64,000 nt of DNA from Gaiellales bacterium. Lineage in GTDB: Bacteria; Actinomycetota; Thermoleophilia; Gaiellales; JAICJC01. Where the stretch lies: positions 62,001 through 126,000 of the forward strand of contig DASWRM010000034.1 of assembly GCA_036403155.1 (NCBI GenBank). Direction: 5' to 3'. The position numbers and the translations under genes were made by a program. How positions within the stretch are numbered: position 1 is the first letter of the stretch; every line of letters starts with the position of its first letter. The notes under the pieces are model-generated. The model was not told where the DNA came from. It was given only the letters and a program-made list of their open reading frames with translations, and did not search any database. Shown in pieces: positions 1 through 64,000 of the stretch.

Positions 1-157
1 CAGACCGACCGGTCGCCCCGCCGGCCGCGTCGCCGCCCGCCGCCACCCGGCCCGCCGCCAGCCCTGCCACCAGCAGCACGGCTGCGCCGAGCACGGCCGC
101 GAGCATGCGCCGCCGCCGCACCTCGCGCCGGCGCGCCTCGGCCCGGTGAAGCCGCAT
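1..157 (-). CDS. N-terminus of a membrane-anchored or secreted protein (partial)
   Basis: An open frame runs from an ATG at 157 down to the window edge without a stop (52 codons seen). It begins with a strongly basic stretch rich in Arg (about residues 2-17), followed by a hydrophobic Ala/Val/Leu segment (about 18-38) and then a Gly/Ala-rich region. This is the pattern of a type II signal anchor or an uncleaved signal sequence. It is divergent from the M20 gene at 215. The function cannot be told because the rest of the protein lies outside the window. No clear ribosome binding site is seen, so the start is tentative. Confidence 0.5.
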   Translation of the reverse strand, partial: MRLHRAEARRREVRRRRMLAAVLGAAVLLVAGLAAGRVAAGGDAAGGATGRS

Positions 158-200
158 CGCGCGGCGTCGCCCGTCTGCATCCTGGTCGCCCAACGCTCGG

Positions 201-206
201 TATCAT
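201..206 (+). promoter_or_regulatory. -10 box of a leaderless promoter (M20 gene)
   Basis: TATCAT followed by 8 bases and the GTG at 215. The predicted transcription start falls on or next to the start codon. This site is the main reason for preferring GTG 215 over the upstream in-frame GTG at 146. Confidence 0.6.
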
Positions 207-214
207 CGCGCACC

Positions 215-1519
215 GTGACGCTGGAGCAGGATGTCGCCGCGGCGATCGAAGCGGGGCGGGATCGCCTCGTCGAGCTGACGTCGCGGTTGATCGCCTTCGA
301 CACGACCGCACGCGACGGCGACGCACCGGCGCGCGAGGAGGCCGCGCTCCAGGAGTACCTGGGTGACCGGCTCGACGCAGCCGGGGCCACAGTGGACATC
401 TGGGAGCCGCGGCCGGACGAGATCTCGGGGACGCGCCAGATTCCGGCGCCCATCAGCTTCGCGGGCCGCCCGCAGATGGCGGCACGCTTTGCGGGCGCCG
501 GGGGCGGCCGCAGCCTGCTGTTCAACGGGCACATCGACGTGGTGCCGTCGGAGCCGCGCGACCGCTGGACGAGCGATCCCAACCGGCCGGAGGTGCGGGA
601 CGGCAAGCTCTTCGGGCGAGGGGCGTGCGACATGAAGGGCGGCGTGGCGGCGATGACGTTCGCTGCCGAGCTGCTCGCGGAGTCCGGCGTGCGGCTGAAG
701 GGCGACCTGATCGTCAACACCGTCACGGACGAGGAGTCGTCGGGTGCGGGCGGGCTGGCCGCCGTCAGCCACGGCGTGCGCGCCGACGCGGGGATCGTCA
801 CCGAGCCGACCGCGTTCGACGTCTGGGTCGGATGCCGGGGCTCGCTGTCGCCCACCGTGGTCGTGGAGGGCCGTCCCGGACATGCCGAGATGGCGCAGCC
901 ACACTGGCGCGACGGCGGCGCAGTCAACGCGATCGAGAAGATGGGCGTGATCCTCGACGCGATCCGGCGCCTTCGCGAGGAGTGGCGCGACCGCCCCGAC
1001 AAGCAGCATCCGCACCTGTCGCCCAGCGACATCGTGCCGGCCAAGATCTCCGGCGGCGAGTGGGTGGTCACGTACCCCTCGAGCTGCACGCTCGAGAGCG
1101 AGCTGATGTACCTGCCCGCGAACGCGGACGCGGACGGTTGGGGCACCGAGGTCGAGCGCGAGGTGACCGAGTGGATCATGCGCGCGGCGGCCACGGACCC
1201 CTGGCTGGCCGAGCATCCGCCGGCGGTCACGTGGGGTCTGGACATCCCGCCGTACGAGGTCGACCCGTCGCACCCGATCGTGTCCGCGATGCTCGACGCG
1301 AGCGCGGCGGCCGGGCGGCCGTCGCGCCTTTCCGGGCTCGACTCGTGGTACGACGCGGCGAGCTTCAGCCGCTTCGGCGGGACGCCGTGCATCGGCTGGG
1401 GGCCGAGCAGCATTGCCTGGGCGCACACGATCGACGAGTACGTTCCGGTCGACGATCTCGTCCGCTGCGCCCAGGGGTTGGCGATCGCGGCGATCCGCTA
1501 CTGTGGGGTCGATGGCTGA
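215..1519 (+). CDS. M20 family amidohydrolase (ArgE/DapE/ACY1 type)
   Basis: 434-residue zinc-dependent deacylase or peptidase of the family that includes acetylornithine deacetylase and succinyl-diaminopimelate desuccinylase. The metal site is complete: His106-x-Asp108 in NGHIDVVP, Asp139 in GACDMKGG, the catalytic pair Glu173-Glu174 in TDEESS, and a late His404 in WAHTIDE. Length fits the family. The start is GTG 215, placed by the -10 box at 201-206. The GNAT gene starts directly after its stop codon, so the two are co-transcribed. The exact substrate (acetylornithine, succinyl-DAP or another N-acyl amino acid) cannot be decided from sequence alone. Confidence 0.85.
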   Translation: MTLEQDVAAAIEAGRDRLVELTSRLIAFDTTARDGDAPAREEAALQEYLGDRLDAAGATVDIWEPRPDEISGTRQIPAPISFAGRPQMAARFAGAGGGRSLLFNGHIDVVPSEPRDRWTSDPNRPEVRDGKLFGRGACDMKGGVAAMTFAAELLAESGVRLKGDLIVNTVTDEESSGAGGLAAVSHGVRADAGIVTEPTAFDVWVGCRGSLSPTVVVEGRPGHAEMAQPHWRDGGAVNAIEKMGVILDAIRRLREEWRDRPDKQHPHLSPSDIVPAKISGGEWVVTYPSSCTLESELMYLPANADADGWGTEVEREVTEWIMRAAATDPWLAEHPPAVTWGLDIPPYEVDPSHPIVSAMLDASAAAGRPSRLSGLDSWYDAASFSRFGGTPCIGWGPSSIAWAHTIDEYVPVDDLVRCAQGLAIAAIRYCGVDG

Positions 1520-2014
1520 GTGGACGAACGGCGTGGCACGGGCGTGACGTCTGTGGCGGATCTTCCGTTGAGGATGGCGACGACCGCCGACGCGGCGCTC
1601 GTCACTCGGCTGCTGAAGGCGTTCTTCAGCCACGAGGGGCGGGTGGTGCCCCACCTCGGCCAGAACATCGAAGCCATCCTCGACGACCCGGGCCGCGGGT
1701 TCTTCACCCTGGCCGGCGAGCGGGGGGTCGCCACGACGACGATCCGCATCTCGGCGGGTGGCGGCGCGAGCGCCGAGATCGAGGAGATCTGGGTACAGCC
1801 GTCGGCGCGCGGTCAAGGGCTCGGGAGCCGGCTGCTGCGTGCGGCTGTGGCCGAGTGCAGGCGCCGCGGGATCAAGTCGATCGAGCTGCGCGTCACGCCC
1901 GACGACCAGGAGCTCGGCATCCCCGACTTCTACACGAAGCTCGGGTTCAGCCACGGCGGCCGGCTGATCTACGAGTACGCCGGCGCCGACTCCGAGGTTC
2001 GCGAAGCGACCTGA
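1520..2014 (+). CDS. GNAT family N-acetyltransferase
   Basis: 164-residue acetyl-CoA dependent N-acetyltransferase. The acetyl-CoA loop is visible in VQPSARGQGLGSRLL (about residues 92-106, the Q-x-x-G-x-G motif of the fold), followed by the helix and the C-terminal FYTKLGF element typical of GNAT proteins. The frame opens with a GTG immediately after the M20 stop codon; in-frame GTGs at 1544 and 1553 are alternative starts. It lies in the same transcription unit as the deacylase, which may mean the pair acylates and deacylates related small amines, but that is only inference. A UUCG-loop hairpin follows its stop. Confidence 0.8.
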   Translation: MDERRGTGVTSVADLPLRMATTADAALVTRLLKAFFSHEGRVVPHLGQNIEAILDDPGRGFFTLAGERGVATTTIRISAGGGASAEIEEIWVQPSARGQGLGSRLLRAAVAECRRRGIKSIELRVTPDDQELGIPDFYTKLGFSHGGRLIYEYAGADSEVREAT

Positions 2015-2030
2015 GAGCCGTTCGCGGCTC
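2015..2030. terminator. Bidirectional hairpin with UUCG loop
   Basis: GAGCCG, loop TTCG, CGGCTC: a perfect 6-bp stem sitting exactly between two convergent genes (GNAT ends 2014, TPR protein ends 2036). There is no U-tract, so termination would rely on the hairpin alone or on Rho. Confidence 0.6.
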
Positions 2031-2035
2031 GTGCC

Positions 2036-3094
2036 TCAGAGGCCGGCGTCGCCGGCCAGTTCGAGCATCCGCATCGCGGCGTCGGTCCGGCCCTGCTGCC
2101 GCAGGAACTTGCCGTAGCGCCGGTACGCCTTGGCCAGCTCCGTGGGCCAGCCGGTCTGGTGCTCGAGCGCGTCGATCGCCATCAGGTAGGCGGTGTCTGC
2201 CCGCGAATGGTCGCCTGTGGCGTCGTAGACGCGCGCCTGCACCAGGTAGGCCCGGCCCAGCTCCCCGGGCACCGACCTGTCCCCGAGCAGTTCGATCGCC
2301 TGCCGTGCGAGCTCGAGGGCACCCTCGTACTCGCCGAGCTGGAGCGCGCGGCGCGCCTGCTCGACGCGCAGGAACCCTTCGTCCACCGGCCCCTGCGTGT
2401 GGCGCTCGGCACGCTCGAGGTACGTGCCGGCCAGCTCGGGGTCATGTGCGTCGAGCAGCGCGTGGGCGCACTGGTGGAGCGCCTCGAACATGATGTCCTC
2501 GAGGCCTGCCGACTCGGTCAGCTCCACCATCTTCCGCGCGTAATCGACGGCGAGATCCGTGCGGCCGGTGTTGATGTTCAGCCGCGTGAGGGCGTAGTAG
2601 AGGCGCTGCCGGACGCGCAGATCGAGGTCCTCGCCGCCGCCCTGCAGCACGCCGGCGAGCACCGTGCCGGCCTTGCCGTACTCGCCCGCATCGCTGTATG
2701 CGTAGCTGAGCGTGATGGCGAAGTGGGCCGCGACGGCGGAATCGTGGTCGGCCGGCTCCCGGACGCGGCGCACACATTCCTCGAGCAGCTCGACGGCTCC
2801 CTCCGCGTCGCCGCTCATCGACCGCAACCGCGCGGCGTTCGTGTAGAGCGACTCGCGCTCGGCGGGATCCGGACGGCCGCTCCGCTCGATCGCCTGCTCG
2901 AAGAGCCCCAGCGCGACGAGCTCCTGGCCCTGTCGGGTGGCGATCGTCCCCAGTCCCTCGAGCGCACGGCCGGCCGCGGCGTCGTCGCCGCGGTCGTCGG
3001 CCTCGGTGAGCACGCGTGCGAGGACGCGCTCGGCTTCGGCGAACTGGGAAAGACCTATGAGGAGCGCTGCGTCGGTGAGCGTTGCCTCGTCCAC
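2036..3094 (-). CDS. TPR-repeat protein
   Basis: 352 residues, almost wholly alpha-helical tetratricopeptide-like repeats: recurrent A-x-x-L-x-x-G/A-x2-Y/L-A patterns such as LFEQAIERSG, YSDAGEYGKAGTVLAGVLQ and RYGKFLRQQGRTDAAMRML. No signal peptide and no enzymatic domain. TPR proteins are scaffolds for protein-protein contacts; the partner is unknown. The arrangement resembles the TPR halves of large transcriptional regulators, but no DNA-binding domain is attached. Start is GTG 3094, set by the -10 box just upstream. Confidence 0.75.
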   Translation of the reverse strand: MDEATLTDAALLIGLSQFAEAERVLARVLTEADDRGDDAAAGRALEGLGTIATRQGQELVALGLFEQAIERSGRPDPAERESLYTNAARLRSMSGDAEGAVELLEECVRRVREPADHDSAVAAHFAITLSYAYSDAGEYGKAGTVLAGVLQGGGEDLDLRVRQRLYYALTRLNINTGRTDLAVDYARKMVELTESAGLEDIMFEALHQCAHALLDAHDPELAGTYLERAERHTQGPVDEGFLRVEQARRALQLGEYEGALELARQAIELLGDRSVPGELGRAYLVQARVYDATGDHSRADTAYLMAIDALEHQTGWPTELAKAYRRYGKFLRQQGRTDAAMRMLELAGDAGL

Positions 3095-3102
3095 GCGCTG
3101 CC

Positions 3103-3108
3103 AGCGTA
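3103..3108 (-). promoter_or_regulatory. -10 box of a leaderless promoter (TPR gene)
   Basis: TACGCT on the minus strand, 8 bases before the GTG start at 3094. Confidence 0.55.
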
Positions 3109-3128
3109 GCGAACGGTGCAGGAGGCGC

Positions 3129-3905
3129 TCAAGCGGCGAACGGCAGCGGCCGGACGCGGGCTTGGACGCCGGCGACGTCCACCTCGTCGCCGTCCTCGAC
3201 CTCGCGACGAAGCACGGCCAGCGAGATCGGGCCGAAACGCGGCGAGACGACCGGGGAGCTGGCCCGGCCGACCTCGCGGTCGCCGGCGAGCACGGGCGAG
3301 CCCGGCTCCGGCAGTGCGGCGGAGAGCTCGAGCCCGCGCAGCCCGCGGTTTGCGTGGCCGCGGTAGTGCAGGCGCGCCACCGGCTCCTGTCCCGGGTAGC
3401 AGCCCTTGGTGAAGCTCACGGCGCGCGGGACGAGGCCGGCCTCGGCCGGCATCGACGCCTCGTCGAACTCGCGGCCGAAGACGGGGATCCCCGCCTCGAC
3501 GCGCGCGATCTCCCATGTCTCGGGCGGGTCGAGCCCGGCAGGCGGCTCCGCCACCAGCCGCAGCGGACCGGCGGGGGTCTCGAGCGTCGCGAGCGGCGCG
3601 GCGCCACCGCCCCACACGACTACGTGCGCGCTCGGGGCGAGGTCGACCTTCCTGCGGAACCGCGCGCGGACGATCGCCTGCTCGACGAGGCCGGCCCGCT
3701 CGGGCGGGCAGGCGACCACGTAGCGGGCGCCGATGTTGTAGAGCTCGAGGTCCGAGATGACGCGCGCCTTGGGCGTCAGGAGCAGAGCGTAGACGGCGCC
3801 CCCCGGCCCGGCCGCATCGACGTCATTCGAGAGCAGGCTCTGAAGCAGCGCAGCGGTGTCGGGGCCTTCGGCCGTGAAGCACGTTCGTTCCAGGAGGGTG
3901 GCCAT
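3129..3905 (-). CDS. YgfZ/CAF17 family folate-binding protein
   Basis: 258 residues related to the glycine-cleavage T-protein fold. The family signature K-G-C-Y-x-G-Q-E is present as KGCYPGQEPVARLHYRGH in the second half (about residues 163-180), with the essential Cys. YgfZ-type proteins use tetrahydrofolate and help assembly or repair of certain Fe-S enzymes. The N-terminus (FTAEGPDTAALLQSLLSNDV) matches the usual start of the family. It is the only gene of its unit and faces the molybdopterin oxidoreductase divergently. An Fe-S maintenance role fits the presence of nuo, lipA and a HesB-type carrier elsewhere in the window. Confidence 0.85.
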   Translation of the reverse strand: MATLLERTCFTAEGPDTAALLQSLLSNDVDAAGPGGAVYALLLTPKARVISDLELYNIGARYVVACPPERAGLVEQAIVRARFRRKVDLAPSAHVVVWGGGAAPLATLETPAGPLRLVAEPPAGLDPPETWEIARVEAGIPVFGREFDEASMPAEAGLVPRAVSFTKGCYPGQEPVARLHYRGHANRGLRGLELSAALPEPGSPVLAGDREVGRASSPVVSPRFGPISLAVLRREVEDGDEVDVAGVQARVRPLPFAA

Positions 3906-3911
3906 GACGGA

Positions 3912-3917
3912 AGCGTA
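3912..3917 (-). promoter_or_regulatory. -10 box of a leaderless promoter (ygfZ-like gene)
   Basis: TACGCT on the minus strand with 6 bases to the ATG at 3905. Confidence 0.6.
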
Positions 3918-3955
3918 GGCGAGCGCGGCGGGCGCCCGCTGAAACGAACGGCGTC

Positions 3956-3961
3956 TACGAT
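3956..3961 (+). promoter_or_regulatory. -10 box of a leadered promoter (molybdopterin oxidoreductase)
   Basis: TACGAT about 36 bases before the GTG at 3998. Here a short 5' leader is expected, and it carries a strong Shine-Dalgarno sequence. Confidence 0.5.
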
Positions 3962-3987
3962 CACACCCTTGCCCCGAGTCGAGCGAT

Positions 3988-3992
3988 GGAGG
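3988..3992 (+). promoter_or_regulatory. Shine-Dalgarno sequence deciding the GTG 3998 start
   Basis: GGAGG with 5 bases to GTG 3998. The in-frame ATG at 3986 overlaps this site and has no ribosome binding site of its own, so GTG 3998 is the better start. Confidence 0.6.
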
Positions 3993-3997
3993 TAGAG

Positions 3998-4609
3998 GTG
4001 GCGCTGTTCCGTTCCAGCCAGGATCGAAAGGCCAGGGAGGCCGGGGTCGACGAATCCCGCATCCCGCCCGGCCAGTACTACACCGACAAGTGGCCCGTCC
4101 TGCACGCGGGCGGCGTGCCGGCGGTCGACCTGCGCACGTGGGACTTCAGGGTCTTCGGCCTGGTCAGGAATGAGATCCGCCTGTCGTTCGACGAGCTGGT
4201 CGCGCTGGGCACGCAGGAGCAGGCGAGCGACATCCATTGCGTGACCCGATGGACGAAGCTCGACATGCCATGGAAGGGCGTCCCGATGCGGGCCGTGCTC
4301 GAGCAGGCGCAGCCGCTCGACAGCGCCCGCTTCGTGATCGCACACGCCGAGCAGGGGTTCACGGCGAACCTCCCGATCGAGGCCCTGAAGGCGGACGACG
4401 CGATGCTGGCGTACGAGGCGGACGGGCAGCCGCTGACGCCGGAGCACGGATACCCGCTGCGGCTGCTCGTTCCCAGCCGCTACTTCTGGAAGAGCGCGAA
4501 GTGGCTGCGCGGCCTCGAGGTCTCGGACGTGGACCGGCCGGGCTTCTGGGAGGGCTACGGGTACCACAACGACGCCGATCCGTGGAAGGAAGAGCGCTAC
4601 GGTTTCTAG
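3998..4609 (+). CDS. Sulfite-oxidase-like molybdopterin-binding oxidoreductase
   Basis: 203-residue stand-alone molybdopterin domain of the sulfite oxidase fold (PF00174 type). The conserved Cys that ligates molybdenum is Cys81 in DIHCVTRW. Other family hallmarks are GVPMRAVLEQA, the LAYEADGQPLTPEHGYPLRLLVP stretch (positions roughly 130-155) and the KWLRGLEV element. There is no Tat signal, so a cytoplasmic enzyme is likely, unlike periplasmic MsrP. The heme and dimerisation domains of true sulfite oxidases are absent. Substrate unknown. It is transcribed alone, divergent from the ygfZ-like gene. Confidence 0.8.
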   Translation: MALFRSSQDRKAREAGVDESRIPPGQYYTDKWPVLHAGGVPAVDLRTWDFRVFGLVRNEIRLSFDELVALGTQEQASDIHCVTRWTKLDMPWKGVPMRAVLEQAQPLDSARFVIAHAEQGFTANLPIEALKADDAMLAYEADGQPLTPEHGYPLRLLVPSRYFWKSAKWLRGLEVSDVDRPGFWEGYGYHNDADPWKEERYGF

Positions 4610-4660
4610 GCGGCCACGACTCCGCCGCTGACCCCGCAAGCCTCGTCCCGCGGCTTCCGC

Positions 4661-4666
4661 TAGGTT
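4661..4666 (+). promoter_or_regulatory. -10 box of a leaderless promoter (ABC transporter operon)
   Basis: TAGGTT, 7 bases before GTG 4674. Confidence 0.6.
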
Positions 4667-4673
4667 CACTGGC

Positions 4674-5588
4674 GTGACGACGACCGCGACCAGCTTCGCC
4701 GTGCGCATCCGCGGCGCTGTCAAGCGCTACGGCCAGATCACCGCCGTCGACCGGCTCGACCTCGACGTTCCGGCCGGCACGTGCGTGGGGCTGCTCGGCC
4801 CCAACGGGGCCGGCAAGTCGACCACCATGAAGATGCTCACCGCCCAGGCGATCGCGGACGAAGGCGAGATCGAGGTGCTCGGCTACCGGCTGCCCCGGGA
4901 GTCCAAGCAGGCGCGGGTCGAGTGCGGCGTCGTGCCGCAGCTCGACAACCTCGACACCACGCTCACCGTCGAGGAGAACCTCCGCGTGTTCGCGTGGCTC
5001 TACCGGCTGGGCCGCGCGGAGAGGCGCCCCGCCATCGACCGTGCACTGGCGATCGCGAACCTGTCAGACCGCCGCGGCACGCGCGTCGACAAGCTCTCCG
5101 GCGGCATGCGCCGGCGCCTGCTGATCGCCCGCGCGCTCGTCCACCGGCCACGCCTCGTGCTGCTGGACGAGCCGACGGTCGGGCTCGACCCCCAGGTCCG
5201 CCAGGAGCTGTGGGCCCTGATCGACGGCCTGCGCAGCGAGGGCGTGTCGATCCTGATGTCGACCCACTACATCGAGGAGGCGGAACGCCTCGCCGACACC
5301 GTCACGATCATGTCGCACGGGCGCGCGATCGCCGAGGGGCCGCCACACGAACTCGTCCTGCGGCATGCGGGACAGCAGGCGCTCGAGGTGTACGGCCCGC
5401 CGGCGCGGCTGACGGAGGTCGAGGCGGCCGCGGCGGAGCAGGGTCTGCAGACGCGACGCACCGGCACCAGCGTCGCGGTGCTCGGAGAGCGCCGCAACGG
5501 CTTCATGGCGGGCGACCCGGGGACGACGACGCGTCCGGCCAACCTCGAGGACGTCTTCGTCCTCCTGACAGGCGAGCACATCGAGTGA
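4674..5588 (+). CDS. ABC-2 type exporter, ATP-binding subunit
   Basis: 304 residues. All ATPase motifs are intact: Walker A GPNGAGKST (about residue 42), the Q-loop in VVPQLDN, signature LSGGMRRRL, Walker B LVLLDEPTVGLDP and the H-loop STHYIEEAE. The C-terminal extension after about residue 230 is of the kind seen in DrrA/NodI-like exporter ATPases. Its stop overlaps the permease start (GTGA), so both are made together. These systems export drugs, polysaccharides or lipids; the substrate is not predictable here. Confidence 0.9.
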   Translation: MTTTATSFAVRIRGAVKRYGQITAVDRLDLDVPAGTCVGLLGPNGAGKSTTMKMLTAQAIADEGEIEVLGYRLPRESKQARVECGVVPQLDNLDTTLTVEENLRVFAWLYRLGRAERRPAIDRALAIANLSDRRGTRVDKLSGGMRRRLLIARALVHRPRLVLLDEPTVGLDPQVRQELWALIDGLRSEGVSILMSTHYIEEAERLADTVTIMSHGRAIAEGPPHELVLRHAGQQALEVYGPPARLTEVEAAAAEQGLQTRRTGTSVAVLGERRNGFMAGDPGTTTRPANLEDVFVLLTGEHIE

Positions 5589-6382
5589 GCGCCGCGCCGC
5601 AGGCCCAGCCACGGCTGCACCGGCTGGAACGGCCGGCGATCGCCGGCGTGCTGATCCGCGAGATCATCAACTTCTCGTCGTTCTGGCGCTCCGCCACCTT
5701 CTCGTCGACCGTCGACCCGACCATCTACCTGCTGGCGTTCGGGTTCGGGTTCGGCTCGCTGGTCTCGAGGGTGCAGGGGTACGACTACGTGGAGTACGTC
5801 GGCACCGGAACGGTGGCGACCGCGGTGCTGTTCGCGAGCGCGATGCCTGCGATGTTCGGCACGTTCGTGAAGTACCGGTTCCAGCGCACGTACGACGCCA
5901 TCCTGGCTGCGCCGGTCGACACCGAGGAGCTCGTCACCGCGGAGGCGCTCTGGATCGCCGTCAGGGCCGGAACGTACGGATGCGTCCCGTTGCTGGTGGC
6001 GATGGTGTTCGGGCTCGACCCGAGCTGGGGGATGCTGACCGTGCCCGCAATCGCGTTCGTCGCGGGGTTCGGCTGGGCCGGATTCGGCACGTCGGTTGCC
6101 GCGACGATGAACTCGATCGACAGCTTCAGCTACGTGATGAGCGGCGTGATCACGCCCATGTTCCTCGTGGCCGGGACGTTCTTCCCGCTGACGAAGCTGC
6201 CCGAATGGGCGCAGGTGGTCGCGAACGTCAACCCCCTGTACCACACGGTCGAGCTCGTCCGCCACGCCGCCTTCGGGTTCCACCTCGGTGCGGACGCCTG
6301 GCACTTCGGCTTCCTCTTGGGCTTCGCCCTGCTCATGTGGCGGTTCGCCATCCGGCGGATGACCGCCCGTCTGATCGACTGA
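5585..6382 (+). CDS. ABC-2 type exporter, permease subunit
   Basis: 265 residues with about six hydrophobic helices, starting at GTG 5585 which overlaps the ATPase stop. Features of the NodJ/DrrB permease family include the early TIYLLAFGFGFGSLV segment, the cytoplasmic KYRFQRTYDAILAAPV loop, and the re-entrant-like ITPMFLVAGTFFPLTKLP stretch followed by NPLYHTVELVR. It pairs with the ATPase at 4674 as a half-size exporter that must dimerise. Its stop codon overlaps the start of the M20 peptidase (TGATG). Confidence 0.88.
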   Translation: MSAAPQAQPRLHRLERPAIAGVLIREIINFSSFWRSATFSSTVDPTIYLLAFGFGFGSLVSRVQGYDYVEYVGTGTVATAVLFASAMPAMFGTFVKYRFQRTYDAILAAPVDTEELVTAEALWIAVRAGTYGCVPLLVAMVFGLDPSWGMLTVPAIAFVAGFGWAGFGTSVAATMNSIDSFSYVMSGVITPMFLVAGTFFPLTKLPEWAQVVANVNPLYHTVELVRHAAFGFHLGADAWHFGFLLGFALLMWRFAIRRMTARLID

Positions 6383-7470
6383 TGGTCGAGGCGTTCAGCA
6401 GCCGGCTGCAGCAGCTCGTCGACATAGATTCGCCATCCGACGGGCTGGAGCAGGAGCGGGTCGCGGAGCTGCTGGCCGGATGGCTCGAGCCGATGGGGTG
6501 CGGCGCGGAGTGGGTCGACGAGCCCGACGGCCCGGCCCGCAGCATGGCGATCACCATGCGCGGCGACGGCGACGGGGTGGTCTGCCTGCTCGGCCACACC
6601 GACACCGTGTTCCCCGCCGGCACGGTCTCGGAGCGCCCGTTCCGGCGCGAAGGAGTGCGCTGCTTCGGTCCCGGCGTCGCCGACATGAAGGGCGGGCTGG
6701 TGCTCGCCGCGATGGCGATGGAGCGATACGCGGGAGCCCGCCGCCCGTTCGCCGAGCTGCGACTGCTGGTCTGCGCGGACGAGGAGGTGCGGCTCCGCGC
6801 GCCGGCCGTCTGCTCCCGGGCCGCCGGCGCGCGAGCGGCGCTGGTGTTCGAATGCGGCCGCGAGAACGGCGACATCGTGACGGCCCGCAAGGGGGCGATC
6901 TGGCGCACGATGGAGCTGACCGGCGTCGCAGCGCACGCAGGCGCTGACACTGCTCGCGGGCGCAGCGCCGTCTCGGCGCTCGCGGCCGAGATCCTGCGGA
7001 TCGAGGGGCTGAAGGCCGGCCGGCCGGAGATGACGTCGGTGGTCACGACCGTCCAGGGCGGCACCGCGGCAAACACCCTCCCGGGGAACGCCGGCGCGAC
7101 GCTCGACATCCGCTCCAGCGTGCCGGCAGACCTCGACCACGCGCTGGCCGAGCTGGCGACGGGCGGCCCGTACGACGGCGTCTCGATCGAGATCGTCGAT
7201 CGCGGAACCTGGCCGCCGATGCCGCGCGACCCGCACCTCGCGGCGGCCGCGATCGCGATCGGCTCGGAGCTGGGCCTGACCATCGGCGAGGAGCTCTCGG
7301 GCGGCGTCTCCGACGGATGCTGGACGGGCGCGGCGGGCATCCCCACGATCGACGGCCTCGGCCCGGTCGGCGCCCTGGATCACACCGACGCCGAATGGAT
7401 CGAGCTCGAGACGGTCGAGCGGCGCCTGGAGCTGGCCGTCCGCTTGATCGAACGGGCGGCTCAGCTGTAG
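6382..7470 (+). CDS. M20 family peptidase (carboxypeptidase G2 / ArgE-like)
   Basis: 362 residues. Zinc-site motifs: His72-x-Asp74 in GHTDTVFP, Asp101 in GVADMKGG, and the acidic pair in CADEEVR, with a late His in ALDHTDAEW. The shape and the [10 protein letters not shown] motif are closest to glutamate carboxypeptidases (CPDG2). It starts inside the permease stop codon, so it belongs to the exporter operon. That coupling suggests the hydrolase acts on, or protects against, the transported compound, but this is inference. Its 3' end overlaps the convergent phosphoesterase gene by 10 bases. Confidence 0.85.
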
Positions 7471-8801
7471 TCGATCGAGCCGGCGGCCTCCTTCTGGACG
7501 AACTTCACGTTCGGGCAGTCGCGGACCGGGGCGATCCAGCGGCGAAGCGGATGGTCGAACTGGAACGCCGACCTCAGCGAGTTGGCCGAGCGCTCGCGGC
7601 TGGTCAGGAGCGGCAGGCCGAAGTTCTCGGAGGCGAACTTGATCACGGACGTGAAGTCGTACGTCGTGTGGTCGATGCCCCGGCGGGCCCACGGTGAGAC
7701 GACGAGCAGCGGCGAGCGGATGCCGAGCCCGAAACGGTCGATGGTCGGAGGGCGCACGTGGTCGTAGAAGCCGCCGAAGTCGTCCCACACGACGACGATC
7801 GCCGTGCTCTTCCAGAAGCGGGAGCGGACGACCGCGTTCACCATCCGCGCCGTCCAGTTCTCCCCCTCGCACAGCGACGGGCCGCCCGGATGGTCGCTCT
7901 CGTCGAACGGCGGCGTGATCCACGTGATCGATGGCAGGTACCCCTGTCGGAGGTCCGACGGAAACCATTGCCAGGGGGCGTAATGACGCCCCCAGTCGGC
8001 GCGATCGCGAACATCCTTGACGGCGTCCAGCGCCACCCACCCGTACCCCAGCTGCCCGGGCATCGCGCCGTACGTGGCCCACGAGACGCCGGGCCGGCCG
8101 TTGATCGCGCCCGCCACGCTGGGGATGTCGAGGCACACCGACCTGCGGCCTGCAACCGACATGGTGTCCTCCGACGCGATCGGCACCGTCACGTCCGGCG
8201 GGCCGTCGCAGCCCCACCACCGTGTGCCGATGCTCGGTCCGTCGATCACGCCGCCGGACTGGCCGGCCACCGCGTACAGGTGGTTCGGGTAGCTCGAGCT
8301 GGGCACCGATGTGAACATGCGGTCGCCCAGCGCGTAGCGCTTCGCCCAGCCCCAGTACGCGGGGAGCTGCCCTGGCGTCGCGGTCGTGTACGCCTTCAGC
8401 GTGTGCTCGCCGGCCTTGTCGACGACGCGCGAGAACCCGTTCATCCTCCCGCCGTTGACGTCCTGAACGTGCGCCCAGTGGTTGTGCTGCAGATCGACCT
8501 GCTTGTCGGGCAGCGCGGTCAGCGGGACGACGCTGCCGTCGTACGTGACCCCGGTGGTGGCGCCGTCGCCCTCCGGGAACCTGCCGAACAGGTTGTCGTA
8601 GGTGCGGTTCTCCTTGATGATGTAGACGATGTGCTTGATCGGAGTCGTGGACGCGGCGTCGGGCAGCACGGCTCTTCGGGGTGCGGGCGGCGGCGCGGCC
8701 GACGAGGGCACCGCCGCCCACCTCCCCGCGGATCCCTCCCCGGTCAGCCACAGCGTGCCGGCGACCACGGCGAGCAGCGCGACGCCACCGCGCACGCTCA
8801 T
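7461..8801 (-). CDS. Secreted phosphoesterase (phospholipase C / acid phosphatase family)
   Basis: 446 residues of the alkaline-phosphatase-like phosphoesterase family (PF04185). A signal peptide or anchor covers about residues 1-25. The catalytic N-terminal motif [19 protein letters not shown] is present, as is the internal [14 protein letters not shown] metal-binding stretch and the [16 protein letters not shown]-terminal motif. Expected to act outside the membrane on phospholipids or phosphomonoesters. The ATG at 8801 overlaps the upstream gene's stop (ATGA), which makes it preferable to the in-frame ATG at 8813. Confidence 0.87.
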
Positions 8802-10810
8802 GCCCGGCTGCACTCGAGCCCCGAGAAGTCTGCGGGATCCGGGCTCGGCCGGCTGGGCGCCCCGGCGACTCGGTAGACGTCCATGGTGTCATCGCCGTGC
8901 ACGAGCCGCAGGAACGGCACGGACCGGAACCGGGCCGGATCGACGTCCTTCTCGAGCGTGTTCACCATGCTGCCGATGCGGACGTCCTTGACGACGAGGA
9001 CGTAGTCGACGCGCTCGCGGCGGAGGAACGCCCGGTGCGACGCGGGGTCGCGAAAGAACGCGTGAGCGCCGAGCACGATGTCGAGCACGGTGTGGAGCTC
9101 GGCGGGGCGGAGGTACGGTCCCATCCCTTCCGCAACGCTGACACGGCCGGTCTGCGCGGCGAACGTTCCCAGCGTGAGCCGGTCGACCAGGAGGCGTGAG
9201 CCGCAAGGCACGTGCGCGTCGACCCAGCCGGTCACCCGGAGCGCCCGATCGCCGTTCTGCTTCCAGCCGTGCCGGGCCGGCGCGCCGGCGTACGCGGCGC
9301 CGGCAGCCGTAAGCACGACCGCCGACACGCACAGGGCCGCCGGCAGCCAGCCACGGATCGGCGCCGCCAGCCCTACGGCCCACTCCGCGCAGCCGAGCAC
9401 CAGCAGCAGCCCCAGCAGGCAGGCGTAGTCGTAGAGGCGGTGCGGCCCGAAGGTGCCGGGGATGTAGGTGTCGTACCGGTATGAGAATGCGAGGGACACG
9501 GCCAGCAGCACGCCGGAGAGCAGCACCACGAACAGTCCGAGCGGCCGCAGCTCGACCGGAAACCGCCACAGCATGAGCAGCGCGACCAGGACTGCGGCCA
9601 CGGGGACGAGCACCACGGCGACGTCGCCGGCCGGACGTGCGATCACGCTGGCGACGAACCCGCGGGCCAGGTGGTCGGGCGCGATGTACCAGTGGCCGCC
9701 CGCGCCCGTGCGCCTGACGAGCTCGCCGGTGAAGAGCGATGCGGTCGGATCATTCCTTGCGCCGAAGGAGGCGTACTTGTCGCCCCCGCCGGCACCCTGG
9801 AACCCGACGTCCCCGCCGGAGAGGCCGAGGGACGCGCCCCACACGACCACGGTGACGGCGACCACGCCGGCGAGGCGCAGGATCACCGGCCACCGCACCG
9901 GCCCGGTGACCAGCATCGCCGCGGCGTAACAGCCGAGCCCCAGCATCAGCACGAACGCCGGGATGCCGTGGCTGCCCGCCGCGACGGCGAACAGGATGCC
10001 CGCGGCCACGGGCTCCGCGCGGCCCGAGCCGCCGCGCAGGGCGCGGATGCCGAGCAGCAGCGCACATACGGCCGCCATGCGGCCGGTGTTCTCGGCGGTG
10101 TAGACGTCGAGGTCGCGATGCAGCTCGTTGTCAACGAGGACAAGGGCGAGCAGCGGCAGCAGCGCGGCCACCCGCCGCAGGCCGAGCTCCCGTCCGAGGC
10201 CGTACAGCCCGCATGCCAGCCCGACCGCGGCCAGCCAGAGCAGCGCCCCCATGGCAGGCAGCGGGGCGCTCCCGATCAGATAGCTCATCCCGGCCTGGTA
10301 GCTGTTCAGGATCACCTTGCTCACCGTCGGGGTGTACGAGGCGCCCCACTGGAGCGTGTGTGAGGGAACGCGGCCGGCGTCAGCGATCTCCATGCCGTCC
10401 GCCCAGTAGCGCCACGGGCCGAACATGCTGAAGTTGAGCAGCGGCGAGAACCGGAGCCGCATGAGCGCGAAGACGAGGATCGCCGCCAGGCCGGCCCCCT
10501 CCAGCCAGGGCTGCGCGAGCAGGTCATCCCGGAGGGCGGCCGCGTGCGCGCGCAGGCCGTCGCGCCGGACGGCGACGAGCCAGAGCGCCGCGGTGACGAG
10601 CAGGAGCAGGAGCACGTACGTCACCGCGTTCAGCACGTGAGCGATCTCGAGCACGACGCCGCAGAGCGCGCAGACGGCGTAGCCGAGCCCGAAGCAGAGG
10701 GCGAGCCGCGTGGGGATCCCGGCTTGGCCGGGCCGGTGCAGCGCGAGGCTCGCGCCGGCCCCCGGAATCACCATCGCGACGAGGGCGGTGAGGATGGCGC
10801 CGGCGTTCAA
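8798..10810 (-). CDS. Large polytopic membrane protein, GT-C-like
   Basis: 670 residues with about twelve or more transmembrane helices through residue ~530 and a soluble C-terminal tail of roughly 130 residues ([20 protein letters not shown] and following). The architecture is like bacterial GT-C glycosyltransferases or related oligosaccharide enzymes, but I do not see a clear catalytic acidic motif in the first loop, so no activity is assigned. The start is an unusual TTG at 10810, supported by the adjacent -10 box. The downstream phosphoesterase overlaps its stop, so both form one unit. Confidence 0.7.
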
Positions 10811-10818
10811 CCGGCGGC

Positions 10819-10824
10819 AGTGTA
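10819..10824 (-). promoter_or_regulatory. -10 box of a leaderless promoter with a TTG start
   Basis: TACACT on the minus strand, 8 bases before TTG 10810. Confidence 0.55.
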
Positions 10825-10896
10825 CCCGCGGCTCGGCGGTACGGGGGCCGCACTCGTTGCCGCCGCGGGTGGCCGGAACGCGCGCGCATGCCCGTC

Positions 10897-10902
10897 TATG
10901 CT
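10897..10902 (+). promoter_or_regulatory. -10 box of a leaderless promoter (first DUF1028 gene)
   Basis: TATGCT with 6 bases to GTG 10909. It lies downstream of the in-frame ATG at 10888 and so argues against that start. Confidence 0.6.
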
Positions 10903-10908
10903 CGCCCT

Positions 10909-11805
10909 GTGACGTATTCGATCGTCGCCCGTGACGACGACGGCCGGCTCGGTGTCGGCGTGCAGACCTGCGTGATGGGCGTGGGTGCCATCTGCTCGTG
11001 GGCGCGGGCCGGCGTCGGCGCGGTCGCGACCCAGGCGTTCAGCCAGCCGGGATACGGTCCCCGGCTGCTTGACCGCCTGCAGGCCGGCGAGGCGCCGGAA
11101 CAGGCGCTCGACGCGCTGCGTGGTGCGGACGACCGGCGCGACCAGCGGCAGGTGGCCGTCGTGGCGGCGGACGGCTCGGTCGCGGCCGCGACCGGGTCGG
11201 ACACCATCCCGTATGCGGGCGACGTGCGGGCCACGGGCGTCAGCTGCCAGGCGAACATGATGGCCGCTCCCGGTGTCCCCGAGGCGATGCGGGAGGCGTT
11301 CCTGCACGCGCGCGGCTCGCTCGAGCGCCGCCTGCTTGCGGCGCTGGTCGCGGCGGAGGCGGGCGGCGGCGACTTCCGCGGCCGGCAGTCGGCGGCACTC
11401 CTCGTCGTCGAGGCGGAACGGAAGGAGGAGGCGTGGGACGGCGTCATCACCGACCTCCGGGTGGACGACGATCCCGAGCCGCTGGCCGCCCTGGGCCGGC
11501 TGGTGGACGTCGCGGAGGCATACCGGCTGATGCAGACCGCGACGGAGGCGGCGAAGAGCGGCGACGTCGCGGATGCCGCCCGCTCGGCCGCACGGGCTCG
11601 CGCGCTTGCTCCGCACGACCAGAACGTGCTCGGGTTCGATGCGATGCTGCGGGCGCACGGTGGCGATCTGGCACCGCTCCACGAGCTGCTCGACCGGCGG
11701 CCGGGGACGATGATGCTGGTCGACTGGCTGCGCGCCCACGGCGAGATCCAGCTCGACGACACGACGATGGAGCTGCTCCGCTCGCGTCACGGCGTGCGGC
11801 GGTAG
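10909..11805 (+). CDS. DUF1028 family protein with helical C-terminal extension
   Basis: 298 residues. The N-terminal ~200 residues match DUF1028 (Ntn-hydrolase-like fold): TYSIVARDDDGRLGVGVQT at the start, WARAGVGAVATQAF, and GRQSAALLVV near residue 165. A helical TPR-like tail follows (AARSAARARALAPHDQNVLGFDAML) in place of the peptidoglycan-binding-like domain seen in many family members, including the paralogue at 51156. Start chosen at GTG 10909 because of the -10 box. The 3' end overlaps the convergent glycosyltransferase gene by 19 bases. Biochemical function of the family is not established. Confidence 0.75.
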   Translation: MTYSIVARDDDGRLGVGVQTCVMGVGAICSWARAGVGAVATQAFSQPGYGPRLLDRLQAGEAPEQALDALRGADDRRDQRQVAVVAADGSVAAATGSDTIPYAGDVRATGVSCQANMMAAPGVPEAMREAFLHARGSLERRLLAALVAAEAGGGDFRGRQSAALLVVEAERKEEAWDGVITDLRVDDDPEPLAALGRLVDVAEAYRLMQTATEAAKSGDVADAARSAARARALAPHDQNVLGFDAMLRAHGGDLAPLHELLDRRPGTMMLVDWLRAHGEIQLDDTTMELLRSRHGVRR

Positions 11806-13205
11806 ATCGGGACGCCGTTCACCGTGGCGGCGAGCCGGTAATGCTCGTCCAGCAGCTTCGCGGCGCCGCCCGCCGGATCGAGAGCCGAAGGCGGCTGTTC
11901 GACCACCACCAGCAGCGGCCGGGACGGCGATGCGAGCGCGTGCCGCGCCTCGCCCAGCGCACCCGGGATGGCCTGGATGTTGCGGTACCACATGTACCGC
12001 ACCGCGGGCGGCCGGTCGCTGAGGTAGTACACGTTGGCCGCCGCCCACATGACGAAGATGCGGTCGCCCGGCCGACTGTGCGACCGCACCCATCGTGCGA
12101 CCGCGCCGTCGTGCTGCAGGTGGGCGTCGTCCGGGAACACCGTGCGGGCCTGTGCGGCCGGCGAGTCGAACCAGAGCGGGACGGCGGCGGACATGGCCCA
12201 CACCGCCAGACCCGCCGTGACGCCCGCGACCAGGCCGGCGCGGCGGTCTGCGACCCGTGCGACGCCGACGCCCGCGATCGCCGCCAGCGGCGCGGCGAGC
12301 TGGATGTAGTAGTGAGCGTGGAAGTTGCCGCCGCCGAGGACGCCGACCGCGGCGGCGACGAGCCAGATCCGGAGCAGCACCGGCGCGCGGCGCCAGCCGT
12401 AGGCGGCGAGCAGGGCAAGTGCTGCGAGGGCGCGCGCAACCTGGGGGAACGTGTCCCAGAACTGGGACAGGCGCCCCGACAGCGAGCCGGACAGGATCGA
12501 ATCGCCCTGACCGCGGTACGTCACCATGGCATACCACCAGTCCGAGAGGCTGGGAGCGCTGACCGCAGCGGCGGCGACGGGCAGCGCCGCCGAGACGACG
12601 ATGACGGCGGCCGGCACGATGCCGGCGCGCCGGCGGCAGGCGAGCAGATAGACAACGGCCGCCAGTCCGCCGTCGAAGCCCGACTGCTTGAGCAGCACCG
12701 CGCAGCCCGTCAGCAGCCCGCAGACGACCAGCCACGGCCAGGCGCCGCCGCGACGGAGGTACGCGACGAAGGCGAGCAGCGACAGCACCGCGGGCAGCGA
12801 GGCGAGCAGCTCACCGGACAGCGTGAACGACTCGATCAGCGGAGACGCTCCGAGCGTCGCGAGGAGCAGGCCGGCGGCGATCGCAGGTATCCTGCCCGCC
12901 GTCCGGTGCGCCAGGGCCATGACGGCCACGACCACCAGTGCCCCGACCACTGCGGCGACCACGTGGATCGCGGCCGTGGAGCCATTCCCGACATGCAGGA
13001 CCGCCCGAAACACCAGCAGCAGCCCCTGGGGGCGGTCGACCCACGCCTGGTCGTAGAGGCGGGCGCCGCCCGCCCACAGCCGGGCAACCTCGCCGTACCC
13101 GCCCTCGTCGGCGGTCAGCGGAGCGTGGACGAACGGAAGGCGGACGACGACGGCCACGGCGGCCGCGAGGACGGCGGCGAGCGCTGGGGGCCGCCACGCG
13201 CCCAC
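11787..13205 (-). CDS. PMT/ArnT-type membrane glycosyltransferase (GT-C)
   Basis: 472 residues with about ten to eleven transmembrane helices. After the first helix comes LTADEGGYGEVARL, the acidic first-loop motif of the ArnT/PMT (GT39/GT83) family, followed by YDQAWVDRPQGLLLVF. A small soluble tail ends the protein (about 110 residues, including VYYLSDRPPAVRYMW). Enzymes of this fold transfer sugars from polyprenyl-phosphate donors on the outer face of the membrane. The start GTG 13205 leaves only 18 bases to the divergent PAP2 gene; an internal GTG is possible. Confidence 0.8.
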   Translation of the reverse strand: MGAWRPPALAAVLAAAVAVVVRLPFVHAPLTADEGGYGEVARLWAGGARLYDQAWVDRPQGLLLVFRAVLHVGNGSTAAIHVVAAVVGALVVVAVMALAHRTAGRIPAIAAGLLLATLGASPLIESFTLSGELLASLPAVLSLLAFVAYLRRGGAWPWLVVCGLLTGCAVLLKQSGFDGGLAAVVYLLACRRRAGIVPAAVIVVSAALPVAAAAVSAPSLSDWWYAMVTYRGQGDSILSGSLSGRLSQFWDTFPQVARALAALALLAAYGWRRAPVLLRIWLVAAAVGVLGGGNFHAHYYIQLAAPLAAIAGVGVARVADRRAGLVAGVTAGLAVWAMSAAVPLWFDSPAAQARTVFPDDAHLQHDGAVARWVRSHSRPGDRIFVMWAAANVYYLSDRPPAVRYMWYRNIQAIPGALGEARHALASPSRPLLVVVEQPPSALDPAGGAAKLLDEHYRLAATVNGVPIYRRTP

Positions 13206-13223
13206 ATCGACCGGCCCACGGTC

Positions 13224-14078
13224 GTGCTCGCGGCGGTCGCCTTCCTGGTCGCGCTGGGCGCGCAGATCCTGACGTTCGGGCTGTCGCTGACGCCCGACCG
13301 CTACGTCCTCGTGCTGCTCGCCCCCGCGCTCGTGATCGGGCGGGGCCGGCGGTTCATGCTCGATTTCGTCCCCTTCGTGCTGTTGATCGTCTGGTACGAG
13401 GAGTGTCGCGGACTGGCGCACACCGTGCATCCATCGCCCTTCTACACACCGCACCTGGACGTCGAGAAGGCGATGTTCTTCGGCCGCGTGCCTTCCGTCG
13501 TGCTCCAGGACTGGCTCTGGAAGGGCCATCTGATGTGGTACGACCAGGTGCTCTCCGCGGCCACGCGCATCCACTTCATCGTGCCGCCCACGCTCGCCTT
13601 TGCGCTGTGGCTCCGGCGCCGCGCGCTGTTCTACCGCTTCGCCGCGACGCTGCTGACCCTCAGCTACGCGGGAGCGCTGACCTTCGCGCTGTACCCGGCG
13701 GCGCCGCCGTGGGCCGCCGCTGAGCACGGGCTGATTCCCTACCTGGCCAACCCCGCAGGCGAGCAGGCGGTCAGCTCACCGCTGCCGACCGACTCGGGCC
13801 CGCTCTACCACCTGGTGGACGGGAACCCCTACGCGGCCATCCCGTCGCTGCACGGCGGCTACTCGTTCCTGGTGTTCCTGTTCATCGCCACCCTGGTGTG
13901 GAACACGCGCTGGCGCTGGACGGCCGTTCCGGCCTTCCTCTACCCGGTGGTGCAGTGCTTCGCAGCGGTCTACACCGGGAACCACTACGTCATCGACCTC
14001 CTGATCGGCTTCGTCTACGCGACCGCGGCGCTGTTCGGCGTCCGCTGGTTCTGGCGGCGCCAGGGATGGCCCGAGTGA
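13224..14078 (+). CDS. PAP2 family phosphatase, Aur1/Ipt1-like
   Basis: 284 residues, about six transmembrane helices. The phosphatase motifs sit late: PSLHGGYS (motif 2, His) and NHYVIDLLIG (motif 3, H-x3-D), with the KGHLMWYDQ and HFIVPPTLAFALW segments that mark the Aur1-like PAP2_3 group. Aur1-type enzymes swap phosphoinositol head groups between lipids in eukaryotes; bacterial members are mostly uncharacterised. It is coupled to the PIG-V-like gene by overlapping stop and start. The first in-frame start codon is GTG 13224; no -10 box or good SD is seen. Confidence 0.78.
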   Translation: MLAAVAFLVALGAQILTFGLSLTPDRYVLVLLAPALVIGRGRRFMLDFVPFVLLIVWYEECRGLAHTVHPSPFYTPHLDVEKAMFFGRVPSVVLQDWLWKGHLMWYDQVLSAATRIHFIVPPTLAFALWLRRRALFYRFAATLLTLSYAGALTFALYPAAPPWAAAEHGLIPYLANPAGEQAVSSPLPTDSGPLYHLVDGNPYAAIPSLHGGYSFLVFLFIATLVWNTRWRWTAVPAFLYPVVQCFAAVYTGNHYVIDLLIGFVYATAALFGVRWFWRRQGWPE

Positions 14079-15217
14079 CCGCGCTGGCCGAGGCTCCGGC
14101 CGGGCAGGAGGCTGTCCAGCCTCCGCGCCTGTGGGGACTCGGCTACCCGCTGGCGGTGTGGGCCGGCTCGCGCGCCGCCGTGTACCTCGTGATCGCGATG
14201 CAGGCGTGGACGACGCGCCGGCCGCGCGGAGCGGGCGTTTCGTGGGACGCGCTGTTCTCGTCGCTCGGCGACTGGGACGCGACGTGGTATCAGTGGATCG
14301 CCCAGCACGGCTACGACCCGTCGATCGCCCACGGCAACACGGCGGCGTTCTTCCCGCTCTACCCGATCCTGTGGGCGCCGCTGACGTGGCTGCCGGGCCC
14401 CGTGACGCTGTGGGGCACGCTGCTCGCGTCGCTGCTGTTCGCCGGCGCGCTGTGCCTGCTCTACCGGATCACGCAGGGCCGCTACGACGAGGGCATGGCA
14501 CGCCGCACGGTGCTCTACCTCGCGGTCTTCCCGCTCGCATTCGTCTTCTCGCTGCCCTACGCCGAGTCGCTGTTCCTGCTCTGCGCGCTGGGGGCGTTCG
14601 CCCTGACATGGCACGGGCGCTGGTGGGGCGGTTCCCTGCTCGGAGCGCTCGCGGTGCTCGCGCGGCCGACGGGCATCGCGCTCTTACCGGCGCTCGCGTG
14701 GCGGCGATACCGCCAGCGGGGACTCGATCCCGTTGCGTACCTCCCGCTCCTGCTGCTGCCGGCGGCGGAGCTGGCGTTCTTCGGCTACCTGTTCTGGCGG
14801 ACCGGCGACCCGTTCGCGAGCCTGCACGCGCAGAAGCGCGGCTGGGGGCGAAGCGTCTCGGTGCTGCCCGTCGTGCTGGCGAAGGGCTTCTGGGATGGCA
14901 TCACCGCCGCGCACCTCCGCTACTTCGTCCACGTCGGCTTCACCCTGCTTTGGTGCGGGCTCTGGTACTGGGCATGGCGGCGCCTGCGCCTGCCCGCGGA
15001 GTACCTGGTCTTCGCGGCGCTGCTCATCATCCTGCCCACGAGCGGCGGGCTGATCGTGTCGATGGGGCGATTCGGGATGGTCGGATTCCCCTTCTTCTGG
15101 GCACTGGCCGACCTCGGCCGCGACGAGCGCGTCGACACGGTCATCAAGGTGACGTTCCCGCTGATGCTCGCGGCGCTCGTCTTCGTCACGTTCGGGCCGC
15201 GGACGTTCACACCCTGA
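14066..15217 (+). CDS. PIG-V-like membrane mannosyltransferase
   Basis: 383 residues with about nine to ten transmembrane helices. SLGDWDATWYQWIAQHGYD carries the acidic D-x-x-W/H-Y motif of the GPI mannosyltransferase II (PIG-V) family in the first extracytoplasmic loop, followed by NTAAFFPLYPILW, another family hallmark. VFPLAFVFSLPYAESLF is also typical. Likely moves a mannose from polyprenyl-phosphomannose to a lipid or glycan acceptor. Starts at ATG 14066 inside the PAP2 gene (GTG 14075, part of a GTGA overlap, is an alternative), so the two are coupled. Confidence 0.82.
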   Translation: MARVTALAEAPAGQEAVQPPRLWGLGYPLAVWAGSRAAVYLVIAMQAWTTRRPRGAGVSWDALFSSLGDWDATWYQWIAQHGYDPSIAHGNTAAFFPLYPILWAPLTWLPGPVTLWGTLLASLLFAGALCLLYRITQGRYDEGMARRTVLYLAVFPLAFVFSLPYAESLFLLCALGAFALTWHGRWWGGSLLGALAVLARPTGIALLPALAWRRYRQRGLDPVAYLPLLLLPAAELAFFGYLFWRTGDPFASLHAQKRGWGRSVSVLPVVLAKGFWDGITAAHLRYFVHVGFTLLWCGLWYWAWRRLRLPAEYLVFAALLIILPTSGGLIVSMGRFGMVGFPFFWALADLGRDERVDTVIKVTFPLMLAALVFVTFGPRTFTP

Positions 15218-15246
15218 CCGCCCCGCCGCGCCCGCGCGCCGCGGGG

Positions 15247-15274
15247 TTGACACGCCGCGGCGCCGCTGTACCTT
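15247..15274 (+). promoter_or_regulatory. Sigma-70-like promoter in an intergenic region
   Basis: TTGACA (15247-15252), 16-base spacer, TACCTT (15269-15274). No open reading frame follows; the next hairpin ends at 15354. Confidence 0.45.
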
Positions 15275-15280
15275 GGAGCA

Positions 15281-15362
15281 ACAGCGTCGTCTCTTTCTCG
15301 GGTAGGGGACACCGCACAGGCGTTACGGTCGGGGGCCAGGGAGCGGGCCCCCGATCCATTTA
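15281..15362 (+). ncRNA. Candidate small RNA
   Basis: A stretch of about 80 bases bounded by the promoter above and by a strong hairpin at 15329-15354 (TCGGGGGCC, 8-base loop, GGCCCCCGA) followed by the only T-containing run nearby (TCCATTT). It holds no coding frame of useful length. It does not match any RNA family that I can recall. The alternative is a long terminator of the PIG-V-like gene with a chance promoter. Confidence 0.3.
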
Positions 15363-15395
15363 AGCGGCCGGCCGGGTCGCCCGGGCGCGAACGAC

Positions 15396-15421
15396 GGAGG
15401 GCCCGCCGAAGCGGGCCCTCC
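15396..15421 (-). terminator. groESL terminator hairpin
   Basis: GGAGGGCCCGC, loop CGAA, GCGGGCCCTCC: a perfect 11-bp stem with a tetraloop, 26 bases beyond the groEL stop. No U-tract on the minus strand. Confidence 0.7.
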
Positions 15422-15446
15422 ATGCATCGTGCAGATCGAGATCGAT

Positions 15447-17383
<1,937 letters not shown>

Positions 17384-17416
17384 GCTACCTCCATCGCGAT
17401 TGCAGACCTTCACGTT

Positions 17417-17443
17417 TTGGCACTCGCACCACTTGAGTGCCAA
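17417..17443 (-). promoter_or_regulatory. CIRCE operator 1 (proximal, at the transcription start)
   Basis: TTGGCACTC, 9-base spacer, GAGTGCCAA: a perfect inverted repeat matching the HrcA operator. It covers the expected transcription start and the first leader bases of groES, so HrcA bound here would block initiation. Confidence 0.93.
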
Positions 17444-17448
17444 CAGCG

Positions 17449-17476
17449 ATCATAGCATCCGGCTCGCGACCGTCAA
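17449..17476 (-). promoter_or_regulatory. groES promoter, -35 and -10
   Basis: On the minus strand TTGACG (17476-17471), 16-base spacer, TATGAT (17454-17449). The -35 hexamer contains the TGA stop codon of the upstream MFS gene (17475-17473). Confidence 0.85.
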
Positions 17477-18639
17477 GCCGGTTCCTGGCACTCGCGTGGT
17501 GCGAGTGCCAACGCCCGCAGCGTGGGCAGCGCGGCAAGGGCTATGAGGGCCGCCAGGACGTACGTGACGCGATCGGAGCTGGCCTCTGCAAGGGCGGCGC
17601 CCGCGGCCGGTCCCACGAAGAACCCGAACCCCCAGCACACGTTCATCGCGCCCAGCACCATGCCGTGCGGCAGCCCCACCTCGTCGGCTCCGGCAGCGGC
17701 CAGCGGAAAGGAGACCGCGTACTGCCCCGAGATCGCGGGAGTGAAGACGACGTAGAGCACCGCGATCGCCAGGGCCGAGGTCGGCACGGCGAGCAGCGCG
17801 AGCATCCCCGCCATCCCCGCGATCGCCACCATGGCGATCCGCACGCCGCCGGCCCGGTCGTACGCGCGGCCGATCAGCAGCTGCGTGCCCGCGGCCGTCA
17901 CGCCCGCCAGCCCGAGCAGCAGGCTGATCGCGGACGCCGAGTAGCCCGCTGTGCCCATCCGCAGCGGCACCAGCGTCTCCACGAGCCCAGACATCACCGC
18001 CACCAGCGACATGACGAGCACGGCGACGGCGAGCAGCCGCGACCGCAGCGCGACGGTGAACGTCTCCACCAGGCCCATGCCGCCGGCGTGGGTGCTCCGC
18101 ACGTCGGCCGGGAAGACGGACGCGACGCCGAGCAGAGCGGCGACGGCCGCCAGGATGACGAACGGTGCGCGGATGCCCAGCTGGCTGCTCAGCGGCCCCA
18201 CGACCACCGGCCCGAGCAGCGCGCCGACGCTGCCGCACGTCATCGCGAACCCCAGCGCCGAGCCGCGGCGCTCCGGCCGCGTGCCGGACGAGAGCCACGC
18301 GAGCCCTGCCGTCCACGAGATGGCGGACGCCACTCCCTGGCCGAAGCGGGCGGCCAGCAGCACCCAGAAGCTTCCGGCGACCGCATAGGCGAGCGTCGAC
18401 ACCGTCATCAGCGCGACGCCGGCGACGGTGATCCGCTTGGGCCCCAGCCGGTCCGCCACGCGCCCGGCCGGGAGCGCCATCACCAGCGTCGCGGCGCTGT
18501 ACGCGCCGATCACGGCGCCCGCCTGCGTCTTGCTGAGATGCAGCGTGCGCACGTAGTCCGGCAGCAGCGGCACGATCGCGAACATCAGCAGCGCGTCGAA
18601 GAACACGATTGCGTAGATGGTGACGGTCAGCCGACGCAT
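17473..18639 (-). CDS. MFS transporter
   Basis: 388 residues with twelve predicted transmembrane helices. The MFS loop motif between helices 2 and 3 is visible as GRVADRLGPKRI, and the first helix carries FFDALLMFAIVPLLPDYV. Proton-driven exporters of drugs and small molecules have this form; the substrate is unknown. Expression is from its own leaderless promoter, but run-on into groES is likely because the -35 box of groES overlaps its stop and no terminator separates them. Its last residues are constrained by the CIRCE element they encode. Confidence 0.88.
   Translation of the reverse strand: MRRLTVTIYAIVFFDALLMFAIVPLLPDYVRTLHLSKTQAGAVIGAYSAATLVMALPAGRVADRLGPKRITVAGVALMTVSTLAYAVAGSFWVLLAARFGQGVASAISWTAGLAWLSSGTRPERRGSALGFAMTCGSVGALLGPVVVGPLSSQLGIRAPFVILAAVAALLGVASVFPADVRSTHAGGMGLVETFTVALRSRLLAVAVLVMSLVAVMSGLVETLVPLRMGTAGYSASAISLLLGLAGVTAAGTQLLIGRAYDRAGGVRIAMVAIAGMAGMLALLAVPTSALAIAVLYVVFTPAISGQYAVSFPLAAAGADEVGLPHGMVLGAMNVCWGFGFFVGPAAGAALAEASSDRVTYVLAALIALAALPTLRALALAPRECQEPA
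17485..17511 (-). promoter_or_regulatory. CIRCE operator 2 (distal, inside the MFS coding region)
   Basis: On the plus strand CTGGCACTC, 9-base spacer, GAGTGCCAA: one base off a perfect inverted repeat. It lies directly upstream of the groES -35 box and within the last codons of the MFS gene, encoding the residues LALAPRECQ. Confidence 0.85.
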
Positions 18640-18645
18640 CGCGGC

Positions 18646-18651
18646 AGGGTA
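18646..18651 (-). promoter_or_regulatory. -10 box of a leaderless promoter (MFS gene)
   Basis: TACCCT on the minus strand, 6 bases before ATG 18639. Confidence 0.5.
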
Positions 18652-18672
18652 TCGAAGGCCCCCGGCACCCGA

Positions 18673-18678
18673 TATGAT
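18673..18678 (+). promoter_or_regulatory. -10 box of a leaderless promoter (ASCH gene)
   Basis: TATGAT with 8 bases to ATG 18687; 21 bases from the divergent MFS -10 box. Confidence 0.65.
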
Positions 18679-18686
18679 GGCCGCCG

Positions 18687-19040
18687 ATGGAGGCCCTCAA
18701 CTTCTACTCGCCCGTGGTGGCCGACCAGCTTCGCCACCGGCGCAAGACGGCCACCATCCGCCTCGGCGACAAGTCCGTGAAGTACCGGAAGGGCATGGTC
18801 GTGTGCGTCCTCGCCGGCCAGCGGTTCGGCGTGCGCGAGAAGATCTTCGATGCGGTGATCGACAAGGTCGAGGTCAAGCCGCTGCGCGATGTGTCGCCCC
18901 GCGAGATTCAGCACGACAACCCGGAGGTGCGCCACATCGACGAGTTCGTGCACTTTCTCGGCCAGCTCTACAACCGCGACGTCACGGAGGAGGACACCGT
19001 GACGGTGATCCACTTCTCCGAGATCCGCAGCTCCGTGTGA
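18687..19040 (+). CDS. ASCH-domain (PUA-like fold) protein
   Basis: 117 residues. The pattern KTATIRLGDKSVKYRKGMVV, then the RFGVREKIFDAVIDKVEVKPL strand region and a final DTVTVIHFSEI, is that of ASCH proteins, small PUA-like beta-barrels thought to bind RNA or modified nucleotides. No catalytic domain is attached. Its stop overlaps the start of the serine hydrolase (GTGA), so the two are co-translated, although no functional link is obvious. Confidence 0.72.
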   Translation: MEALNFYSPVVADQLRHRRKTATIRLGDKSVKYRKGMVVCVLAGQRFGVREKIFDAVIDKVEVKPLRDVSPREIQHDNPEVRHIDEFVHFLGQLYNRDVTEEDTVTVIHFSEIRSSV

Positions 19041-20395
19041 CCGGATCGCTCGACGCGCTGGCCGAGCGGCTCGACCGCCGGCTGGCGGAGGCGCAGCGAC
19101 GCGACCGCGTCCCGGCTCTGTCGGCCGCCGTGGCGGCCGGCGGCGAGCAGACCTGGAGCAGGGCGATCGGGCTGGCAGACGTCGACGCGGGCCGGGGCGT
19201 GACGCCGGACGATCAGTTCCGGATCGGCTCGATCACCAAGGTCGTGACCGCGATCTGCGTGATGCAGCTCCGCGACGAGGGCGTGCTCGACCTCGACGAC
19301 GCGCTGTCCGACCACCTGCCGGCGCCGCAGCGCGGGCCGACCATCCGCCGGATGCTGTCCCACCTGTCGGGGCTGCAGAGGGAGCCGGTGGGAGACGTCT
19401 GGGCGACGATGCAGCTGCCCTCCATGGATGACCTGGTGGAGATGCTGCCGAACGCCGAGCTCGTCCTGCGGCCCGGCGAGCAATGGCACTACTCCAACCT
19501 CGCATTCGGGCTGCTGGGGGCGATCGTGCAGGAGAAGCGCGGGCGGCCGTACCCCGAGGTGATTCGCGAGCGGGTGCTCGACCCGCTCGGCATGCACCGC
19601 ACCACCTGGCTGCCGGAGCACCCACATGCGGTCGGATATCTGGTCGATCCGTACGCCGACACGGTGCGGGTCGAGGAGCCGATCTTCTCGGAGGGCTTCG
19701 GGCCTTCGGGGCAGCTCTGGAGCACGCCGGCGGACCTGCTGCGGCTGGGCGGGTTCCTGGCCGCCCCGTCAGACGATGTGCTCAGGGCCGCCACCGTCGA
19801 TGAGATGCACCGGCTGCAGTCGATGTTCGACGAGGAGTGGACGCTCGGCTGGGGCCTCGGCGTGGCGCTCTACCGCTCGGGCGACCGCTTCGCCTCCGGC
19901 CACGACGGCGCCATGCCGGGATTCCTCGCTGCGCTGATGGTCGACCGGAAGCGCCGCCTGGCCGTCGCCGCCCTTGGCAACTCGGGCGCGCGCAACGACC
20001 CGCATGCGCTGGCGTCCGGGCTGCTCGACGACGCCCGAGAGCTCGTCCCCGAAGGGCACGAGGCGTGGCGCCCAGGCGACCCGCCGCCGTCCGAGCTTGC
20101 GGGCGTGCTGGGCCGCTGGTGGAGCGAGGGCGAGGAGTTCGTGTTCAGCCACCGGGACGGGAAGCTGCACGCGCGGTGGGCAGGCTCGTCGGAGGACAGC
20201 CCGCCCGCGGTGTTCCAAGCCGACGGCCCCGACCGCTACCGCGGCATCTCGGGGCGCGAGCGGGGAGAACTGCTGGCGGTGCTGCGGGACGGCTCCGGCC
20301 GGGTGCGCGAGCTGCGCTGGGCGGGCTATCCGTTCACCCGCGATGCGGCGGTGTTCGGGGCGAGCGACGACGCCCGCCCCGGCCAACCCACCTAG
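19037..20395 (+). CDS. Serine hydrolase, class C beta-lactamase / penicillin-binding-like family
   Basis: 452 residues. The three active-site motifs are present: Ser65-x-x-Lys68 in GSITKVV, Tyr152-Ser-Asn154 in WHYSN, and His290-Asp-Gly292 in GHDGAMPGF in place of KTG. A C-terminal domain of about 110 residues (from WRPGDPPPSELAGVL) resembles the lipocalin-like domain often fused to these hydrolases. No signal peptide is seen, so it is probably an intracellular esterase or peptidase rather than a true beta-lactamase. Starts with GTG in a GTGA overlap with the ASCH gene. Its stop shares the tetranucleotide CTAG with the stop of the convergent gene. Confidence 0.83.
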   Translation: MTGSLDALAERLDRRLAEAQRRDRVPALSAAVAAGGEQTWSRAIGLADVDAGRGVTPDDQFRIGSITKVVTAICVMQLRDEGVLDLDDALSDHLPAPQRGPTIRRMLSHLSGLQREPVGDVWATMQLPSMDDLVEMLPNAELVLRPGEQWHYSNLAFGLLGAIVQEKRGRPYPEVIRERVLDPLGMHRTTWLPEHPHAVGYLVDPYADTVRVEEPIFSEGFGPSGQLWSTPADLLRLGGFLAAPSDDVLRAATVDEMHRLQSMFDEEWTLGWGLGVALYRSGDRFASGHDGAMPGFLAALMVDRKRRLAVAALGNSGARNDPHALASGLLDDARELVPEGHEAWRPGDPPPSELAGVLGRWWSEGEEFVFSHRDGKLHARWAGSSEDSPPAVFQADGPDRYRGISGRERGELLAVLRDGSGRVRELRWAGYPFTRDAAVFGASDDARPGQPT

Positions 20396-21579
20396 GCGGT
20401 CAGGCGGGAGGTGCCGGCGGCCAGGTCGGCCGAGATTGCGAGGAAGATGCCGGTGAGCGACGTGGGGTTCGGCTCGGCGAAGTAATTGCCGGGCGAGGCG
20501 ATCTGCTGCAGCGCGGCGTTCGCGAGGATGGCGGGCTGCTCCTTCGCACCGCTCTGCGCCTGGCAGTCGAGCGCCCCTGCGCCGTTCAGGTCGTAGGCCA
20601 CCGAATAGAGCAGGATGCCGGCGGCCTTCGCCGCCGAAGCGATGTTGACCGCGGTGCGGCACGGCTGGGTGCGGTAGGGGCTCGTGGCCGGAAGGTATGT
20701 CGGCCCCGTGTTGGCAGCACCGTCGGACAGGAACACGACCACCTTCTGCACGCCCGGCCGGCCGTGGGCGTCGAGCTCGGCCTTCGCCACATCGAGCGCG
20801 TTCGCATACGCGGTGCCGCCGCCGGCCTGGACGCAGCGGAGCGTGCGGACGAGATTGCTCGTGGGATTCAGCGCGCCGCCCGCCGAGCGGTAGTCGGACG
20901 ACAGCCCGACGAGCAGGTAGGGCGCGGTCGGGCTGTTGTAATTCGACGTCGTCGCCACCGAGCAGGCCGTGCCGATGCTGGCGGCCGGCGGAAGCACCGC
21001 GAGGCCGACACGGTCGACCGTCGGATCCATCGTGCCCAGGAACGCCTCCACGCCCTTCTCCGCGTTGTAGAGCTTCTGGCCCTGCATCGAGCCGGTGCGA
21101 TCGAGCACGACCATCACGTCGAGCGGCCGGGCTCCGCACGGCGAGCATGCCTGTGCGTGCACCTTGACCGGGATCGAATCGATGCCGAGCAGGCCGAGGA
21201 ACGTCGTCTTCACCTCGGCGCTCTGGTCGACCGTGACCGTGTTCGCCGGGTTGCAGAACTGCGGGCCCGTGCTGCAGTTCGCCGACACGTTCAGGTGGAC
21301 GTTCTGCGTGCCTGCGATCGGATTGCGGCCGCCTCCCTCTCCGCTGTAGGCGTGCGCCGTCGCGATCGCAAGCGAGGGATCGGGCAGCCGGTCGGCCGCC
21401 GCGGTGGCGGCCGCGTCAGTCGAAGCCTGGAGCTGGCCGCGGACGCGGTACGCATTCCCGAGGTCGATCACCGCGCCCGCCATCAGGAGCAGCACGAACA
21501 TATAGGCGACGATCAGCGGCAGCGCCTGGCCGCGCTGGGAGCCGGCGCTGGGGGAGGGATAATCGGTATACCGGAGCAT
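20392..21579 (-). CDS. TadE/TadG-like pilus protein with von Willebrand A domain
   Basis: 395 residues. The N-terminus GSQRGQALPLIVAYMFVLLLMAGAVIDLGN is the TadE/TadG anchor (G-Q-A-x-P then one hydrophobic helix, about residues 13-45). The rest contains a VWA domain with a MIDAS-like motif DVMVVLDRTGSMQG near residue 160 and KVVVFLSDGAANTG further on. Eight or more extracytoplasmic Cys suggest disulfides. Such proteins accompany Flp/Tad pili, but no other tad gene is nearby. A weak near-match to a -10 box (TACACC) lies 6 bases before ATG 21579. Confidence 0.8.
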   Translation of the reverse strand: MLRYTDYPSPSAGSQRGQALPLIVAYMFVLLLMAGAVIDLGNAYRVRGQLQASTDAAATAAADRLPDPSLAIATAHAYSGEGGGRNPIAGTQNVHLNVSANCSTGPQFCNPANTVTVDQSAEVKTTFLGLLGIDSIPVKVHAQACSPCGARPLDVMVVLDRTGSMQGQKLYNAEKGVEAFLGTMDPTVDRVGLAVLPPAASIGTACSVATTSNYNSPTAPYLLVGLSSDYRSAGGALNPTSNLVRTLRCVQAGGGTAYANALDVAKAELDAHGRPGVQKVVVFLSDGAANTGPTYLPATSPYRTQPCRTAVNIASAAKAAGILLYSVAYDLNGAGALDCQAQSGAKEQPAILANAALQQIASPGNYFAEPNPTSLTGIFLAISADLAAGTSRLTA

Positions 21580-21611
21580 GTGTCCGGTGTACGGGCGCCG
21601 GGGTGAGCCAG

Positions 21612-21633
21612 AAATCCCCCAATCGGGGGTTTA
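21612..21633. terminator. Short G+C hairpin between two minus-strand genes
   Basis: CCCCC, loop AATC, GGGGG flanked by A- and T-rich bases (AAAT before, TTTA after). It lies 28 bases downstream of the GGDEF-like gene stop and just upstream of the TadG-like gene, fitting a terminator for the former. Confidence 0.5.
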
Positions 21634-21661
21634 GCGTTCCCGCGTGGAACGAGAAGCGGTG

Positions 21662-22312
21662 TTACTCGCCGAAGGCTTCGTCGTCCCAGACGGCCATCGA
21701 GACCGTCACCGTGCCCGCCTTGGGCTCCTCCCGGCGCACCGCGCGCCGCGCGCTGCGAAGCGCCGATCCGGCGCGCTCGACCAGCTCGTCGAAGCCCTCC
21801 GCGTGGGCCGGGCACGCCGCGATGCCGACCGCGGCCTGAGGCTGCAGTCCGTTCGGCGACCGCACCCGCGCCATGGCGCGGAGCACGCGCTCCGCCGCGA
21901 CCGAGGCACTCCGGCTGTCGGTCTCGGCCATGATCACGCCGAACTCCGTCCCGCCGACGCGGCACGCGACGTCGAGCGCCCGCACGCTGCCGCCGATCGA
22001 GCTGCCGAGCAGGCGCATCGCCTCGTGCGTGTCGTCGCCCTCCTCCTCGAGGCCGTCGACGGATGCGAGGGCCAGGGCGACCGGCCGGCCATAGGTGCGG
22101 GAGCGCTCGATCTCGCGCGTGAGCGCCTCGACGAAGTGCCGGCTGTTCCAGAGGCCGGTACCGGCATCGCGCCGCTCGAGCATCGCCGCTTCGCCGCGGA
22201 GCCGCTCGACCTCCGCCTCCATCGCGGCAGCGCGCCGCCGCTCGCGCACGGCAAGGACGAGGGCCGACGCAAGCGCGCCGACGAGAAAGGCAATCAGGGC
22301 GTAGACGATCAC
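21662..22312 (-). CDS. Membrane-anchored degenerate GGDEF-domain protein
   Basis: 216 residues: one N-terminal transmembrane helix (about 2-22), a short coiled coil (about 25-48), then a GGDEF-like domain opening with DAGTGLWNSRHF. The active-site motif reads GGTEF (residues 120-124) instead of GGDEF, so one metal-binding acidic residue is lost and cyclic-di-GMP synthesis is doubtful. It may bind nucleotide or serve as a structural domain. GTG 22312 overlaps the stop of the zinc-ribbon gene (GTGA), so both are made from one mRNA. Confidence 0.75.
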   Translation of the reverse strand: MIVYALIAFLVGALASALVLAVRERRRAAAMEAEVERLRGEAAMLERRDAGTGLWNSRHFVEALTREIERSRTYGRPVALALASVDGLEEEGDDTHEAMRLLGSSIGGSVRALDVACRVGGTEFGVIMAETDSRSASVAAERVLRAMARVRSPNGLQPQAAVGIAACPAHAEGFDELVERAGSALRSARRAVRREEPKAGTVTVSMAVWDDEAFGE

Positions 22313-22635
22313 CGGGACCTGGTCACGTTATCGCCGGGAACCTCCGCCGCGTCAACAACCGCCGCATCGCCGGCCACCTTCTCGGGCTTGCGGCGGATCT
22401 CGACGCCGAACAGCTCCGGTGCGCGGAGCGGCTCGCCGCATCGCCGGCACGTGATGCCCATCAGCGACACGATCGGCTCGTCGCACGCCGGGCAGGCGGA
22501 CAGCACGCGGCCACCGCAGTCCGGGCAGACCTCCGGAATGCTGTGCTCGCCGCCACCCATGAAGCGCCGCCCCCAACCGCAGCCGAGGCAGAACGCGCAG
22601 CGGTCGCCAAGCTCGCGGTTGCGGTCGTACCCCAT
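22309..22635 (-). CDS. Multi-zinc-ribbon small protein
   Basis: 108 residues with nine cysteines in ribbon spacing: CAFCLGC (13-19), CPDC (37-40), CPAC (48-51) and CRRC (63-66). These form probably two zinc ribbons. The last ~35 residues are charged and probably disordered. I do not recognise a named family. Coupled to the GGDEF-like membrane protein downstream, and preceded by a leaderless promoter, so the two may work together at the membrane. Confidence 0.65.
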   Translation of the reverse strand: MGYDRNRELGDRCAFCLGCGWGRRFMGGGEHSIPEVCPDCGGRVLSACPACDEPIVSLMGITCRRCGEPLRAPELFGVEIRRKPEKVAGDAAVVDAAEVPGDNVTRSR

Positions 22636-22641
22636 GCACTC

Positions 22642-22647
22642 ATCCTA
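22642..22647 (-). promoter_or_regulatory. -10 box of a leaderless promoter (zinc-ribbon gene)
   Basis: TAGGAT on the minus strand, 6 bases before ATG 22635. Confidence 0.6.
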
Positions 22648-22701
22648 CGGACTGGCTGCAGAACGCGCCAAACGAGTGAGGACGGAGTCCGCCCCACGGG
22701 G

Positions 22702-22707
22702 TAGACT
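22702..22707 (+). promoter_or_regulatory. -10 box of the dehydrogenase-lipoate operon
   Basis: TAGACT, 10 bases before ATG 22718. The short gap holds GGAAAGG, so initiation could use either a very short leader or none. Confidence 0.6.
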
Positions 22708-22717
22708 CCTGGAAAGG

Positions 22718-23764
22718 ATGGCAGTCGCCAGAGAAGCCACGCCGGTCGAGTCCGCGGAGGACGTGAAGCAGGCCGACCTCGACAGCGAGGACCTCCTCCA
22801 GATCTACCGCACGATGCTGATCACCCGCGGGATCGAGGAACGAGGGCACATCCTCTACCGGCAGGGCAAGATCCCCGGCAGCTTCTACACCGGCCGCGGC
22901 AATGAGGCGGCGAGCGTGGGCGTCGCGACGGCCATGCACGCCGACGACGTCGGAACGCCGATCCAGCGCGACATGGGCGTGCACGTGGCACGCGGGACGG
23001 AGCCGTGGCGCATCTTCGCGCAGTACATGGGCCGGGAGGACGGACTGGCAGCCGGGCGGGACGGCAACGTCCACATGGCGGACATCCGCCTCGGCCTGGT
23101 CGCGATGGTGAGCCACCTGCCCGCGCTGATGCCGGTCGCGGTCGGCTGCGCGCTGGCGTTCCAGATCCGCCGCGAGCCGCGCGTCGCCGTCGCCTGGTCG
23201 GGGGACGGCGCGATGGCGCGCGGGGACGCGCACGAGGCCATGAACTTCGCGGCCGTCCGGAGGCTCCCGGTCGTCTTCATCGTGGACAACAACCAGTACG
23301 CGTACTCGACGCCGAACCGGCTGGAGTTCGCGATCGACCATCTCGCCGACCGCGCGGCCGCGTACGGCTTCGAGGGCGTCGTGATCGACGGGACGGACGT
23401 CCTGACGGTGTACCGGGAGGCACACGCCGCGATCGAGAAGGCGCGGGCCGGCGGCGGACCGACGCTGCTCGAGCTGGTCACGCTGCGGATGGAGGGCCAC
23501 GCCGTTCACGACGACGCCTTCTACGTCCCGCGCGAGAAGCTCGAAGAGTGGTCGCGGAAGGATCCGATCGAGCGCTACCGCCGCTGGCTGAAGCAGACCG
23601 GCGTGCTGAGCGAGTCGGGCGACGACGAGATCACCGTCGAGGTGAAGAAGCTGCTGAACGACGCGATGAAGCGCGCGGACGAGAGCCGGCTGCCGGATCC
23701 GGACGCTCTCGAGACCGGCGTGTACGCCGAGCCCGACGAACTGGACACACCCCACCACCGCTAG
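22718..23764 (+). CDS. pdhA: 2-oxoacid dehydrogenase E1 component, alpha subunit
   Basis: 348 residues. The thiamine-diphosphate motif is complete: GDGAMARG at 162-169 through NN at 191-192 (SGDGAMARGDAHEAMNF ... VDNNQYAYS). It decarboxylates a 2-oxoacid and passes the acyl group to the lipoyl arm of E2. The family covers pyruvate, branched-chain and acetoin dehydrogenases; the sequence alone does not settle which. First gene of a five-gene run ending in lipB and lipA. An in-frame open stretch extends far upstream but has no promoter or SD there; ATG 22718 has both. Confidence 0.88.
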   Translation: MAVAREATPVESAEDVKQADLDSEDLLQIYRTMLITRGIEERGHILYRQGKIPGSFYTGRGNEAASVGVATAMHADDVGTPIQRDMGVHVARGTEPWRIFAQYMGREDGLAAGRDGNVHMADIRLGLVAMVSHLPALMPVAVGCALAFQIRREPRVAVAWSGDGAMARGDAHEAMNFAAVRRLPVVFIVDNNQYAYSTPNRLEFAIDHLADRAAAYGFEGVVIDGTDVLTVYREAHAAIEKARAGGGPTLLELVTLRMEGHAVHDDAFYVPREKLEEWSRKDPIERYRRWLKQTGVLSESGDDEITVEVKKLLNDAMKRADESRLPDPDALETGVYAEPDELDTPHHR

Positions 23765-23786
23765 CCGGAAGACGAAGGACGGACAG

Positions 23787-24764
23787 TTGGCGACAAAGAC
23801 GTACCTGCAGGCGATCTCGGACGGGCTGCGCGAGGAGATGCGACGCGATTCGCGTGTGTTCCTGATCGGCGAGGACATCGGGGTCTACGGCGGAGCGTTC
23901 AAGGTGACGCAGGGCTTCCAGCAGGAGTTCGGCGAGGATCGCGTGATCGACTCGCCGCTGGCCGAGACGGCGATCGCCGGCGCCTGCACCGGCGCGGCGC
24001 TGATGGGCATGCGGCCGGTCTGCGAAATGCAGTTCTCGGACTTCGTCTCGTGCGCGTTCGACCAGCTGGTCACCGTCGCGGCCAAGCAGCACTACCGGGT
24101 CGGCACGCCGGTGCCGATCGTCGTGCGCCTGCCGTCCGGCGGCGGGTTCTCAGGCGGGCCGTTCCACAGCCAGAACCCCGAGGGCTTCTTCGCCCACTGC
24201 CCCGGCCTCAAGATCGCCTGCCCGGCCACGCCGGCCGACGCGAAGGCGCTGATCATCGCCGCGATCCGCGACCCCAACCCGGTCCTCTACTTCGAGCACA
24301 AGCATCTCTACCGCCGCATCAAGGGCGAGGTGCCCGACGGCGACGTCGCCATCGAGTTCGGGAAGGCGCGCGTCCACCAGGAGGGCAGCGACCTCTCGAT
24401 CATCACCTACGGCGCGATGGTCTACACGGCCGAGGAAGCGGCGCGCGCGGCGGCCGAGAAGGACGGCACGTCGGTCGAGATCATCGATTTGCGCACGATC
24501 ACCCCGTGGGACAAGGAGGCGGTGCTCGCCTCCGCGGCGAAGACCTCCAAGGTGATCGTGCTGCACGAGGATACGCACACCAGCGGGTTCGGCGCCGAGG
24601 TTGCGGCGACGATCGGCGAAGAGGCGTTCGAGAGCCTGGACGCGCCGGTCATGCGCATCACCGCTCCGGACACGCCCGTTCCCTTCTCACCCCCGCTCGA
24701 GAAGGCGTTCCTGCCCCAGCCCGAAGACGTACTGGCGGGCATCGAGCGCCTCGCCGCCTATTGA
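23787..24764 (+). CDS. pdhB: 2-oxoacid dehydrogenase E1 component, beta subunit
   Basis: 325 residues starting at TTG 23787 with an upstream GAAGGACGG as probable ribosome site. Family motifs: FLIGEDIGVYGGAFKVTQGF, SPLAETAIAGACTGAALMG, the FSGGPFHSQNPEGFFAHCPGLK loop and the C-terminal half IIDLRTITPWDKEAV and HEDTHTSGFGAEV. Forms an alpha2-beta2 heterotetramer with the preceding gene product. The TTG start is unusual beside ATG neighbours and may lower its translation relative to alpha. Confidence 0.9.
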   Translation: MATKTYLQAISDGLREEMRRDSRVFLIGEDIGVYGGAFKVTQGFQQEFGEDRVIDSPLAETAIAGACTGAALMGMRPVCEMQFSDFVSCAFDQLVTVAAKQHYRVGTPVPIVVRLPSGGGFSGGPFHSQNPEGFFAHCPGLKIACPATPADAKALIIAAIRDPNPVLYFEHKHLYRRIKGEVPDGDVAIEFGKARVHQEGSDLSIITYGAMVYTAEEAARAAAEKDGTSVEIIDLRTITPWDKEAVLASAAKTSKVIVLHEDTHTSGFGAEVAATIGEEAFESLDAPVMRITAPDTPVPFSPPLEKAFLPQPEDVLAGIERLAAY

Positions 24765-24789
24765 TCTCACCATCCGAGGAGCCGCCTTC

Positions 24790-26289
24790 ATGGCCACAGG
24801 AACCGTCGTCGATGTCGTGATGCCCCAGATGGGGGTGAGCGTGTCCGAGGGGACGATCACCCGCTGGACGAAGCAGGTCGGAGAGCACATCGAGGCCGAC
24901 GAGACGATCGTGGAGATCTCCACCGACAAGGTCGACACCGAGGTGCCGTCCCCCGTCAGCGGCGTCGTGCGCGAGATCCTCGCCAACGAGGGCGACACCG
25001 TCCCCGTCAACACGCGCATCGCCGTGATCGCAGCCGGCGACGAGGCGTCCGCCGGCCCGCCCGCGGCCGAAGCCCCCGCGCCGGCGTCGGACAACGCCGA
25101 GGAGACCCCGGCCACACCGCAGACCTCGCAGACGATGTCGGCGGGCGCCCCGCCGGCGCCGCAGCCGCCCGCCGCTGCACCGTCCACGGCGGCGCCGTCC
25201 GGCCGCAGCAACGGCGACGAGGACGACAGCTCCGGCCGCACGTTCATCTCGCCCGTGGTGGCCCGCATGCTTGCCGAGCACGGCCTCGACATCAACGCGA
25301 TCCCGGGCACGGGCCGCGGCGGGCGGGTCACGAAGAAGGACGTGCAGGCGTTCGTCGACGGGGGCGGCGCAGCCCCCGAGCCGGCCCCACCCGCGGTGCA
25401 CGACGTGCCGCACTTCGCACCTCCCGCCGAGGAGACGGTGGTCGTCGGCTCGCCGCCGCCGGCCCCGGCAGCGCCGCAGGCCGCCCCACCGCCGCAGGCC
25501 GCCCCGGCTCCTCCCCCCGCCGCGCCGCCCACCCCTGCACCGGCGGCCCAGCCGCTGGTCGCCTCCGGCAGCGACGAGGAGGTCTACCAGTTCAGCACCA
25601 TCCGCAAGGTGATCGCCCGGCACATGCGCCATTCGCTCGACACCGCGGCGCACGTGACCACCGTGGTGGAGGTCGACATGACGGGCGTCGTCAACCTGCG
25701 GCGGAAGTGGAAGCCCGAGTACCAGCAGCGCTACGGCGTGAACCTCACGTACATCCCGTTCATCGCCCGCGCCACGATCGATGCGATCGGCCGGTGGCCG
25801 TGGGTGAACGCCGAGGTGCGCGGCGAGACCGCGCTGATCAAGAAGTCGGTGAACCTCGGGATGGCGGTCGCGATCGACGACGCCAAGGGCCTGATGGTCC
25901 CGGTCATCCCGCACGCGGAGGAGATGAACCTGGTCGGCCTGTCGCGCGCGGTGATCGAGATGGCGGAGAAGGCTCGCACGAAGACGCTGACGCCCGACGA
26001 GATGGCGGGCGGATCGTTCACCATCACGAACCCCGGCGTGTTCGGAGCGCTGATGGGGACGCCGATCATTCCCGAAGGTCAGGTGGCGATCCTCGACGTC
26101 GAGGCGATCGTGAAGCGGCCGGTGGTGGTGAGCGATGCGCACGGCAACGACTCGATCGCGGTCCGGCACATGATGTTCCTCTGCCTGTCGTACGACCACC
26201 GGCTGGTGGACGGGGCGTACGCGGCCCAGTTCATGGCGCAGATCAAGCAGAACCTCGAGCGCTGGGACGAGCAGTCGTTCGGGCTGTGA
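24790..26289 (+). CDS. pdhC: Dihydrolipoamide acyltransferase (E2)
   Basis: 499 residues in three parts: one lipoyl domain (1-80) with the lipoylated Lys47 in STDKVDTE; a peripheral-subunit-binding domain (about 155-192, ISPVVARMLAEHGLDI and GTGRGGRVTKKDV); and the CoA-dependent acyltransferase domain (about 270-499) with catalytic His470 and Asp474 in YDHRLVDG. Linkers are long and Pro/Ala-rich, as usual. Builds the core of the complex. ATG 24790 follows E1 beta by 25 bases. No E3 gene is in the cluster, so a shared lipoamide dehydrogenase from elsewhere is needed. Confidence 0.93.
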   Translation: MATGTVVDVVMPQMGVSVSEGTITRWTKQVGEHIEADETIVEISTDKVDTEVPSPVSGVVREILANEGDTVPVNTRIAVIAAGDEASAGPPAAEAPAPASDNAEETPATPQTSQTMSAGAPPAPQPPAAAPSTAAPSGRSNGDEDDSSGRTFISPVVARMLAEHGLDINAIPGTGRGGRVTKKDVQAFVDGGGAAPEPAPPAVHDVPHFAPPAEETVVVGSPPPAPAAPQAAPPPQAAPAPPPAAPPTPAPAAQPLVASGSDEEVYQFSTIRKVIARHMRHSLDTAAHVTTVVEVDMTGVVNLRRKWKPEYQQRYGVNLTYIPFIARATIDAIGRWPWVNAEVRGETALIKKSVNLGMAVAIDDAKGLMVPVIPHAEEMNLVGLSRAVIEMAEKARTKTLTPDEMAGGSFTITNPGVFGALMGTPIIPEGQVAILDVEAIVKRPVVVSDAHGNDSIAVRHMMFLCLSYDHRLVDGAYAAQFMAQIKQNLERWDEQSFGL

Positions 26290-26957
26290 CGGGGGCGTAC
26301 CTCTACGAGCTGGGCGTCACGCCCTACGGCGAGGCGCTCGCGACGATGACCGAGCTGGCCGCGGCCCGGACGCAGGGCGCCATCCCGGACACCGTCATGC
26401 TCCTGGAGCACGACCCGGTGATCACGCTCGGGTCGCGGGCGGTGCGCGGCGAGGAGCTGCTGCTGGCGGCCGTCGAGTACACCCGGCGCGGCATCGAGGT
26501 GGTCGAAGTCAGCCGCGGCGGCCGTTCCACCTATCACGGCCCCGGCCAGCTCGTCTGCTATCCGGTGCTCGACCTGCGCCAGCGGGGCAAGGACCTTCAC
26601 CGCTACGTCGCCGACCTGGAGCGAACGGTGATCGACACGCTCACCGCGTTCGGCCTCGAGGGCCGCGTGGTCGAGGGGGATCACGCGAGCGGCGTATGGG
26701 TGGGTGACCGCAAGATCGCCTCCATCGGCGTGCGCTGCGCGCGGTGGATCACGACGCACGGCGTGTCGCTGAACGCGAGCCTCGACCTGGACGTCTACGA
26801 CCTGTTCGACGCGTGCGGGCTGGGCGGTGCCGATTTCACGTCGCTGGCAGCCGAGACGGGGCGAGACGTGGGCGTCGAGGATCTGCGGCCGGCGTTTCGT
26901 GAGGCGTTCGAGAACGTGTTCCAGGTCTCGTTCGACCCGCTGCCGGCGGCGGTCTGA
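26286..26957 (+). CDS. lipB: Octanoyl-[acyl carrier protein]:protein octanoyltransferase LipB
   Basis: 223 residues. Family motif RGGRSTYHGPGQLVCYPV (78-95), catalytic Lys143 in DRKIASIGVR and catalytic Cys177 in DACGLGGADF. Moves an octanoyl group from ACP onto the lipoyl-domain lysine of E2. GTG 26286 overlaps the E2 stop codon (GTGA), and its own stop overlaps lipA (TGATG), so cofactor synthesis is locked to E2 translation. Confidence 0.96.
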   Translation: MTGAYLYELGVTPYGEALATMTELAAARTQGAIPDTVMLLEHDPVITLGSRAVRGEELLLAAVEYTRRGIEVVEVSRGGRSTYHGPGQLVCYPVLDLRQRGKDLHRYVADLERTVIDTLTAFGLEGRVVEGDHASGVWVGDRKIASIGVRCARWITTHGVSLNASLDLDVYDLFDACGLGGADFTSLAAETGRDVGVEDLRPAFREAFENVFQVSFDPLPAAV

Positions 26958-27883
26958 TGCCGTTCTCCGACCTCGCGCGCGAGCGCCCCGCCTGGATGAA
27001 GGTGCGCGCGCCGTCCGGCAACACCCGCTTCGCGGAGCTGCAGGGCATCATGCGCGAGGGCGGCCTGCACACGGTGTGCGAGGAGGCCCGCTGCCCCAAC
27101 ATCGGCGAGTGCTGGGGAAGGGGCACGGCGACGTTCCAGATCATGGGAGAGGTGTGCACGCGCGCATGCCGGTACTGCGCCGTGACGTCCGGCCGGCCCG
27201 AGGGCGCGCCGGAGCCGATGGAGCCGGCACGGGTTGCCCGCGCCGTCGAGCGCATGGGGCTGCGCCACGTCGTCATCACGTCGGTCGACCGCGACGACCT
27301 GCCGGACCGTGGCGCCGGGCACTTCGCCGCCACGATCCGCGCCGTCCGCCGGCGGGTGCCCGACTGCGGGATCGAGGTGCTCGTCCCCGACTTCCTCGGC
27401 TTCCGCGAGGAGGCGCTGCGCACGGTGCTTTCCGCGCAGCCCGACGTGTTCAACCACAACATCGAGACGGCGGAGCGGTTCTATCGCCGCATCCGGCCGA
27501 AGGGCGACTACGGCAAGGCGCTCGACCTGCTCGACCGCGCGAAGGACGTCTGGGCCGAGCTGCACCCGGATGCCGGCCCCCTCCCCACGAAGAGCGGCAT
27601 CATCGTCGGCATGGGTGAGACCGACGACGACGTGGTCGCCATCATGCGCGACCTGCGCGATCACCGGGTCGACATCGTCACGATAGGGCAGTACCTGCAG
27701 CCCACCGAGCGGCACCTCCCGCTCCACCGCTGGGTCACGCCCGACGAGTTCAGGTCGATGCGCGAGCAGGGCGAGGCCATGGGCTTCGCCTCCGTCTTCG
27801 CAGGGCCGCTCGTCCGGTCGAGCTACCGTGCGGACGAGCAGCGGGTCGCGGCGGCAGGCGGCTCCCGCGCGGTCGCACACTGA
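26957..27883 (+). CDS. lipA: Lipoyl synthase LipA
   Basis: 308 residues, radical-SAM enzyme that inserts two sulfurs into the octanoyl chain on E2. The auxiliary cluster ligands are Cys41, Cys46, Cys52 (CEEARCPNIGEC); the radical-SAM cluster is Cys67, Cys71, Cys74 (CTRACRYC). The C-terminal R-S-S-Y motif is present as VRSSY, giving the last cluster ligand Ser. Length and motifs are all normal. Overlaps lipB by one base of the TGATG junction. Confidence 0.97.
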   Translation: MPFSDLARERPAWMKVRAPSGNTRFAELQGIMREGGLHTVCEEARCPNIGECWGRGTATFQIMGEVCTRACRYCAVTSGRPEGAPEPMEPARVARAVERMGLRHVVITSVDRDDLPDRGAGHFAATIRAVRRRVPDCGIEVLVPDFLGFREEALRTVLSAQPDVFNHNIETAERFYRRIRPKGDYGKALDLLDRAKDVWAELHPDAGPLPTKSGIIVGMGETDDDVVAIMRDLRDHRVDIVTIGQYLQPTERHLPLHRWVTPDEFRSMREQGEAMGFASVFAGPLVRSSYRADEQRVAAAGGSRAVAH

Positions 27884-27904
27884 GCCAACACACGGAGGAG
27901 CGCC

Positions 27905-28441
27905 ATGGTCCCGGAAGCCCCTATGGAAGACGGCGCGGCCGGCAGGAAGCCGGCCGGTGACGGCTGGTTCGTCGTCAATGCCCGTGACGCGGAATGGCTG
28001 CAGAACGAGAAGTTCGGGCTCGGCGTCACGTTCGAGGGGACGCCCGACTTCCCGCACTACGGCATCAACATCCAGGTGATGATGCCCGGTCAGCCGAACT
28101 GCTACTACCACGCCGAGGAGGGGCAGGAGGACTTCGTCGTGCTGAGCGGCGAGTGCCTCGTGCTGATCGAGGGTGAGGAGCGCAGGCTCCGGCAGTGGGA
28201 CCTCGTGCACTGCCCGCCGTTCACCGAGCACGTGTTCGTCGGCGCCGGCGACGGCCCGTCCGTGATCCTGGGGGTCGGTGCCCGCAACGCCGGTGAGGGG
28301 CTGGTCTATCCGGTATCGGAGCTGGCGCTCCGGCACGGGGCCGGCGTCACCGAGGAGGCGACCAGCGGTAAGGTTGCCTACGCCGGAGCACCCGAGACCG
28401 AGCACGTGCCCTACCCCGGGGGATTGCTCGACGGGGGCTGA
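27905..28441 (+). CDS. Cupin-domain protein
   Basis: 178 residues with a single cupin barrel: motif 1 around NCYYHAEEGQEDFVVLSGECLV (metal ligands His and Glu residues) and motif 2 around DLVHCPPFTEHVFV. The rest of the chain adds a short N-terminal extension and a C-terminal tail. Substrate unknown; it could be a small dioxygenase, isomerase or sensor. Preceded by GGAGGAG, so it is likely translated from the lipA transcript (gap 21 bases). Confidence 0.75.
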   Translation: MVPEAPMEDGAAGRKPAGDGWFVVNARDAEWLQNEKFGLGVTFEGTPDFPHYGINIQVMMPGQPNCYYHAEEGQEDFVVLSGECLVLIEGEERRLRQWDLVHCPPFTEHVFVGAGDGPSVILGVGARNAGEGLVYPVSELALRHGAGVTEEATSGKVAYAGAPETEHVPYPGGLLDGG

Positions 28442-28445
28442 CCCG

Positions 28446-28451
28446 TAGAAT
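28446..28451 (+). promoter_or_regulatory. -10 box of a leaderless promoter (alpha/beta hydrolase-like gene)
   Basis: TAGAAT with 9 bases to ATG 28461. Confidence 0.6.
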
Positions 28452-28460
28452 CAGCGGGCG

Positions 28461-29255
28461 ATGACCACGTTTCGGATCCTCCGCTGGGGCCCGGACGACC
28501 TTCCGCCCGTGGTCTGCCTGCATGATGCGCGAGGGCACGCCCGCCGCTTCGAGCGGCTGGCCCGGATTCTGGAGCCGGGCCGCCATGTCGTGGCCTATGA
28601 CCTGCGCGGGCACGGCCGCTCTCCGTGGTCCGGGCCGCACACGCTGGAACAGCATGCCGACGACCTCGACGACGTGCTGGACAGGTCGGATATCGACCAG
28701 GCTGGCCTGATCGGCGAGGGCGTCGGCGCACGCATCGCGATCGAGTACGCGATCCGCAACCAGGAGCGGATCAACTCCCTGACGCTGCTCGATCCGCCCG
28801 TCGCGCCGCGTGTGGCCGAGATGCACGCCCGCGCGAGGCGCGAGCGGACAGGCGGCGGCTACTCGAGCGTCGATGACGCGATCGAGCAGCGCCGGCTGGA
28901 GGACGGCCTCGAGCACACGCCCCGCGGCCTGCTCGAGGAGGAGATGGCCGAACACCTCGTCGCGGACGAGGACGGCCTGTTTCGGTACCGCTACAGCCGC
29001 GAGGCGGCGGCCGAGGCGCTGGAGGCGGCCGCCGAGCCGGAGACGCGCCTGGCCGACGTGCTGTGCCCGACGATGGTGATCCGTGGCGAGCGCTCCCCGC
29101 TCGTCAGCGCGGACGACCTCGACGGGATCGCGGACGCCGTCCGGCGGCTGCGGATCGAGGAGGTGCCGGGCGGGCACGTGGTGCTGTGGGACGCCATGGC
29201 CGAGACGAGCGCGCTCGTTCGCGACTTCCTCGTCGCCAAGCGCAAGACCGCCTGA
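28461..29255 (+). CDS. Alpha/beta-hydrolase fold protein lacking the nucleophile
   Basis: 264 residues. The fold is clear: VVCLHDARGHARRF (oxyanion region), HVVAYDLRGHGRS, LIGEGVGARIAIEYA, the cap region, then VIRGERSPLV and GGHVVLWD with a plausible catalytic His239. The nucleophile elbow reads G85-E-G87-V-G89, with glycine where the catalytic serine belongs. It is therefore unlikely to be an ordinary esterase; it may be a binding protein, or may use another mechanism as in some cofactor-independent dioxygenases (which still keep Ser or another polar residue). Transcribed from its own promoter. Confidence 0.75.
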   Translation: MTTFRILRWGPDDLPPVVCLHDARGHARRFERLARILEPGRHVVAYDLRGHGRSPWSGPHTLEQHADDLDDVLDRSDIDQAGLIGEGVGARIAIEYAIRNQERINSLTLLDPPVAPRVAEMHARARRERTGGGYSSVDDAIEQRRLEDGLEHTPRGLLEEEMAEHLVADEDGLFRYRYSREAAAEALEAAAEPETRLADVLCPTMVIRGERSPLVSADDLDGIADAVRRLRIEEVPGGHVVLWDAMAETSALVRDFLVAKRKTA

Positions 29256-29260
29256 GAGCC

Positions 29261-29266
29261 TAAGCT
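29261..29266 (+). promoter_or_regulatory. -10 box of a leaderless promoter (amidotransferase gene)
   Basis: TAAGCT with 7 bases to ATG 29274. Confidence 0.55.
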
Positions 29267-29273
29267 GCCCCGG

Positions 29274-29993
29274 ATGCGCGCACTCGTCCTCCAGCACATC
29301 GCCTGCGAGCCGCCCGGGGTGTTCGAGGACGTGCTGATCGAGCGCGGCGCGCAGATCCACCGCGTCGAGCTGGACGAGGGTGAGCGGCTGCCGGACTGGC
29401 GCGACGTCGACCTGATCGTTGCGATGGGCGGCCCGATGAGCGTGAACGACGAGAACGAGCATCCCTGGCTGGTCGAAGAGAAGCGGCTGATCCGCGAGGC
29501 GGTGCAGGCTGGGGTCGGGTACTGGGGCGCGTGCCTGGGCGTGCAGCTGCTCGCGTCGGCGCTCGGCGCTCGGGTCTACACGGGAGCGGTGCCCGAGGTG
29601 GGAATGCTTCCCGTCACGCTCACCGACGAGGCCATGGGCGACCCGGTGCTCGGCGGGCTGCCCCGAGAGCTGCCCTCGCTGCAGTGGCACGGGGACACGT
29701 TCGACCTTCCGGACGGCGCGGTGCTGCTGGCAAGCTCGCCGGCCTACCCGCACCAGGCCTTCCGGTACGGACGCGCCGCCTATGGGGTGCAGTTCCATGT
29801 CGAGGTGACGGGTGACATCGCACGCCAGTGGGCCGAGGTGCCGGCATACGTCGACTCCCTGGAGCGGACGCTCGGCGCCGGCGCTGCGCCGCAGCTGTTC
29901 GAGGAGTTCGACCGGTCAGCCGGCGAGATGCAGCGCCTGGCCCGCACGATGTTCGAGCGGTGGGTCGATGTCGCAGTCGCCGCGCCTCGATAA
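29274..29993 (+). CDS. Class I glutamine amidotransferase
   Basis: 239 residues, a stand-alone type 1 GATase domain similar to GuaA N-terminal and YLR126C-like proteins. Catalytic triad: Cys87 in WGACLGVQLLA, His175 and Glu177 in VQFHVEV. The oxyanion region MGGPMSVND is also present. It would release ammonia from glutamine for a partner synthetase or act on a gamma-glutamyl compound; no partner is adjacent. Its end overlaps the next small gene by 26 bases. Confidence 0.83.
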   Translation: MRALVLQHIACEPPGVFEDVLIERGAQIHRVELDEGERLPDWRDVDLIVAMGGPMSVNDENEHPWLVEEKRLIREAVQAGVGYWGACLGVQLLASALGARVYTGAVPEVGMLPVTLTDEAMGDPVLGGLPRELPSLQWHGDTFDLPDGAVLLASSPAYPHQAFRYGRAAYGVQFHVEVTGDIARQWAEVPAYVDSLERTLGAGAAPQLFEEFDRSAGEMQRLARTMFERWVDVAVAAPR

Positions 29994-30330
29994 CCGCTTC
30001 CTCGCCCTGCGCAGCGCGGCGCAGGATGCGACCGACTTCTCGATGCCCGACGATCGGGTGCGCGAGTTCATGCGACTCCGCGACGAAGGCGCCGACGCGG
30101 GGCAGATCGCGAGCGAGATGCGGCTCGAGCGGGAGGTCGTCGACGAGCTCGTACGCGCGGACGCGTCGCAGGCGGTCGCGCACCGGATCGCAACCGGCGA
30201 GGAGCCGATGTACCCGATGCCCGGGCCCGGGGACCAGGTGGTCGACGCGCGAGCCGGCAGCTTCGGCGTGCCGGTCGCGGTGCTGGTCGTCGTGCTGGTC
30301 GGCGTGATCGTGTACGGAGTGCTGCGGTAG
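29968..30330 (+). CDS. Small tail-anchored membrane protein
   Basis: 120 residues. The first ~85 form charged helices (MPDDRVREFMRLRDEGADAGQIASEM), with a hint of a helix-turn-helix in GADAGQIASEMRLEREVVDELV. A Pro/Gly linker then leads to a single C-terminal transmembrane helix (about 98-119, VPVAVLVVVLVGVIVYGVL). No known family recognised. The ATG lies within the amidotransferase gene, so translation is probably coupled. It is the last gene before the repeat island. Confidence 0.6.
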   Translation: MSQSPRLDNRFLALRSAAQDATDFSMPDDRVREFMRLRDEGADAGQIASEMRLEREVVDELVRADASQAVAHRIATGEEPMYPMPGPGDQVVDARAGSFGVPVAVLVVVLVGVIVYGVLR

Positions 30331-30340
30331 CCGGGGGCTG

Positions 30341-30716
30341 CCACCCGACCACTCTGGACCAGTGGGGCTGCCTGGCAGGAGCCGGGGTCTGCCCCCTGGC
30401 GGCTGACCCCGCCGGCCTTCACCCGACGACTCGAGCGCCAGGTCGTGGGCCTGCCGGGTCAGCCCCTATGGGGCAGACCCGCAACCACCAGAGCGGAGCC
30501 GGGGTCTGCCCCCCGTGGGGGCTGACCCCGCCGGCCATCACCCGACCACTCGAGGCCACGTAGTAGGCCTGCCGGGTCAGCCCCTCACGGGGCAGACCCG
30601 TGCTCACTCGAACGCCTGGTAGCCAGCCTGCCGGGTCAGCCCCTCACGGGGCAGACCCGCGCTCACTCGAACGCCTGGCAGCCAGCCTGCCGGGTCACAG
30701 CCCTACAGGGCAGATG
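30341..30716. repeat. REP/BIME-like island of palindromic repeats
   Basis: The 372 bases between the tail-anchored protein gene and fumC contain no gene. They hold six related hairpins. Units A (30383-30411) and C (30500-30530) read GGGGTCTGCC...GGCTGACCCC; units B (30455-30481), D (30573-30600), E (30632-30659) and F (30691-30716) are in the opposite orientation, GGGTCAGCCCC...GGGGCAGACCC. A-B and C-D are inverted pairs repeated with a period of about 117 bases. D, E and F are direct repeats with a period of 59 bases. Stems have 10-12 pairs with one central T-T or A-A mismatch. A further degenerate start is seen at 30341-30354. Confidence 0.85.
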
Positions 30717-32040
30717 CGCCGCTCGACCGGCCCGCGTTGCCCATCGCCATCGCATGCAGGTCGAGCGCCTTGTCGAGCACCTCGTCGTCCACGCCGTGCT
30801 CGCGCGCGACCTCGCGCAGCGTCCGCCCCGAGCCGGCCGCGTCCTTCACGATCGCCGTCGCCCGGTCGTAGCCGATGTAGGGGTTCAGCGCCGTCGCCAT
30901 CGCCAGCGTCGCCTCGCCGTGCTGCTCGCACACCTCGCGGTTCGCCTCGATGCCGTCGACGCACTTCTCGGCGAACAGCCGGCATGTCGAGCTCAGCAGC
31001 GCGATTGACTGGAGCAGGTTCCGCGCCATCAGCGGGATCTGCACGTTCAACTCGAAGTTCCCCTGCAGCCCGCCGACCGTGATCGCCGTGTCGTTGCCGA
31101 TCACCTGCGCCGACACCTGGCACACGACCTCCGGAATCACCGGGTTCACCTTCCCGGGCATGATCGAGCTGCCCTTCTGCAGCTCCGGGATGAGGATCTC
31201 GGCGAGCCCCGCCCGCGGGCCTGAGCCCATCCACCGCAGGTCGTTGGCGATCTTCGTCAGCGAGACGGCGAGCGACTTGAGCGCAGCCGACCCCTCGACC
31301 AGCCCGTCGCGGTTGGCCTGCGCCTCGAACGGATCGAGCGGCGGCAGGATGTGAAGGCCCGTGTCCGCGGCGAGCCTGTCCCGCACCCTGCCCGCGAAGT
31401 CGGGATGCGTGTTCAGGCCCGTGCCGACCGCGGTGCCTCCGAGCGGGATCTTGCCCAGGCGCTCCAGGGTGCCCTCGATCCGGGCGTGCCCCTCCCGCAC
31501 CTGCGCGGCGTAGCCGCCGAACTCCTGACCGAGGGTCACCGGCACCGCGTCCATCAGGTGCGTGCGCCCCGCCTTGACGACGTCCGCGAACTCGTCCGCC
31601 TTGCGCGCCAGCGAGTCGCCCAGCTGGGCAACGGCCGGGAGCAGCTCGTTCACCGTGCGGTCGAGCGCCGCGAGGTGGACGGCCGACGGGAACACGTCGT
31701 TCGACGACTGGCCCATGTTCACGTGGTCGTTCGCGTGGACCGGCTCGCCGGCGATCGTGGCGATCACCTCGTTGGCGTTCATGTTCGAGGATGTCCCGGA
31801 TCCGGTCTGAAAGACGTCGATCGGGAACTGGTCGTCGTGCCCGCCAGCCGCGACCTCGTCAGAGGCGGCGGCGATCCGCTCCGCGACCTCCGGATCGAGC
31901 AGGCCGAGCTCGGCGTTCACGCGCGCGGCGGCTCCCTTGATGCGGCCCAGCCAGTGCACCACGGCGGTGGGAATCCGTTCGCCCGAGACCGGGAAGTTGT
32001 CGACCGCCTTGCGGGTCTCGCCGCCCCATAGCTCTGCCAT
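30703..32040 (-). CDS. fumC: Fumarate hydratase class II
   Basis: 445 residues. Converts fumarate and malate in the TCA cycle. The superfamily signature GSSIMPGKVNP is present, with the catalytic-site segments SGTSSNMNANEV, GQSSNDVFPSA and GRTHLMDAVPV. Length is standard. A -10 box TACGCT lies about 40 bases upstream, giving a short leader with a GAGGA ribosome site. The final stop codon and last codons are formed by the outermost, degenerate copy of the intergenic repeat (unit F). Confidence 0.96.
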   Translation of the reverse strand: MAELWGGETRKAVDNFPVSGERIPTAVVHWLGRIKGAAARVNAELGLLDPEVAERIAAASDEVAAGGHDDQFPIDVFQTGSGTSSNMNANEVIATIAGEPVHANDHVNMGQSSNDVFPSAVHLAALDRTVNELLPAVAQLGDSLARKADEFADVVKAGRTHLMDAVPVTLGQEFGGYAAQVREGHARIEGTLERLGKIPLGGTAVGTGLNTHPDFAGRVRDRLAADTGLHILPPLDPFEAQANRDGLVEGSAALKSLAVSLTKIANDLRWMGSGPRAGLAEILIPELQKGSSIMPGKVNPVIPEVVCQVSAQVIGNDTAITVGGLQGNFELNVQIPLMARNLLQSIALLSSTCRLFAEKCVDGIEANREVCEQHGEATLAMATALNPYIGYDRATAIVKDAAGSGRTLREVAREHGVDDEVLDKALDLHAMAMGNAGRSSGASAL

Positions 32041-32078
32041 GTTCGCCCGTCCTCAGGTGTGGTTGCCGTCCAGGCCCA

Positions 32079-32084
32079 AGCGTA
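32079..32084 (-). promoter_or_regulatory. -10 box of a leadered promoter (fumC)
   Basis: TACGCT on the minus strand, 38 bases before ATG 32040. The leader contains a GAGGACGGG ribosome site. Confidence 0.5.
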
Positions 32085-32116
32085 GCCGCGGCCTCGCGCC
32101 CTAAGCGCCGGGCGGA

Positions 32117-32440
32117 TCAGGCACTGAGGGTGTCAGATGGCGGAACGAACTTCTGCACCACCCAATGACCCTCTTCACGTTCGACCACGCGCTCGTACTC
32201 GGGAAAGACGTGGCCGGGCAGCACGATGAACTGGTCCTCGCGGCCGTGCACCCGCTCCCATGCCTCGCCGGTCGCGTGCAGCGCCCGGATGCAGCTCTCG
32301 TCGCCGCACTCGCACACGAACGGGAGTGGCTCGGCGCTGACGCCGCGCTCGAACTGCTCGCGCCGCTCGTTGTAGGCACGGAACTCGACCTCGTTCTTGA
32401 CGACCCGCTGCTCGCGTGAGTTGTCCCCGGTGCCGGCCAT
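32117..32440 (-). CDS. Small C-x-C-x4-C protein, conserved hypothetical
   Basis: 107 residues. N-terminal helix rich in Arg/Glu (EVEFRAYNERREQFE), a metal-binding-like loop FVCECGDESC (Cys43, Cys45, Cys50), and a beta-rich end (FIVLPGHVFPEYERVVEREEGHWVVQKF). From memory this arrangement is common as a small orphan protein in actinobacterial soil lineages, where it has no known function. Three cysteines only, so metal binding would need a dimer or another ligand. ATG 32440 lies 10 bases after the glycosylase stop, hence the two probably share an mRNA. Confidence 0.6.
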   Translation of the reverse strand: MAGTGDNSREQRVVKNEVEFRAYNERREQFERGVSAEPLPFVCECGDESCIRALHATGEAWERVHGREDQFIVLPGHVFPEYERVVEREEGHWVVQKFVPPSDTLSA

Positions 32441-32450
32441 GGTCGACTCG

Positions 32451-32978
32451 CTACCTCGGAGGCGGGGTTCCCAAACCGTCGAGCAGCCGCGCGAGCTCGG
32501 AGAACCAGTGCAGCTTCTCCGTGTAGGGCACCGCTGCGTTGGCCGGAGACGTGGAGGGCAGGACGAACAGCGGGCGGCCTTCGAGCCGCCGCTGCTGGAG
32601 GCCGTGCTCGGGGCGCTCGCTGAACGCGCCGGCGTACGCCTGCTTGCCGACGAACGCGAAGGCGGCCGGCCGCAGCTCGCGTGCGATGCCGGCCAGGCGC
32701 TCCTGCGCGTCGGCGAAATCCGTGCGGCGCAGCTCACCGCTCCCCCGCGTCACCCGCCGGGCCGCGTTCGTGACGCCGATGCCGTCGGTGAGCAGCTCGT
32801 CCTCCTCGGTCGGGTCGAGCAAGCGGCGGGTCAGCCCGGAGTCCGCCAGCAGCCGCCAGAAGTCGTTGCGGGGATTCGCGAAGTGGCGGCCGGCCTCCGC
32901 CGACCGGATGCCGGGGTTGATGCCGACGAGGACGCACCGGAGGTCGGGAGCGAGGATGTCCTGAAGCCGCTTCGCCAT
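32451..32978 (-). CDS. mug: G/U mismatch-specific uracil-DNA glycosylase (Mug/TDG type)
   Basis: 175 residues. Motif 1 GINPG (19-23, in VLVGINPGIRSAEAGRHFA) and motif 2 LPSTSPANA near residue 140 are those of the Mug/TDG branch of the uracil-DNA glycosylase superfamily. Asn in motif 1 is the catalytic residue in this branch. It removes uracil or ethenocytosine opposite guanine, a damage expected to be frequent in high-GC DNA. It has a leaderless promoter; the small Cys protein follows. Confidence 0.87.
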   Translation of the reverse strand: MAKRLQDILAPDLRCVLVGINPGIRSAEAGRHFANPRNDFWRLLADSGLTRRLLDPTEEDELLTDGIGVTNAARRVTRGSGELRRTDFADAQERLAGIARELRPAAFAFVGKQAYAGAFSERPEHGLQQRRLEGRPLFVLPSTSPANAAVPYTEKLHWFSELARLLDGLGTPPPR

Positions 32979-32984
32979 GCCTCC

Positions 32985-32990
32985 ATGGTA
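32985..32990 (-). promoter_or_regulatory. -10 box of a leaderless promoter (mug)
   Basis: TACCAT on the minus strand, 6 bases before ATG 32978. A GGAGG lies only 1 base from the ATG, too close to act as a ribosome binding site. Confidence 0.5.
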
Positions 32991-33018
32991 CGGGAGTGCC
33001 GCCGGCCGGCCTTCCGCG

Positions 33019-34017
33019 CTATTCGGTGGAGTACTTCGGCTGCGCCTTCTCGCCGCGGATGCGGGCGACGCAGTGGTTGGCGGCGATCGCCGCCTCCGAG
33101 AAGCCGACCGTGATGAGCGTGATCTTGCCCTCGTACCCGGCGATGTCGCCGGCGGCGTAGATACCCGGCCGGTTCGTCTCCATGCTGGGCGCGACCTTGA
33201 TCTGCCGCTTGTTCTCGAACTCGAGGCCCCAGTCCGCGATGGGGCCGAGGTGGGAGATGAAGCCGAGCAGCGTGACGACAGCGTCGACCTCGATGCGCTC
33301 CGTCTCTCCCGTCGCCGTGTTCTCGACGGTGATCGCCTCGAGGCTGCCGTTGCCCTCGGCGCTCCGCACCTCGTGCGGCACGAGGATCCGCACGTCTCCC
33401 CGGTCGGCGAGGCGGCGAACCTCGTTCACCGACGACTCCAACCCGCGGAACCGCTCGCGCCGGTGGATCAGCGTGATCGGCAGCTCGGCGGTGTCCTGCA
33501 GGTTCATGGCCCAGTCGAGTGCGGAGTCTCCCCCGCCCACGAGCGCCACCCGCTTGCCCGCGAACGCCGCCTTCTCCTTGACGTAGTAGTGCAGCCCGGC
33601 ACCGGCGAACACCTCGAGCTCGGGCAGTCCCAGCGTGCGCGGGTTGAACGCCCCGTGGCCGGCCGTGATGATCATCGTGCGCGTCAGCAGCGTCTCGCCG
33701 CGCGCGGTGTGCAGCTCGAGCACCTCGTCGCCACGGTGCTCGACGCGCTCGATCACCTCGCCGAGGCGCACCTCGGGCTGGTACTGCATCGCCTGCTCGG
33801 TCAGGCGGTCGATCAGCTCCTGCCCGTTGATCTTGGGAAAGCCGGCGACGTCGAAGATGTGCTTCTCGGGGTAGACCGCGGACACCTGTCCGCCGAGCTG
33901 CTCGAGGCTTTCGACGATGCGGACGGACGCGTCGCGGTGTGCGCCGTAGTAGGCCGCGGCCAGGCCGGTCGGGCCGCCTCCGATGATGGTGATGTCGACG
34001 ATCTGCTCAGCGCTCAC
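33019..34017 (-). CDS. Ferredoxin-NADP reductase, thioredoxin-reductase-like type
   Basis: 332 residues. FAD-binding GGGPTG (13-18), NADPH-binding VALVGGGDSALDWA (about residues 170-183), and the C-terminal YAAGDIAGYEGKITLITVGFSEA. The redox-active C-x-x-C of thioredoxin reductase is absent, which marks the YumC-like ferredoxin(flavodoxin)-NADP reductase group. It supplies electrons to or from ferredoxin. GTG 34017 is 9 bases after GGAGGT; the longer in-frame start at 34059 lies inside the promoter and is rejected. A palindromic operator overlaps its promoter. Confidence 0.9.
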   Translation of the reverse strand: MSAEQIVDITIIGGGPTGLAAAYYGAHRDASVRIVESLEQLGGQVSAVYPEKHIFDVAGFPKINGQELIDRLTEQAMQYQPEVRLGEVIERVEHRGDEVLELHTARGETLLTRTMIITAGHGAFNPRTLGLPELEVFAGAGLHYYVKEKAAFAGKRVALVGGGDSALDWAMNLQDTAELPITLIHRRERFRGLESSVNEVRRLADRGDVRILVPHEVRSAEGNGSLEAITVENTATGETERIEVDAVVTLLGFISHLGPIADWGLEFENKRQIKVAPSMETNRPGIYAAGDIAGYEGKITLITVGFSEAAIAANHCVARIRGEKAQPKYSTE

Positions 34018-34045
34018 TGCGCCCGGACCTCCACGCGCGTTCCCC

Positions 34046-34063
34046 GAGTTTGGATCCAAACTC
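34046..34063. promoter_or_regulatory. 18-bp perfect palindrome over the ferredoxin reductase promoter
   Basis: GAGTTTGGATCCAAACTC, a perfect palindrome overlapping the -10 box and the expected transcription start. It has the shape of a dimeric repressor operator. The regulator is unknown; iron or redox control is plausible from the neighbours. Confidence 0.6.
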
Positions 34064-34065
34064 TA
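34060..34065 (-). promoter_or_regulatory. -10 box of a leadered promoter (ferredoxin reductase)
   Basis: TAGAGT on the minus strand, 42 bases before GTG 34017. Confidence 0.5.
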
Positions 34066-34142
34066 CCGGGTGCCCGGCGGAACGTGATGCAGTGAAGGGT
34101 AGCCCCGCGCGCAGGCGGCATCCGAGTGCCGTGGCGGCGGAG

Positions 34143-34544
34143 CTAGTGGCTGCAGCCGCAGCCGGTGCCGCAGGCGGCCGCTGCCTCGGGCATCGCGTCG
34201 TCCGCCGCGACCTCGTCCTTCGCCTGGAAGGAGCTCCCGCATCCGCAGGCGGCGACGACGTTCGGGTTGTCGATCTGGAACCCGGCGCCCATCAGCCCGT
34301 CGATGTAGTCGACGCAGGATCCCTCGAGGTAGGGAAGGCTGAAGCGGTCGACGATGACGTGCACGCCGTGGTGCTCCCAGATCTCGTCGTTGTCCTCGGG
34401 GGCCGAATCGAACCCGAGCGCGTACTGGAAGCCCGAGCATCCACCGCCCTCGACCGCGACGCGCAGGGCCGTCAGGCTGGGGTCGTTCTCTGCGGCAAGC
34501 AGTTCCTTCACCTTGCCGGCCGCTCGCTCCGTGATCGTCACCAT
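34143..34544 (-). CDS. A-type iron-sulfur carrier (HesB/IscA/ErpA family)
   Basis: 133 residues. The three cluster cysteines are Cys36 (GGGCSGFQY) and Cys100 and Cys102 (ACGCGSSF). ITERAAGKVKELL is the normal start. Beyond residue 106 there is an extra tail ending in ACGTGCGCSH, adding Cys125, Cys129 and Cys131. It delivers Fe-S clusters to apo-enzymes, and the window is full of clients: NuoB, E, F, G, I and LipA. ATG 34544 has a GGAGGT 12 bases and a GGAG 4 bases upstream. It is divergent from nuoA. Confidence 0.9.
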   Translation of the reverse strand: MVTITERAAGKVKELLAAENDPSLTALRVAVEGGGCSGFQYALGFDSAPEDNDEIWEHHGVHVIVDRFSLPYLEGSCVDYIDGLMGAGFQIDNPNVVAACGCGSSFQAKDEVAADDAMPEAAAACGTGCGCSH

Positions 34545-34598
34545 CGCTCCGTCAATACCTCCTCGGGAACCGGGCAAATCACCGCCCGTGCTCCTCAT

Positions 34599-34604
34599 AT
34601 CGTA
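34599..34604 (-). promoter_or_regulatory. -10 box of a leadered promoter (hesB-like gene)
   Basis: TACGAT on the minus strand, 54 bases before ATG 34544. Confidence 0.4.
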
Positions 34605-34727
34605 GCGAAGCCGCCGGAACATGAGAAGACGGGCCTGAGAGCGCGACTTTGTGACACAGGATACCGGCTTCCCACGCGGGTTTGCGGCCATTCGCGGCGG
34701 AGATCGTCACACCCCCAACACCGGTGC

Positions 34728-34733
34728 TATAGT
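34728..34733 (+). promoter_or_regulatory. -10 box of the nuo operon, leaderless
   Basis: TATAGT, 8 bases before GTG 34742. It appears to be the only promoter for the following ~14 kb. Confidence 0.65.
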
Positions 34734-34741
34734 CGGCTCTC

Positions 34742-35104
34742 GTGCTGGGCCATTGGGCAGCCGTGCTGGTCTATGCAGCGATCGCCATGGCGATCCCGCT
34801 GTCGCTTCTCTTCGCGACGTTCGCCCTCGACACCCGCTCGAAGCGCAGCGCCGGGGACAAGCGCATCCCGTTCGAGTCCGGCGTGTCCGCGAGCGGCTTC
34901 CGCGCCCACCGTTTCACCGTGTCGTACTACCTGACCGCGATGCTGTTCATCGTGTTCGACATCGAGATCGTCTTCCTTTATCCGCTCGCCCTGCGCATGC
35001 ATGCGCTGGGGGGCTTCGGCTTCGCCGAGATGGCGGTGTTCATCCTCCTGCTGGTTGTGGCGTATGTCTACGTCTGGAAGAAGGGCGCGCTGGAATGGCG
35101 GTAA
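34742..35104 (+). CDS. nuoA: NADH-quinone oxidoreductase subunit A
   Basis: 120 residues, three transmembrane helices. The conserved loop [24 protein letters not shown] and the [10 protein letters not shown] helix with its acidic residues are family marks. Membrane-arm subunit at the junction with the quinone site. GTG start set by the leaderless promoter; it overlaps nuoB by 10 bases. Confidence 0.96.
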
Positions 35105-35622
35105 CCCCCGTCAGCATCTCGAAGGCCGTCCGGGCGGGCGACCTGGAGCAGTACGTCATGCTGACCACGATCGAGAAGGCGATGGCCTGGACATCGTCCA
35201 ACTCGATCTGGCCGGCCGGCTTCGGGCTCGCATGCTGCGCGATCGAGATGATGTCGCTGCCCTCGCCGCGGTACGACATCGCCCGCTTCGGCTCCGAGGT
35301 GTTCCGCTCGTCCCCCCGGCAGGCCGACCTGATGATCGTGTCCGGCCGCGTCTCGCACAAGATGGCGCCGCCGCTGCGCCAGGTCTACGACCAGATGCTG
35401 CTGCCCAAGTGGGTGATGGCGATGGGGGCCTGCTCGAGCTCGGGCGGCATGTTCGCGAACTACGCGATCCTGCAGGGGGTGGACAAGATCGTCCCGGTCG
35501 ACGTCCACGTGCCCGGCTGCCCGCCGCGGCCCGAGGCGGTCGTCGACGGCCTGCTGCTGATCCAGAAGAAGATCCGCGCCGGAGTTGCGCCCGCCTACGA
35601 GCTGGAGAAGTCGAAGGCGTGA
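35095..35622 (+). CDS. nuoB: NADH-quinone oxidoreductase subunit B
   Basis: 175 residues. Holds cluster N2, the last Fe-S centre before quinone: ligands Cys47-Cys48 (ACCAIEMM), Cys112 (GACSSSGG) and Cys141 (PGCPPRPE). The R-Y-D-I-x-R-F-G motif follows. Peripheral arm, at the membrane interface. ATG 35095 lies inside nuoA. Confidence 0.97.
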
Positions 35623-36191
35623 CCGCCGAGCAGCTCGCCGCCGCCGTGGAGGGTGCCGTGCGCGGCTCCGTTCACGCGCACGAGGACGGCATCGACATGC
35701 CGACGCTGACGATCGCGCGCGAGCACGTGGTCGACGTGTGCAGGCTGCTGCGCGACGCGCACGGCAAGAACTTCCTGTCGGCGGTCTCGTCGATCGACTT
35801 CCTCAACTACGGCGACGAGGTGGCCGGATACTTCGGCACCGACCGCGGCCGCGACATCAACCGCACCGGCAGCTGGGGCACGCCCGAGACCGTGACGCCG
35901 CCCGCGAAGCGGTTCGCGGTCGTCTACCACCTCGCCCACGTGGGCGACGGGCCTCTCGACCGGGTGCGGCTGCAGCTGTTCGTCGACGACGGCGAGCCGG
36001 TTCCGAGCGTCGTGTCCGTCTGGCCGACCGCCGACTGGCACGAGCGGGAGCAGTACGACATGATGGGCATCGTCTTCGACGGCCACCCGAACCTGCGGCG
36101 GCTGATCATGCCGTCGGACTGGGACGGGCATCCCCTGCGCAAGGACTACCCCATCGGCGGCGAGCCGGTGCAGTTCACGGACGCCGTCTGA
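35619..36191 (+). CDS. nuoC: NADH-quinone oxidoreductase subunit C
   Basis: 190 residues. Contains the 30-kDa subunit signature E-R-E-x-Y-D-M-x-G-I ([21 protein letters not shown]) and the closing [11 protein letters not shown]. Structural part of the quinone-reducing module. GTG 35619 overlaps the nuoB stop (GTGA). It is not fused to nuoD, unlike enterobacterial NuoCD. Confidence 0.95.
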
Positions 36192-37453
36192 TGTCCGCCA
36201 CCGAGCGCCAGTCCGCCCCGGTCGTGCCGCTGTGGACGCCGGCGGTGATCCCGAGCGGCGCGCCGAGCAAGATCGACCCTCCCGAGGGCGAGGATCTGAT
36301 CACCGTCAACTTCGGCCCCAACCACCCCTCGACGCACGGGGTGCTGCGGCTGATCGTGACGCTCGACGGCGAGGTGGTCGTCGGGCTGGACGCCGACATC
36401 GGCTACGTCCACACCGGCTTCGAGAAGAACTTCGAGCAGAAGACCTACTGGAAGGGGATCCCGTACTCCCCGCGCATGGATTACCTGGCGTTCTTCGCGA
36501 ACGAGCTGGCGTATGTGGGGGCGGTCGAGCAGATGATCGACATCGAGGTGCCCGAGCGCGCGCAGTGGATCCGCACCCTGTTCGCCGAGCTGAACAGGAT
36601 CCACAGCCACCTCATCTTCCTCGGCACGAGCGGCGTCGAGCTGGGCGCCATCTCGCTCTTCTTCTACTGCCTCCGCGAGCGCGACACCGTCCTCGACCTG
36701 TTCGAGATGGTGACGGGCGTGCGCATGCACGATCGCTACCCGCAGTTCGGCGGCGTCGCCGAGGACATCCCCAAGGGCTTCCTCGCGGAGGCGAAGCGCT
36801 TCTGCCGGGAGATGCCTCAGCGGATCGACGAGTACCTCGATCTGGTCGCGGGCAACGCCGTGTGGCGGGACCGCTACCGCGGCATCGGCGTGATCGACGC
36901 CGAGACGGCGATCGCGATGGGGCTGTCGGGCCCGAACCTCCGCGCGAGCGGCGTGCCCTACGACCTGCGCCGGGCGCAGCCGTACCTGGCGTACGACAAG
37001 CTGCAGTTCGACGTGGTGGTGGGAGAGCGCGGGGACGCGTACGACCGCCTGATGTGCCGCATCAAGGAGATGTACGAGTCGGTGCGCATCATCGAGCAGT
37101 GCCTCGACGGCATGCCGCCGGGACCGGTGATGGCCGACGACCGCAAGTACGTGCTGCCGCCGCGCCACGAGCTGCACACCTCGATGGAGTCGCTGATCCA
37201 CCACTTCAAGCTCGTGACCGAGGGCTTCCGCGTCCGGCCCGGGCAGGTCTACTACCCGGTCGAGTCGCCGCGCGGCGAGTTCGCGTGCTACCTCGTCTCC
37301 GACGGCGGCACGACCCCGTGGCGCGTGCACTTCCGCGCGCCGAGCTTCGTCAGTTTGCAGTCGACGGCGATGATGGCGGTCAACCGCTACGTCGCCGACC
37401 TGATCGTCGTCGTCGCCTCGCTGGACGGCGTGATGGGGGAGGCGGACCGCTGA
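36191..37453 (+). CDS. nuoD: NADH-quinone oxidoreductase subunit D
   Basis: 420 residues of the 49-kDa subunit, related to the large subunit of NiFe hydrogenases but without nickel-binding cysteines. FGPNHPSTHGVLR carries the quinone-site His, IGYVHTGFEKNFE follows, and FRAPSFVSLQ closes the fold. Forms the quinone cavity with NuoB. Starts inside the nuoC stop (TGATG). Confidence 0.97.
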   Translation: MSATERQSAPVVPLWTPAVIPSGAPSKIDPPEGEDLITVNFGPNHPSTHGVLRLIVTLDGEVVVGLDADIGYVHTGFEKNFEQKTYWKGIPYSPRMDYLAFFANELAYVGAVEQMIDIEVPERAQWIRTLFAELNRIHSHLIFLGTSGVELGAISLFFYCLRERDTVLDLFEMVTGVRMHDRYPQFGGVAEDIPKGFLAEAKRFCREMPQRIDEYLDLVAGNAVWRDRYRGIGVIDAETAIAMGLSGPNLRASGVPYDLRRAQPYLAYDKLQFDVVVGERGDAYDRLMCRIKEMYESVRIIEQCLDGMPPGPVMADDRKYVLPPRHELHTSMESLIHHFKLVTEGFRVRPGQVYYPVESPRGEFACYLVSDGGTTPWRVHFRAPSFVSLQSTAMMAVNRYVADLIVVVASLDGVMGEADR

Positions 37454-38019
37454 TGGCCGACGCATCGAACGCCGAGACCATCGCCGGCGCTCGCCAGACG
37501 CGCCCCGACCTGCCCGCCCCGCTGCCGGTCGAGAACGACGGCCGGCCGCTGTACGACCGCATCCAGGAGGTGATCGCGCTCTATCCAGAGCGCAGGTCGG
37601 CGGTCATCCCGGCATTGCGCCTCGCACAGGAGCAGTACGGCTGGCTCTCCGAGCAGGCATTCGACGAAGTGGCGGAGGCGACCGGCTTCACGCCCGCGTT
37701 CTGCAAGAGCGTCGCGTCGTTCTACGACATGTTCCGGCTTCACCCGGCCGGCCGCTACGAGATCTGCGTCTGCACGAACATCTCGTGCGCGCTGGTCGGC
37801 GCCGCCGACACCGTTCGCGCGTTCGAGCGAGAGCTCGGGATCCACCGCGGCGAGACCAGCGAGGACGGCCTGTTCACGCTGAAGACGGTCGAGTGCTACG
37901 GCGGCTGCGGATGGGGGCCGGTCGTCTCGGTAAACGAGCGCTACCACGAGCCGTTCCCGGCCGAGCAGGTGCCGGATCTGGTCGCCCGGCTGCGGGCTGA
38001 GGCGGAGGAGGGCGCATGA
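37453..38019 (+). CDS. nuoE: NADH-quinone oxidoreductase subunit E
   Basis: 188 residues of the 24-kDa subunit. The 2Fe-2S cluster N1a ligands are C-x4-C in VCTNISC and C-x3-C in ECYGGCGWGP. An N-terminal helical part (IQEVIALYPERRSAVIPALRLAQ) precedes the thioredoxin-like domain. Coupled to nuoD (TGATG) and nuoF (ATGA). Confidence 0.96.
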   Translation: MADASNAETIAGARQTRPDLPAPLPVENDGRPLYDRIQEVIALYPERRSAVIPALRLAQEQYGWLSEQAFDEVAEATGFTPAFCKSVASFYDMFRLHPAGRYEICVCTNISCALVGAADTVRAFERELGIHRGETSEDGLFTLKTVECYGGCGWGPVVSVNERYHEPFPAEQVPDLVARLRAEAEEGA

Positions 38020-39320
38020 GCGACCGGCGCATCCTGCTCGACTTCGAGGGCGACCGCCGCGACATTGCGGAGTACGAACGACATGGCGGCTACGAGCAGC
38101 TGCGCAAGGCACTCGCGGGCGAGCCCGGCGAGGTGGTGGCGGCGGTCGACGCGTCGGGCCTGCGCGGCCGCGGCGGCGCCGGGTTTCCGACGGGCCGGAA
38201 GGCCTCGTTCCTCCCCAAGGACCGCAAGCCGGCCTACCTCTGCGTCAACGCGGACGAGTCCGAGCCGGGCACCTTCAAGGACCGCGAGATCATGCTGCGA
38301 AACCCGCACGCGCTGATCGAGGGCATCCTCGCCATGAGCTTCGGCATCGGGGCGACGTCAGCCTTCATCTACATCCGGGGCGAGTACCGCACCGAGTTCG
38401 AGGTGCTGCGCACCGCGCTCGAGCAGGCGCGGGAACGCGGCTACGTCGGCCGCAACGTGCTGGGGTCGGGCTACGACGCCACCGTCGTGCTGCACCGCGG
38501 CGCCGGCGCCTACATCTGCGGCGAGGAGACCGCCCTGCTGTCCTCGCTCGAGGGGGAGCGCGGGCAGCCGCGGTCGAAGCCGCCGTTTCCGGCGGTGGCC
38601 GGCCTGTACGCGGCACCCACGCTCGTCAACAACGTCGAGACGCTCGCCTCCGTCCCGTACATCCTGGCGATGGGCGGGGAGGCGTATGCGCAGATCGGCA
38701 CGGAGCGCTCCAAGGGCACCCGCGTGTTCTCGCTCTCGGGCAACGTCAAGCGCCCCGGCAACTACGAGCTGCCGCTGACCGCGACCCTGCGCGACCTGAT
38801 CGAGGGCCACGGCGGCGGACCGACGGAGGGCCGGACGATCAAGGCCATCGTCCCGGGCGGCTCGTCGACGCCGATCCTGACGCCGGACCAGATCGACACG
38901 CACCTGGACTACGAGTCGATCGCCGCAGCCGGATCGATGGCAGGCTCGGGTGCGATCGTCGTGATCGACGACCGCACCTGCATGGTGCAGCTCGCCCTGC
39001 GGGTGGCGGAGTTCTACCGGCACGAGAGCTGCGGCAAGTGCACGCCCTGCCGCGAGGGCACGCGCTGGGGCGTCGAGATCATCCGGCGGATCGAGATGGG
39101 CGAGGCGCGCCAGGGAGAGCTCGACCTGCTGCTGAACGTGTGCGACCGCATCCTCGGCAAGTGCCTGTGCCCGCTCGGCGACGCCATGGCCATGCCGGTG
39201 GCGAGCTACGTGACCAGGTACCGCGAGGAGTTCCAGCGCCACATCGACGAGGGCGGCTGCCCGTTCGTCGAGAACAGCCCGATCACCGGCCTGTATCACG
39301 ACGTGGAGCTGGTGCCATGA
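38016..39320 (+). CDS. nuoF: NADH-quinone oxidoreductase subunit F
   Basis: 434 residues, the NADH-binding 51-kDa subunit. NADH/FMN motifs GRGGAGFPTGRKASF and ESEPGTFKDREIM; 4Fe-4S cluster N3 ligands in ESCGKCTPCREGT plus a later Cys in GKCLCPLG. Takes electrons from NADH. Its stop overlaps the start of a 55-codon ORF (ATGA) rather than nuoG, which is unusual. Confidence 0.97.
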   Translation: MSDRRILLDFEGDRRDIAEYERHGGYEQLRKALAGEPGEVVAAVDASGLRGRGGAGFPTGRKASFLPKDRKPAYLCVNADESEPGTFKDREIMLRNPHALIEGILAMSFGIGATSAFIYIRGEYRTEFEVLRTALEQARERGYVGRNVLGSGYDATVVLHRGAGAYICGEETALLSSLEGERGQPRSKPPFPAVAGLYAAPTLVNNVETLASVPYILAMGGEAYAQIGTERSKGTRVFSLSGNVKRPGNYELPLTATLRDLIEGHGGGPTEGRTIKAIVPGGSSTPILTPDQIDTHLDYESIAAAGSMAGSGAIVVIDDRTCMVQLALRVAEFYRHESCGKCTPCREGTRWGVEIIRRIEMGEARQGELDLLLNVCDRILGKCLCPLGDAMAMPVASYVTRYREEFQRHIDEGGCPFVENSPITGLYHDVELVP

Positions 39321-39484
39321 GCGAGTTCCGCGAGGCGTTCCTCCGCGCGCGCCGCCGCATCGACGAGGGCGAGGATCCCGAGCTGGTGGTGCCCGAGGTG
39401 ATCGCCGCGGCCGAGGCGCCCGAGGAGATCCAGCTCGCCGAGCAGCTGTGGGACGACGCCGGGACCGACGAGGGCGGCGAGTAG
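39317..39484 (+). CDS. 55-residue acidic ORF between nuoF and nuoG
   Basis: ATG 39317 overlaps the nuoF stop (ATGA), and its TAG stop overlaps the GTG start of nuoG (TAGTG). The protein has a basic amphipathic start (EFREAFLRARRRIDEGED), a helix-favouring middle (ELVVPEVIAAAEAPEEIQLAEQLW) and an acidic end (DDAGTDEGGE). No Cys, no membrane helix. It matches no known complex I subunit. The two overlapping junctions and codon use like its neighbours argue that it is translated. It could be an assembly or accessory factor of the NADH module, or merely a translational relay; neither is shown. Confidence 0.65.
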   Translation: MSEFREAFLRARRRIDEGEDPELVVPEVIAAAEAPEEIQLAEQLWDDAGTDEGGE

Positions 39485-41781
39485 TGGCGACGGTCGAGAC
39501 CGAGACGGTCACGGTCACCATCAACGGGCGCGAGGCCACCGTCGCGAAGGGCCTGTCGCTGGTCGAGGCGGCCGCGGAGGCCGGGATCGAGATCCCGGTG
39601 TTCTGCTACGAACCGCGGCTGGGCGCCGCCGTCGGCGCGTGCCGGATGTGCCTGGTCGAGATCGAAGGGATGCCGAAGCTTCAGACCGCCTGCACCACAC
39701 CGGTGGCGGACGGGATGGTCGTCCAGTCGCGCTCCGACCGCGCGCGCGAGGGCCAGGACGCGGTGCTCGAGTTCCTGCTCCTGAACCACCCGCTCGACTG
39801 CCCGGTGTGCGACAAGGGCGGCGAGTGCCCGCTCCAGGACCTGACGTTCCGGTACGGGCCGGGCCGGACGCGGATGACCCTGCCGAAACGCACGAACGAC
39901 AAGCCGGTGCCGATCTCGCCGCTGATCAAGCTCGACCGCGAGCGCTGCATCCTCTGCTACCGCTGCACGCGGTTCTCGGAGGACGTCTCCGGCGACCTGC
40001 AGCTCGTCACCGAGAACCGCGGCGCCGGCTCGATCATCACCACGTTCGAGGGCCGGCCGTACGACGGCGAGTTCTCGGGAAACGTGACCGAGCTGTGCCC
40101 GGTCGGCGCGCTCACCTCGACGACCTACCGCTTCCGCGGCCGGCCGTGGGAGATCCAGAACATCCCCACCGTGTGCGGCGAGTGCCCCGTCGGCTGCAAC
40201 GTGTACGCCACCATCCGCGAGGGCCAGGTGCAGCGGGTGCTGTCGCGCAACAACCCCGCCGTGGACGACGGCTGGCTGTGCGACCGCGGGCGCTACTCGT
40301 ACCCCAGCATGCACTCCGAGGAGCGCATCGCCGCGCCGTTGATCCGGGGCGGACGCGGGCTGGAGCCGGTGACGAACGCCACGGTGCTCGACCACATCGC
40401 CGACCGCCTGCGCGCGACGCTCGAGCGCTTCGGCCCGGGCTCGGTCGCGATCGTCGCATCGGGCGACCAGACCAGCGAGGAGGCGCACCTCTGGGCGAGG
40501 ATCCACGAGGAGGCGCTGGGCGGCGGGGTCAGCGTCTGCGGGCCGGAGGGCGCGGCCGGCTGGGACGAACTCGCGCCGCAGGCGGCGTCGATCGCGGATC
40601 TCGACGAGGCGGACGTGATCGTCGTGGCGGGCGCGGTCGACCTCGTGCACCGCGCGCCCATCCTGGAGCTGCGCATCCGCCGCGCCGTGCAGCGGGGCGC
40701 TCGCATCGTGACGGTCGGTCCGGGCGCCACCCGTCTCGACACGCTGCGGGGCGCCACTCACGTGTCCGCGGCTCCCGGGACGATCCATGCGGCGCTGATG
40801 CGCGCGACGGCCGAGGGAGGCCCGCTGGCCGGCGAGCTGACCGACCGCAGCGTGCTGATCTGGAACGGCCGGATGAGCCGGCCGGTGGCCTCGGTGCTCG
40901 GCCACGTGGCCCACGCCGCCGGCTGTCGGATCCTGCCCACCCCGCAGGCGCCGAACGAGCTCGGATGTCAGGCAGCGGGCCTGGGCACGCATACGCCGGA
41001 GCAGGCGCTCGAGGCGGTCGAGGCAGGCACCGTTCGCGCGGTCGTGCTGCTCGGGGCGGACCCCGTGGGCACCTGGCCCGGCGGAGCGCGCTGGCGCGGC
41101 CTGCTCGAGCGCGCGTTCTTCGCCCTCCAGGTGACGCCGTTCCAGACCGGCTCGACCGGCTGGGCGACGACGATCGTACCGTCCGCGATGGCGCTCGAGA
41201 AGGAGGGCACGTTCACCAACCTCGAGGGGCTCGTCCAGCGGCTGCGCCCCGCGGTGCAGCCGCCGGCGGGCGTGCTCGACGGCGTCGCGCTCGCAGGCGA
41301 GCTCGGCCGCAGGCTCGGCCTCGACCTGCCCGATCAGGCGCCCACCGCCTTCCGCGACATGGCGGAGCGGCGCAGCGCCTTCGAGGGCATGTCATGGCAC
41401 GAGATCGGTGAGCGGGGGGCGCGGTCCGCCGCCCCCGCGGCCGGCGGGACGGCGCCGCCGGCGCCGCAGATCGGCGATGGCCAGCCGGGCGGGATGGTCG
41501 TCATCGGCTACCGGCAGCTGATGAGCGGGCCGGCCGTCGACCACGCGCCGGTGCTGCACTTCCAGCGGCGCGCCGGCATCGAGATGTCGCACGACGACGC
41601 ACAGCGGCTCGGCATCGCGACCGGCGACCGGGTCGAGGTGACCTACGGCGAGCAGACCCGCACGGGCGCGGCCGTCGTCCAGCGCCGGCTCCAGGCGGGC
41701 GTCGTGCGCATGGCGACCGACGTCCCCTACGTCGGCCCGGGCGACGTGCGGCCCGCGCCGCAGGAGGCCGCGGATGCCTGA
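39484..41781 (+). CDS. nuoG: NADH-quinone oxidoreductase subunit G
   Basis: 765 residues. N-terminal 2Fe-2S domain (FCYEPRLGAAVGACRMCLVE and TACTTPV), the His/Cys 4Fe-4S region (LDCPVCDKGGECPLQD), further 4Fe-4S ligands (RCILCYRCTRF, TELCPVGAL) and an extra cluster motif in CGECPVGCNVY. The rest is a molybdopterin-oxidoreductase-like domain that has lost its cofactor. A Pro/Ala-rich linker near residues 645-665 precedes the C-terminal beta-barrel. Overlaps nuoH by 8 bases. Confidence 0.95.
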   Translation: MATVETETVTVTINGREATVAKGLSLVEAAAEAGIEIPVFCYEPRLGAAVGACRMCLVEIEGMPKLQTACTTPVADGMVVQSRSDRAREGQDAVLEFLLLNHPLDCPVCDKGGECPLQDLTFRYGPGRTRMTLPKRTNDKPVPISPLIKLDRERCILCYRCTRFSEDVSGDLQLVTENRGAGSIITTFEGRPYDGEFSGNVTELCPVGALTSTTYRFRGRPWEIQNIPTVCGECPVGCNVYATIREGQVQRVLSRNNPAVDDGWLCDRGRYSYPSMHSEERIAAPLIRGGRGLEPVTNATVLDHIADRLRATLERFGPGSVAIVASGDQTSEEAHLWARIHEEALGGGVSVCGPEGAAGWDELAPQAASIADLDEADVIVVAGAVDLVHRAPILELRIRRAVQRGARIVTVGPGATRLDTLRGATHVSAAPGTIHAALMRATAEGGPLAGELTDRSVLIWNGRMSRPVASVLGHVAHAAGCRILPTPQAPNELGCQAAGLGTHTPEQALEAVEAGTVRAVVLLGADPVGTWPGGARWRGLLERAFFALQVTPFQTGSTGWATTIVPSAMALEKEGTFTNLEGLVQRLRPAVQPPAGVLDGVALAGELGRRLGLDLPDQAPTAFRDMAERRSAFEGMSWHEIGERGARSAAPAAGGTAPPAPQIGDGQPGGMVVIGYRQLMSGPAVDHAPVLHFQRRAGIEMSHDDAQRLGIATGDRVEVTYGEQTRTGAAVVQRRLQAGVVRMATDVPYVGPGDVRPAPQEAADA

Positions 41782-42769
41782 CGGCTTCATCGTCACCGCC
41801 CTCAAGTCGTTCGTCCTCGTCAACCTGGTGATGGCGACGTTCGCGATCATGACGTGGTTCGAGCGCCGGCTGATCGGCCGCTTCCAGGTGCGCTACGGCC
41901 CCAACCGGGTGGGGCCGATGGGCCTGCTTCAGCCGATCGCGGACCTCGGCAAGCTGCTGCAGAAGGAGAGCCTGATCCCGTACGGCTCGAGCCGGTTCCT
42001 GTACCTGCTGGCGCCCGTGATCTCGCTCTTCTCGTCGCTCGCCGTCTTCGCGGTCATCCCGTTCGGCGGCGAGGCCACGATCCCCGGCACCGACTTCAAG
42101 ATCTTCCTGTGGATCGCCGACCCCAACGTCGCGCTGCTGCTCGTCTTCGCCCTCGGCTCATTCTCGTTCTATGGATTCCTCGTGGGCGGCTGGTCCTCCA
42201 GCTCCAAGTACTCGCTCTACGGGTCGATGCGCGCCGTCTCCCAGCTGGTCAGCTACGAGGTGAGCCTTGCGCTGGCCGTCATCGGCGTCGTCATGATGAG
42301 CCAGACGCTGTCCCTGACCGGCATCGTCGCCGCCCAGCAGCGCGACGGGCTCTGGTACATCGTCCCCCAGTTCGTGGGCTTCATCATCTACCTGCTTGCA
42401 TCGACGGCCGAGGTGGCCCGCATCCCGTTCGACCTGCCCGAGGCCGAGGGAGAGCTGGTCGCCGGCTACCACACCGAGTACGGCGGCATGCGCTGGGCGA
42501 TGTTCCAGAACGCGGAGTACGTCGCGCTGATCGCCTTCTCCGCGCTCGCGTCGATCCTGTTCCTCGGCGGCTACGACGGCCCCGTGCTGCCGGGGCCGGT
42601 CTGGATGCTGATCAAGATGCTCGTGTTCCTGTTCCTGTCGATCTGGATCCGCTCGACGCTGCCGCGCGTCCGCTACGACCGTCTGATGACGATCGGCTGG
42701 AAGGTGCTGCTGCCGCTTGCGACCGCGAACCTGCTCGTCACCTCCGCGATCGTGGCGTACCGGGCATGA
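41774..42769 (+). CDS. nuoH: NADH-quinone oxidoreductase subunit H
   Basis: 331 residues, eight transmembrane helices. Signature loops: [28 protein letters not shown] and [30 protein letters not shown], whose acidic residues line the link from quinone site to proton channels. Membrane arm. Starts inside nuoG. Confidence 0.97.
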
Positions 42770-42779
42770 GAGGACGCTG

Positions 42780-43274
42780 ATGGCCGTCACAGACAACCTC
42801 AAGGGATTCAGCGTCACGTTCCGGCACCTGTTCCGAAAGCCGGTCACCCAGCAGTACCCGGAGTACAAGCGCCCGGTGTACCCGCGGTTCCGGGGGCGCC
42901 ACCGGCTGCACCGGCACGAGAACGGGCTGGAGAAGTGCGTCGGCTGCTCGCTGTGTGCGGCCGCCTGCCCGGCCGACTGCATCCGCGTCGTCGCGGCAGA
43001 GAACACCGCCGAGGAGCGGTACTCGGCGGGAGAGCGCTACGCGCGCATCTACGAGATCAACATGAGCCGCTGCATCTTCTGCGGCTACTGCGAGATCGCA
43101 TGCCCGTTCGACGCGATCACGCTCGGCAACGACTACGAGCTGGCGGAGATGTCGCGCGATGCGCTGGTCTACACCAAGGAGATGCTGCTCGAGCCGTCGC
43201 CCGAGCCGCGCCGCACGCCCGTCGCGCCGGTCGACCCGTATGACGTCCCGGCTCAGCTCGAGGAGACCGCGTGA
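42780..43274 (+). CDS. nuoI: NADH-quinone oxidoreductase subunit I
   Basis: 164 residues, 8Fe ferredoxin-type subunit with two full motifs: [12 protein letters not shown] and [12 protein letters not shown] (clusters N6a and N6b). An amphipathic N-terminal helix docks it to the membrane arm. GAGAGGA upstream is a likely ribosome site; ten bases separate it from nuoH. Coupled to nuoJ (GTGA). Confidence 0.97.
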
Positions 43275-43900
43275 CCTACGACGTCGCGTTCGTGGCCGCA
43301 GCCGGGCTCGCGATCGTCTCGGCGCTCGGCGTGGTGCTGTCCGGCAACCCGTTCCACTCGGCGCTGTCGCTGATCCTCAACCTGGTCTCGCTGGCGACCA
43401 TGTACCTCCTGCTCCAGGCCGACTTCCTCGCCGCCGCGCAGGTGATCGTCTACGCGGGCGCCGTGATGATCATGTTCCTGTTCGTGATCGCCTACCTGGG
43501 CGGGCGCGCGGACGAGCCGACGCGCGACGTGCCGCTCTGGCAGCTCGGCGCCGCCGTCGTGGCGGCGGGCGCGATCGTGGTCGAGATCGTGCTCGCCGTG
43601 GCCAGCGAGGCCTTCCGGCCGGCCGCCTCGGTGAGCGATCAGTTCGGCAACCCGTCCGTCATCGCCGGGGACTTCTTCGGGCGCTACCTGCTTGCGTTCG
43701 AGGCGACCTCGATCCTGCTGCTGATCGCCGCCGTCGGCGGCGTGGTGCTCGGCTCGAAGCGCCCCACCCGCCGCACGGACGAGGAGGACGACTTCCCCGT
43801 GCAGCCGGAACGGCGCGACCTCGAGCTGCAGGCCGCGGTGATCGGGGCCGAGACGCACTTCCCCGTGACCCGGCGAGCCGGTGGGAGCGACAGGGCGTGA
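43271..43900 (+). CDS. nuoJ: NADH-quinone oxidoreductase subunit J
   Basis: 209 residues with five transmembrane helices; [16 protein letters not shown] is the characteristic helix 3 with its pi-bulge. The soluble C-terminus of about 50 residues ([15 protein letters not shown] onward) is longer than in E. coli. Membrane-arm core subunit. GTG start overlapping the nuoI stop. Confidence 0.93.
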
Positions 43901-43938
43901 CGACACCCGCGACGAACGCGGCCGGAGGCACCCGCTGA
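43897..43938 (+). CDS. 13-codon mini-ORF linking nuoJ and nuoK
   Basis: GTG 43897 overlaps the nuoJ stop and the TGA at 43936-43938 overlaps the nuoK ATG (TGATG). It would encode 13 residues. A GGAGG for nuoK lies inside it. It may serve as a ribosome relay between the two genes or be incidental. Confidence 0.25.
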   Translation: MTTPATNAAGGTR

Positions 43939-44243
43939 TGCGCGTCGGCGTCGAGTACTTCGTGTCGGTCTCGGCGATCGTGTTCGGCATCGGGCTGTTC
44001 GGCGTCTTCACGCGCCGCAGCCCGCTGATCCTGCTGCTGTCGGTGGAGCTGATGCTGAACGCGTGCAACCTCGCGCTGATCGCCTTCTCGCGGCAGTGGG
44101 GCACGCACAGCGGGCAGATCTTCGCGCTGGTCGTGATGGGGGTCGCGGCCTCGGAGGTCGTCATCGGCCTGGGGCTGGTGGTGGCCGTGGCCCGCCGCAA
44201 GGCCAACCTGGACGTCGACCGGCTGACCGCGCTTCGAAACTGA
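43938..44243 (+). CDS. nuoK: NADH-quinone oxidoreductase subunit K
   Basis: 101 residues, three transmembrane helices. The conserved glutamate of helix 2 lies in LLLSVELMLNACNLALIAFS, and a second acidic residue is in ASEVVIGLGLVVAVAR. Related to MrpC of Na+/H+ antiporters. Start ATG 43938 with GGAGG upstream; coupled to nuoL (TGATG). Confidence 0.96.
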   Translation: MRVGVEYFVSVSAIVFGIGLFGVFTRRSPLILLLSVELMLNACNLALIAFSRQWGTHSGQIFALVVMGVAASEVVIGLGLVVAVARRKANLDVDRLTALRN

Positions 44244-46147
44244 TGGAAACGCTCTCCTGGCTCTGCCTGCTGCTCCCCCTGGCCGGCGTCGCGGTGCTCG
44301 CCGTGGCCGTCAACCGCATCTCGCGCGGGGTGGCCGCGTGGGCCGGGACGGCGTTCGCATTCGCCTCGTTCATCTGCGCGGCGATCGTGTTCTTCTCCAT
44401 CCTGGGCGAGGGGGAGAGCCAGCGGCAGCACATCTACACGCTCTACACGTGGGCAGGGGGCGGCCCGGGGACGCTCCAGGTGCCGCTCAACATCCAGGTC
44501 GACCAGCTGTCGGTCGTGGAGATGCTGATCGTCTCGGGCGTCGGCGCCCTGATCGTCATGTACTCGATCGGCTACATGGACGGCGACCCGAAGGAGCGGC
44601 GGTTCTTCGCCTACCTCGACCTGTTCATGTTCTCGATGCTCCTGCTGGTCATGGCCGGGAACTTCGTGCTCCTGCTGGCCGGCTGGGGCCTGGTCGGGCT
44701 CTCGTCCTACCTGCTGATCGGCTTCTGGCACGAGCGCCGCGCGCCGGTGGAGGCGGCGAAGAAGGCCTTCGTGATGAACGCCATCGGCGACGTCGGCATC
44801 GCCATCTCGATCTTCTTCATGGCCCGTGACATCGGCAGCACGAACTTCCACGAGGTGTTCACGCGCGCGCCGGACGTGTGGGCGAAGGGCGGCTCCAGCG
44901 CCAACTGGGTGGCGCTGGGCCTGCTGGTCGGGGCGGTCGCCAAGTCGGCGCAGATCCCGCTGCACACCTGGCTCCCGGACGCCATGGAGGGCCCCACGCC
45001 GGTCAGCGCGCTGATCCATGCGGCGACGATGGTGACCGCCGGCGTCTACCTGGTCGCGCGCACGCACGTGCTGTTCGAGAACGCCCCCAGCGTGCAGGAC
45101 GCGGTCGCGCTGATCGGCGTCGCGACGCTGCTGATGGCGGGCGTCATCGCCATCGTGCAGACCGACATCAAGCGCATCATCGCCTACTCCACGATGAGCC
45201 AGATCGGGTACATGTTCGCGGCCGTGGGCGCCGGCGCCTACTCGGCGGGGATGTACCACCTGCTCACCCACGCGTTCTTCAAGGCGCTGCTCTTCCTCGG
45301 CGCGGGCATCGTCATCCACGCCGTCGCGAACGAGCAGGACGTGCGGCTGATGGGCGGCCTGCGCTCGGCCCTGCCGCGGACGACCATCCTGATGTGGGTG
45401 GCGACGGTCGCGCTGATCGGGTTCTGGCCGCTCTCGAAGGATGCGATCCTCGCGGACGAGCTGCACCGCGGCAACGCGGTCGGCTGGATCGTGTTCGTCG
45501 GGGGGCTGGCCGGCGCCGGGCTGACCGGGATCTACGCGGCGCGGCTGATGCGCCTCGTCTTCTACGGCGACATGAGCGACTTCGCGCGGACGAAGCTGCA
45601 CGGCGGCCACGGGGAGGCTCCCTGGACGATGTTCTGGCCGGTCGCCGTGCTCGGCGCGGGCACCGTGCTGTCCGGCTTCCTCGCGGTCGGGTTCGGCGCC
45701 ACCAACCAGTTCGGCAACTTCCTTGCAGAGACGGCGCCGACCATCGAGCCGACGGTGACGCAGGACGTGATCACGACGGCGATCGCCTGGGCGCTCGGAC
45801 TGGGCGGCATCCTGCTGGTCTGGCGGCTCTACGCCGACCCGGCACGCGTCGCGGGCATGCGCGGCCGGTTCGAGACGATGGCGACGATCGCCGAGGCGAA
45901 GTTCGGCTGGGACGAGCTCTACCGGAACATCGGCTACCGGCCGGCGCGCTGGACGGCGCTGACCGCGAACCGGCTGTTCGAGCGCTGGGTGATCGGCGGC
46001 TCGATCTGGCTGGTTCGCACGATCGTGGACACGCTCGCGCGGGTGACGTCCGTGTCGCAGTCGGGGATCGTCCGCCAGTACGCGACCGTGCTCGCCTCCG
46101 GCGCCGCGGTGCTGGCCGTGTACTTCCTCGGGAAGGCCAACCTGTGA
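44243..46147 (+). CDS. nuoL: NADH-quinone oxidoreductase subunit L
   Basis: 634 residues, about sixteen transmembrane segments including the long lateral helix near the C-terminus. Antiporter-like core: LLAGWGLVGLSSYLLIGFW with its Glu/Lys partners, KSAQIPLHTWLPDAMEGPTPVSALIHAATMVTAG and the HAFFKALLFLGAG helix. Distal proton pump of the membrane arm. Stop overlaps nuoM start (GTGA). Confidence 0.97.
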   Translation: METLSWLCLLLPLAGVAVLAVAVNRISRGVAAWAGTAFAFASFICAAIVFFSILGEGESQRQHIYTLYTWAGGGPGTLQVPLNIQVDQLSVVEMLIVSGVGALIVMYSIGYMDGDPKERRFFAYLDLFMFSMLLLVMAGNFVLLLAGWGLVGLSSYLLIGFWHERRAPVEAAKKAFVMNAIGDVGIAISIFFMARDIGSTNFHEVFTRAPDVWAKGGSSANWVALGLLVGAVAKSAQIPLHTWLPDAMEGPTPVSALIHAATMVTAGVYLVARTHVLFENAPSVQDAVALIGVATLLMAGVIAIVQTDIKRIIAYSTMSQIGYMFAAVGAGAYSAGMYHLLTHAFFKALLFLGAGIVIHAVANEQDVRLMGGLRSALPRTTILMWVATVALIGFWPLSKDAILADELHRGNAVGWIVFVGGLAGAGLTGIYAARLMRLVFYGDMSDFARTKLHGGHGEAPWTMFWPVAVLGAGTVLSGFLAVGFGATNQFGNFLAETAPTIEPTVTQDVITTAIAWALGLGGILLVWRLYADPARVAGMRGRFETMATIAEAKFGWDELYRNIGYRPARWTALTANRLFERWVIGGSIWLVRTIVDTLARVTSVSQSGIVRQYATVLASGAAVLAVYFLGKANL

Positions 46148-47574
46148 CGGTCGCGCTGATCGCCCTTCCCTTCCTCGCCGCGCTGCTGGTCGGGTTCCTG
46201 CCGCTGTCGCGCGTCGCAGCCGAGGGGCTGGCGCTGCTCGCCGCGCTGGCCGAGGTGGCGCTGGCGGCGGTGGCAATCGCCGGGTTCGACGTGGGTGGCG
46301 GAGCCCAGTACGTCACGAACGACCGCTGGATCGCCAACCTCGCCGGCGGCGCGGATGTGCGCTTCCACGTCGCGATGGACGGTCTGTCGCTGTTCATGGT
46401 GGCGCTGACCGCGGTCGGCGTCGCTGCCGCCGTGTGGTCCGCGATCGCAAGCAGGCGCGACCGCGCGCGCGTCTACCTCGCGCTGCTGCTCCTGCTCGAG
46501 TCGTCGCTCGCCGTGCTGTTCACGGCCCGGGACCTGGTGCTCTTCTACGCCGGCTGGGAGATCATGATGATCGCCCTGTTCGTGCTGATGGGCGTATGGG
46601 GCGGGGCGAACCGGCGCTCGGCGACGCTGCAGTTCATCATCTACTCGCTGATCGGGTCGCTGCTGATGCTGGTCGCGATCGCCACGCTGGGCGTGCAGGG
46701 CGGGTCGTTCGACCTGTCGACGCTCGCCAACCAGGGCCGAGAATCGACGTGGATGTTCCTCGCATTCGCCGCGGCGTTCTGCATCAAGGCGCCGATGTTC
46801 CCGCTGCACGGCTGGCTGCCGGCGGCGTACCGGGAGTCGACGCCGGAGGTGACGGCGCTGCTCTCGGGCGTGATCTCGAAGGCGGGGGCGTACGGGCTTA
46901 TCCGCTTCGCGGTGCCGCTCTTCCCTGGGACGGCCTACGACTGGCGCTGGCTGTTCCTCGGGCTTGGGCTCGCCGGGCTGCTCTACGCGTCGATCGTCGC
47001 GTTCCGCCAGCCGGACGCACGCGGCGTGGTCGCCTACTCGAGCATCGGCCAGATGAACCTGATCGTGATCGGGATCTTCTCGCTCGGCGCCGGCGGGGCG
47101 TTCAGCCGGAACGGGCTGACCGGGGCCGAGTTCCAGATGGTCAACCACGGCATCGTCTCGCTCGTGGCCTTCCTGCTGATCGGACTGGTCGAGCTGCGCA
47201 CCGGGACGGACGCCCTGCGGTCGCTGGGCGGCCTCGCGAATCGCCGGCCGGTCATGTCCACGGTGCTCCTGATCGCGGCGCTGTTCGCGCTCGCCGTCCC
47301 GGGCTCGAGCGTGTTCGTGTCCGAGATCTACATCCTGATCGGGGCGTTCGGGGAGAACGCCCTGCTCGGATCGGTGGCGGCGGTGGGGATCGTGCTGGCC
47401 GCGATGTACATGCTGCGCTGGTACTCGGCGCTCGCGCACGAGGACGACGGCGAGCTGGTGGACCAGGCGACGCCCGATCTGGGGGTGGGCGAGCTGGCCG
47501 TCGCAGTGCCGCTGGTGCTGCTCCTGCTGGCGATGTCGGCGTGGCCGTTCGGCGTGATGGAGCGAATCGGATGA
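46144..47574 (+). CDS. nuoM: NADH-quinone oxidoreductase subunit M
   Basis: 476 residues, fourteen transmembrane helices. Antiporter-like marks: FYAGWEIMMIALFVLMGVW (conserved Glu), CIKAPMFPLHGWLPAAYRESTPEVTALLSG (Lys and His), and NHGIVSLVAFLLIG. Second proton pump. GTG 46144; stop overlaps the nuoN ATG (ATGA). Confidence 0.96.
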   Translation: MTVALIALPFLAALLVGFLPLSRVAAEGLALLAALAEVALAAVAIAGFDVGGGAQYVTNDRWIANLAGGADVRFHVAMDGLSLFMVALTAVGVAAAVWSAIASRRDRARVYLALLLLLESSLAVLFTARDLVLFYAGWEIMMIALFVLMGVWGGANRRSATLQFIIYSLIGSLLMLVAIATLGVQGGSFDLSTLANQGRESTWMFLAFAAAFCIKAPMFPLHGWLPAAYRESTPEVTALLSGVISKAGAYGLIRFAVPLFPGTAYDWRWLFLGLGLAGLLYASIVAFRQPDARGVVAYSSIGQMNLIVIGIFSLGAGGAFSRNGLTGAEFQMVNHGIVSLVAFLLIGLVELRTGTDALRSLGGLANRRPVMSTVLLIAALFALAVPGSSVFVSEIYILIGAFGENALLGSVAAVGIVLAAMYMLRWYSALAHEDDGELVDQATPDLGVGELAVAVPLVLLLLAMSAWPFGVMERIG

Positions 47575-49037
47575 CGCTGCTCGCCGCCTCCACCGTCCCG
47601 GTCTCGTGGTCGGCGATCGCACCGGAGATCGTGCTGCTCTCGTGCGCATGCGTCCTGCTCACCTCTGCCATCTTCCTGCCCGCGCGCATCGCCCACGCGG
47701 TGTCGGCCGTCGTGGCGGTCGGCGGCTTCGCCGGTGCGATGGTCGCCCCGATCGCGGAATGGCATGACGCAGGTCGGTACGCATTCGACCACACGCTGCA
47801 CATCGACGCGTTCGGCAACGGCTCACGCCTGCTGATCTTCGGGGCGGGCATCCTGGCGGTCGTCCTGGCTTGGGGCATGCCGCGGGTGAGCGAGCGGGCG
47901 ATCGAGTACCACGCGCTGCTGCTGTCCGCCGCGGCGGGGATGTCGCTGCTGTCGGTCGCGAACAGCCTCATGATCCTGTTCGTCGCGCTCGAGCTGTTCT
48001 CGATCGCGCTCTACGTGCTGGTGGCGATCGACGCCGACGAGTTGCCGGGCCTCGAGGGCGGGCTCAAGTACCTGGTGATCGGCTCGGTCGGGGCGGCGTT
48101 CCTGCTGTACGGCTCCGCGCTCGTCTACGGCGCGACCGGCGAGCTCGAGTTCGACCGGATCGCGACCGGCATCGCCGACGCCCACAGCGGCGTGCTGCTC
48201 CTGGGAATCGCGCTGATCGTCGTCGGCCTCGGGTTCAAGGCGAACTCGGCGCCGTTCCACATGTGGACGCCGGATGCGTACGAGGGCGCACCCACGCCGG
48301 TGACGGCGTTCATGTCGGCTGCGACGAAGACCGTCGCGCTGGTCGTGACGCTGCGCGTGCTGGTGGTGGCGTTCGGCGAGGAGTCGGCGATCTGGGAGAC
48401 GGCCATCGGAGCGCTGGCGATTGCGTCGTTCGTCGTCGGCAACCTCGCGGCGCTGCGCCAGACGAACGTGAAGCGCATGCTCGCGTACTCCACGGTCGGG
48501 CACACCGGCTTCCTGTTCACGGCGGTGGCGGCCCACTCACAGCTGGGTACCCGGGCGCTGCTGTACTACCTGACGATCTACTCGCTGATGAACATCGGCG
48601 CGTTCGCGCTGGTCGCGATCCGGGAGCGGGAGCTCGGCCGACCGGTTGTGATCGACGACTTCCGCGGCTACGGGTACCGGCGGCCGCTGCTCGCGATCGC
48701 GATGGTCGTGTTCATGCTGTCGCTCGCGGGGCTGCCTCCCGCCGGCGGGTTCATCGGCAAGCTGTCGATCTGGAGCGCCGCCGTGGAGGCGGGGCAGACG
48801 TACCTGGCGGTGGCCGGCGTGGCGGCGACGGTCGTGGCGCTCGGGTACTACCTGAAGATCCCGTTCGCGCTGTTCGACCGGGACGTGACGGTGCCCGACG
48901 CGCCGTCGCGCCCGGCGCTCGCCGCCACATCGGCTACCGTCTTGGCAACGGGGATCGCGGTGCTGGTGCTGGGAATCGTCCCGGGCCCGCTCTTCGATCT
49001 CGCCCAGACGGCAAGCAGATCACTGATCGGCGGGTAG
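47571..49037 (+). CDS. nuoN: NADH-quinone oxidoreductase subunit N
   Basis: 488 residues, fourteen transmembrane helices. Marks: FVALELFSIALYVLVA (conserved Glu), GFKANSAPFHMWTPDAYEGAPTPVTAFMSAATK (Lys) and TNVKRMLAYSTVGHTGF. Third antiporter-like subunit and last gene of the nuo operon. The L,D-transpeptidase gene follows after only 8 bases, so read-through is expected. Confidence 0.96.
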   Translation: MTLLAASTVPVSWSAIAPEIVLLSCACVLLTSAIFLPARIAHAVSAVVAVGGFAGAMVAPIAEWHDAGRYAFDHTLHIDAFGNGSRLLIFGAGILAVVLAWGMPRVSERAIEYHALLLSAAAGMSLLSVANSLMILFVALELFSIALYVLVAIDADELPGLEGGLKYLVIGSVGAAFLLYGSALVYGATGELEFDRIATGIADAHSGVLLLGIALIVVGLGFKANSAPFHMWTPDAYEGAPTPVTAFMSAATKTVALVVTLRVLVVAFGEESAIWETAIGALAIASFVVGNLAALRQTNVKRMLAYSTVGHTGFLFTAVAAHSQLGTRALLYYLTIYSLMNIGAFALVAIRERELGRPVVIDDFRGYGYRRPLLAIAMVVFMLSLAGLPPAGGFIGKLSIWSAAVEAGQTYLAVAGVAATVVALGYYLKIPFALFDRDVTVPDAPSRPALAATSATVLATGIAVLVLGIVPGPLFDLAQTASRSLIGG

Positions 49038-49045
49038 GAGACGAC

Positions 49046-49693
49046 ATGCGACGAAGGCTGTTGACGGCGGTGCTGCTGGCGGCGATCGGGAGCGTGCTCG
49101 CTCCGACGATGGCGCAGGCTCGGACGCTCTCGGAGGGAATGTGCGGGACAGCCGTGCACCGGTTGCAGCACCGGCTCGTCGAGCGCAGCTACCTGCCAGA
49201 CGGCTACACCCCCGGCTGCTTCGACTACCGCACGACGCAGGCCGTGATGGCGCTCCAGGGATGGGTGCACCTGACTCGCGACGGTATCGCCGGCCCGCAG
49301 ACCAAGGCGAAGCTGCGCGCCTCCAAGACTCCGCGGCCGTGGACGGGCGACAGGCACTTCCGCCACATCGAGATCCACAAGGGCCGTCAGGTGATGCTGA
49401 TCGTGGGCAAGCTCGGGCGCGTGCTGCGCGCGATCCACGTCTCGACCGCGGGGCCGGGGCACGTGACGCCCGTCGGCCACTTCCGCGTGTACGCGAAGTC
49501 CCGGATGTCGTGGTCGACGCTGTTCCATGTGTGGCTCCCGTGGGCGAACTACATCCACGGCGGCATCGCGATCCATGGGTTCGCGAGCGTGCCCGGCGTT
49601 CCGGCGTCGCACGGCTGCATCCGGGTGCCGATGCCCGAGGCGCCGTACGTGTATGCGCGCGCGAAGCTGAACTCGCCGGTCTGGGTTCGGTAG
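49046..49693 (+). CDS. L,D-transpeptidase with peptidoglycan-binding domain
   Basis: 215 residues. Signal peptide (about 1-25, ending near AQARTLS), a PG_binding_1-like domain (about 28-95, VHRLQHRLVERSYLPDG and TTQAVMALQGW), then a YkuD catalytic domain with His177 in IAIHGFAS and the active-site motif SHGCIRV (His189, Cys191). Makes 3-3 crosslinks in peptidoglycan or attaches proteins to it. TAGGAG serves both as nuoN stop and ribosome site, so it is read from the nuo mRNA, a surprising link between respiration and wall synthesis. Confidence 0.9.
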   Translation: MRRRLLTAVLLAAIGSVLAPTMAQARTLSEGMCGTAVHRLQHRLVERSYLPDGYTPGCFDYRTTQAVMALQGWVHLTRDGIAGPQTKAKLRASKTPRPWTGDRHFRHIEIHKGRQVMLIVGKLGRVLRAIHVSTAGPGHVTPVGHFRVYAKSRMSWSTLFHVWLPWANYIHGGIAIHGFASVPGVPASHGCIRVPMPEAPYVYARAKLNSPVWVR

Positions 49694-49769
49694 ACCGGGA
49701 GGTCTCGCGGCCGCACGAGGCCGGCGGCCGGGCGTGACGGGCCCGTGCCACGGTGTCACCGAACCCTCA

Positions 49770-49798
49770 CAACCCCGGCCACCCCAGGGTCGGGGTTG
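49770..49798 (+). terminator. Hairpin after the nuo/L,D-transpeptidase transcript
   Basis: CAACCCCG paired with CGGGGTTG across a 13-base loop. It is the best termination candidate for the long nuo transcript. No U-tract. Confidence 0.45.
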
Positions 49799-49800
49799 GT

Positions 49801-49910
49801 CTCCAATAATTGGGGTGGGCCGCCGTTCGCGTCAACCAGGCCGCGCGATCGTCACGGACGTGTGACGATTCGCCACGCTGGGGCGACCGGAGTCGGGCTC
49901 CAATAATTGG
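49801..49910. repeat. Pair of AT-rich motifs CTCCAATAATTGG
   Basis: Two identical 13-base copies at 49801-49813 and 49898-49910, 97 bases apart in the same orientation. The core CCAATAATTGG is an interrupted palindrome. They stand out from the GC-rich background. The 259-base gap between the L,D-transpeptidase and the convergent membrane-protein gene holds no ORF; apart from these motifs and the hairpin I see nothing in it. Confidence 0.7.
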
Positions 49911-49952
49911 ATCGCCGATCTGCGGTATTGACGCCGCCGCGGCCCGGTTGGC

Positions 49953-50360
49953 TCAGCGAGACAGCAGCTCGCGCACGGGCCGCAGCCGTTCGCGCAGTGC
50001 GCCCACGTCCGGCATGCGCGCCGCCTCGGCTGCAAACCCCGCCGCCACCGCGACCAGCGCCAGCAGCGCGAGCAGGTCCGCGCCCCTCGGCTCGCGCGGG
50101 TCGAGCACGGATGGGAAGCGCAGCGCCGCGTCCGCCATCACGAGCGACGCGGCCAAGCCTGCGCCGGTGACGGCTGCGCCGGTGCGCCTGTCGAGGTGCT
50201 CGGCGGCGTCGAGGTACGCGAGGAACGCGGCAAACAGCAGCATCGCGGCGGCGAGCGCGGTGACGTAGCAGGCGACCAGGTTGTTCGGAGCGAGCTCGCC
50301 CGCCGCCACGGCGAGCACTGCGCCGGCCAGGGCCGCGCGCGGTGCGGATGTGTTGGTCAT
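49953..50360 (-). CDS. Small membrane protein, hypothetical
   Basis: 135 residues with four likely transmembrane helices (about 9-22, 27-48, 60-78 and 92-110) and a short cytoplasmic tail. No family recognised. The ATG at 50360 has no convincing -10 box or SD, so the promoter is unclear; the frame is supported by length and composition only. It is divergent from the UlaG-like gene. Confidence 0.55.
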   Translation of the reverse strand: MTNTSAPRAALAGAVLAVAAGELAPNNLVACYVTALAAAMLLFAAFLAYLDAAEHLDRRTGAAVTGAGLAASLVMADAALRFPSVLDPREPRGADLLALLALVAVAAGFAAEAARMPDVGALRERLRPVRELLSR

Positions 50361-50403
50361 ACCCCACTGTTCGCGGAATTGGCGGCCGCTCCTTCCCCGT
50401 GGC

Positions 50404-50409
50404 TAGTCT
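50404..50409 (+). promoter_or_regulatory. -10 box of a leadered promoter (UlaG-like gene)
   Basis: TAGTCT, 36 bases before ATG 50440, which has GGAGGAG as ribosome site. Confidence 0.45.
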
Positions 50410-50439
50410 CACGCCGGACACCGACTGGGAGGAGCGACG

Positions 50440-51159
50440 ATGGGGCTCGGGAACGGACTGCGCCTGACGTGGGTCGGACACGCGACATGGATGATGGAGA
50501 CGCCCGGCGGCAAGCGCGTGCTGATCGATCCGTGGGTGACCGGCAACCCCGTCGTCACCGACGAGCTGCGCGATCCGGGGCCCCACGACGTCATGCTCCT
50601 GACCCACGGCCACAACGACCACACCGGCGACGTGCTCGACCTGGCCGGACGTCACAAGCCGCAGGCGGTGCTCGCCATGGTCGAGCTCGGCGGCTACCTC
50701 GAGAGCCGGGGGGTCGAGAACGTGGTCGGCTTCAACAAGGGCGGCACGGCCGAGGCCGCGGGTCTCCGCTTCACGATGGTCAACGCGCACCACTCCTCCA
50801 GCTTCGCCGAGCAGGACGGCTCCATCGTTTACACCGGCGAGCCGGCCGGCTACGTCGTCACCCTGGAGGACGGACGGCGGGTCTACGTCGCCGGCGACAC
50901 GTGCATCTTCGGCGACATGGCACTGATCGGCCGTCTCTACCGCCCCGACGTCGCGATCCTGCCGATCGGCGACTTCTTCACCATGGGCCCCTTCGAGGCA
51001 GCCGAGGCGATCCGCCTGCTCGGCGTCAGGAAGGTCGTGCCCACGCACTACGGCACGTTTCCCGCTCTCAGCGGCACGCCGGACGCGCTGCGCAGCGCGG
51101 CGTCCGACGTCGAGGGCCTCGAGGTGCTCGACGTCCCGCCCGGCGGTACGGTCGAGTGA
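50440..51159 (+). CDS. Metal-dependent hydrolase, UPF0173/UlaG-like metallo-beta-lactamase fold
   Basis: 239 residues. Metal motif THGHNDHTGD near residue 55, then VNAHHSSS, the VAGDTCIFGDM segment and a final PTHYGTFP. This is the pattern of the UPF0173 family of stand-alone metallo-beta-lactamase-fold hydrolases. Substrate unknown. Translationally coupled to the second DUF1028 gene (GTGA). Confidence 0.87.
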   Translation: MGLGNGLRLTWVGHATWMMETPGGKRVLIDPWVTGNPVVTDELRDPGPHDVMLLTHGHNDHTGDVLDLAGRHKPQAVLAMVELGGYLESRGVENVVGFNKGGTAEAAGLRFTMVNAHHSSSFAEQDGSIVYTGEPAGYVVTLEDGRRVYVAGDTCIFGDMALIGRLYRPDVAILPIGDFFTMGPFEAAEAIRLLGVRKVVPTHYGTFPALSGTPDALRSAASDVEGLEVLDVPPGGTVE

Positions 51160-51974
51160 CCTTCTCGCTCGCGGCCTGCGACCTCGATGCACGCCAGTGG
51201 GGCGTCGCGGTGGCATCCAAGTTCCCGTCGGTGGGAGCGGTCTGCCCGTGGGCGCGCGGCGATGTCGGCGCCGTCGCCACGCAGAGCTTCGTGAACGTCA
51301 TGTTCGGCCCTGACGGGCTCGACCGGCTCGCCGAGGGCGGCAGCGCACAGGACGTGCTCGAGCAGCTGCTGGCAGAGGACGGCCAGCCCGGCGACCGGCA
51401 GGTCGGCATCGTCGATGCGCGTGGCGGGGCCGCGACCTTCACGGGACCGGAGTGCATGGACTGGGCGGGCGGCAGGGCCGGGCCCTGCTACGCCGCGCAG
51501 GGCAACATCCTCGCCGGGCCGCAGGTGGTCGACGCGCTCGTCGACACGTTCACCTCGACCACCGGCTCGCTCGGGGAGCGTCTCTCCTCGGCGCTGCTCG
51601 CCGGCGACCGCGCCGGCGGCGACCGCCGCGGCCGGCAGTCCGCGGCGATGATCGTCCGCCAGGTCGGCGGGGGCTACGGCGGCAACAACGACATCCTGCT
51701 CGACCTCCGCGTCGACGACCACCCCGACCCCGTGCCCGAGCTGATCCGGCTGCTCGACATTCACATGCTGCTCTTCGGCAAGACGCCGCCCGAGGACTTC
51801 CTGTCACTGGACGGGCAGCTCGGCGACGAGGTGCGGTCGCTCGTCGCCGCCCACGGCTATGGCTCTCTTGAGGAGTGGGCCGGGGTCGAGAACCTCGAGG
51901 AGCGGCTGTGGCCGGACGGCAGCCGCGTCGACCCCGAGGTGCTGCGGATGCTCCGCGCCGCCCCTCGGCCCTAG
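51156..51974 (+). CDS. DUF1028 family protein with C-terminal peptidoglycan-binding-like domain
   Basis: 272 residues. DUF1028 part (about 1-200): VTFSLAACDLDARQWGVAVASKF, CPWARGDVGAVATQSFVN, RRGRQSAAMIV. The last ~65 residues (TPPEDFLSLDGQLGDEV and the AAHGYGSLEEW repeat-like end) fit the putative peptidoglycan-binding domain often fused to this family. Paralogue of the protein at 10909. The family is structurally Ntn-hydrolase-like; activity is not established. Coupled to a metal hydrolase, so both may act on the same compound. Confidence 0.82.
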   Translation: MTFSLAACDLDARQWGVAVASKFPSVGAVCPWARGDVGAVATQSFVNVMFGPDGLDRLAEGGSAQDVLEQLLAEDGQPGDRQVGIVDARGGAATFTGPECMDWAGGRAGPCYAAQGNILAGPQVVDALVDTFTSTTGSLGERLSSALLAGDRAGGDRRGRQSAAMIVRQVGGGYGGNNDILLDLRVDDHPDPVPELIRLLDIHMLLFGKTPPEDFLSLDGQLGDEVRSLVAAHGYGSLEEWAGVENLEERLWPDGSRVDPEVLRMLRAAPRP

Positions 51975-52009
51975 AGCGGAGCCGTCAGGCGCCCACGGCC
52001 GAGGGCCGG

Positions 52010-53122
52010 TCAGCTCAGGATTGCGAGCGGCTTCTTGATCCGCTCCGCCCCGCGCTTGGGTCGGAGCACGCCCGGCACCGTGCGCGCGAGCTCGCGGATC
52101 GCGGCCGCGCTCGGCGCGTCGGGGTCCGAGACGACCAGCGGCGTGCCGGCGTCGGCCCCCTCTCGCAGCGGCTCGTCCAGGGGCACCTGACCGAGCAGCG
52201 GCACGCCCAGCCCATCCGCCAGCGCGCGCCCGCCACCCTCGCCGAACGGCCGCGTGATGTCGCCGCAGCACGAGCAGACCAGATGGCTCATGTTCTCGAC
52301 CACTCCCGCCACGCGCATGCCGGTCTTCGACGCGACGTCCGCGGCGCGCATCGCCACCTTCTGCGCGGCCGGCTGCGGCGTGGTCACAATCAGCAGGTCG
52401 GGCTCGGGTAGCAGCTGGCCGAGCGAGATCGAGATGTCGCCCGTGCCCGGCGGCATGTCCACCACCAGGTAGTCGAGCGCGCCCCAGTGCACATCCGAGA
52501 GAAACTGCTCCAGCGCTCGGTGCAGCATCGGCCCGCGCCATGGGATGGCGCCGTCGTTGTCGACGAAGAACCCGATCGACATGATCTTGAGGCCGTGGGC
52601 GACGGGCGGGATCATCATCTGGTCGACCGCGACCGGCCGGCGTGAGATCCCGAGCATCCGGGGCATCGAATAGCCGTAGATGTCCGCATCGACAACGCCC
52701 ACCTCCGCACCGTCGAGCGCAAGCGCGGTGGCGAGGTTCGCCGTCAGCGTGGACTTGCCGACTCCGCCCTTGCCGGAGGCGACGGCGATCACCCGCGTGG
52801 AGGGCTGCAGCGAGACCTTCCGCTCCTGCGCCGCCTCTCCGCCGGAGAGCTTCTCGCGCAGAGCCGTGCGCTGCTCCGACGTCATCGCATCGAACCCGAC
52901 GCCGACCGACTCGACCCCGGACACCTTCCCGACCTGCTCGCGCACCTGCTGCTCGAGGTTCGCCTTCATCGGGCAGCCCGGCGTCGTCAGGGTGATCGTC
53001 ACGTCCACCCGGCCGCCGTCCACCCGAACGTCGCGCACCATGTCGAGCTCGACGACGCTGCGGCGGATCTCCGGATCGATCACGGCCACGAGCGCCTGGC
53101 GGATGTCCTGCTCGCTGGGCAT
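52010..53122 (-). CDS. mrp: Mrp/NBP35-family P-loop ATPase, iron-sulfur carrier
   Basis: 370 residues. N-terminal MIP18/DUF59 domain (1-~95, LVAVIDPEIRRSVVELDMV and TTPGCPMK), then a deviant Walker A GKGGVGKST, the switch segment VVDADIYGYSMPRMLG, DMPPGTGDISISL, and a C-x-C-C motif (LVCSCCGD) near residue 285 where a bridging cluster would bind. Transfers Fe-S clusters in the cytoplasm. ATG 53122 is placed by the leaderless promoter, ruling out the longer in-frame frame to 53257. Confidence 0.93.
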   Translation of the reverse strand: MPSEQDIRQALVAVIDPEIRRSVVELDMVRDVRVDGGRVDVTITLTTPGCPMKANLEQQVREQVGKVSGVESVGVGFDAMTSEQRTALREKLSGGEAAQERKVSLQPSTRVIAVASGKGGVGKSTLTANLATALALDGAEVGVVDADIYGYSMPRMLGISRRPVAVDQMMIPPVAHGLKIMSIGFFVDNDGAIPWRGPMLHRALEQFLSDVHWGALDYLVVDMPPGTGDISISLGQLLPEPDLLIVTTPQPAAQKVAMRAADVASKTGMRVAGVVENMSHLVCSCCGDITRPFGEGGGRALADGLGVPLLGQVPLDEPLREGADAGTPLVVSDPDAPSAAAIRELARTVPGVLRPKRGAERIKKPLAILS

Positions 53123-53129
53123 GCCCGGA

Positions 53130-53135
53130 ATCGTA
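53130..53135 (-). promoter_or_regulatory. -10 box of a leaderless promoter (mrp)
   Basis: TACGAT on the minus strand, 7 bases before ATG 53122. Confidence 0.6.
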
Positions 53136-53163
53136 GCCCGGGAGCCATGAACCGCAGCCTTGC

Positions 53164-53169
53164 TACGGT
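53164..53169 (+). promoter_or_regulatory. -10 box of a leaderless promoter (second ABC exporter)
   Basis: TACGGT, only 5 bases before ATG 53175, the shortest gap in the window. Confidence 0.5.
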
Positions 53170-53174
53170 GAGCC

Positions 53175-54107
53175 ATGGCAGCCATCGACGTCCGCGACCT
53201 GCGCAAGAGCTTCCAGGCCCGGCGAGGCGCCCCGGTCGAGGCGGTGGCCGGCATCACGTTCTCCGTCGACGCAGGCGAGCGGCTCGCCTACATCGGCCCG
53301 AACGGCGCCGGGAAGTCGACGTCGATCAAGATGCTGACCGGGATCCTTCACCCCTCCTCGGGCGACGCGACCGTGCTCGGGATCATCCCATGGAAGCGCC
53401 GCCGGGAGCTGGCGGCCCGGATCGGGACGCTGTTCGGGCAGCGCTCGCAGCTCTGGTACCAGCTGACGCCGCGGCAGACGTACTCCCTGCTCGCGCGCAT
53501 CTACCGCATCCCGGGCGACGAGGAGCGCCGCCGCATCGGCGAGCTGGGTGACCTGCTCGAAGCCACGCAGCTGTTCGACCAGCCCGTGCGCGGCCTGTCG
53601 CTCGGGCAGCGGATGCGGTGCGAGCTGGTCGCCAGCATGCTGCACGCGCCGGAGGTGCTGTTCCTCGACGAGCCCACGATCGGGCTGGATCTCGTCGCCA
53701 AGTCCAGATTCCGTGACCTGATCGTGCGCATCAACCAGGAGCGCAACACGACCATCCTGCTCACATCGCACGACGTCTCGGACATCGAGCAGGTGGCGCG
53801 CCGGGTGATGGTGATCAACCACGGACGGCTGATCTATGACGACCGCGTGTCCGTCATGCGACGCGCGCTGCTCGGGACGAAGATGCTCGACGTGCGGTTC
53901 GAGCAACCGCCGGAGACCGTCGACGTGGACGGCGCACGCCTGGTCAAGCTGTCCGGGGCCGGAGCGAAGCTCGAGGTGGACACGAGCCGCCGGCCGATCC
54001 GCAGCGTCCTCGACGACCTGCTCGACCGCTACGACGTCGTCGACATCTCCGTGGCCGACCCCCCGCTCGAGGAGATCGTCTCGCACATCTACGCGAGGCC
54101 GCTGTGA
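53175..54107 (+). CDS. ABC-2 type exporter, ATP-binding subunit
   Basis: 310 residues. Walker A GPNGAGKSTS, Q-loop in TLFGQRSQLW, signature region LSLGQRMRCEL, Walker B VLFLDEPTIGLDL and H-loop LTSHDVSDIEQ. The signature reads LSLGQ rather than LSGGQ, as in the group of ATPases that pairs with DUF990-type permeases. First gene of a three-gene exporter (ATPase plus two different permeases), coupled by GTGA. Confidence 0.9.
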   Translation: MAAIDVRDLRKSFQARRGAPVEAVAGITFSVDAGERLAYIGPNGAGKSTSIKMLTGILHPSSGDATVLGIIPWKRRRELAARIGTLFGQRSQLWYQLTPRQTYSLLARIYRIPGDEERRRIGELGDLLEATQLFDQPVRGLSLGQRMRCELVASMLHAPEVLFLDEPTIGLDLVAKSRFRDLIVRINQERNTTILLTSHDVSDIEQVARRVMVINHGRLIYDDRVSVMRRALLGTKMLDVRFEQPPETVDVDGARLVKLSGAGAKLEVDTSRRPIRSVLDDLLDRYDVVDISVADPPLEEIVSHIYARPL

Positions 54108-54880
54108 CGCCGTACCTGGCCGGCTGGCGGCTGGGGTTGCTGCGAACGCTCCGGTCGCCGGGCGACCTGGCCGTGCGCGTCGGCTTCTTCGCGATCATCC
54201 TGGTCGTCATGTCGGCGCTCTGGGGAGCCGCCACCTCGGCGCACGGGGGCCATCTCGACGGCTACACGCATGCGTCGCTGCTCTGGTACGTGCTCGCCGC
54301 CCAGACCGCCGTGCTCGGCGTCCGGCCGCGGTCCGTGGAGGAGATCGGCGACGAGATCGGCGGCGGGACGATCGCGATCCAGATGCTGCGCCCGGTGTCG
54401 GTGGTGGGCCTCCGCATGGCCGTCGACCTCGGCGAGGCGTGCGCCCGGCTGGCCGCGGCATTCCCGGCCGGAGCCCTCCTCACCTGGCTGTTCGCGGGCC
54501 GGCCGCCGTCGTGGGCCGGCGTGGCGCTGTCCGTGCCATCGGTCGTGCTGGCGGCGTGGGCGAACATCGCCTCCAGCCACGCGTTCGGCGGGATCGCATT
54601 CTGGCTGCTCGACGCCAAGTCGACGTGGTTCGTCTACCAGAAGCTCGTGTTCCTTCCCGGCGGCATGCTGATCCCGCTCGAGATCCTGCCCAGGCCGCTC
54701 GAGATCGCCAGCCTGGCGCTGCCCTTCGCGACGATGGCATACGCCCCCGGCCGTATCGCCTCGGGCGACGTCAATCCGCTGCTGCTCGTGTGGCAGGCCG
54801 GCTGGCTCGCTGCCCTGCTCGCCCTCGCGGCCGCCGTGTTCGCCGCCGGGGAGCGGCGGCTCCAGGTGATGGGCGGATGA
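54104..54880 (+). CDS. ABC-2 type exporter, permease subunit 1
   Basis: 258 residues, about six transmembrane helices. Starts at GTG 54104 inside the ATPase stop. RSVEEIGDEIGGGTIAIQMLRPVSV and the FLPGGMLIPLEILPRPLEIAS segment are typical of the permease family that works as a heterodimer in this three-gene layout. Substrate unknown. Confidence 0.85.
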   Translation: MTPYLAGWRLGLLRTLRSPGDLAVRVGFFAIILVVMSALWGAATSAHGGHLDGYTHASLLWYVLAAQTAVLGVRPRSVEEIGDEIGGGTIAIQMLRPVSVVGLRMAVDLGEACARLAAAFPAGALLTWLFAGRPPSWAGVALSVPSVVLAAWANIASSHAFGGIAFWLLDAKSTWFVYQKLVFLPGGMLIPLEILPRPLEIASLALPFATMAYAPGRIASGDVNPLLLVWQAGWLAALLALAAAVFAAGERRLQVMGG

Positions 54881-55644
54881 GCGCGGTCGCGAGCACGCTT
54901 CGCGCCTCCGCGGCCGACGCGCTCGCGAACCGCCGCTCGTTCTGGTTCCAGGTCGGGCTGATGGTCGCGAACGACGTCACCTGGATCGCATTCTGGGTGC
55001 TCTTCTTCGACCGCGTCGGCACCCTCAACGGCTGGCGGACGCACGACGTGATCGTCCTGTTCTGCATCCTGCTGACGACCGCGGGCACGGTTCTGGGCCT
55101 GTTCGCGAACAGCCGGCGCATCGGCCAGCTCGCGGCCGACGGTGGGCTCGACGAGACGCTCGTGCTGCCGGTCTCGCCGCTCTCGCACATCCTCGCCAGC
55201 CGCATCGACGCCGCGAACACCGGCGACCTGCTCTTCGGCCCGGTGCTGTTCGCACTGGCCGGCCACCCGACGGTCGAGCGCACAGCCGTCTACGTGCTCG
55301 GATCGGTCGCCGGGTCGGTCGTGCTGGCCGGCTTCCTCGTGGCGTGCGGGGCACTGACGCTGTTCGTGGGCGGACGCGGCGAGCAGGCGGACCTCGGGTT
55401 CAACGCGATCCTGATCTTCGCCAGCTATCCGCTCGACCTCTTCGGCGGTGCCACCAAGGTGCTGCTGTTCACGGCCGTCCCCGCCGCCTTCGTGACCGGG
55501 GTGCCGTCGCGGCTCGTCCGCAGCTTCGACACCGGGCAGGCGCTGCTGCTCGTCGCCGTCGCGTGCCTGTTCGCGGGACTCGGCTGGGGCCTGTTCCAGC
55601 TCGGCCTGCGCCGCTACAGCTCGGGGTCGATCTGGACGCGCTAG
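54877..55644 (+). CDS. ABC-2 type exporter, permease subunit 2
   Basis: 255 residues, about six transmembrane helices. Overlaps the previous permease (ATGA). Contains IGQLAADGGLDETLVLPVSPLSHILASRID and GFNAILIFASYPLDLFGG, features of the DUF990 permease family. Forms the heterodimeric channel with subunit 1. The AzlC-like gene begins soon after, so the AzlCD pair may share this transcript. Confidence 0.85.
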   Translation: MSAVASTLRASAADALANRRSFWFQVGLMVANDVTWIAFWVLFFDRVGTLNGWRTHDVIVLFCILLTTAGTVLGLFANSRRIGQLAADGGLDETLVLPVSPLSHILASRIDAANTGDLLFGPVLFALAGHPTVERTAVYVLGSVAGSVVLAGFLVACGALTLFVGGRGEQADLGFNAILIFASYPLDLFGGATKVLLFTAVPAAFVTGVPSRLVRSFDTGQALLLVAVACLFAGLGWGLFQLGLRRYSSGSIWTR

Positions 55645-55676
55645 CGACCGGGCGCCGCTCGATCGCGCGGACGGCC

Positions 55677-56309
55677 GTGGCGATCGGCGTTGCCACGGGA
55701 ACCTACGGGATCTCGTTCGGGGTGCTGTCCGTCGCAGCCGGGCTGACCGTGGCCCAGACCTGCGCGATGTCGCTGCTCGTGTTCACCGGCGCATCCCAGT
55801 TCGCCGCGGTCGGGGTGATCGGCGCCGGCGGGTCGGCGGCGGCAGCGCTCGCGCCGGCGCTGCTGCTCGCCGGCCGAAATGCGCTCTACGGGCTCTCCCT
55901 CGTGCCGGTGCTGCGCGGCCGCGCCGCGGCCCGCGCGCTGCAGGCGCACCTCATCATCGACGAGACGACGGCGATGGCCCGGGCGCAGCGCGACCCCGAG
56001 ACCGCCCGGTACGCCTTTCTCGCAACCGGCGCGAGCGTGTTCGTCTGCTGGAACGCGGGAACGGCGATCAGGGCGGCGGCGGGCTCGGGACTCGCCCATC
56101 CCTCGGCGCTCGGGCTCGATGCGATGTTCCCCGCCGCATTCCTGGCGCTGCTCGTCCCGCAGCTCCGCCGGCGCGGCGCCCCGGCCGCGGCGGTCGCGGG
56201 CGCGGCGATCGCCACGGTGCTCGTCCCGCTCACCGCGGCGGGCGTGCCGATCCTGGCGTCGGCGCTGGGCGTGCTCGCCGGGCTGGCCGGGGCCCGGAGG
56301 GCGCCGTGA
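55677..56309 (+). CDS. azlC: AzlC-family branched-chain amino acid exporter subunit
   Basis: At least 210 residues with about seven hydrophobic helices. GVATGTYGISFGVLSVAAGLTVAQ, then FTGASQFAAVGVIGAG and LAGRNALYGLSLVP, are the AzlC signatures. Works with AzlD to export branched-chain amino acids. The start is unclear: GTG 55677 gives a protein with a short N-terminus, while a CTG at 55632 would restore about 15 typical residues; no ATG is in frame before that. Coupled to azlD by GTGA. Confidence 0.82.
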   Translation: MAIGVATGTYGISFGVLSVAAGLTVAQTCAMSLLVFTGASQFAAVGVIGAGGSAAAALAPALLLAGRNALYGLSLVPVLRGRAAARALQAHLIIDETTAMARAQRDPETARYAFLATGASVFVCWNAGTAIRAAAGSGLAHPSALGLDAMFPAAFLALLVPQLRRRGAPAAAVAGAAIATVLVPLTAAGVPILASALGVLAGLAGARRAP

Positions 56310-56605
56310 GCTGGGCGGCGGTGCTGGCGCTCGCCGCCGGCTCCTACGCACTGAAGGCGGTCGGACCGCTGGCGGTCGGCCGCCGGCGCCTGCCCGATGG
56401 GGCGATCGGAGTGCTCGAGCTGCTCAGCATCCCGCTGCTGGCGGCGCTGGTCGCGGTGCAGACGCTGAACGACGACGGCCGGCTGGTGCTCGACGCTCGC
56501 GTCCCGGCCGTTGCCGTCGCCGGCGTGCTGGTGTGGCGCCGTGCCCCGTTCCTGGTCGTCGTGTTCGCCGCGGCGGCGACCGCCGCGCTGCTGCGGCTTG
56601 TCTAG
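56306..56605 (+). CDS. azlD: AzlD-family transporter subunit
   Basis: 99 residues, three to four transmembrane helices with the family pattern (SYALKAVGPLAVG, LLSIPLLAALVAVQTL, LVWRRAPFLVVVFAAA). Small partner of AzlC. GTG 56306 overlaps the azlC stop. Only four bases separate its stop from the convergent IMPase gene, with no room for a terminator. Confidence 0.85.
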   Translation: MSWAAVLALAAGSYALKAVGPLAVGRRRLPDGAIGVLELLSIPLLAALVAVQTLNDDGRLVLDARVPAVAVAGVLVWRRAPFLVVVFAAAATAALLRLV

Positions 56606-56609
56606 CCGG

Positions 56610-57425
56610 TCAACCGTCCGGCCAGAGCAGACCCGACAGCCGGTGGGCCATCTCTGGGTCGCGCGCGGCCACGATGCGCGTGCGTGACTCGAGGTCGAGC
56701 GGCAGCGCCGCCGCGTCGGGCGTAAGGACGTGGCCGCCGGCCTCCCGCACGATCAGGGTCGCGGCGGCGATGTCCACCGAGCGCGACGGCTTCAGTGAGG
56801 CGACGCCGTCGAGCCGGCCGTCAGCAAGCTGGCAGAGCGACAGCGCCAGCGCCCCGAGTATGCGGATCCGCCCCACCTCGCCGTCCAGGCGGCCGGCCGC
56901 CTCAGAGATCAGCGCGGCGTTGGTCGCCTCGAAGTCAACGATCCCGAGCCGGGCCTTGGGGCGCACGCCGCCGAGCGGCCGGCCGCAGACCGTTGCGCCC
57001 TCCCCGGCGGTGGCGACCCACTCCTCGCGGTTGCCCAGGTCGAGCACGTACCCGAACTGGACGTCGTCCAGCGAGGGCCCGTCGGCGAAGGCGATCGAGA
57101 TGCAGTAGAACGGCAGCGAGCGCTTGGCGTTCAGCGATCCGTCGATCGGGTCGACGACCACCACCCACGGGCTGCCCTCGTCGCCGAAGCGGCGCTCGCC
57201 GAGCTCCTCGGAGACCAGCCGGAAGGAGATGCCGCGCTCGGCCAGCCGCTCCAGGTGGTCGACGACAAGCTGCTCGGCCCCCGCGTCGATCACCGTCGTG
57301 TCGTCGCCTCCCTCCCCGCGGCCGACGACCGGCTCGCGGTCGTCACGCGTCGGGAGCTCGGACAGCAGACGGCGGACGTCGGCGGCGATCGCCTGGCAGA
57401 ACTCGAGCCAGGCGGCGTCCCTCAC
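56610..57425 (-). CDS. Inositol monophosphatase family protein
   Basis: 271 residues. Mg-dependent phosphatase fold with GDDTTVIDAGAEQ, the SEELGERRFG acidic site, VVVDPIDGSLNAKRSLPFYCISIA (DPIDG core) and a late Asp in SVDIAAATLIVREAGG. The usual W-D in the last motif is S-V-D here, so the substrate pocket may differ. Possible substrates are inositol-, fructose- or adenosine-phosphates. GTG 57425 overlaps the DUF1015 stop, so it is the second gene of that operon. Confidence 0.85.
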   Translation of the reverse strand: MRDAAWLEFCQAIAADVRRLLSELPTRDDREPVVGRGEGGDDTTVIDAGAEQLVVDHLERLAERGISFRLVSEELGERRFGDEGSPWVVVVDPIDGSLNAKRSLPFYCISIAFADGPSLDDVQFGYVLDLGNREEWVATAGEGATVCGRPLGGVRPKARLGIVDFEATNAALISEAAGRLDGEVGRIRILGALALSLCQLADGRLDGVASLKPSRSVDIAAATLIVREAGGHVLTPDAAALPLDLESRTRIVAARDPEMAHRLSGLLWPDG

Positions 57426-58711
57426 TCGGCGCGGAGGGGGTTGAGCAGGAACCCCGTGGCCAGCTTGGGGAAGAAGTACGTCGACTTCTGCGGCATCACG
57501 CGGCCGGCCGCGGCAACGGCCTGCACCTGCTCGACGGTCGGCGCTCGCAGCAGGAACGCGCTCGAAGCCTCGCCGGAGTCGACCATCGACGCCGCGGCGT
57601 CGAGCCCCCGCACGTACCGCACCTGGTCGGTGACGAGGAACTGATCGGTATCGAGGCCCAGCAGCGGGGCGAGCACGAGCGCCTCCAGCACGGCCGCGTC
57701 GACGGCGCGCAGGGCCTTCGGCGTGCCGGGCATGGCCATCATGACGGTGCTCGTGTCGCGCACCTGTGCGATCAGCGGGGCGCGCTCCGGGCCGCGCCAC
57801 AGCGCAAAGGCAACCGTCCCGGAATCGATGCCGCCGAGCTCGCTCTCGACGTGCGCCGGGGACGTGCCGGGGGGCAGCTCGCGTACGGAGAACGCACTCA
57901 GGAAGCGCGGGTCGACCTCGCGCTGCGCCACGATCACGCGGTGGGTCGGGTAGACCGCCAGCCCCTCACCGTGGAGGTTCGCGAGATACATCAGGACGAA
58001 GTCGTACGGCCGGTCCTCGCCGGGATCGCCGTCCCGCTCGCGCTGCTCCGAGCGGTACGCCAGGGCGGTCTCGTAGCGGTGATGGCCGTCGGCGATCAGG
58101 ATCTCGCGCCCGGCCAGCGCGTCCTGCGCCGCGGAGATCGCCTCCCGGCCGGCCGCGCGCCAGAAGCGATGAACCGTGCCGTCGGCGTCGGTTGCCTCCA
58201 TGTCCGGGACCCGGTCACCCGGCTGCAACGCCGCCCGGGCGCCGCTTTCGGGATCGTCGTAGAGCGCGAAGATCGGCGAGATGTTCGTCGCCGTCGCCCG
58301 CAGGAGGTCGAGCCGGCCCTGCTTCGCGTGCGCATGCGTGCGCTCGTGCGGCCGGACCCGGCCCTCCTCGTAGGGCGACAGCCGCACGGCGGAGAAGAAC
58401 CCGGCACGCGTGCGGTCGACGCCGTCCGGCCCGGTGAAGCGCTGTTCGTGCCACCACACGGCCGGCTGCTCGTCCCGGTGAAGGATGCCGTCGCGCCGCC
58501 ATTCGTGCAGGAGCTGGGCCGCGGCGTTGGGCGTCTCGGGCAGCTCAAGCCGCACCACGTTGTGCTCGTCCCTGCGCAGCAGCGCGTCGCGGTCGGCAGG
58601 TGAGATGACGTCGTAGGGAGGCGCCACGACGTCGTCGAGGGCCACGCGGGCCGCGTCGTAGCGCAGTGCGCGGAGCGGCTCCAGCGCGGTGCGGGTCGTC
58701 GTCTCCGCCAT
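57422..58711 (-). CDS. DUF1015 family protein
   Basis: 429 residues, typical length. Family marks: VVAPPYDVISPADRDALL, NVVRLELPE, the IADGHHRYETALAYR motif near residue 205 and FFPKLATGFLLNPL at the end. The family is conserved but has no firmly known activity; it is often next to serine or one-carbon genes. Here it precedes an IMPase-like phosphatase in the same unit. Confidence 0.9.
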   Translation of the reverse strand: MAETTTRTALEPLRALRYDAARVALDDVVAPPYDVISPADRDALLRRDEHNVVRLELPETPNAAAQLLHEWRRDGILHRDEQPAVWWHEQRFTGPDGVDRTRAGFFSAVRLSPYEEGRVRPHERTHAHAKQGRLDLLRATATNISPIFALYDDPESGARAALQPGDRVPDMEATDADGTVHRFWRAAGREAISAAQDALAGREILIADGHHRYETALAYRSEQRERDGDPGEDRPYDFVLMYLANLHGEGLAVYPTHRVIVAQREVDPRFLSAFSVRELPPGTSPAHVESELGGIDSGTVAFALWRGPERAPLIAQVRDTSTVMMAMPGTPKALRAVDAAVLEALVLAPLLGLDTDQFLVTDQVRYVRGLDAAASMVDSGEASSAFLLRAPTVEQVQAVAAAGRVMPQKSTYFFPKLATGFLLNPLRAE

Positions 58712-58718
58712 CGCCGTC

Positions 58719-58724
58719 AGTCTA
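58719..58724 (-). promoter_or_regulatory. -10 box of a leaderless promoter (DUF1015 gene)
   Basis: TAGACT on the minus strand, 7 bases before ATG 58711. Confidence 0.6.
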
Positions 58725-58736
58725 CTTCCCGTGGAA

Positions 58737-58742
58737 TAGACT
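58737..58742 (+). promoter_or_regulatory. -10 box of a leaderless promoter (YhaM-like gene)
   Basis: TAGACT, 9 bases before ATG 58752. It is identical to, and 12 bases from, the divergent -10 box at 58724-58719. Confidence 0.6.
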
Positions 58743-58751
58743 GGCTGCGTC

Positions 58752-59597
58752 ATGGCCGAGGGCACCTACGTCTCGGAGCTCGAGGAGGGGGCCCTCGTCG
58801 AGGCCACCTTCGCCGTCCAGCGCAAGCGCACGCGCCGGACGCGAAACGGCGACGCGTTCCTCTCGCTCGAGCTCGCCGACCGCACCGGCCGCGTGCCCGC
58901 GGTGGTCTGGAACGACGTCAACCTCCTGGCCGGCAGGTTCGACGAGGGGGACACCGTGCGCGTGCTGGGGAGGGTGGAGACGTACGACGGCCGGCCCCAG
59001 ATCGCAGTCAGGGACGTGCAGCGGCTCGACGCCGGCGACGCGCTGGAGCTGGTGCCGGGATCGAGGCGGGACGCCGACACGCTCGACGGAATGCTCGAGT
59101 TCCTGGCCGGTGAGATCCACGACGCTGGACTGGCGGCGCTCGTCGGCGTCTTCCTCGACGACGCCCGGTACCGCGGCCGCCTGCGCGCCGCGGCCGCCTC
59201 CGAGACGCACCATGCCTACGCGGGCGGCCTGCTGGAGCACACCGTCGCCGTCGCCACGCTCTGCCGCGAGGCGGCCGGCCTGCACCCCCGCCTGAAGAGC
59301 GATCTCCTGCTTGCGGCCGCACTGCTCCACGACGCCGGCCGCACCGAGACGTTCCGGCCGGGCGTGACGATTGCGGTGTCCGAGGAGGGGCGCCTGCTCG
59401 GGCACGTCCTTGCCGGCGTTCGGATGATCGACGCCGCGGCTCGCACGGTGGCGATCGACGACGAGCGCCTGCTGCCGCTGCTGAACGCCGTCGCGGGCCA
59501 CCACGGGCCCTTCGAGGGCCGGCGGCTGGAGACGCCAGAGTCGGTCTGCCTGTTCCAGGCGAACCTGCTCGACGCCCGCACCGCTGAGTCGTTCTAG
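58752..59597 (+). CDS. YhaM-like 3'-5' exonuclease (OB fold plus HD domain)
   Basis: 281 residues. An OB-fold domain (about 8-98, FAVQRKRTRRTRNGDAFLSLELAD and VRVLGRVETYDG) is followed by an HD phosphohydrolase domain with AGGLLEHTVAVA (His163), LLHDAGR (His193-Asp194), GHVLAG and GHHGPFEG. This is the build of YhaM/CBF1, a 3'-5' exoribonuclease or DNase. Cytoplasmic nucleic-acid processing. Its TAG stop is also the first half of the next gene's -10 box. Confidence 0.83.
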   Translation: MAEGTYVSELEEGALVEATFAVQRKRTRRTRNGDAFLSLELADRTGRVPAVVWNDVNLLAGRFDEGDTVRVLGRVETYDGRPQIAVRDVQRLDAGDALELVPGSRRDADTLDGMLEFLAGEIHDAGLAALVGVFLDDARYRGRLRAAAASETHHAYAGGLLEHTVAVATLCREAAGLHPRLKSDLLLAAALLHDAGRTETFRPGVTIAVSEEGRLLGHVLAGVRMIDAAARTVAIDDERLLPLLNAVAGHHGPFEGRRLETPESVCLFQANLLDARTAESF

Positions 59598-59600
59598 CCT
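59595..59600 (+). promoter_or_regulatory. -10 box overlapping a stop codon (methyltransferase gene)
   Basis: TAGCCT, 9 bases before ATG 59610. Its first three bases are the stop codon of the YhaM-like gene. Confidence 0.5.
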
Positions 59601-59609
59601 TTCGGGAGC

Positions 59610-60221
59610 ATGTTCGAGTACTACGACCGCCGGGCGCCGGAGTACGACGAGTGGTATCTCGGGACGGGGCTGTTCGCGACGCAGGAGCGCCCGGGCTGGG
59701 GCGACGAGCTCGACCAGCTGTGCCGGGCCATCGCTTCGTTGCCTGATATGACGACGCTCGACGTTGCGTGCGGCACGGCATTCCTCACGCGCCATCTGCG
59801 CGGGCCGGTGACGGCCATCGACCAGAGCGAGCGCATGGTCCAGATCGCTCGCGAACGGTTGCCCGGGGCGAGGGTGATGCAGGGCGAGGCGATCCCGCTG
59901 CCCTTTGCGAGCGCGAGCTTCGACCGCGTGTTCACCGGGCACTTCTACGGGCATCTGCGCGCCGGCGAGCGGGAGCGGTTCGTGTACGAGGCTCGCCGGG
60001 TGGGGCGCGAGCTGGTCGTCGTCGACTCGCACGAGCGGGTCGACCGCGGCGTCGAGGAGGAGCAGGAGCGGGTGCTCAACGACGGGTCCCTGCACTCCGT
60101 CTACAAGCGGTACTTCACCGCGGATCGTCTGCTCGCCGAGCTGGGTGCCGGCGAGGTGCTGCACGACGGGCGCTGGTTCGTCATGGTGCGGTCGCAATCC
60201 GGCAGTGCGCCGGTGGCGTAG
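59610..60221 (+). CDS. SAM-dependent methyltransferase (class I)
   Basis: 203 residues. SAM-binding motif I TLDVACGTAFLT (with Asp51 and Gly), motif II AIDQSERMV, and the substrate-side GEAIPLPFASASFDRVFTGHFYGHL. The start YYDRRAPEYDEWYLGTG matches class I methyltransferases of the Methyltransf_11 group. Target molecule unknown. Its TAG stop is again reused in the next gene's promoter. Confidence 0.8.
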   Translation: MFEYYDRRAPEYDEWYLGTGLFATQERPGWGDELDQLCRAIASLPDMTTLDVACGTAFLTRHLRGPVTAIDQSERMVQIARERLPGARVMQGEAIPLPFASASFDRVFTGHFYGHLRAGERERFVYEARRVGRELVVVDSHERVDRGVEEEQERVLNDGSLHSVYKRYFTADRLLAELGAGEVLHDGRWFVMVRSQSGSAPVA

Positions 60222-60224
60222 GAT
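60219..60224 (+). promoter_or_regulatory. -10 box overlapping a stop codon (thiol/GST-like gene)
   Basis: TAGGAT, 8 bases before ATG 60233; the first three bases are the stop of the methyltransferase gene. Confidence 0.55.
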
Positions 60225-60232
60225 CTCGTGCC

Positions 60233-60514
60233 ATGACCGTCAAGCTGCATCGCTGCTCGGGCACCGCCATCAAGGGCCCGCACCCATGCTGGGTCGCACA
60301 GCACGCGCTCGACGAGGCGGGCGTCGAGTACGACCTGGTGAAGCATCCGGTGCTGCGGCCGTTCCGCGGAGGGCTCAAGCAGCTGACCGGCCAGCGCAAG
60401 CTGCCGCTCGTGGAGTACGACGACGGGACGTTCCTGCGCGACTCGAAGACGATCGCCAAGCGCGCCACGGACGGCTCGCTGCAGCCGCCCGGCGAACGAG
60501 CGCCGCTTCCCTAG
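60233..60514 (+). CDS. Glutaredoxin/GST N-terminal-like small protein
   Basis: 93 residues. Thioredoxin-fold start VKLHRCSGTA, helix HPCWVAQHALDEAGVEYDLV, then QRKLPLVEYDDGTFLRDSKTIA, which holds the cis-Pro and the E/D-S motif of GST N-terminal domains. The normal C-x-x-C is replaced by Cys8 and Cys19, so classic thiol-disulfide exchange is uncertain. No C-terminal GST domain. Its stop shares CTAG with the convergent membrane-protein gene. Confidence 0.72.
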   Translation: MTVKLHRCSGTAIKGPHPCWVAQHALDEAGVEYDLVKHPVLRPFRGGLKQLTGQRKLPLVEYDDGTFLRDSKTIAKRATDGSLQPPGERAPLP

Positions 60515-61476
60515 CCCGGCTCGCCGAGGCCGGGCACCTGTCTGCGCGCGCGGTGCACCGCCGCGCCCGCGATTGCGAGCGCCACGCCGATCGCGACCAT
60601 GAGATACGCCCACTGCCGGTCACTGCGCGCGGGCTCGACCACGGCCGCCAGCGTCAGCAGCGCGCCGAGCGCGCCCAGCCAGAGCAGTCCCCCGATCTCT
60701 GCAACCGCCGCCAGTGCGAGCGACGCGAGCGCCGTCGCAAACAGCACGACCGCCCAGCTCGACACCCCGCTGTTTCCGCTCCGAACGGCGTCGGCGATAA
60801 CACCGACGGTGCCGGCGAGCTCCGCGAGCAGCGCCGCCAGATAGAGCGCCTGTGTCGCGACCGGCCGCGTCCATCCGAGAAGCGCCGCGCCCACGGCCGC
60901 CGCGATGATCGCCTGGACGAGGAACGTCCGGGCGATCGACCACGGGCCGGCGTCCGCCGCGAGGAACGCGGTCAGCGCGACGACCGAGGCGGCGGCCGCC
61001 CACGTCGTCAGACGCACCAGCCGCAGCGCGGGGTACATCCCTGCCGATACCGCAAGCGATATCAGCGCCGCCCACAGCCCGTACCCGCGCGACTGGCCCC
61101 ATGCCGACGAGGCGCCGACGAACGTCAGCCCGAGCACGATGTCGCCGACCGTGGCGCACAGCTCCACCTCCCAGGCCGGCCGCCGGATCCGGTCGAGCGC
61201 CACCGCACCGAGCAGCAGCACCGCCGGAAAGACGAACGGCGTGAGCTTCTGCGCGTCGCGCGACAGGTCGCCGTAGTCGATGATGTAGAGGAACGCCGCG
61301 CCGGCGATCGCGGTGAGCACTCCAAGCGCCCGGAACAGGCCGCCCGGGTCGATCGCTCGCTGCCGGTCGGCGCGCCCGAGCAGCCGTCTCAGGTCGGCGG
61401 GCGCGAGCGCCCCGGCGTCGAGGGCGCGCTCCGTGCGGTCCACCAGCTCGCGGTTGTGGGTGAGCGACCGGGCCAC
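60511..61476 (-). CDS. DUF2157-like polytopic membrane protein
   Basis: 321 residues. A soluble N-terminal helical region of about 50 residues (RTERALDAGALAPADLRRLLGR) is followed by about nine or ten transmembrane helices. The N-terminal part reads like the helical head of DUF2157-type proteins; the call is tentative. Function unknown. GTG 61476 is supported by the -10 box. Confidence 0.6.
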   Translation of the reverse strand: MARSLTHNRELVDRTERALDAGALAPADLRRLLGRADRQRAIDPGGLFRALGVLTAIAGAAFLYIIDYGDLSRDAQKLTPFVFPAVLLLGAVALDRIRRPAWEVELCATVGDIVLGLTFVGASSAWGQSRGYGLWAALISLAVSAGMYPALRLVRLTTWAAAASVVALTAFLAADAGPWSIARTFLVQAIIAAAVGAALLGWTRPVATQALYLAALLAELAGTVGVIADAVRSGNSGVSSWAVVLFATALASLALAAVAEIGGLLWLGALGALLTLAAVVEPARSDRQWAYLMVAIGVALAIAGAAVHRARRQVPGLGEPG

Positions 61477-61485
61477 CGCCCGACC

Positions 61486-61491
61486 ACGCTA
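61486..61491 (-). promoter_or_regulatory. -10 box of a leaderless promoter (DUF2157-like gene)
   Basis: TAGCGT on the minus strand, 9 bases before GTG 61476. Confidence 0.5.
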
Positions 61492-61515
61492 GCGGGCGCG
61501 GCGGATGAGCACCGA

Positions 61516-62559
61516 TCAGACGTTGAAGCGGATGTTCAGCACGTCGCCGTCCTTGACGACGTAGTCGCGCCCCTCCACGCGCACCCAGCCGCGCCGCTTC
61601 GCCTCGGTCTCGCCGCCCGCCTCCACCAGCCGGTCCCACTCGATCACCTCCGCCCGGATGAACCCGCGAGCGAGGTCGGTGTGGATCTTTCCCGCCGCCT
61701 CCTGCGCGTTCTGGCCCCGGCGAATCGTCCACGCCCGCGTCTCCTTCTCGCCCGATGTGAAGAACGGGATCAGGTCGAGCGCGTGGTATGCGGCCAGGCT
61801 GACCTGATCGAGCGCCGGCGACGCGATGCCGAGATCGTCCAGGAAGGCCTGGCGATCGGCCTCGTCCAGCTCGGCGATCTCGGCCTCGAGCTTCGCGTCC
61901 AGCGCGATCGTCTCGATGCCGCGGTCGTGGCCGAAGGCTCGCAGCGCCGCGACCGACTCGTCATTCCCCGACTCGTCGACGTTCGCGATGTAGAGCGCGG
62001 GCTTGGCGGTCAGCAGGTCGAGGCCCTCCGGCATGTCGATGCCGAACGACCGCGCCGGCCGTCCCTGCTCCAGCCCCGCCTCCAGCTCGCGCAGCAGGTC
62101 GTGCTCGGCGACGGCCGCGGCCTCCCCCGACTTCGCCGTCTTGGCCACCCGCTCGATCCGGCGCTGCACGGCCGCCTGGTCGGCGAACACGAGCTCCAGC
62201 TCCACGGTCTCGGCGTCGTCGAGCGGATCGACCCGCCCCGACGGGTGCGCCACCTGCTCGTCGGAGAAGCAGCGGACGACGAGGACGACGGCATCCGTCG
62301 TGCGGATGTGCGCGAGCAGCTCGCCGCCCAGCCCCTCCCCGCGCTTGGCGCCGCGCACCAGACGTGTCAAATCCACGACCTCGAGCGTCGCGGGCACCAC
62401 GCGCCGGGATTCGGACACGCGCGCAAGCGCCGCGAGCCGCGGGTCGCGCACGTCGGCGATGCCCTGGCCCCCGTCAGCAGAGACCGAGGCGCCGCACAGG
62501 CAGCGCAGCGTGGTCGTGACGCCGGACCACGGCAGGCCGAGCAGTCCGAGGCCGGCCAT
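61516..62559 (-). CDS. YchF/Obg-like protein with degenerate P-loop
   Basis: 347 residues, full YchF length. The C-terminal TGS part is intact (IPFFTSGEKETRAWTIRRGQNAQEAAGKIHTDLARGFIRAEVI ... DYVVKDGDVLNIRFNV region, about 255-347). The G1 loop, normally GLPNVGKST, reads GLPWSGVTTT (8-17), so the phosphate-binding Lys is Val14. G3, normally D-I-A-G-L, is D-L-T-R-L. The specificity segment ALYIANVDE remains. Nucleotide hydrolysis is therefore doubtful. YchF normally binds ribosomes and ATP. Third gene in the mce-DUF3107 unit. Confidence 0.85.
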   Translation of the reverse strand: MAGLGLLGLPWSGVTTTLRCLCGASVSADGGQGIADVRDPRLAALARVSESRRVVPATLEVVDLTRLVRGAKRGEGLGGELLAHIRTTDAVVLVVRCFSDEQVAHPSGRVDPLDDAETVELELVFADQAAVQRRIERVAKTAKSGEAAAVAEHDLLRELEAGLEQGRPARSFGIDMPEGLDLLTAKPALYIANVDESGNDESVAALRAFGHDRGIETIALDAKLEAEIAELDEADRQAFLDDLGIASPALDQVSLAAYHALDLIPFFTSGEKETRAWTIRRGQNAQEAAGKIHTDLARGFIRAEVIEWDRLVEAGGETEAKRRGWVRVEGRDYVVKDGDVLNIRFNV

Positions 62560-62576
62560 GGGTCAGGCAGCCGCCG

Positions 62577-62786
62577 TCAGAACCCGACCCGCCCCACGTG
62601 CGTCTCGCGGCGCACGTAGCAGACCTTGGACACGTCCACGTGGTGGGCGACCCCGTCGCCGGTGAACGACGCGAGGCCCGATCCCTGCTGCAGCGTCTGC
62701 TCGAGCCGGGCCCACTCCTCCTCCGGGAGCTTCGCGCTGATGATCAGCCCGCCCTCGAATCCGATCTCGACACGCGAATCAGCCAT
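62577..62786 (-). CDS. DUF3107 family small protein
   Basis: 69 residues with beta-strand pattern: RVEIGFEGGLIISAKLPEEE at the start and KVCYVRRETHVGRVGF at the end, matching the actinobacterial DUF3107 family (about 70-75 residues). No known function. ATG 62786 lies within the end of the epimerase gene and has a GGAGAG ribosome site; 17 bases separate it from the YchF-like gene. Confidence 0.75.
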   Translation of the reverse strand: MADSRVEIGFEGGLIISAKLPEEEWARLEQTLQQGSGLASFTGDGVAHHVDVSKVCYVRRETHVGRVGF

Positions 62787-63204
62787 GCTCGCTCTCCTCG
62801 TTGGGGGGTTGCACAAGCTCGACGAGCACACCCTCGACGCTGTGCGGGTGGATGAACGCGACCCGGAGGCCGAACAGCCCGACCCGCGGCGTCTCGTCGA
62901 TCAGCTCGGCTCCCGCATCGGCCGCCTCGCCGAGGGCGGCTCCGATGTCGTCGACCCGCAGCGCGACGTGGTGCATGCCCGGCCCGCGGTTGGCGAGGAA
63001 CTTGCCCACCGGCGTCTCCGGCCCGAGCGGCCGCAGCAGCTCGATGCGGCCGACGCCGAGCAGCATCGTGGCCGCCTCGACGCCCTGCTCGGGCACCGTC
63101 TCGCGGTGTTCCAGGCGACCGCCGAGCACGCGCTCGTACGTTGCAATGGCCGAATCGAGATCCGCAACCGCGTGCCCGATATGATGGATCTCCTGCGTGC
63201 GCAC
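62779..63204 (-). CDS. mce: Methylmalonyl-CoA epimerase (VOC fold)
   Basis: 141 residues, two glyoxalase-type modules. Metal ligands lie in IHHIGHAV at the start, GMHHVALRV in the middle (about His78) and VLVELVQ near the end (Glu128). These and the length fit methylmalonyl-CoA epimerase, which links the S and R forms in propionate metabolism; a glyoxalase I relative is the alternative. GTG 63204 follows a leaderless promoter. First gene of the mce-DUF3107-ychF-like unit. Confidence 0.83.
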   Translation of the reverse strand: MRTQEIHHIGHAVADLDSAIATYERVLGGRLEHRETVPEQGVEAATMLLGVGRIELLRPLGPETPVGKFLANRGPGMHHVALRVDDIGAALGEAADAGAELIDETPRVGLFGLRVAFIHPHSVEGVLVELVQPPNEESEHG

Positions 63205-63213
63205 TGCGCACGG

Positions 63214-63219
63214 ATCCTA
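63214..63219 (-). promoter_or_regulatory. -10 box of a leaderless promoter (mce unit)
   Basis: TAGGAT on the minus strand, 9 bases before GTG 63204. Confidence 0.55.
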
Positions 63220-63249
63220 GTGGGACAGACCGCAATCGGGGGTACACCA

Positions 63250-63642
63250 ATGGGCTTTCTGGACAAGATCAAGCAACAGGCGACGGATGTCGCGAGCACC
63301 GTCGTCGAGAAGACGCAGGAGACGGCGAAGACCGGCCAGCTGCAGATGCAGCTGCGCAGCCTGAAGAACGAGGAGCGGGACGGGCTGGCCGACCTCGGCG
63401 CCGCGATGATGGCGCTCGGCGAGACGCCGTCGTCGCTCAGCGACCAGGCCGACCGGGTGCGGCAGATCCGGCTGCGGATCGCCGAGAAGGAGGCGGAGAT
63501 CTCCGAGGTGCGCGAGGCGGACGCCCAGGAGCCGTCGTCCTCCCCCCCGCCGTCGACCCCGGCCGACACGGTCGAGAGCGACGCCGAGGAGGTCGTCGAG
63601 GCGCCGCAGTCCTCGGCCACCGACGAGACCACCGCCGGCTGA
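63250..63642 (+). CDS. Small coiled-coil protein with acidic Pro/Ser tail
   Basis: 130 residues. Helical/coiled-coil first ~90 residues (GFLDKIKQQATDVASTVVEK ... QLRSLKNEERDGL ... DRVRQIRLRIAEKEAEISEV), then a disordered tail rich in Pro, Ser, Asp and Glu. No catalytic or membrane part. It resembles small envelope-stress or cytoskeletal helpers in shape only; no family is named. A GGGGGT 7 bases upstream of ATG 63250 can serve as ribosome site. Confidence 0.6.
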   Translation: MGFLDKIKQQATDVASTVVEKTQETAKTGQLQMQLRSLKNEERDGLADLGAAMMALGETPSSLSDQADRVRQIRLRIAEKEAEISEVREADAQEPSSSPPPSTPADTVESDAEEVVEAPQSSATDETTAG

Positions 63643-63659
63643 CCGACGGCCGCCGTCGG
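63643..63659. terminator. Bidirectional hairpin
   Basis: CCGACGGC, one central base, GCCGTCGG: a perfect 8-bp inverted repeat exactly filling the space between two convergent stops (63642 and 63662). Confidence 0.55.
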
Positions 63660-63661
63660 GC

Positions 63662-64000
63662 CTAGCCGTCCGCCGCCGGCGGCGGCTGCTCGCTCCGCAG
63701 CACCGCCTCGCGGCGCCGGGTGGGCGTCGCGGGCGTGCGCGGAGCGTGGGTCGTCGACACGATCTCCGGCTGCTCGCGCGGCAGCTCGACGCCGATCTGG
63801 CCGGAGGCGTTGGACGCCGGCTCGAGGCCGGCCAGCAGCGCGTCGATCTCCTCGCGCTCCAGCGTCTCCTTCTCGAGCAGCGCCGAGGCGAGGGCATCGA
63901 GGTGCCGGCGGTGCGCCCGCACCAGCCTCAGGGCCTCGGCATACGCCTGGTCGGTGATCTCGCGCTGCTCTCCGTCGCGGAGCCGCTTGGTCTCCTCGGA
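63662..64000 (-). CDS. ftsH: C-terminus of ATP-dependent zinc metalloprotease FtsH (partial)
   Basis: The last 112 residues of a larger protein; its N-terminal part is beyond the window. The helical end of the FtsH protease domain is recognisable: SEETKRLRDGEQREITDQAYAEA, then LVRAHRRHLDALASALLEKETLEREEIDALL, where H-x6-LA-x2-LLE-x-ETL is the family hallmark. A variable tail of about 45 residues follows. The zinc-binding HEXXH motif and AAA domain would lie upstream, outside the window. Confidence 0.85.
   Translation of the reverse strand, partial: SEETKRLRDGEQREITDQAYAEALRLVRAHRRHLDALASALLEKETLEREEIDALLAGLEPASNASGQIGVELPREQPEIVSTTHAPRTPATPTRRREAVLRSEQPPPAADG

Follow-up and report, generated by a model that had tools for sequence, protein, structure and literature searches.

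A sole-copy YchF orthologue without the Walker A lysine in a Gaiellales bacterium

Locus and gene identity

The window, the whole 64,000-nucleotide stretch of Gaiellales DNA analysed here, carries towards its end a minus-strand open reading frame that encodes a YchF protein of 347 residues, preceded by a small open reading frame and a glyoxalase-fold gene (Table 1); the coordinates and strand of the reading frame were checked and are right. YchF/OLA1 belongs to the small number of P-loop proteins present in nearly all bacteria and eukaryotes. The assignment to this family, proposed in an earlier reading based on the sequence only (hereafter, the sequence-only reading), is borne out by profile comparison, with 313.3 bits against the NCBI equivalog model TIGR00092 (cut-off, 279.2 bits) and 120.7 bits against PF06071, the C-terminal YchF/TGS domain, which is covered in full (1−84). 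The TIGR00092 alignment begins only at residue 29 because the nucleotide-site start of the protein no longer fits the model. An alternative upstream start providing a canonical loop is ruled out, a single codon separating the preceding stop from the ATG.

Table 1. Features of the ychF locus in window coordinates
Feature	Position	Strand	Remarks
YchF orthologue, sole copy	61516..62559	-	347 aa
G1/Walker A remnant GLPWSGVTTT, residues 8-17	62509..62538	-	alignment with orthologues
Val14 at the Walker A Lys position	62518-62520	-	alignment with orthologues
G2/switch I (NYPFxT region) deletion point, residues 26/27	62481..62482	-	~8 residues missing compared with sister genus
G3 DLTR replacing DIAG, residues 63-66	62362..62373	-	alignment
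Switch II LVRGAKRGEGLGG, residues 67-79	62323..62361	-	kept in part, terminal Asn lost
Invariant His105, retained, within AHPSGRVDP	62245..62247	-	alignment
Helical (coiled-coil) domain, helices 112-164	62068..62226	-	predicted structure
G4 NVDE, retained (NVDQ in same-genus species)	61972..61983	-	alignment
TGS/YchF C-terminal domain (PF06071), residues 263-346, best-conserved part	61522..61773	-	
Small ORF directly upstream of ychF, same order in sister genus	62577..62786	-	no Pfam match
Glyoxalase-fold (methylmalonyl-CoA epimerase-like) gene, synteny neighbour	62779..63204	-	conserved

The nucleotide-binding site

The protein starts with MAGLGLLGLPWSGVTTTLRCLCG, in which the canonical GLPNxGKST loop is converted to GLPWSGVTT by three replacements, N11W, K14V, and S15T, and the GxxxxGK[ST] pattern is absent. 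G3 retains its Asp and carries Arg in place of Gly, and the DxxG pattern is likewise absent. Both alterations had been pointed out in the sequence-only reading, and alignment with orthologues places Val14 at the position of the Walker A Lys; two further features, missing from that reading, are (i) a deletion of about 8 residues in switch I, the NYPFxT region, when compared with the sister genus, and (ii) the survival of the NxxE pattern of G4, in which the same-genus species displays Gln for Glu. The half of the ATP site that binds phosphate and Mg, made up of the Walker A Lys, switch I, and the G3 Gly, is destroyed, whereas the TGS domain, which the same reading had described as well kept, is the best-preserved part of the protein, with 29 of its 34 conserved columns retained. 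Among the conserved columns that the sister genus keeps, 10 of 27−28 are lost from the nucleotide site, compared to 7−8 of 65−66 elsewhere (Fisher p 0.008−0.02, window protein); this contrast with the sister genus is the significant one, whereas for the window protein alone the comparison of nucleotide-site and other columns yields p 0.2, which is not significant.

These replacements suggest that binding and hydrolysis of ATP/GTP have probably been lost. Since the protein keeps NVDE and still has a hydroxyl residue next to Val14, at position 15, it may bind nucleotide weakly, and it could be envisaged as a sluggish but working NTPase that binds ATP or GTP through G4/G5 and the deviant loop. 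The preservation of NVDE, Thr15, and the G3 Asp speaks for such an enzyme; nevertheless, it appears improbable, as the Lys, switch I, and the G3 Gly are lost together and the G4 Glu is itself replaced in the same-genus species.

The genus is sampled by two species, both represented by draft genomes. The second species (G001) reads MAGLGLLGLQWSGVTTTLRCLCG, with the G1 loop GLQWSGVTTT, followed by DLTR and the same switch I deletion. The draft status of both assemblies would leave room for a sequencing or assembly artefact, but two independent species, separated in the altered region by a dS of about 0.5, display the same amino-acid loop; the chance of an artefact is thus negligible, and a sequencing error absent from relatives, which the sequence-only reading had considered, is rejected.

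Orthology and copy number

The window protein is the only YchF of its genus and the positional orthologue of canonical ychF. PF06071 finds one match in its own genome (98% complete) and one in G001, and the search for a second, canonical YchF with PF06071 and TIGR00092 returns none in either genome. The next-best TIGR00092 match in these genomes is Obg/CgtA, a related TRAFAC family with distant G-domain similarity to the window protein, from which it differs in being a separate gene with its motifs intact (GFPNAGKSS and DVPG). All three sister-genus genomes encode canonical GLPNSGKST and DIAG motifs. The gene order, comprising the glyoxalase-fold gene, the small open reading frame, ychF, an OB-HD protein, and a DUF1015 protein, is the same in the window as in the two of these genomes that were compared. 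In addition, a tree computed without the G1−G3 columns joins the two genera in one clade with support 99. Synteny and clade support therefore identify the window protein as a vertical orthologue of canonical ychF, and the alternative that it is a neofunctionalised paralogue retained for a new job, also put forward in the sequence-only reading, is rejected given the sole copy, the shared synteny, and the placement of the protein among the orthologues.

Distribution of altered sites in the family

The survey comprises 226 YchF proteins, drawn from the class and the phylum and, beyond these, from 80 named bacteria belonging to other phyla. The phylum-wide search covers the best matches, and weak YchF proteins were therefore picked by per-genome E-values; because families with weak matches were deliberately included, the following counts are not unbiased frequencies. 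The Walker A position is occupied by Lys in 211 proteins, Arg in 3, and other residues in 10, the remaining 2 being short proteins without the loop. The 10 proteins devoid of Lys or Arg (Val in 2, Ala in 3, Thr in 1, and His in 4) fall into three groups of one phylum, and the tree requires three separate losses of the Lys. These groups are (i) the window genus, to which the G-V-T-T loop is confined among the proteins read (2 of 2 species); (ii) family f22, with GLPGAGA or GLPGAGT for GxxxxGK and a changed G3 Asp (EVSG/ETSG) in four genomes of three genera (L224, L233, L250, and L251); and (iii) family f27, with GLADSGHDRLF and without NxxE, in four species (L225, L247, L248, and L249), one of them represented by a single-contig genome that is 99% complete. 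The genomes of f22 and f27 encode one YchF each, and the whole-protein dN/dS in both families lies between 0.05 and 0.27.

Other departures from the canonical site occur in the same collection. The Lys is replaced by Arg in L159 (G039), L229 (G324), and L241 (G552). Family f3, from the same order (L011, L020, L141, and others), keeps the Lys and loses the switch II segment and NxxE, while family f7 (L183−L196 and L204) keeps the Lys and loses DxxG; the erosion of the nucleotide site has thus taken more than one course within the class. Family f17 (L246 and L256) comprises YchF-like proteins of 229 residues in which the P-loop is absent and the TGS domain is kept; in G398 such a protein accompanies a canonical copy, and in G416 it is the sole PF06071 match. 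A PF06071 match is absent from eight genomes, each at least 90% complete (G313, G357, G388, G423, G441, G450, G460, and G474); since G423 and G441 are congeneric, the absence of YchF from these two may reflect a true loss.

Selection on the altered domain

The dN/dS values between the two altered species were calculated by the Nei-Gojobori method, the high GC content making dS approximate. The ratio amounts to 0.10 for residues 1−75, which contain the altered site, 0.16 for residues 76−135, 0.30 for residues 136−262, and 0.10 for the TGS domain, with 0.18 for the protein overall. Between genera, residues 1−75 are only 56% identical, compared to 87% for the TGS domain, and YchF as a whole reaches about 64−66%, within the range of roughly 57−76% of the neighbouring genes compared. 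The two YchF proteins of the genus share 85% identity, above the approximately 78−81% of the compared neighbours. On this pattern, the gene appears to have changed in a burst on the stem lineage of the genus and to have been constrained thereafter, rather than to be decaying.

A gene in decay, in which YchF has become dispensable and is degrading, could account for the rapid divergence on the stem branch of the genus, particularly in residues 1−75, and for the genomes of the phylum in which a YchF match is missing altogether. Nevertheless, the reading frame is intact in both species, the overall dN/dS is low, and the gene is more conserved within the genus than its compared neighbours, making decay very unlikely. 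The purifying selection acting on the altered region (dN/dS of about 0.10) therefore argues against a pseudogene, an explanation that is largely refuted.

The same constraint bears on a different alternative, according to which the G domain has exchanged its nucleotide for another ligand or partner, such as a metabolite, a protein, or an RNA accommodated in the old pocket, with the low dN/dS of the loop reflecting this new job and not just folding. The conservation of altered residues 1−75 between the two species and the unusual fixed residues Trp11 and Arg66 are in line with this possibility; however, fold maintenance alone can give a low dN/dS, and the parallel losses carry different loop residues, so that no shared new motif is seen. 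Such an exchange is thus rather unlikely, with perhaps some chance of being right.

Predicted structure and mode of action

The AlphaFold model of the window protein (pLDDT, 87.6; pTM, 0.82) has its lowest confidence in switch II (residues 69−76), where pLDDT values fall below 50 at residues 69−72 and 74−76. The top PDB matches of the model are YchF structures, with query TM-scores of 0.83−0.90 to bacterial YchF, and the fold, including that of the G domain, is therefore predicted to be intact. The highest TM-score, 0.90, corresponds to YchF with the 50S ribosomal subunit (PDB code, 8kie), and this similarity, together with the conservation of the TGS domain, suggests that the window protein may bind the ribosome.

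The only YchF of the genus is a true orthologue and has probably turned into a pseudo-NTPase, most likely one that binds the ribosome and acts constitutively instead of being switched by ATP. Half of its ATP site is lost, while the YchF fold, with its helical and TGS domains, is maintained; the protein would dock on the ribosome through the TGS and helical domains without ATP, and would function as a constitutive regulator of translation, with any control arising from its abundance or from other partners. The sole copy, the purifying selection on the altered domain, the conserved TGS domain, and the parallel losses make the nucleotide-independent ribosome-binding role suggested in the sequence-only reading the best-supported one, although both the ribosome binding and the constitutive action are properties that we infer. 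In E. coli, the cold-sensitive ychF knockout is not rescued by ATPase-deficient YchF (PMC8779481); one or more functions of the E. coli protein thus depend on ATP hydrolysis, which counts against an ATP-independent reading of the window protein. On the other hand, the title of a study on OsYchF1 from rice (PMC4791026, which PMC8779481 and PMC10144078 cite) states that ATP binding makes no contribution to abiotic stress responses.

Comparison with known systems and implications

The window protein resembles the ribosome-binding ATPases of the YchF/OLA1 family (TIGR00092; PDB codes, 1jal, 2dby, 8kie, and 2ohf) in the fold and the order of the G, helical, and TGS domains, the conserved TGS domain, the G4 NxxE motif, and the synteny with canonical orthologues, but differs in the absence of the G1 Lys, switch I, and the G3 Gly, and in a TIGR00092 match that excludes its N-terminus. 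OsYchF1 from rice, going by the title of the study, shares a YchF job performed without ATP binding, but its own site is intact and ATP is used for another role, whereas the site of the window protein was lost in evolution (PMC4791026). Degenerate G domains retained for the interactions they make have been described in eukaryotes, including septin pseudoGTPases (PMC10731463) and the pseudoGTPase domains of p190RhoGAP (PMC5593906); these are cytoskeletal and signalling proteins, whereas the window protein is its genome's single representative of a near-universal ribosome factor. No report of a YchF without the Lys was found in the open-access literature searched.

The loss of parts of the ATP pocket in this genus, with the same Lys independently lost at least twice more in relatives, suggests that YchF can work without ATP. 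A bolder generalization, which we hold somewhat less likely than its opposite, is that the core function of bacterial YchF needs no nucleotide, the ATP cycle being a dispensable level of control over a ribosome-binding TGS protein, dropped independently several times in the phylum and thereby giving rise to constitutive versions. Orthologues with a dead site, present as the sole copy and under selection, separate the job of YchF from the part that ATP plays in that job, and the natural variants without the Lys represent ready-made proteins for testing, in laboratory strains, which part of YchF function is fundamental.
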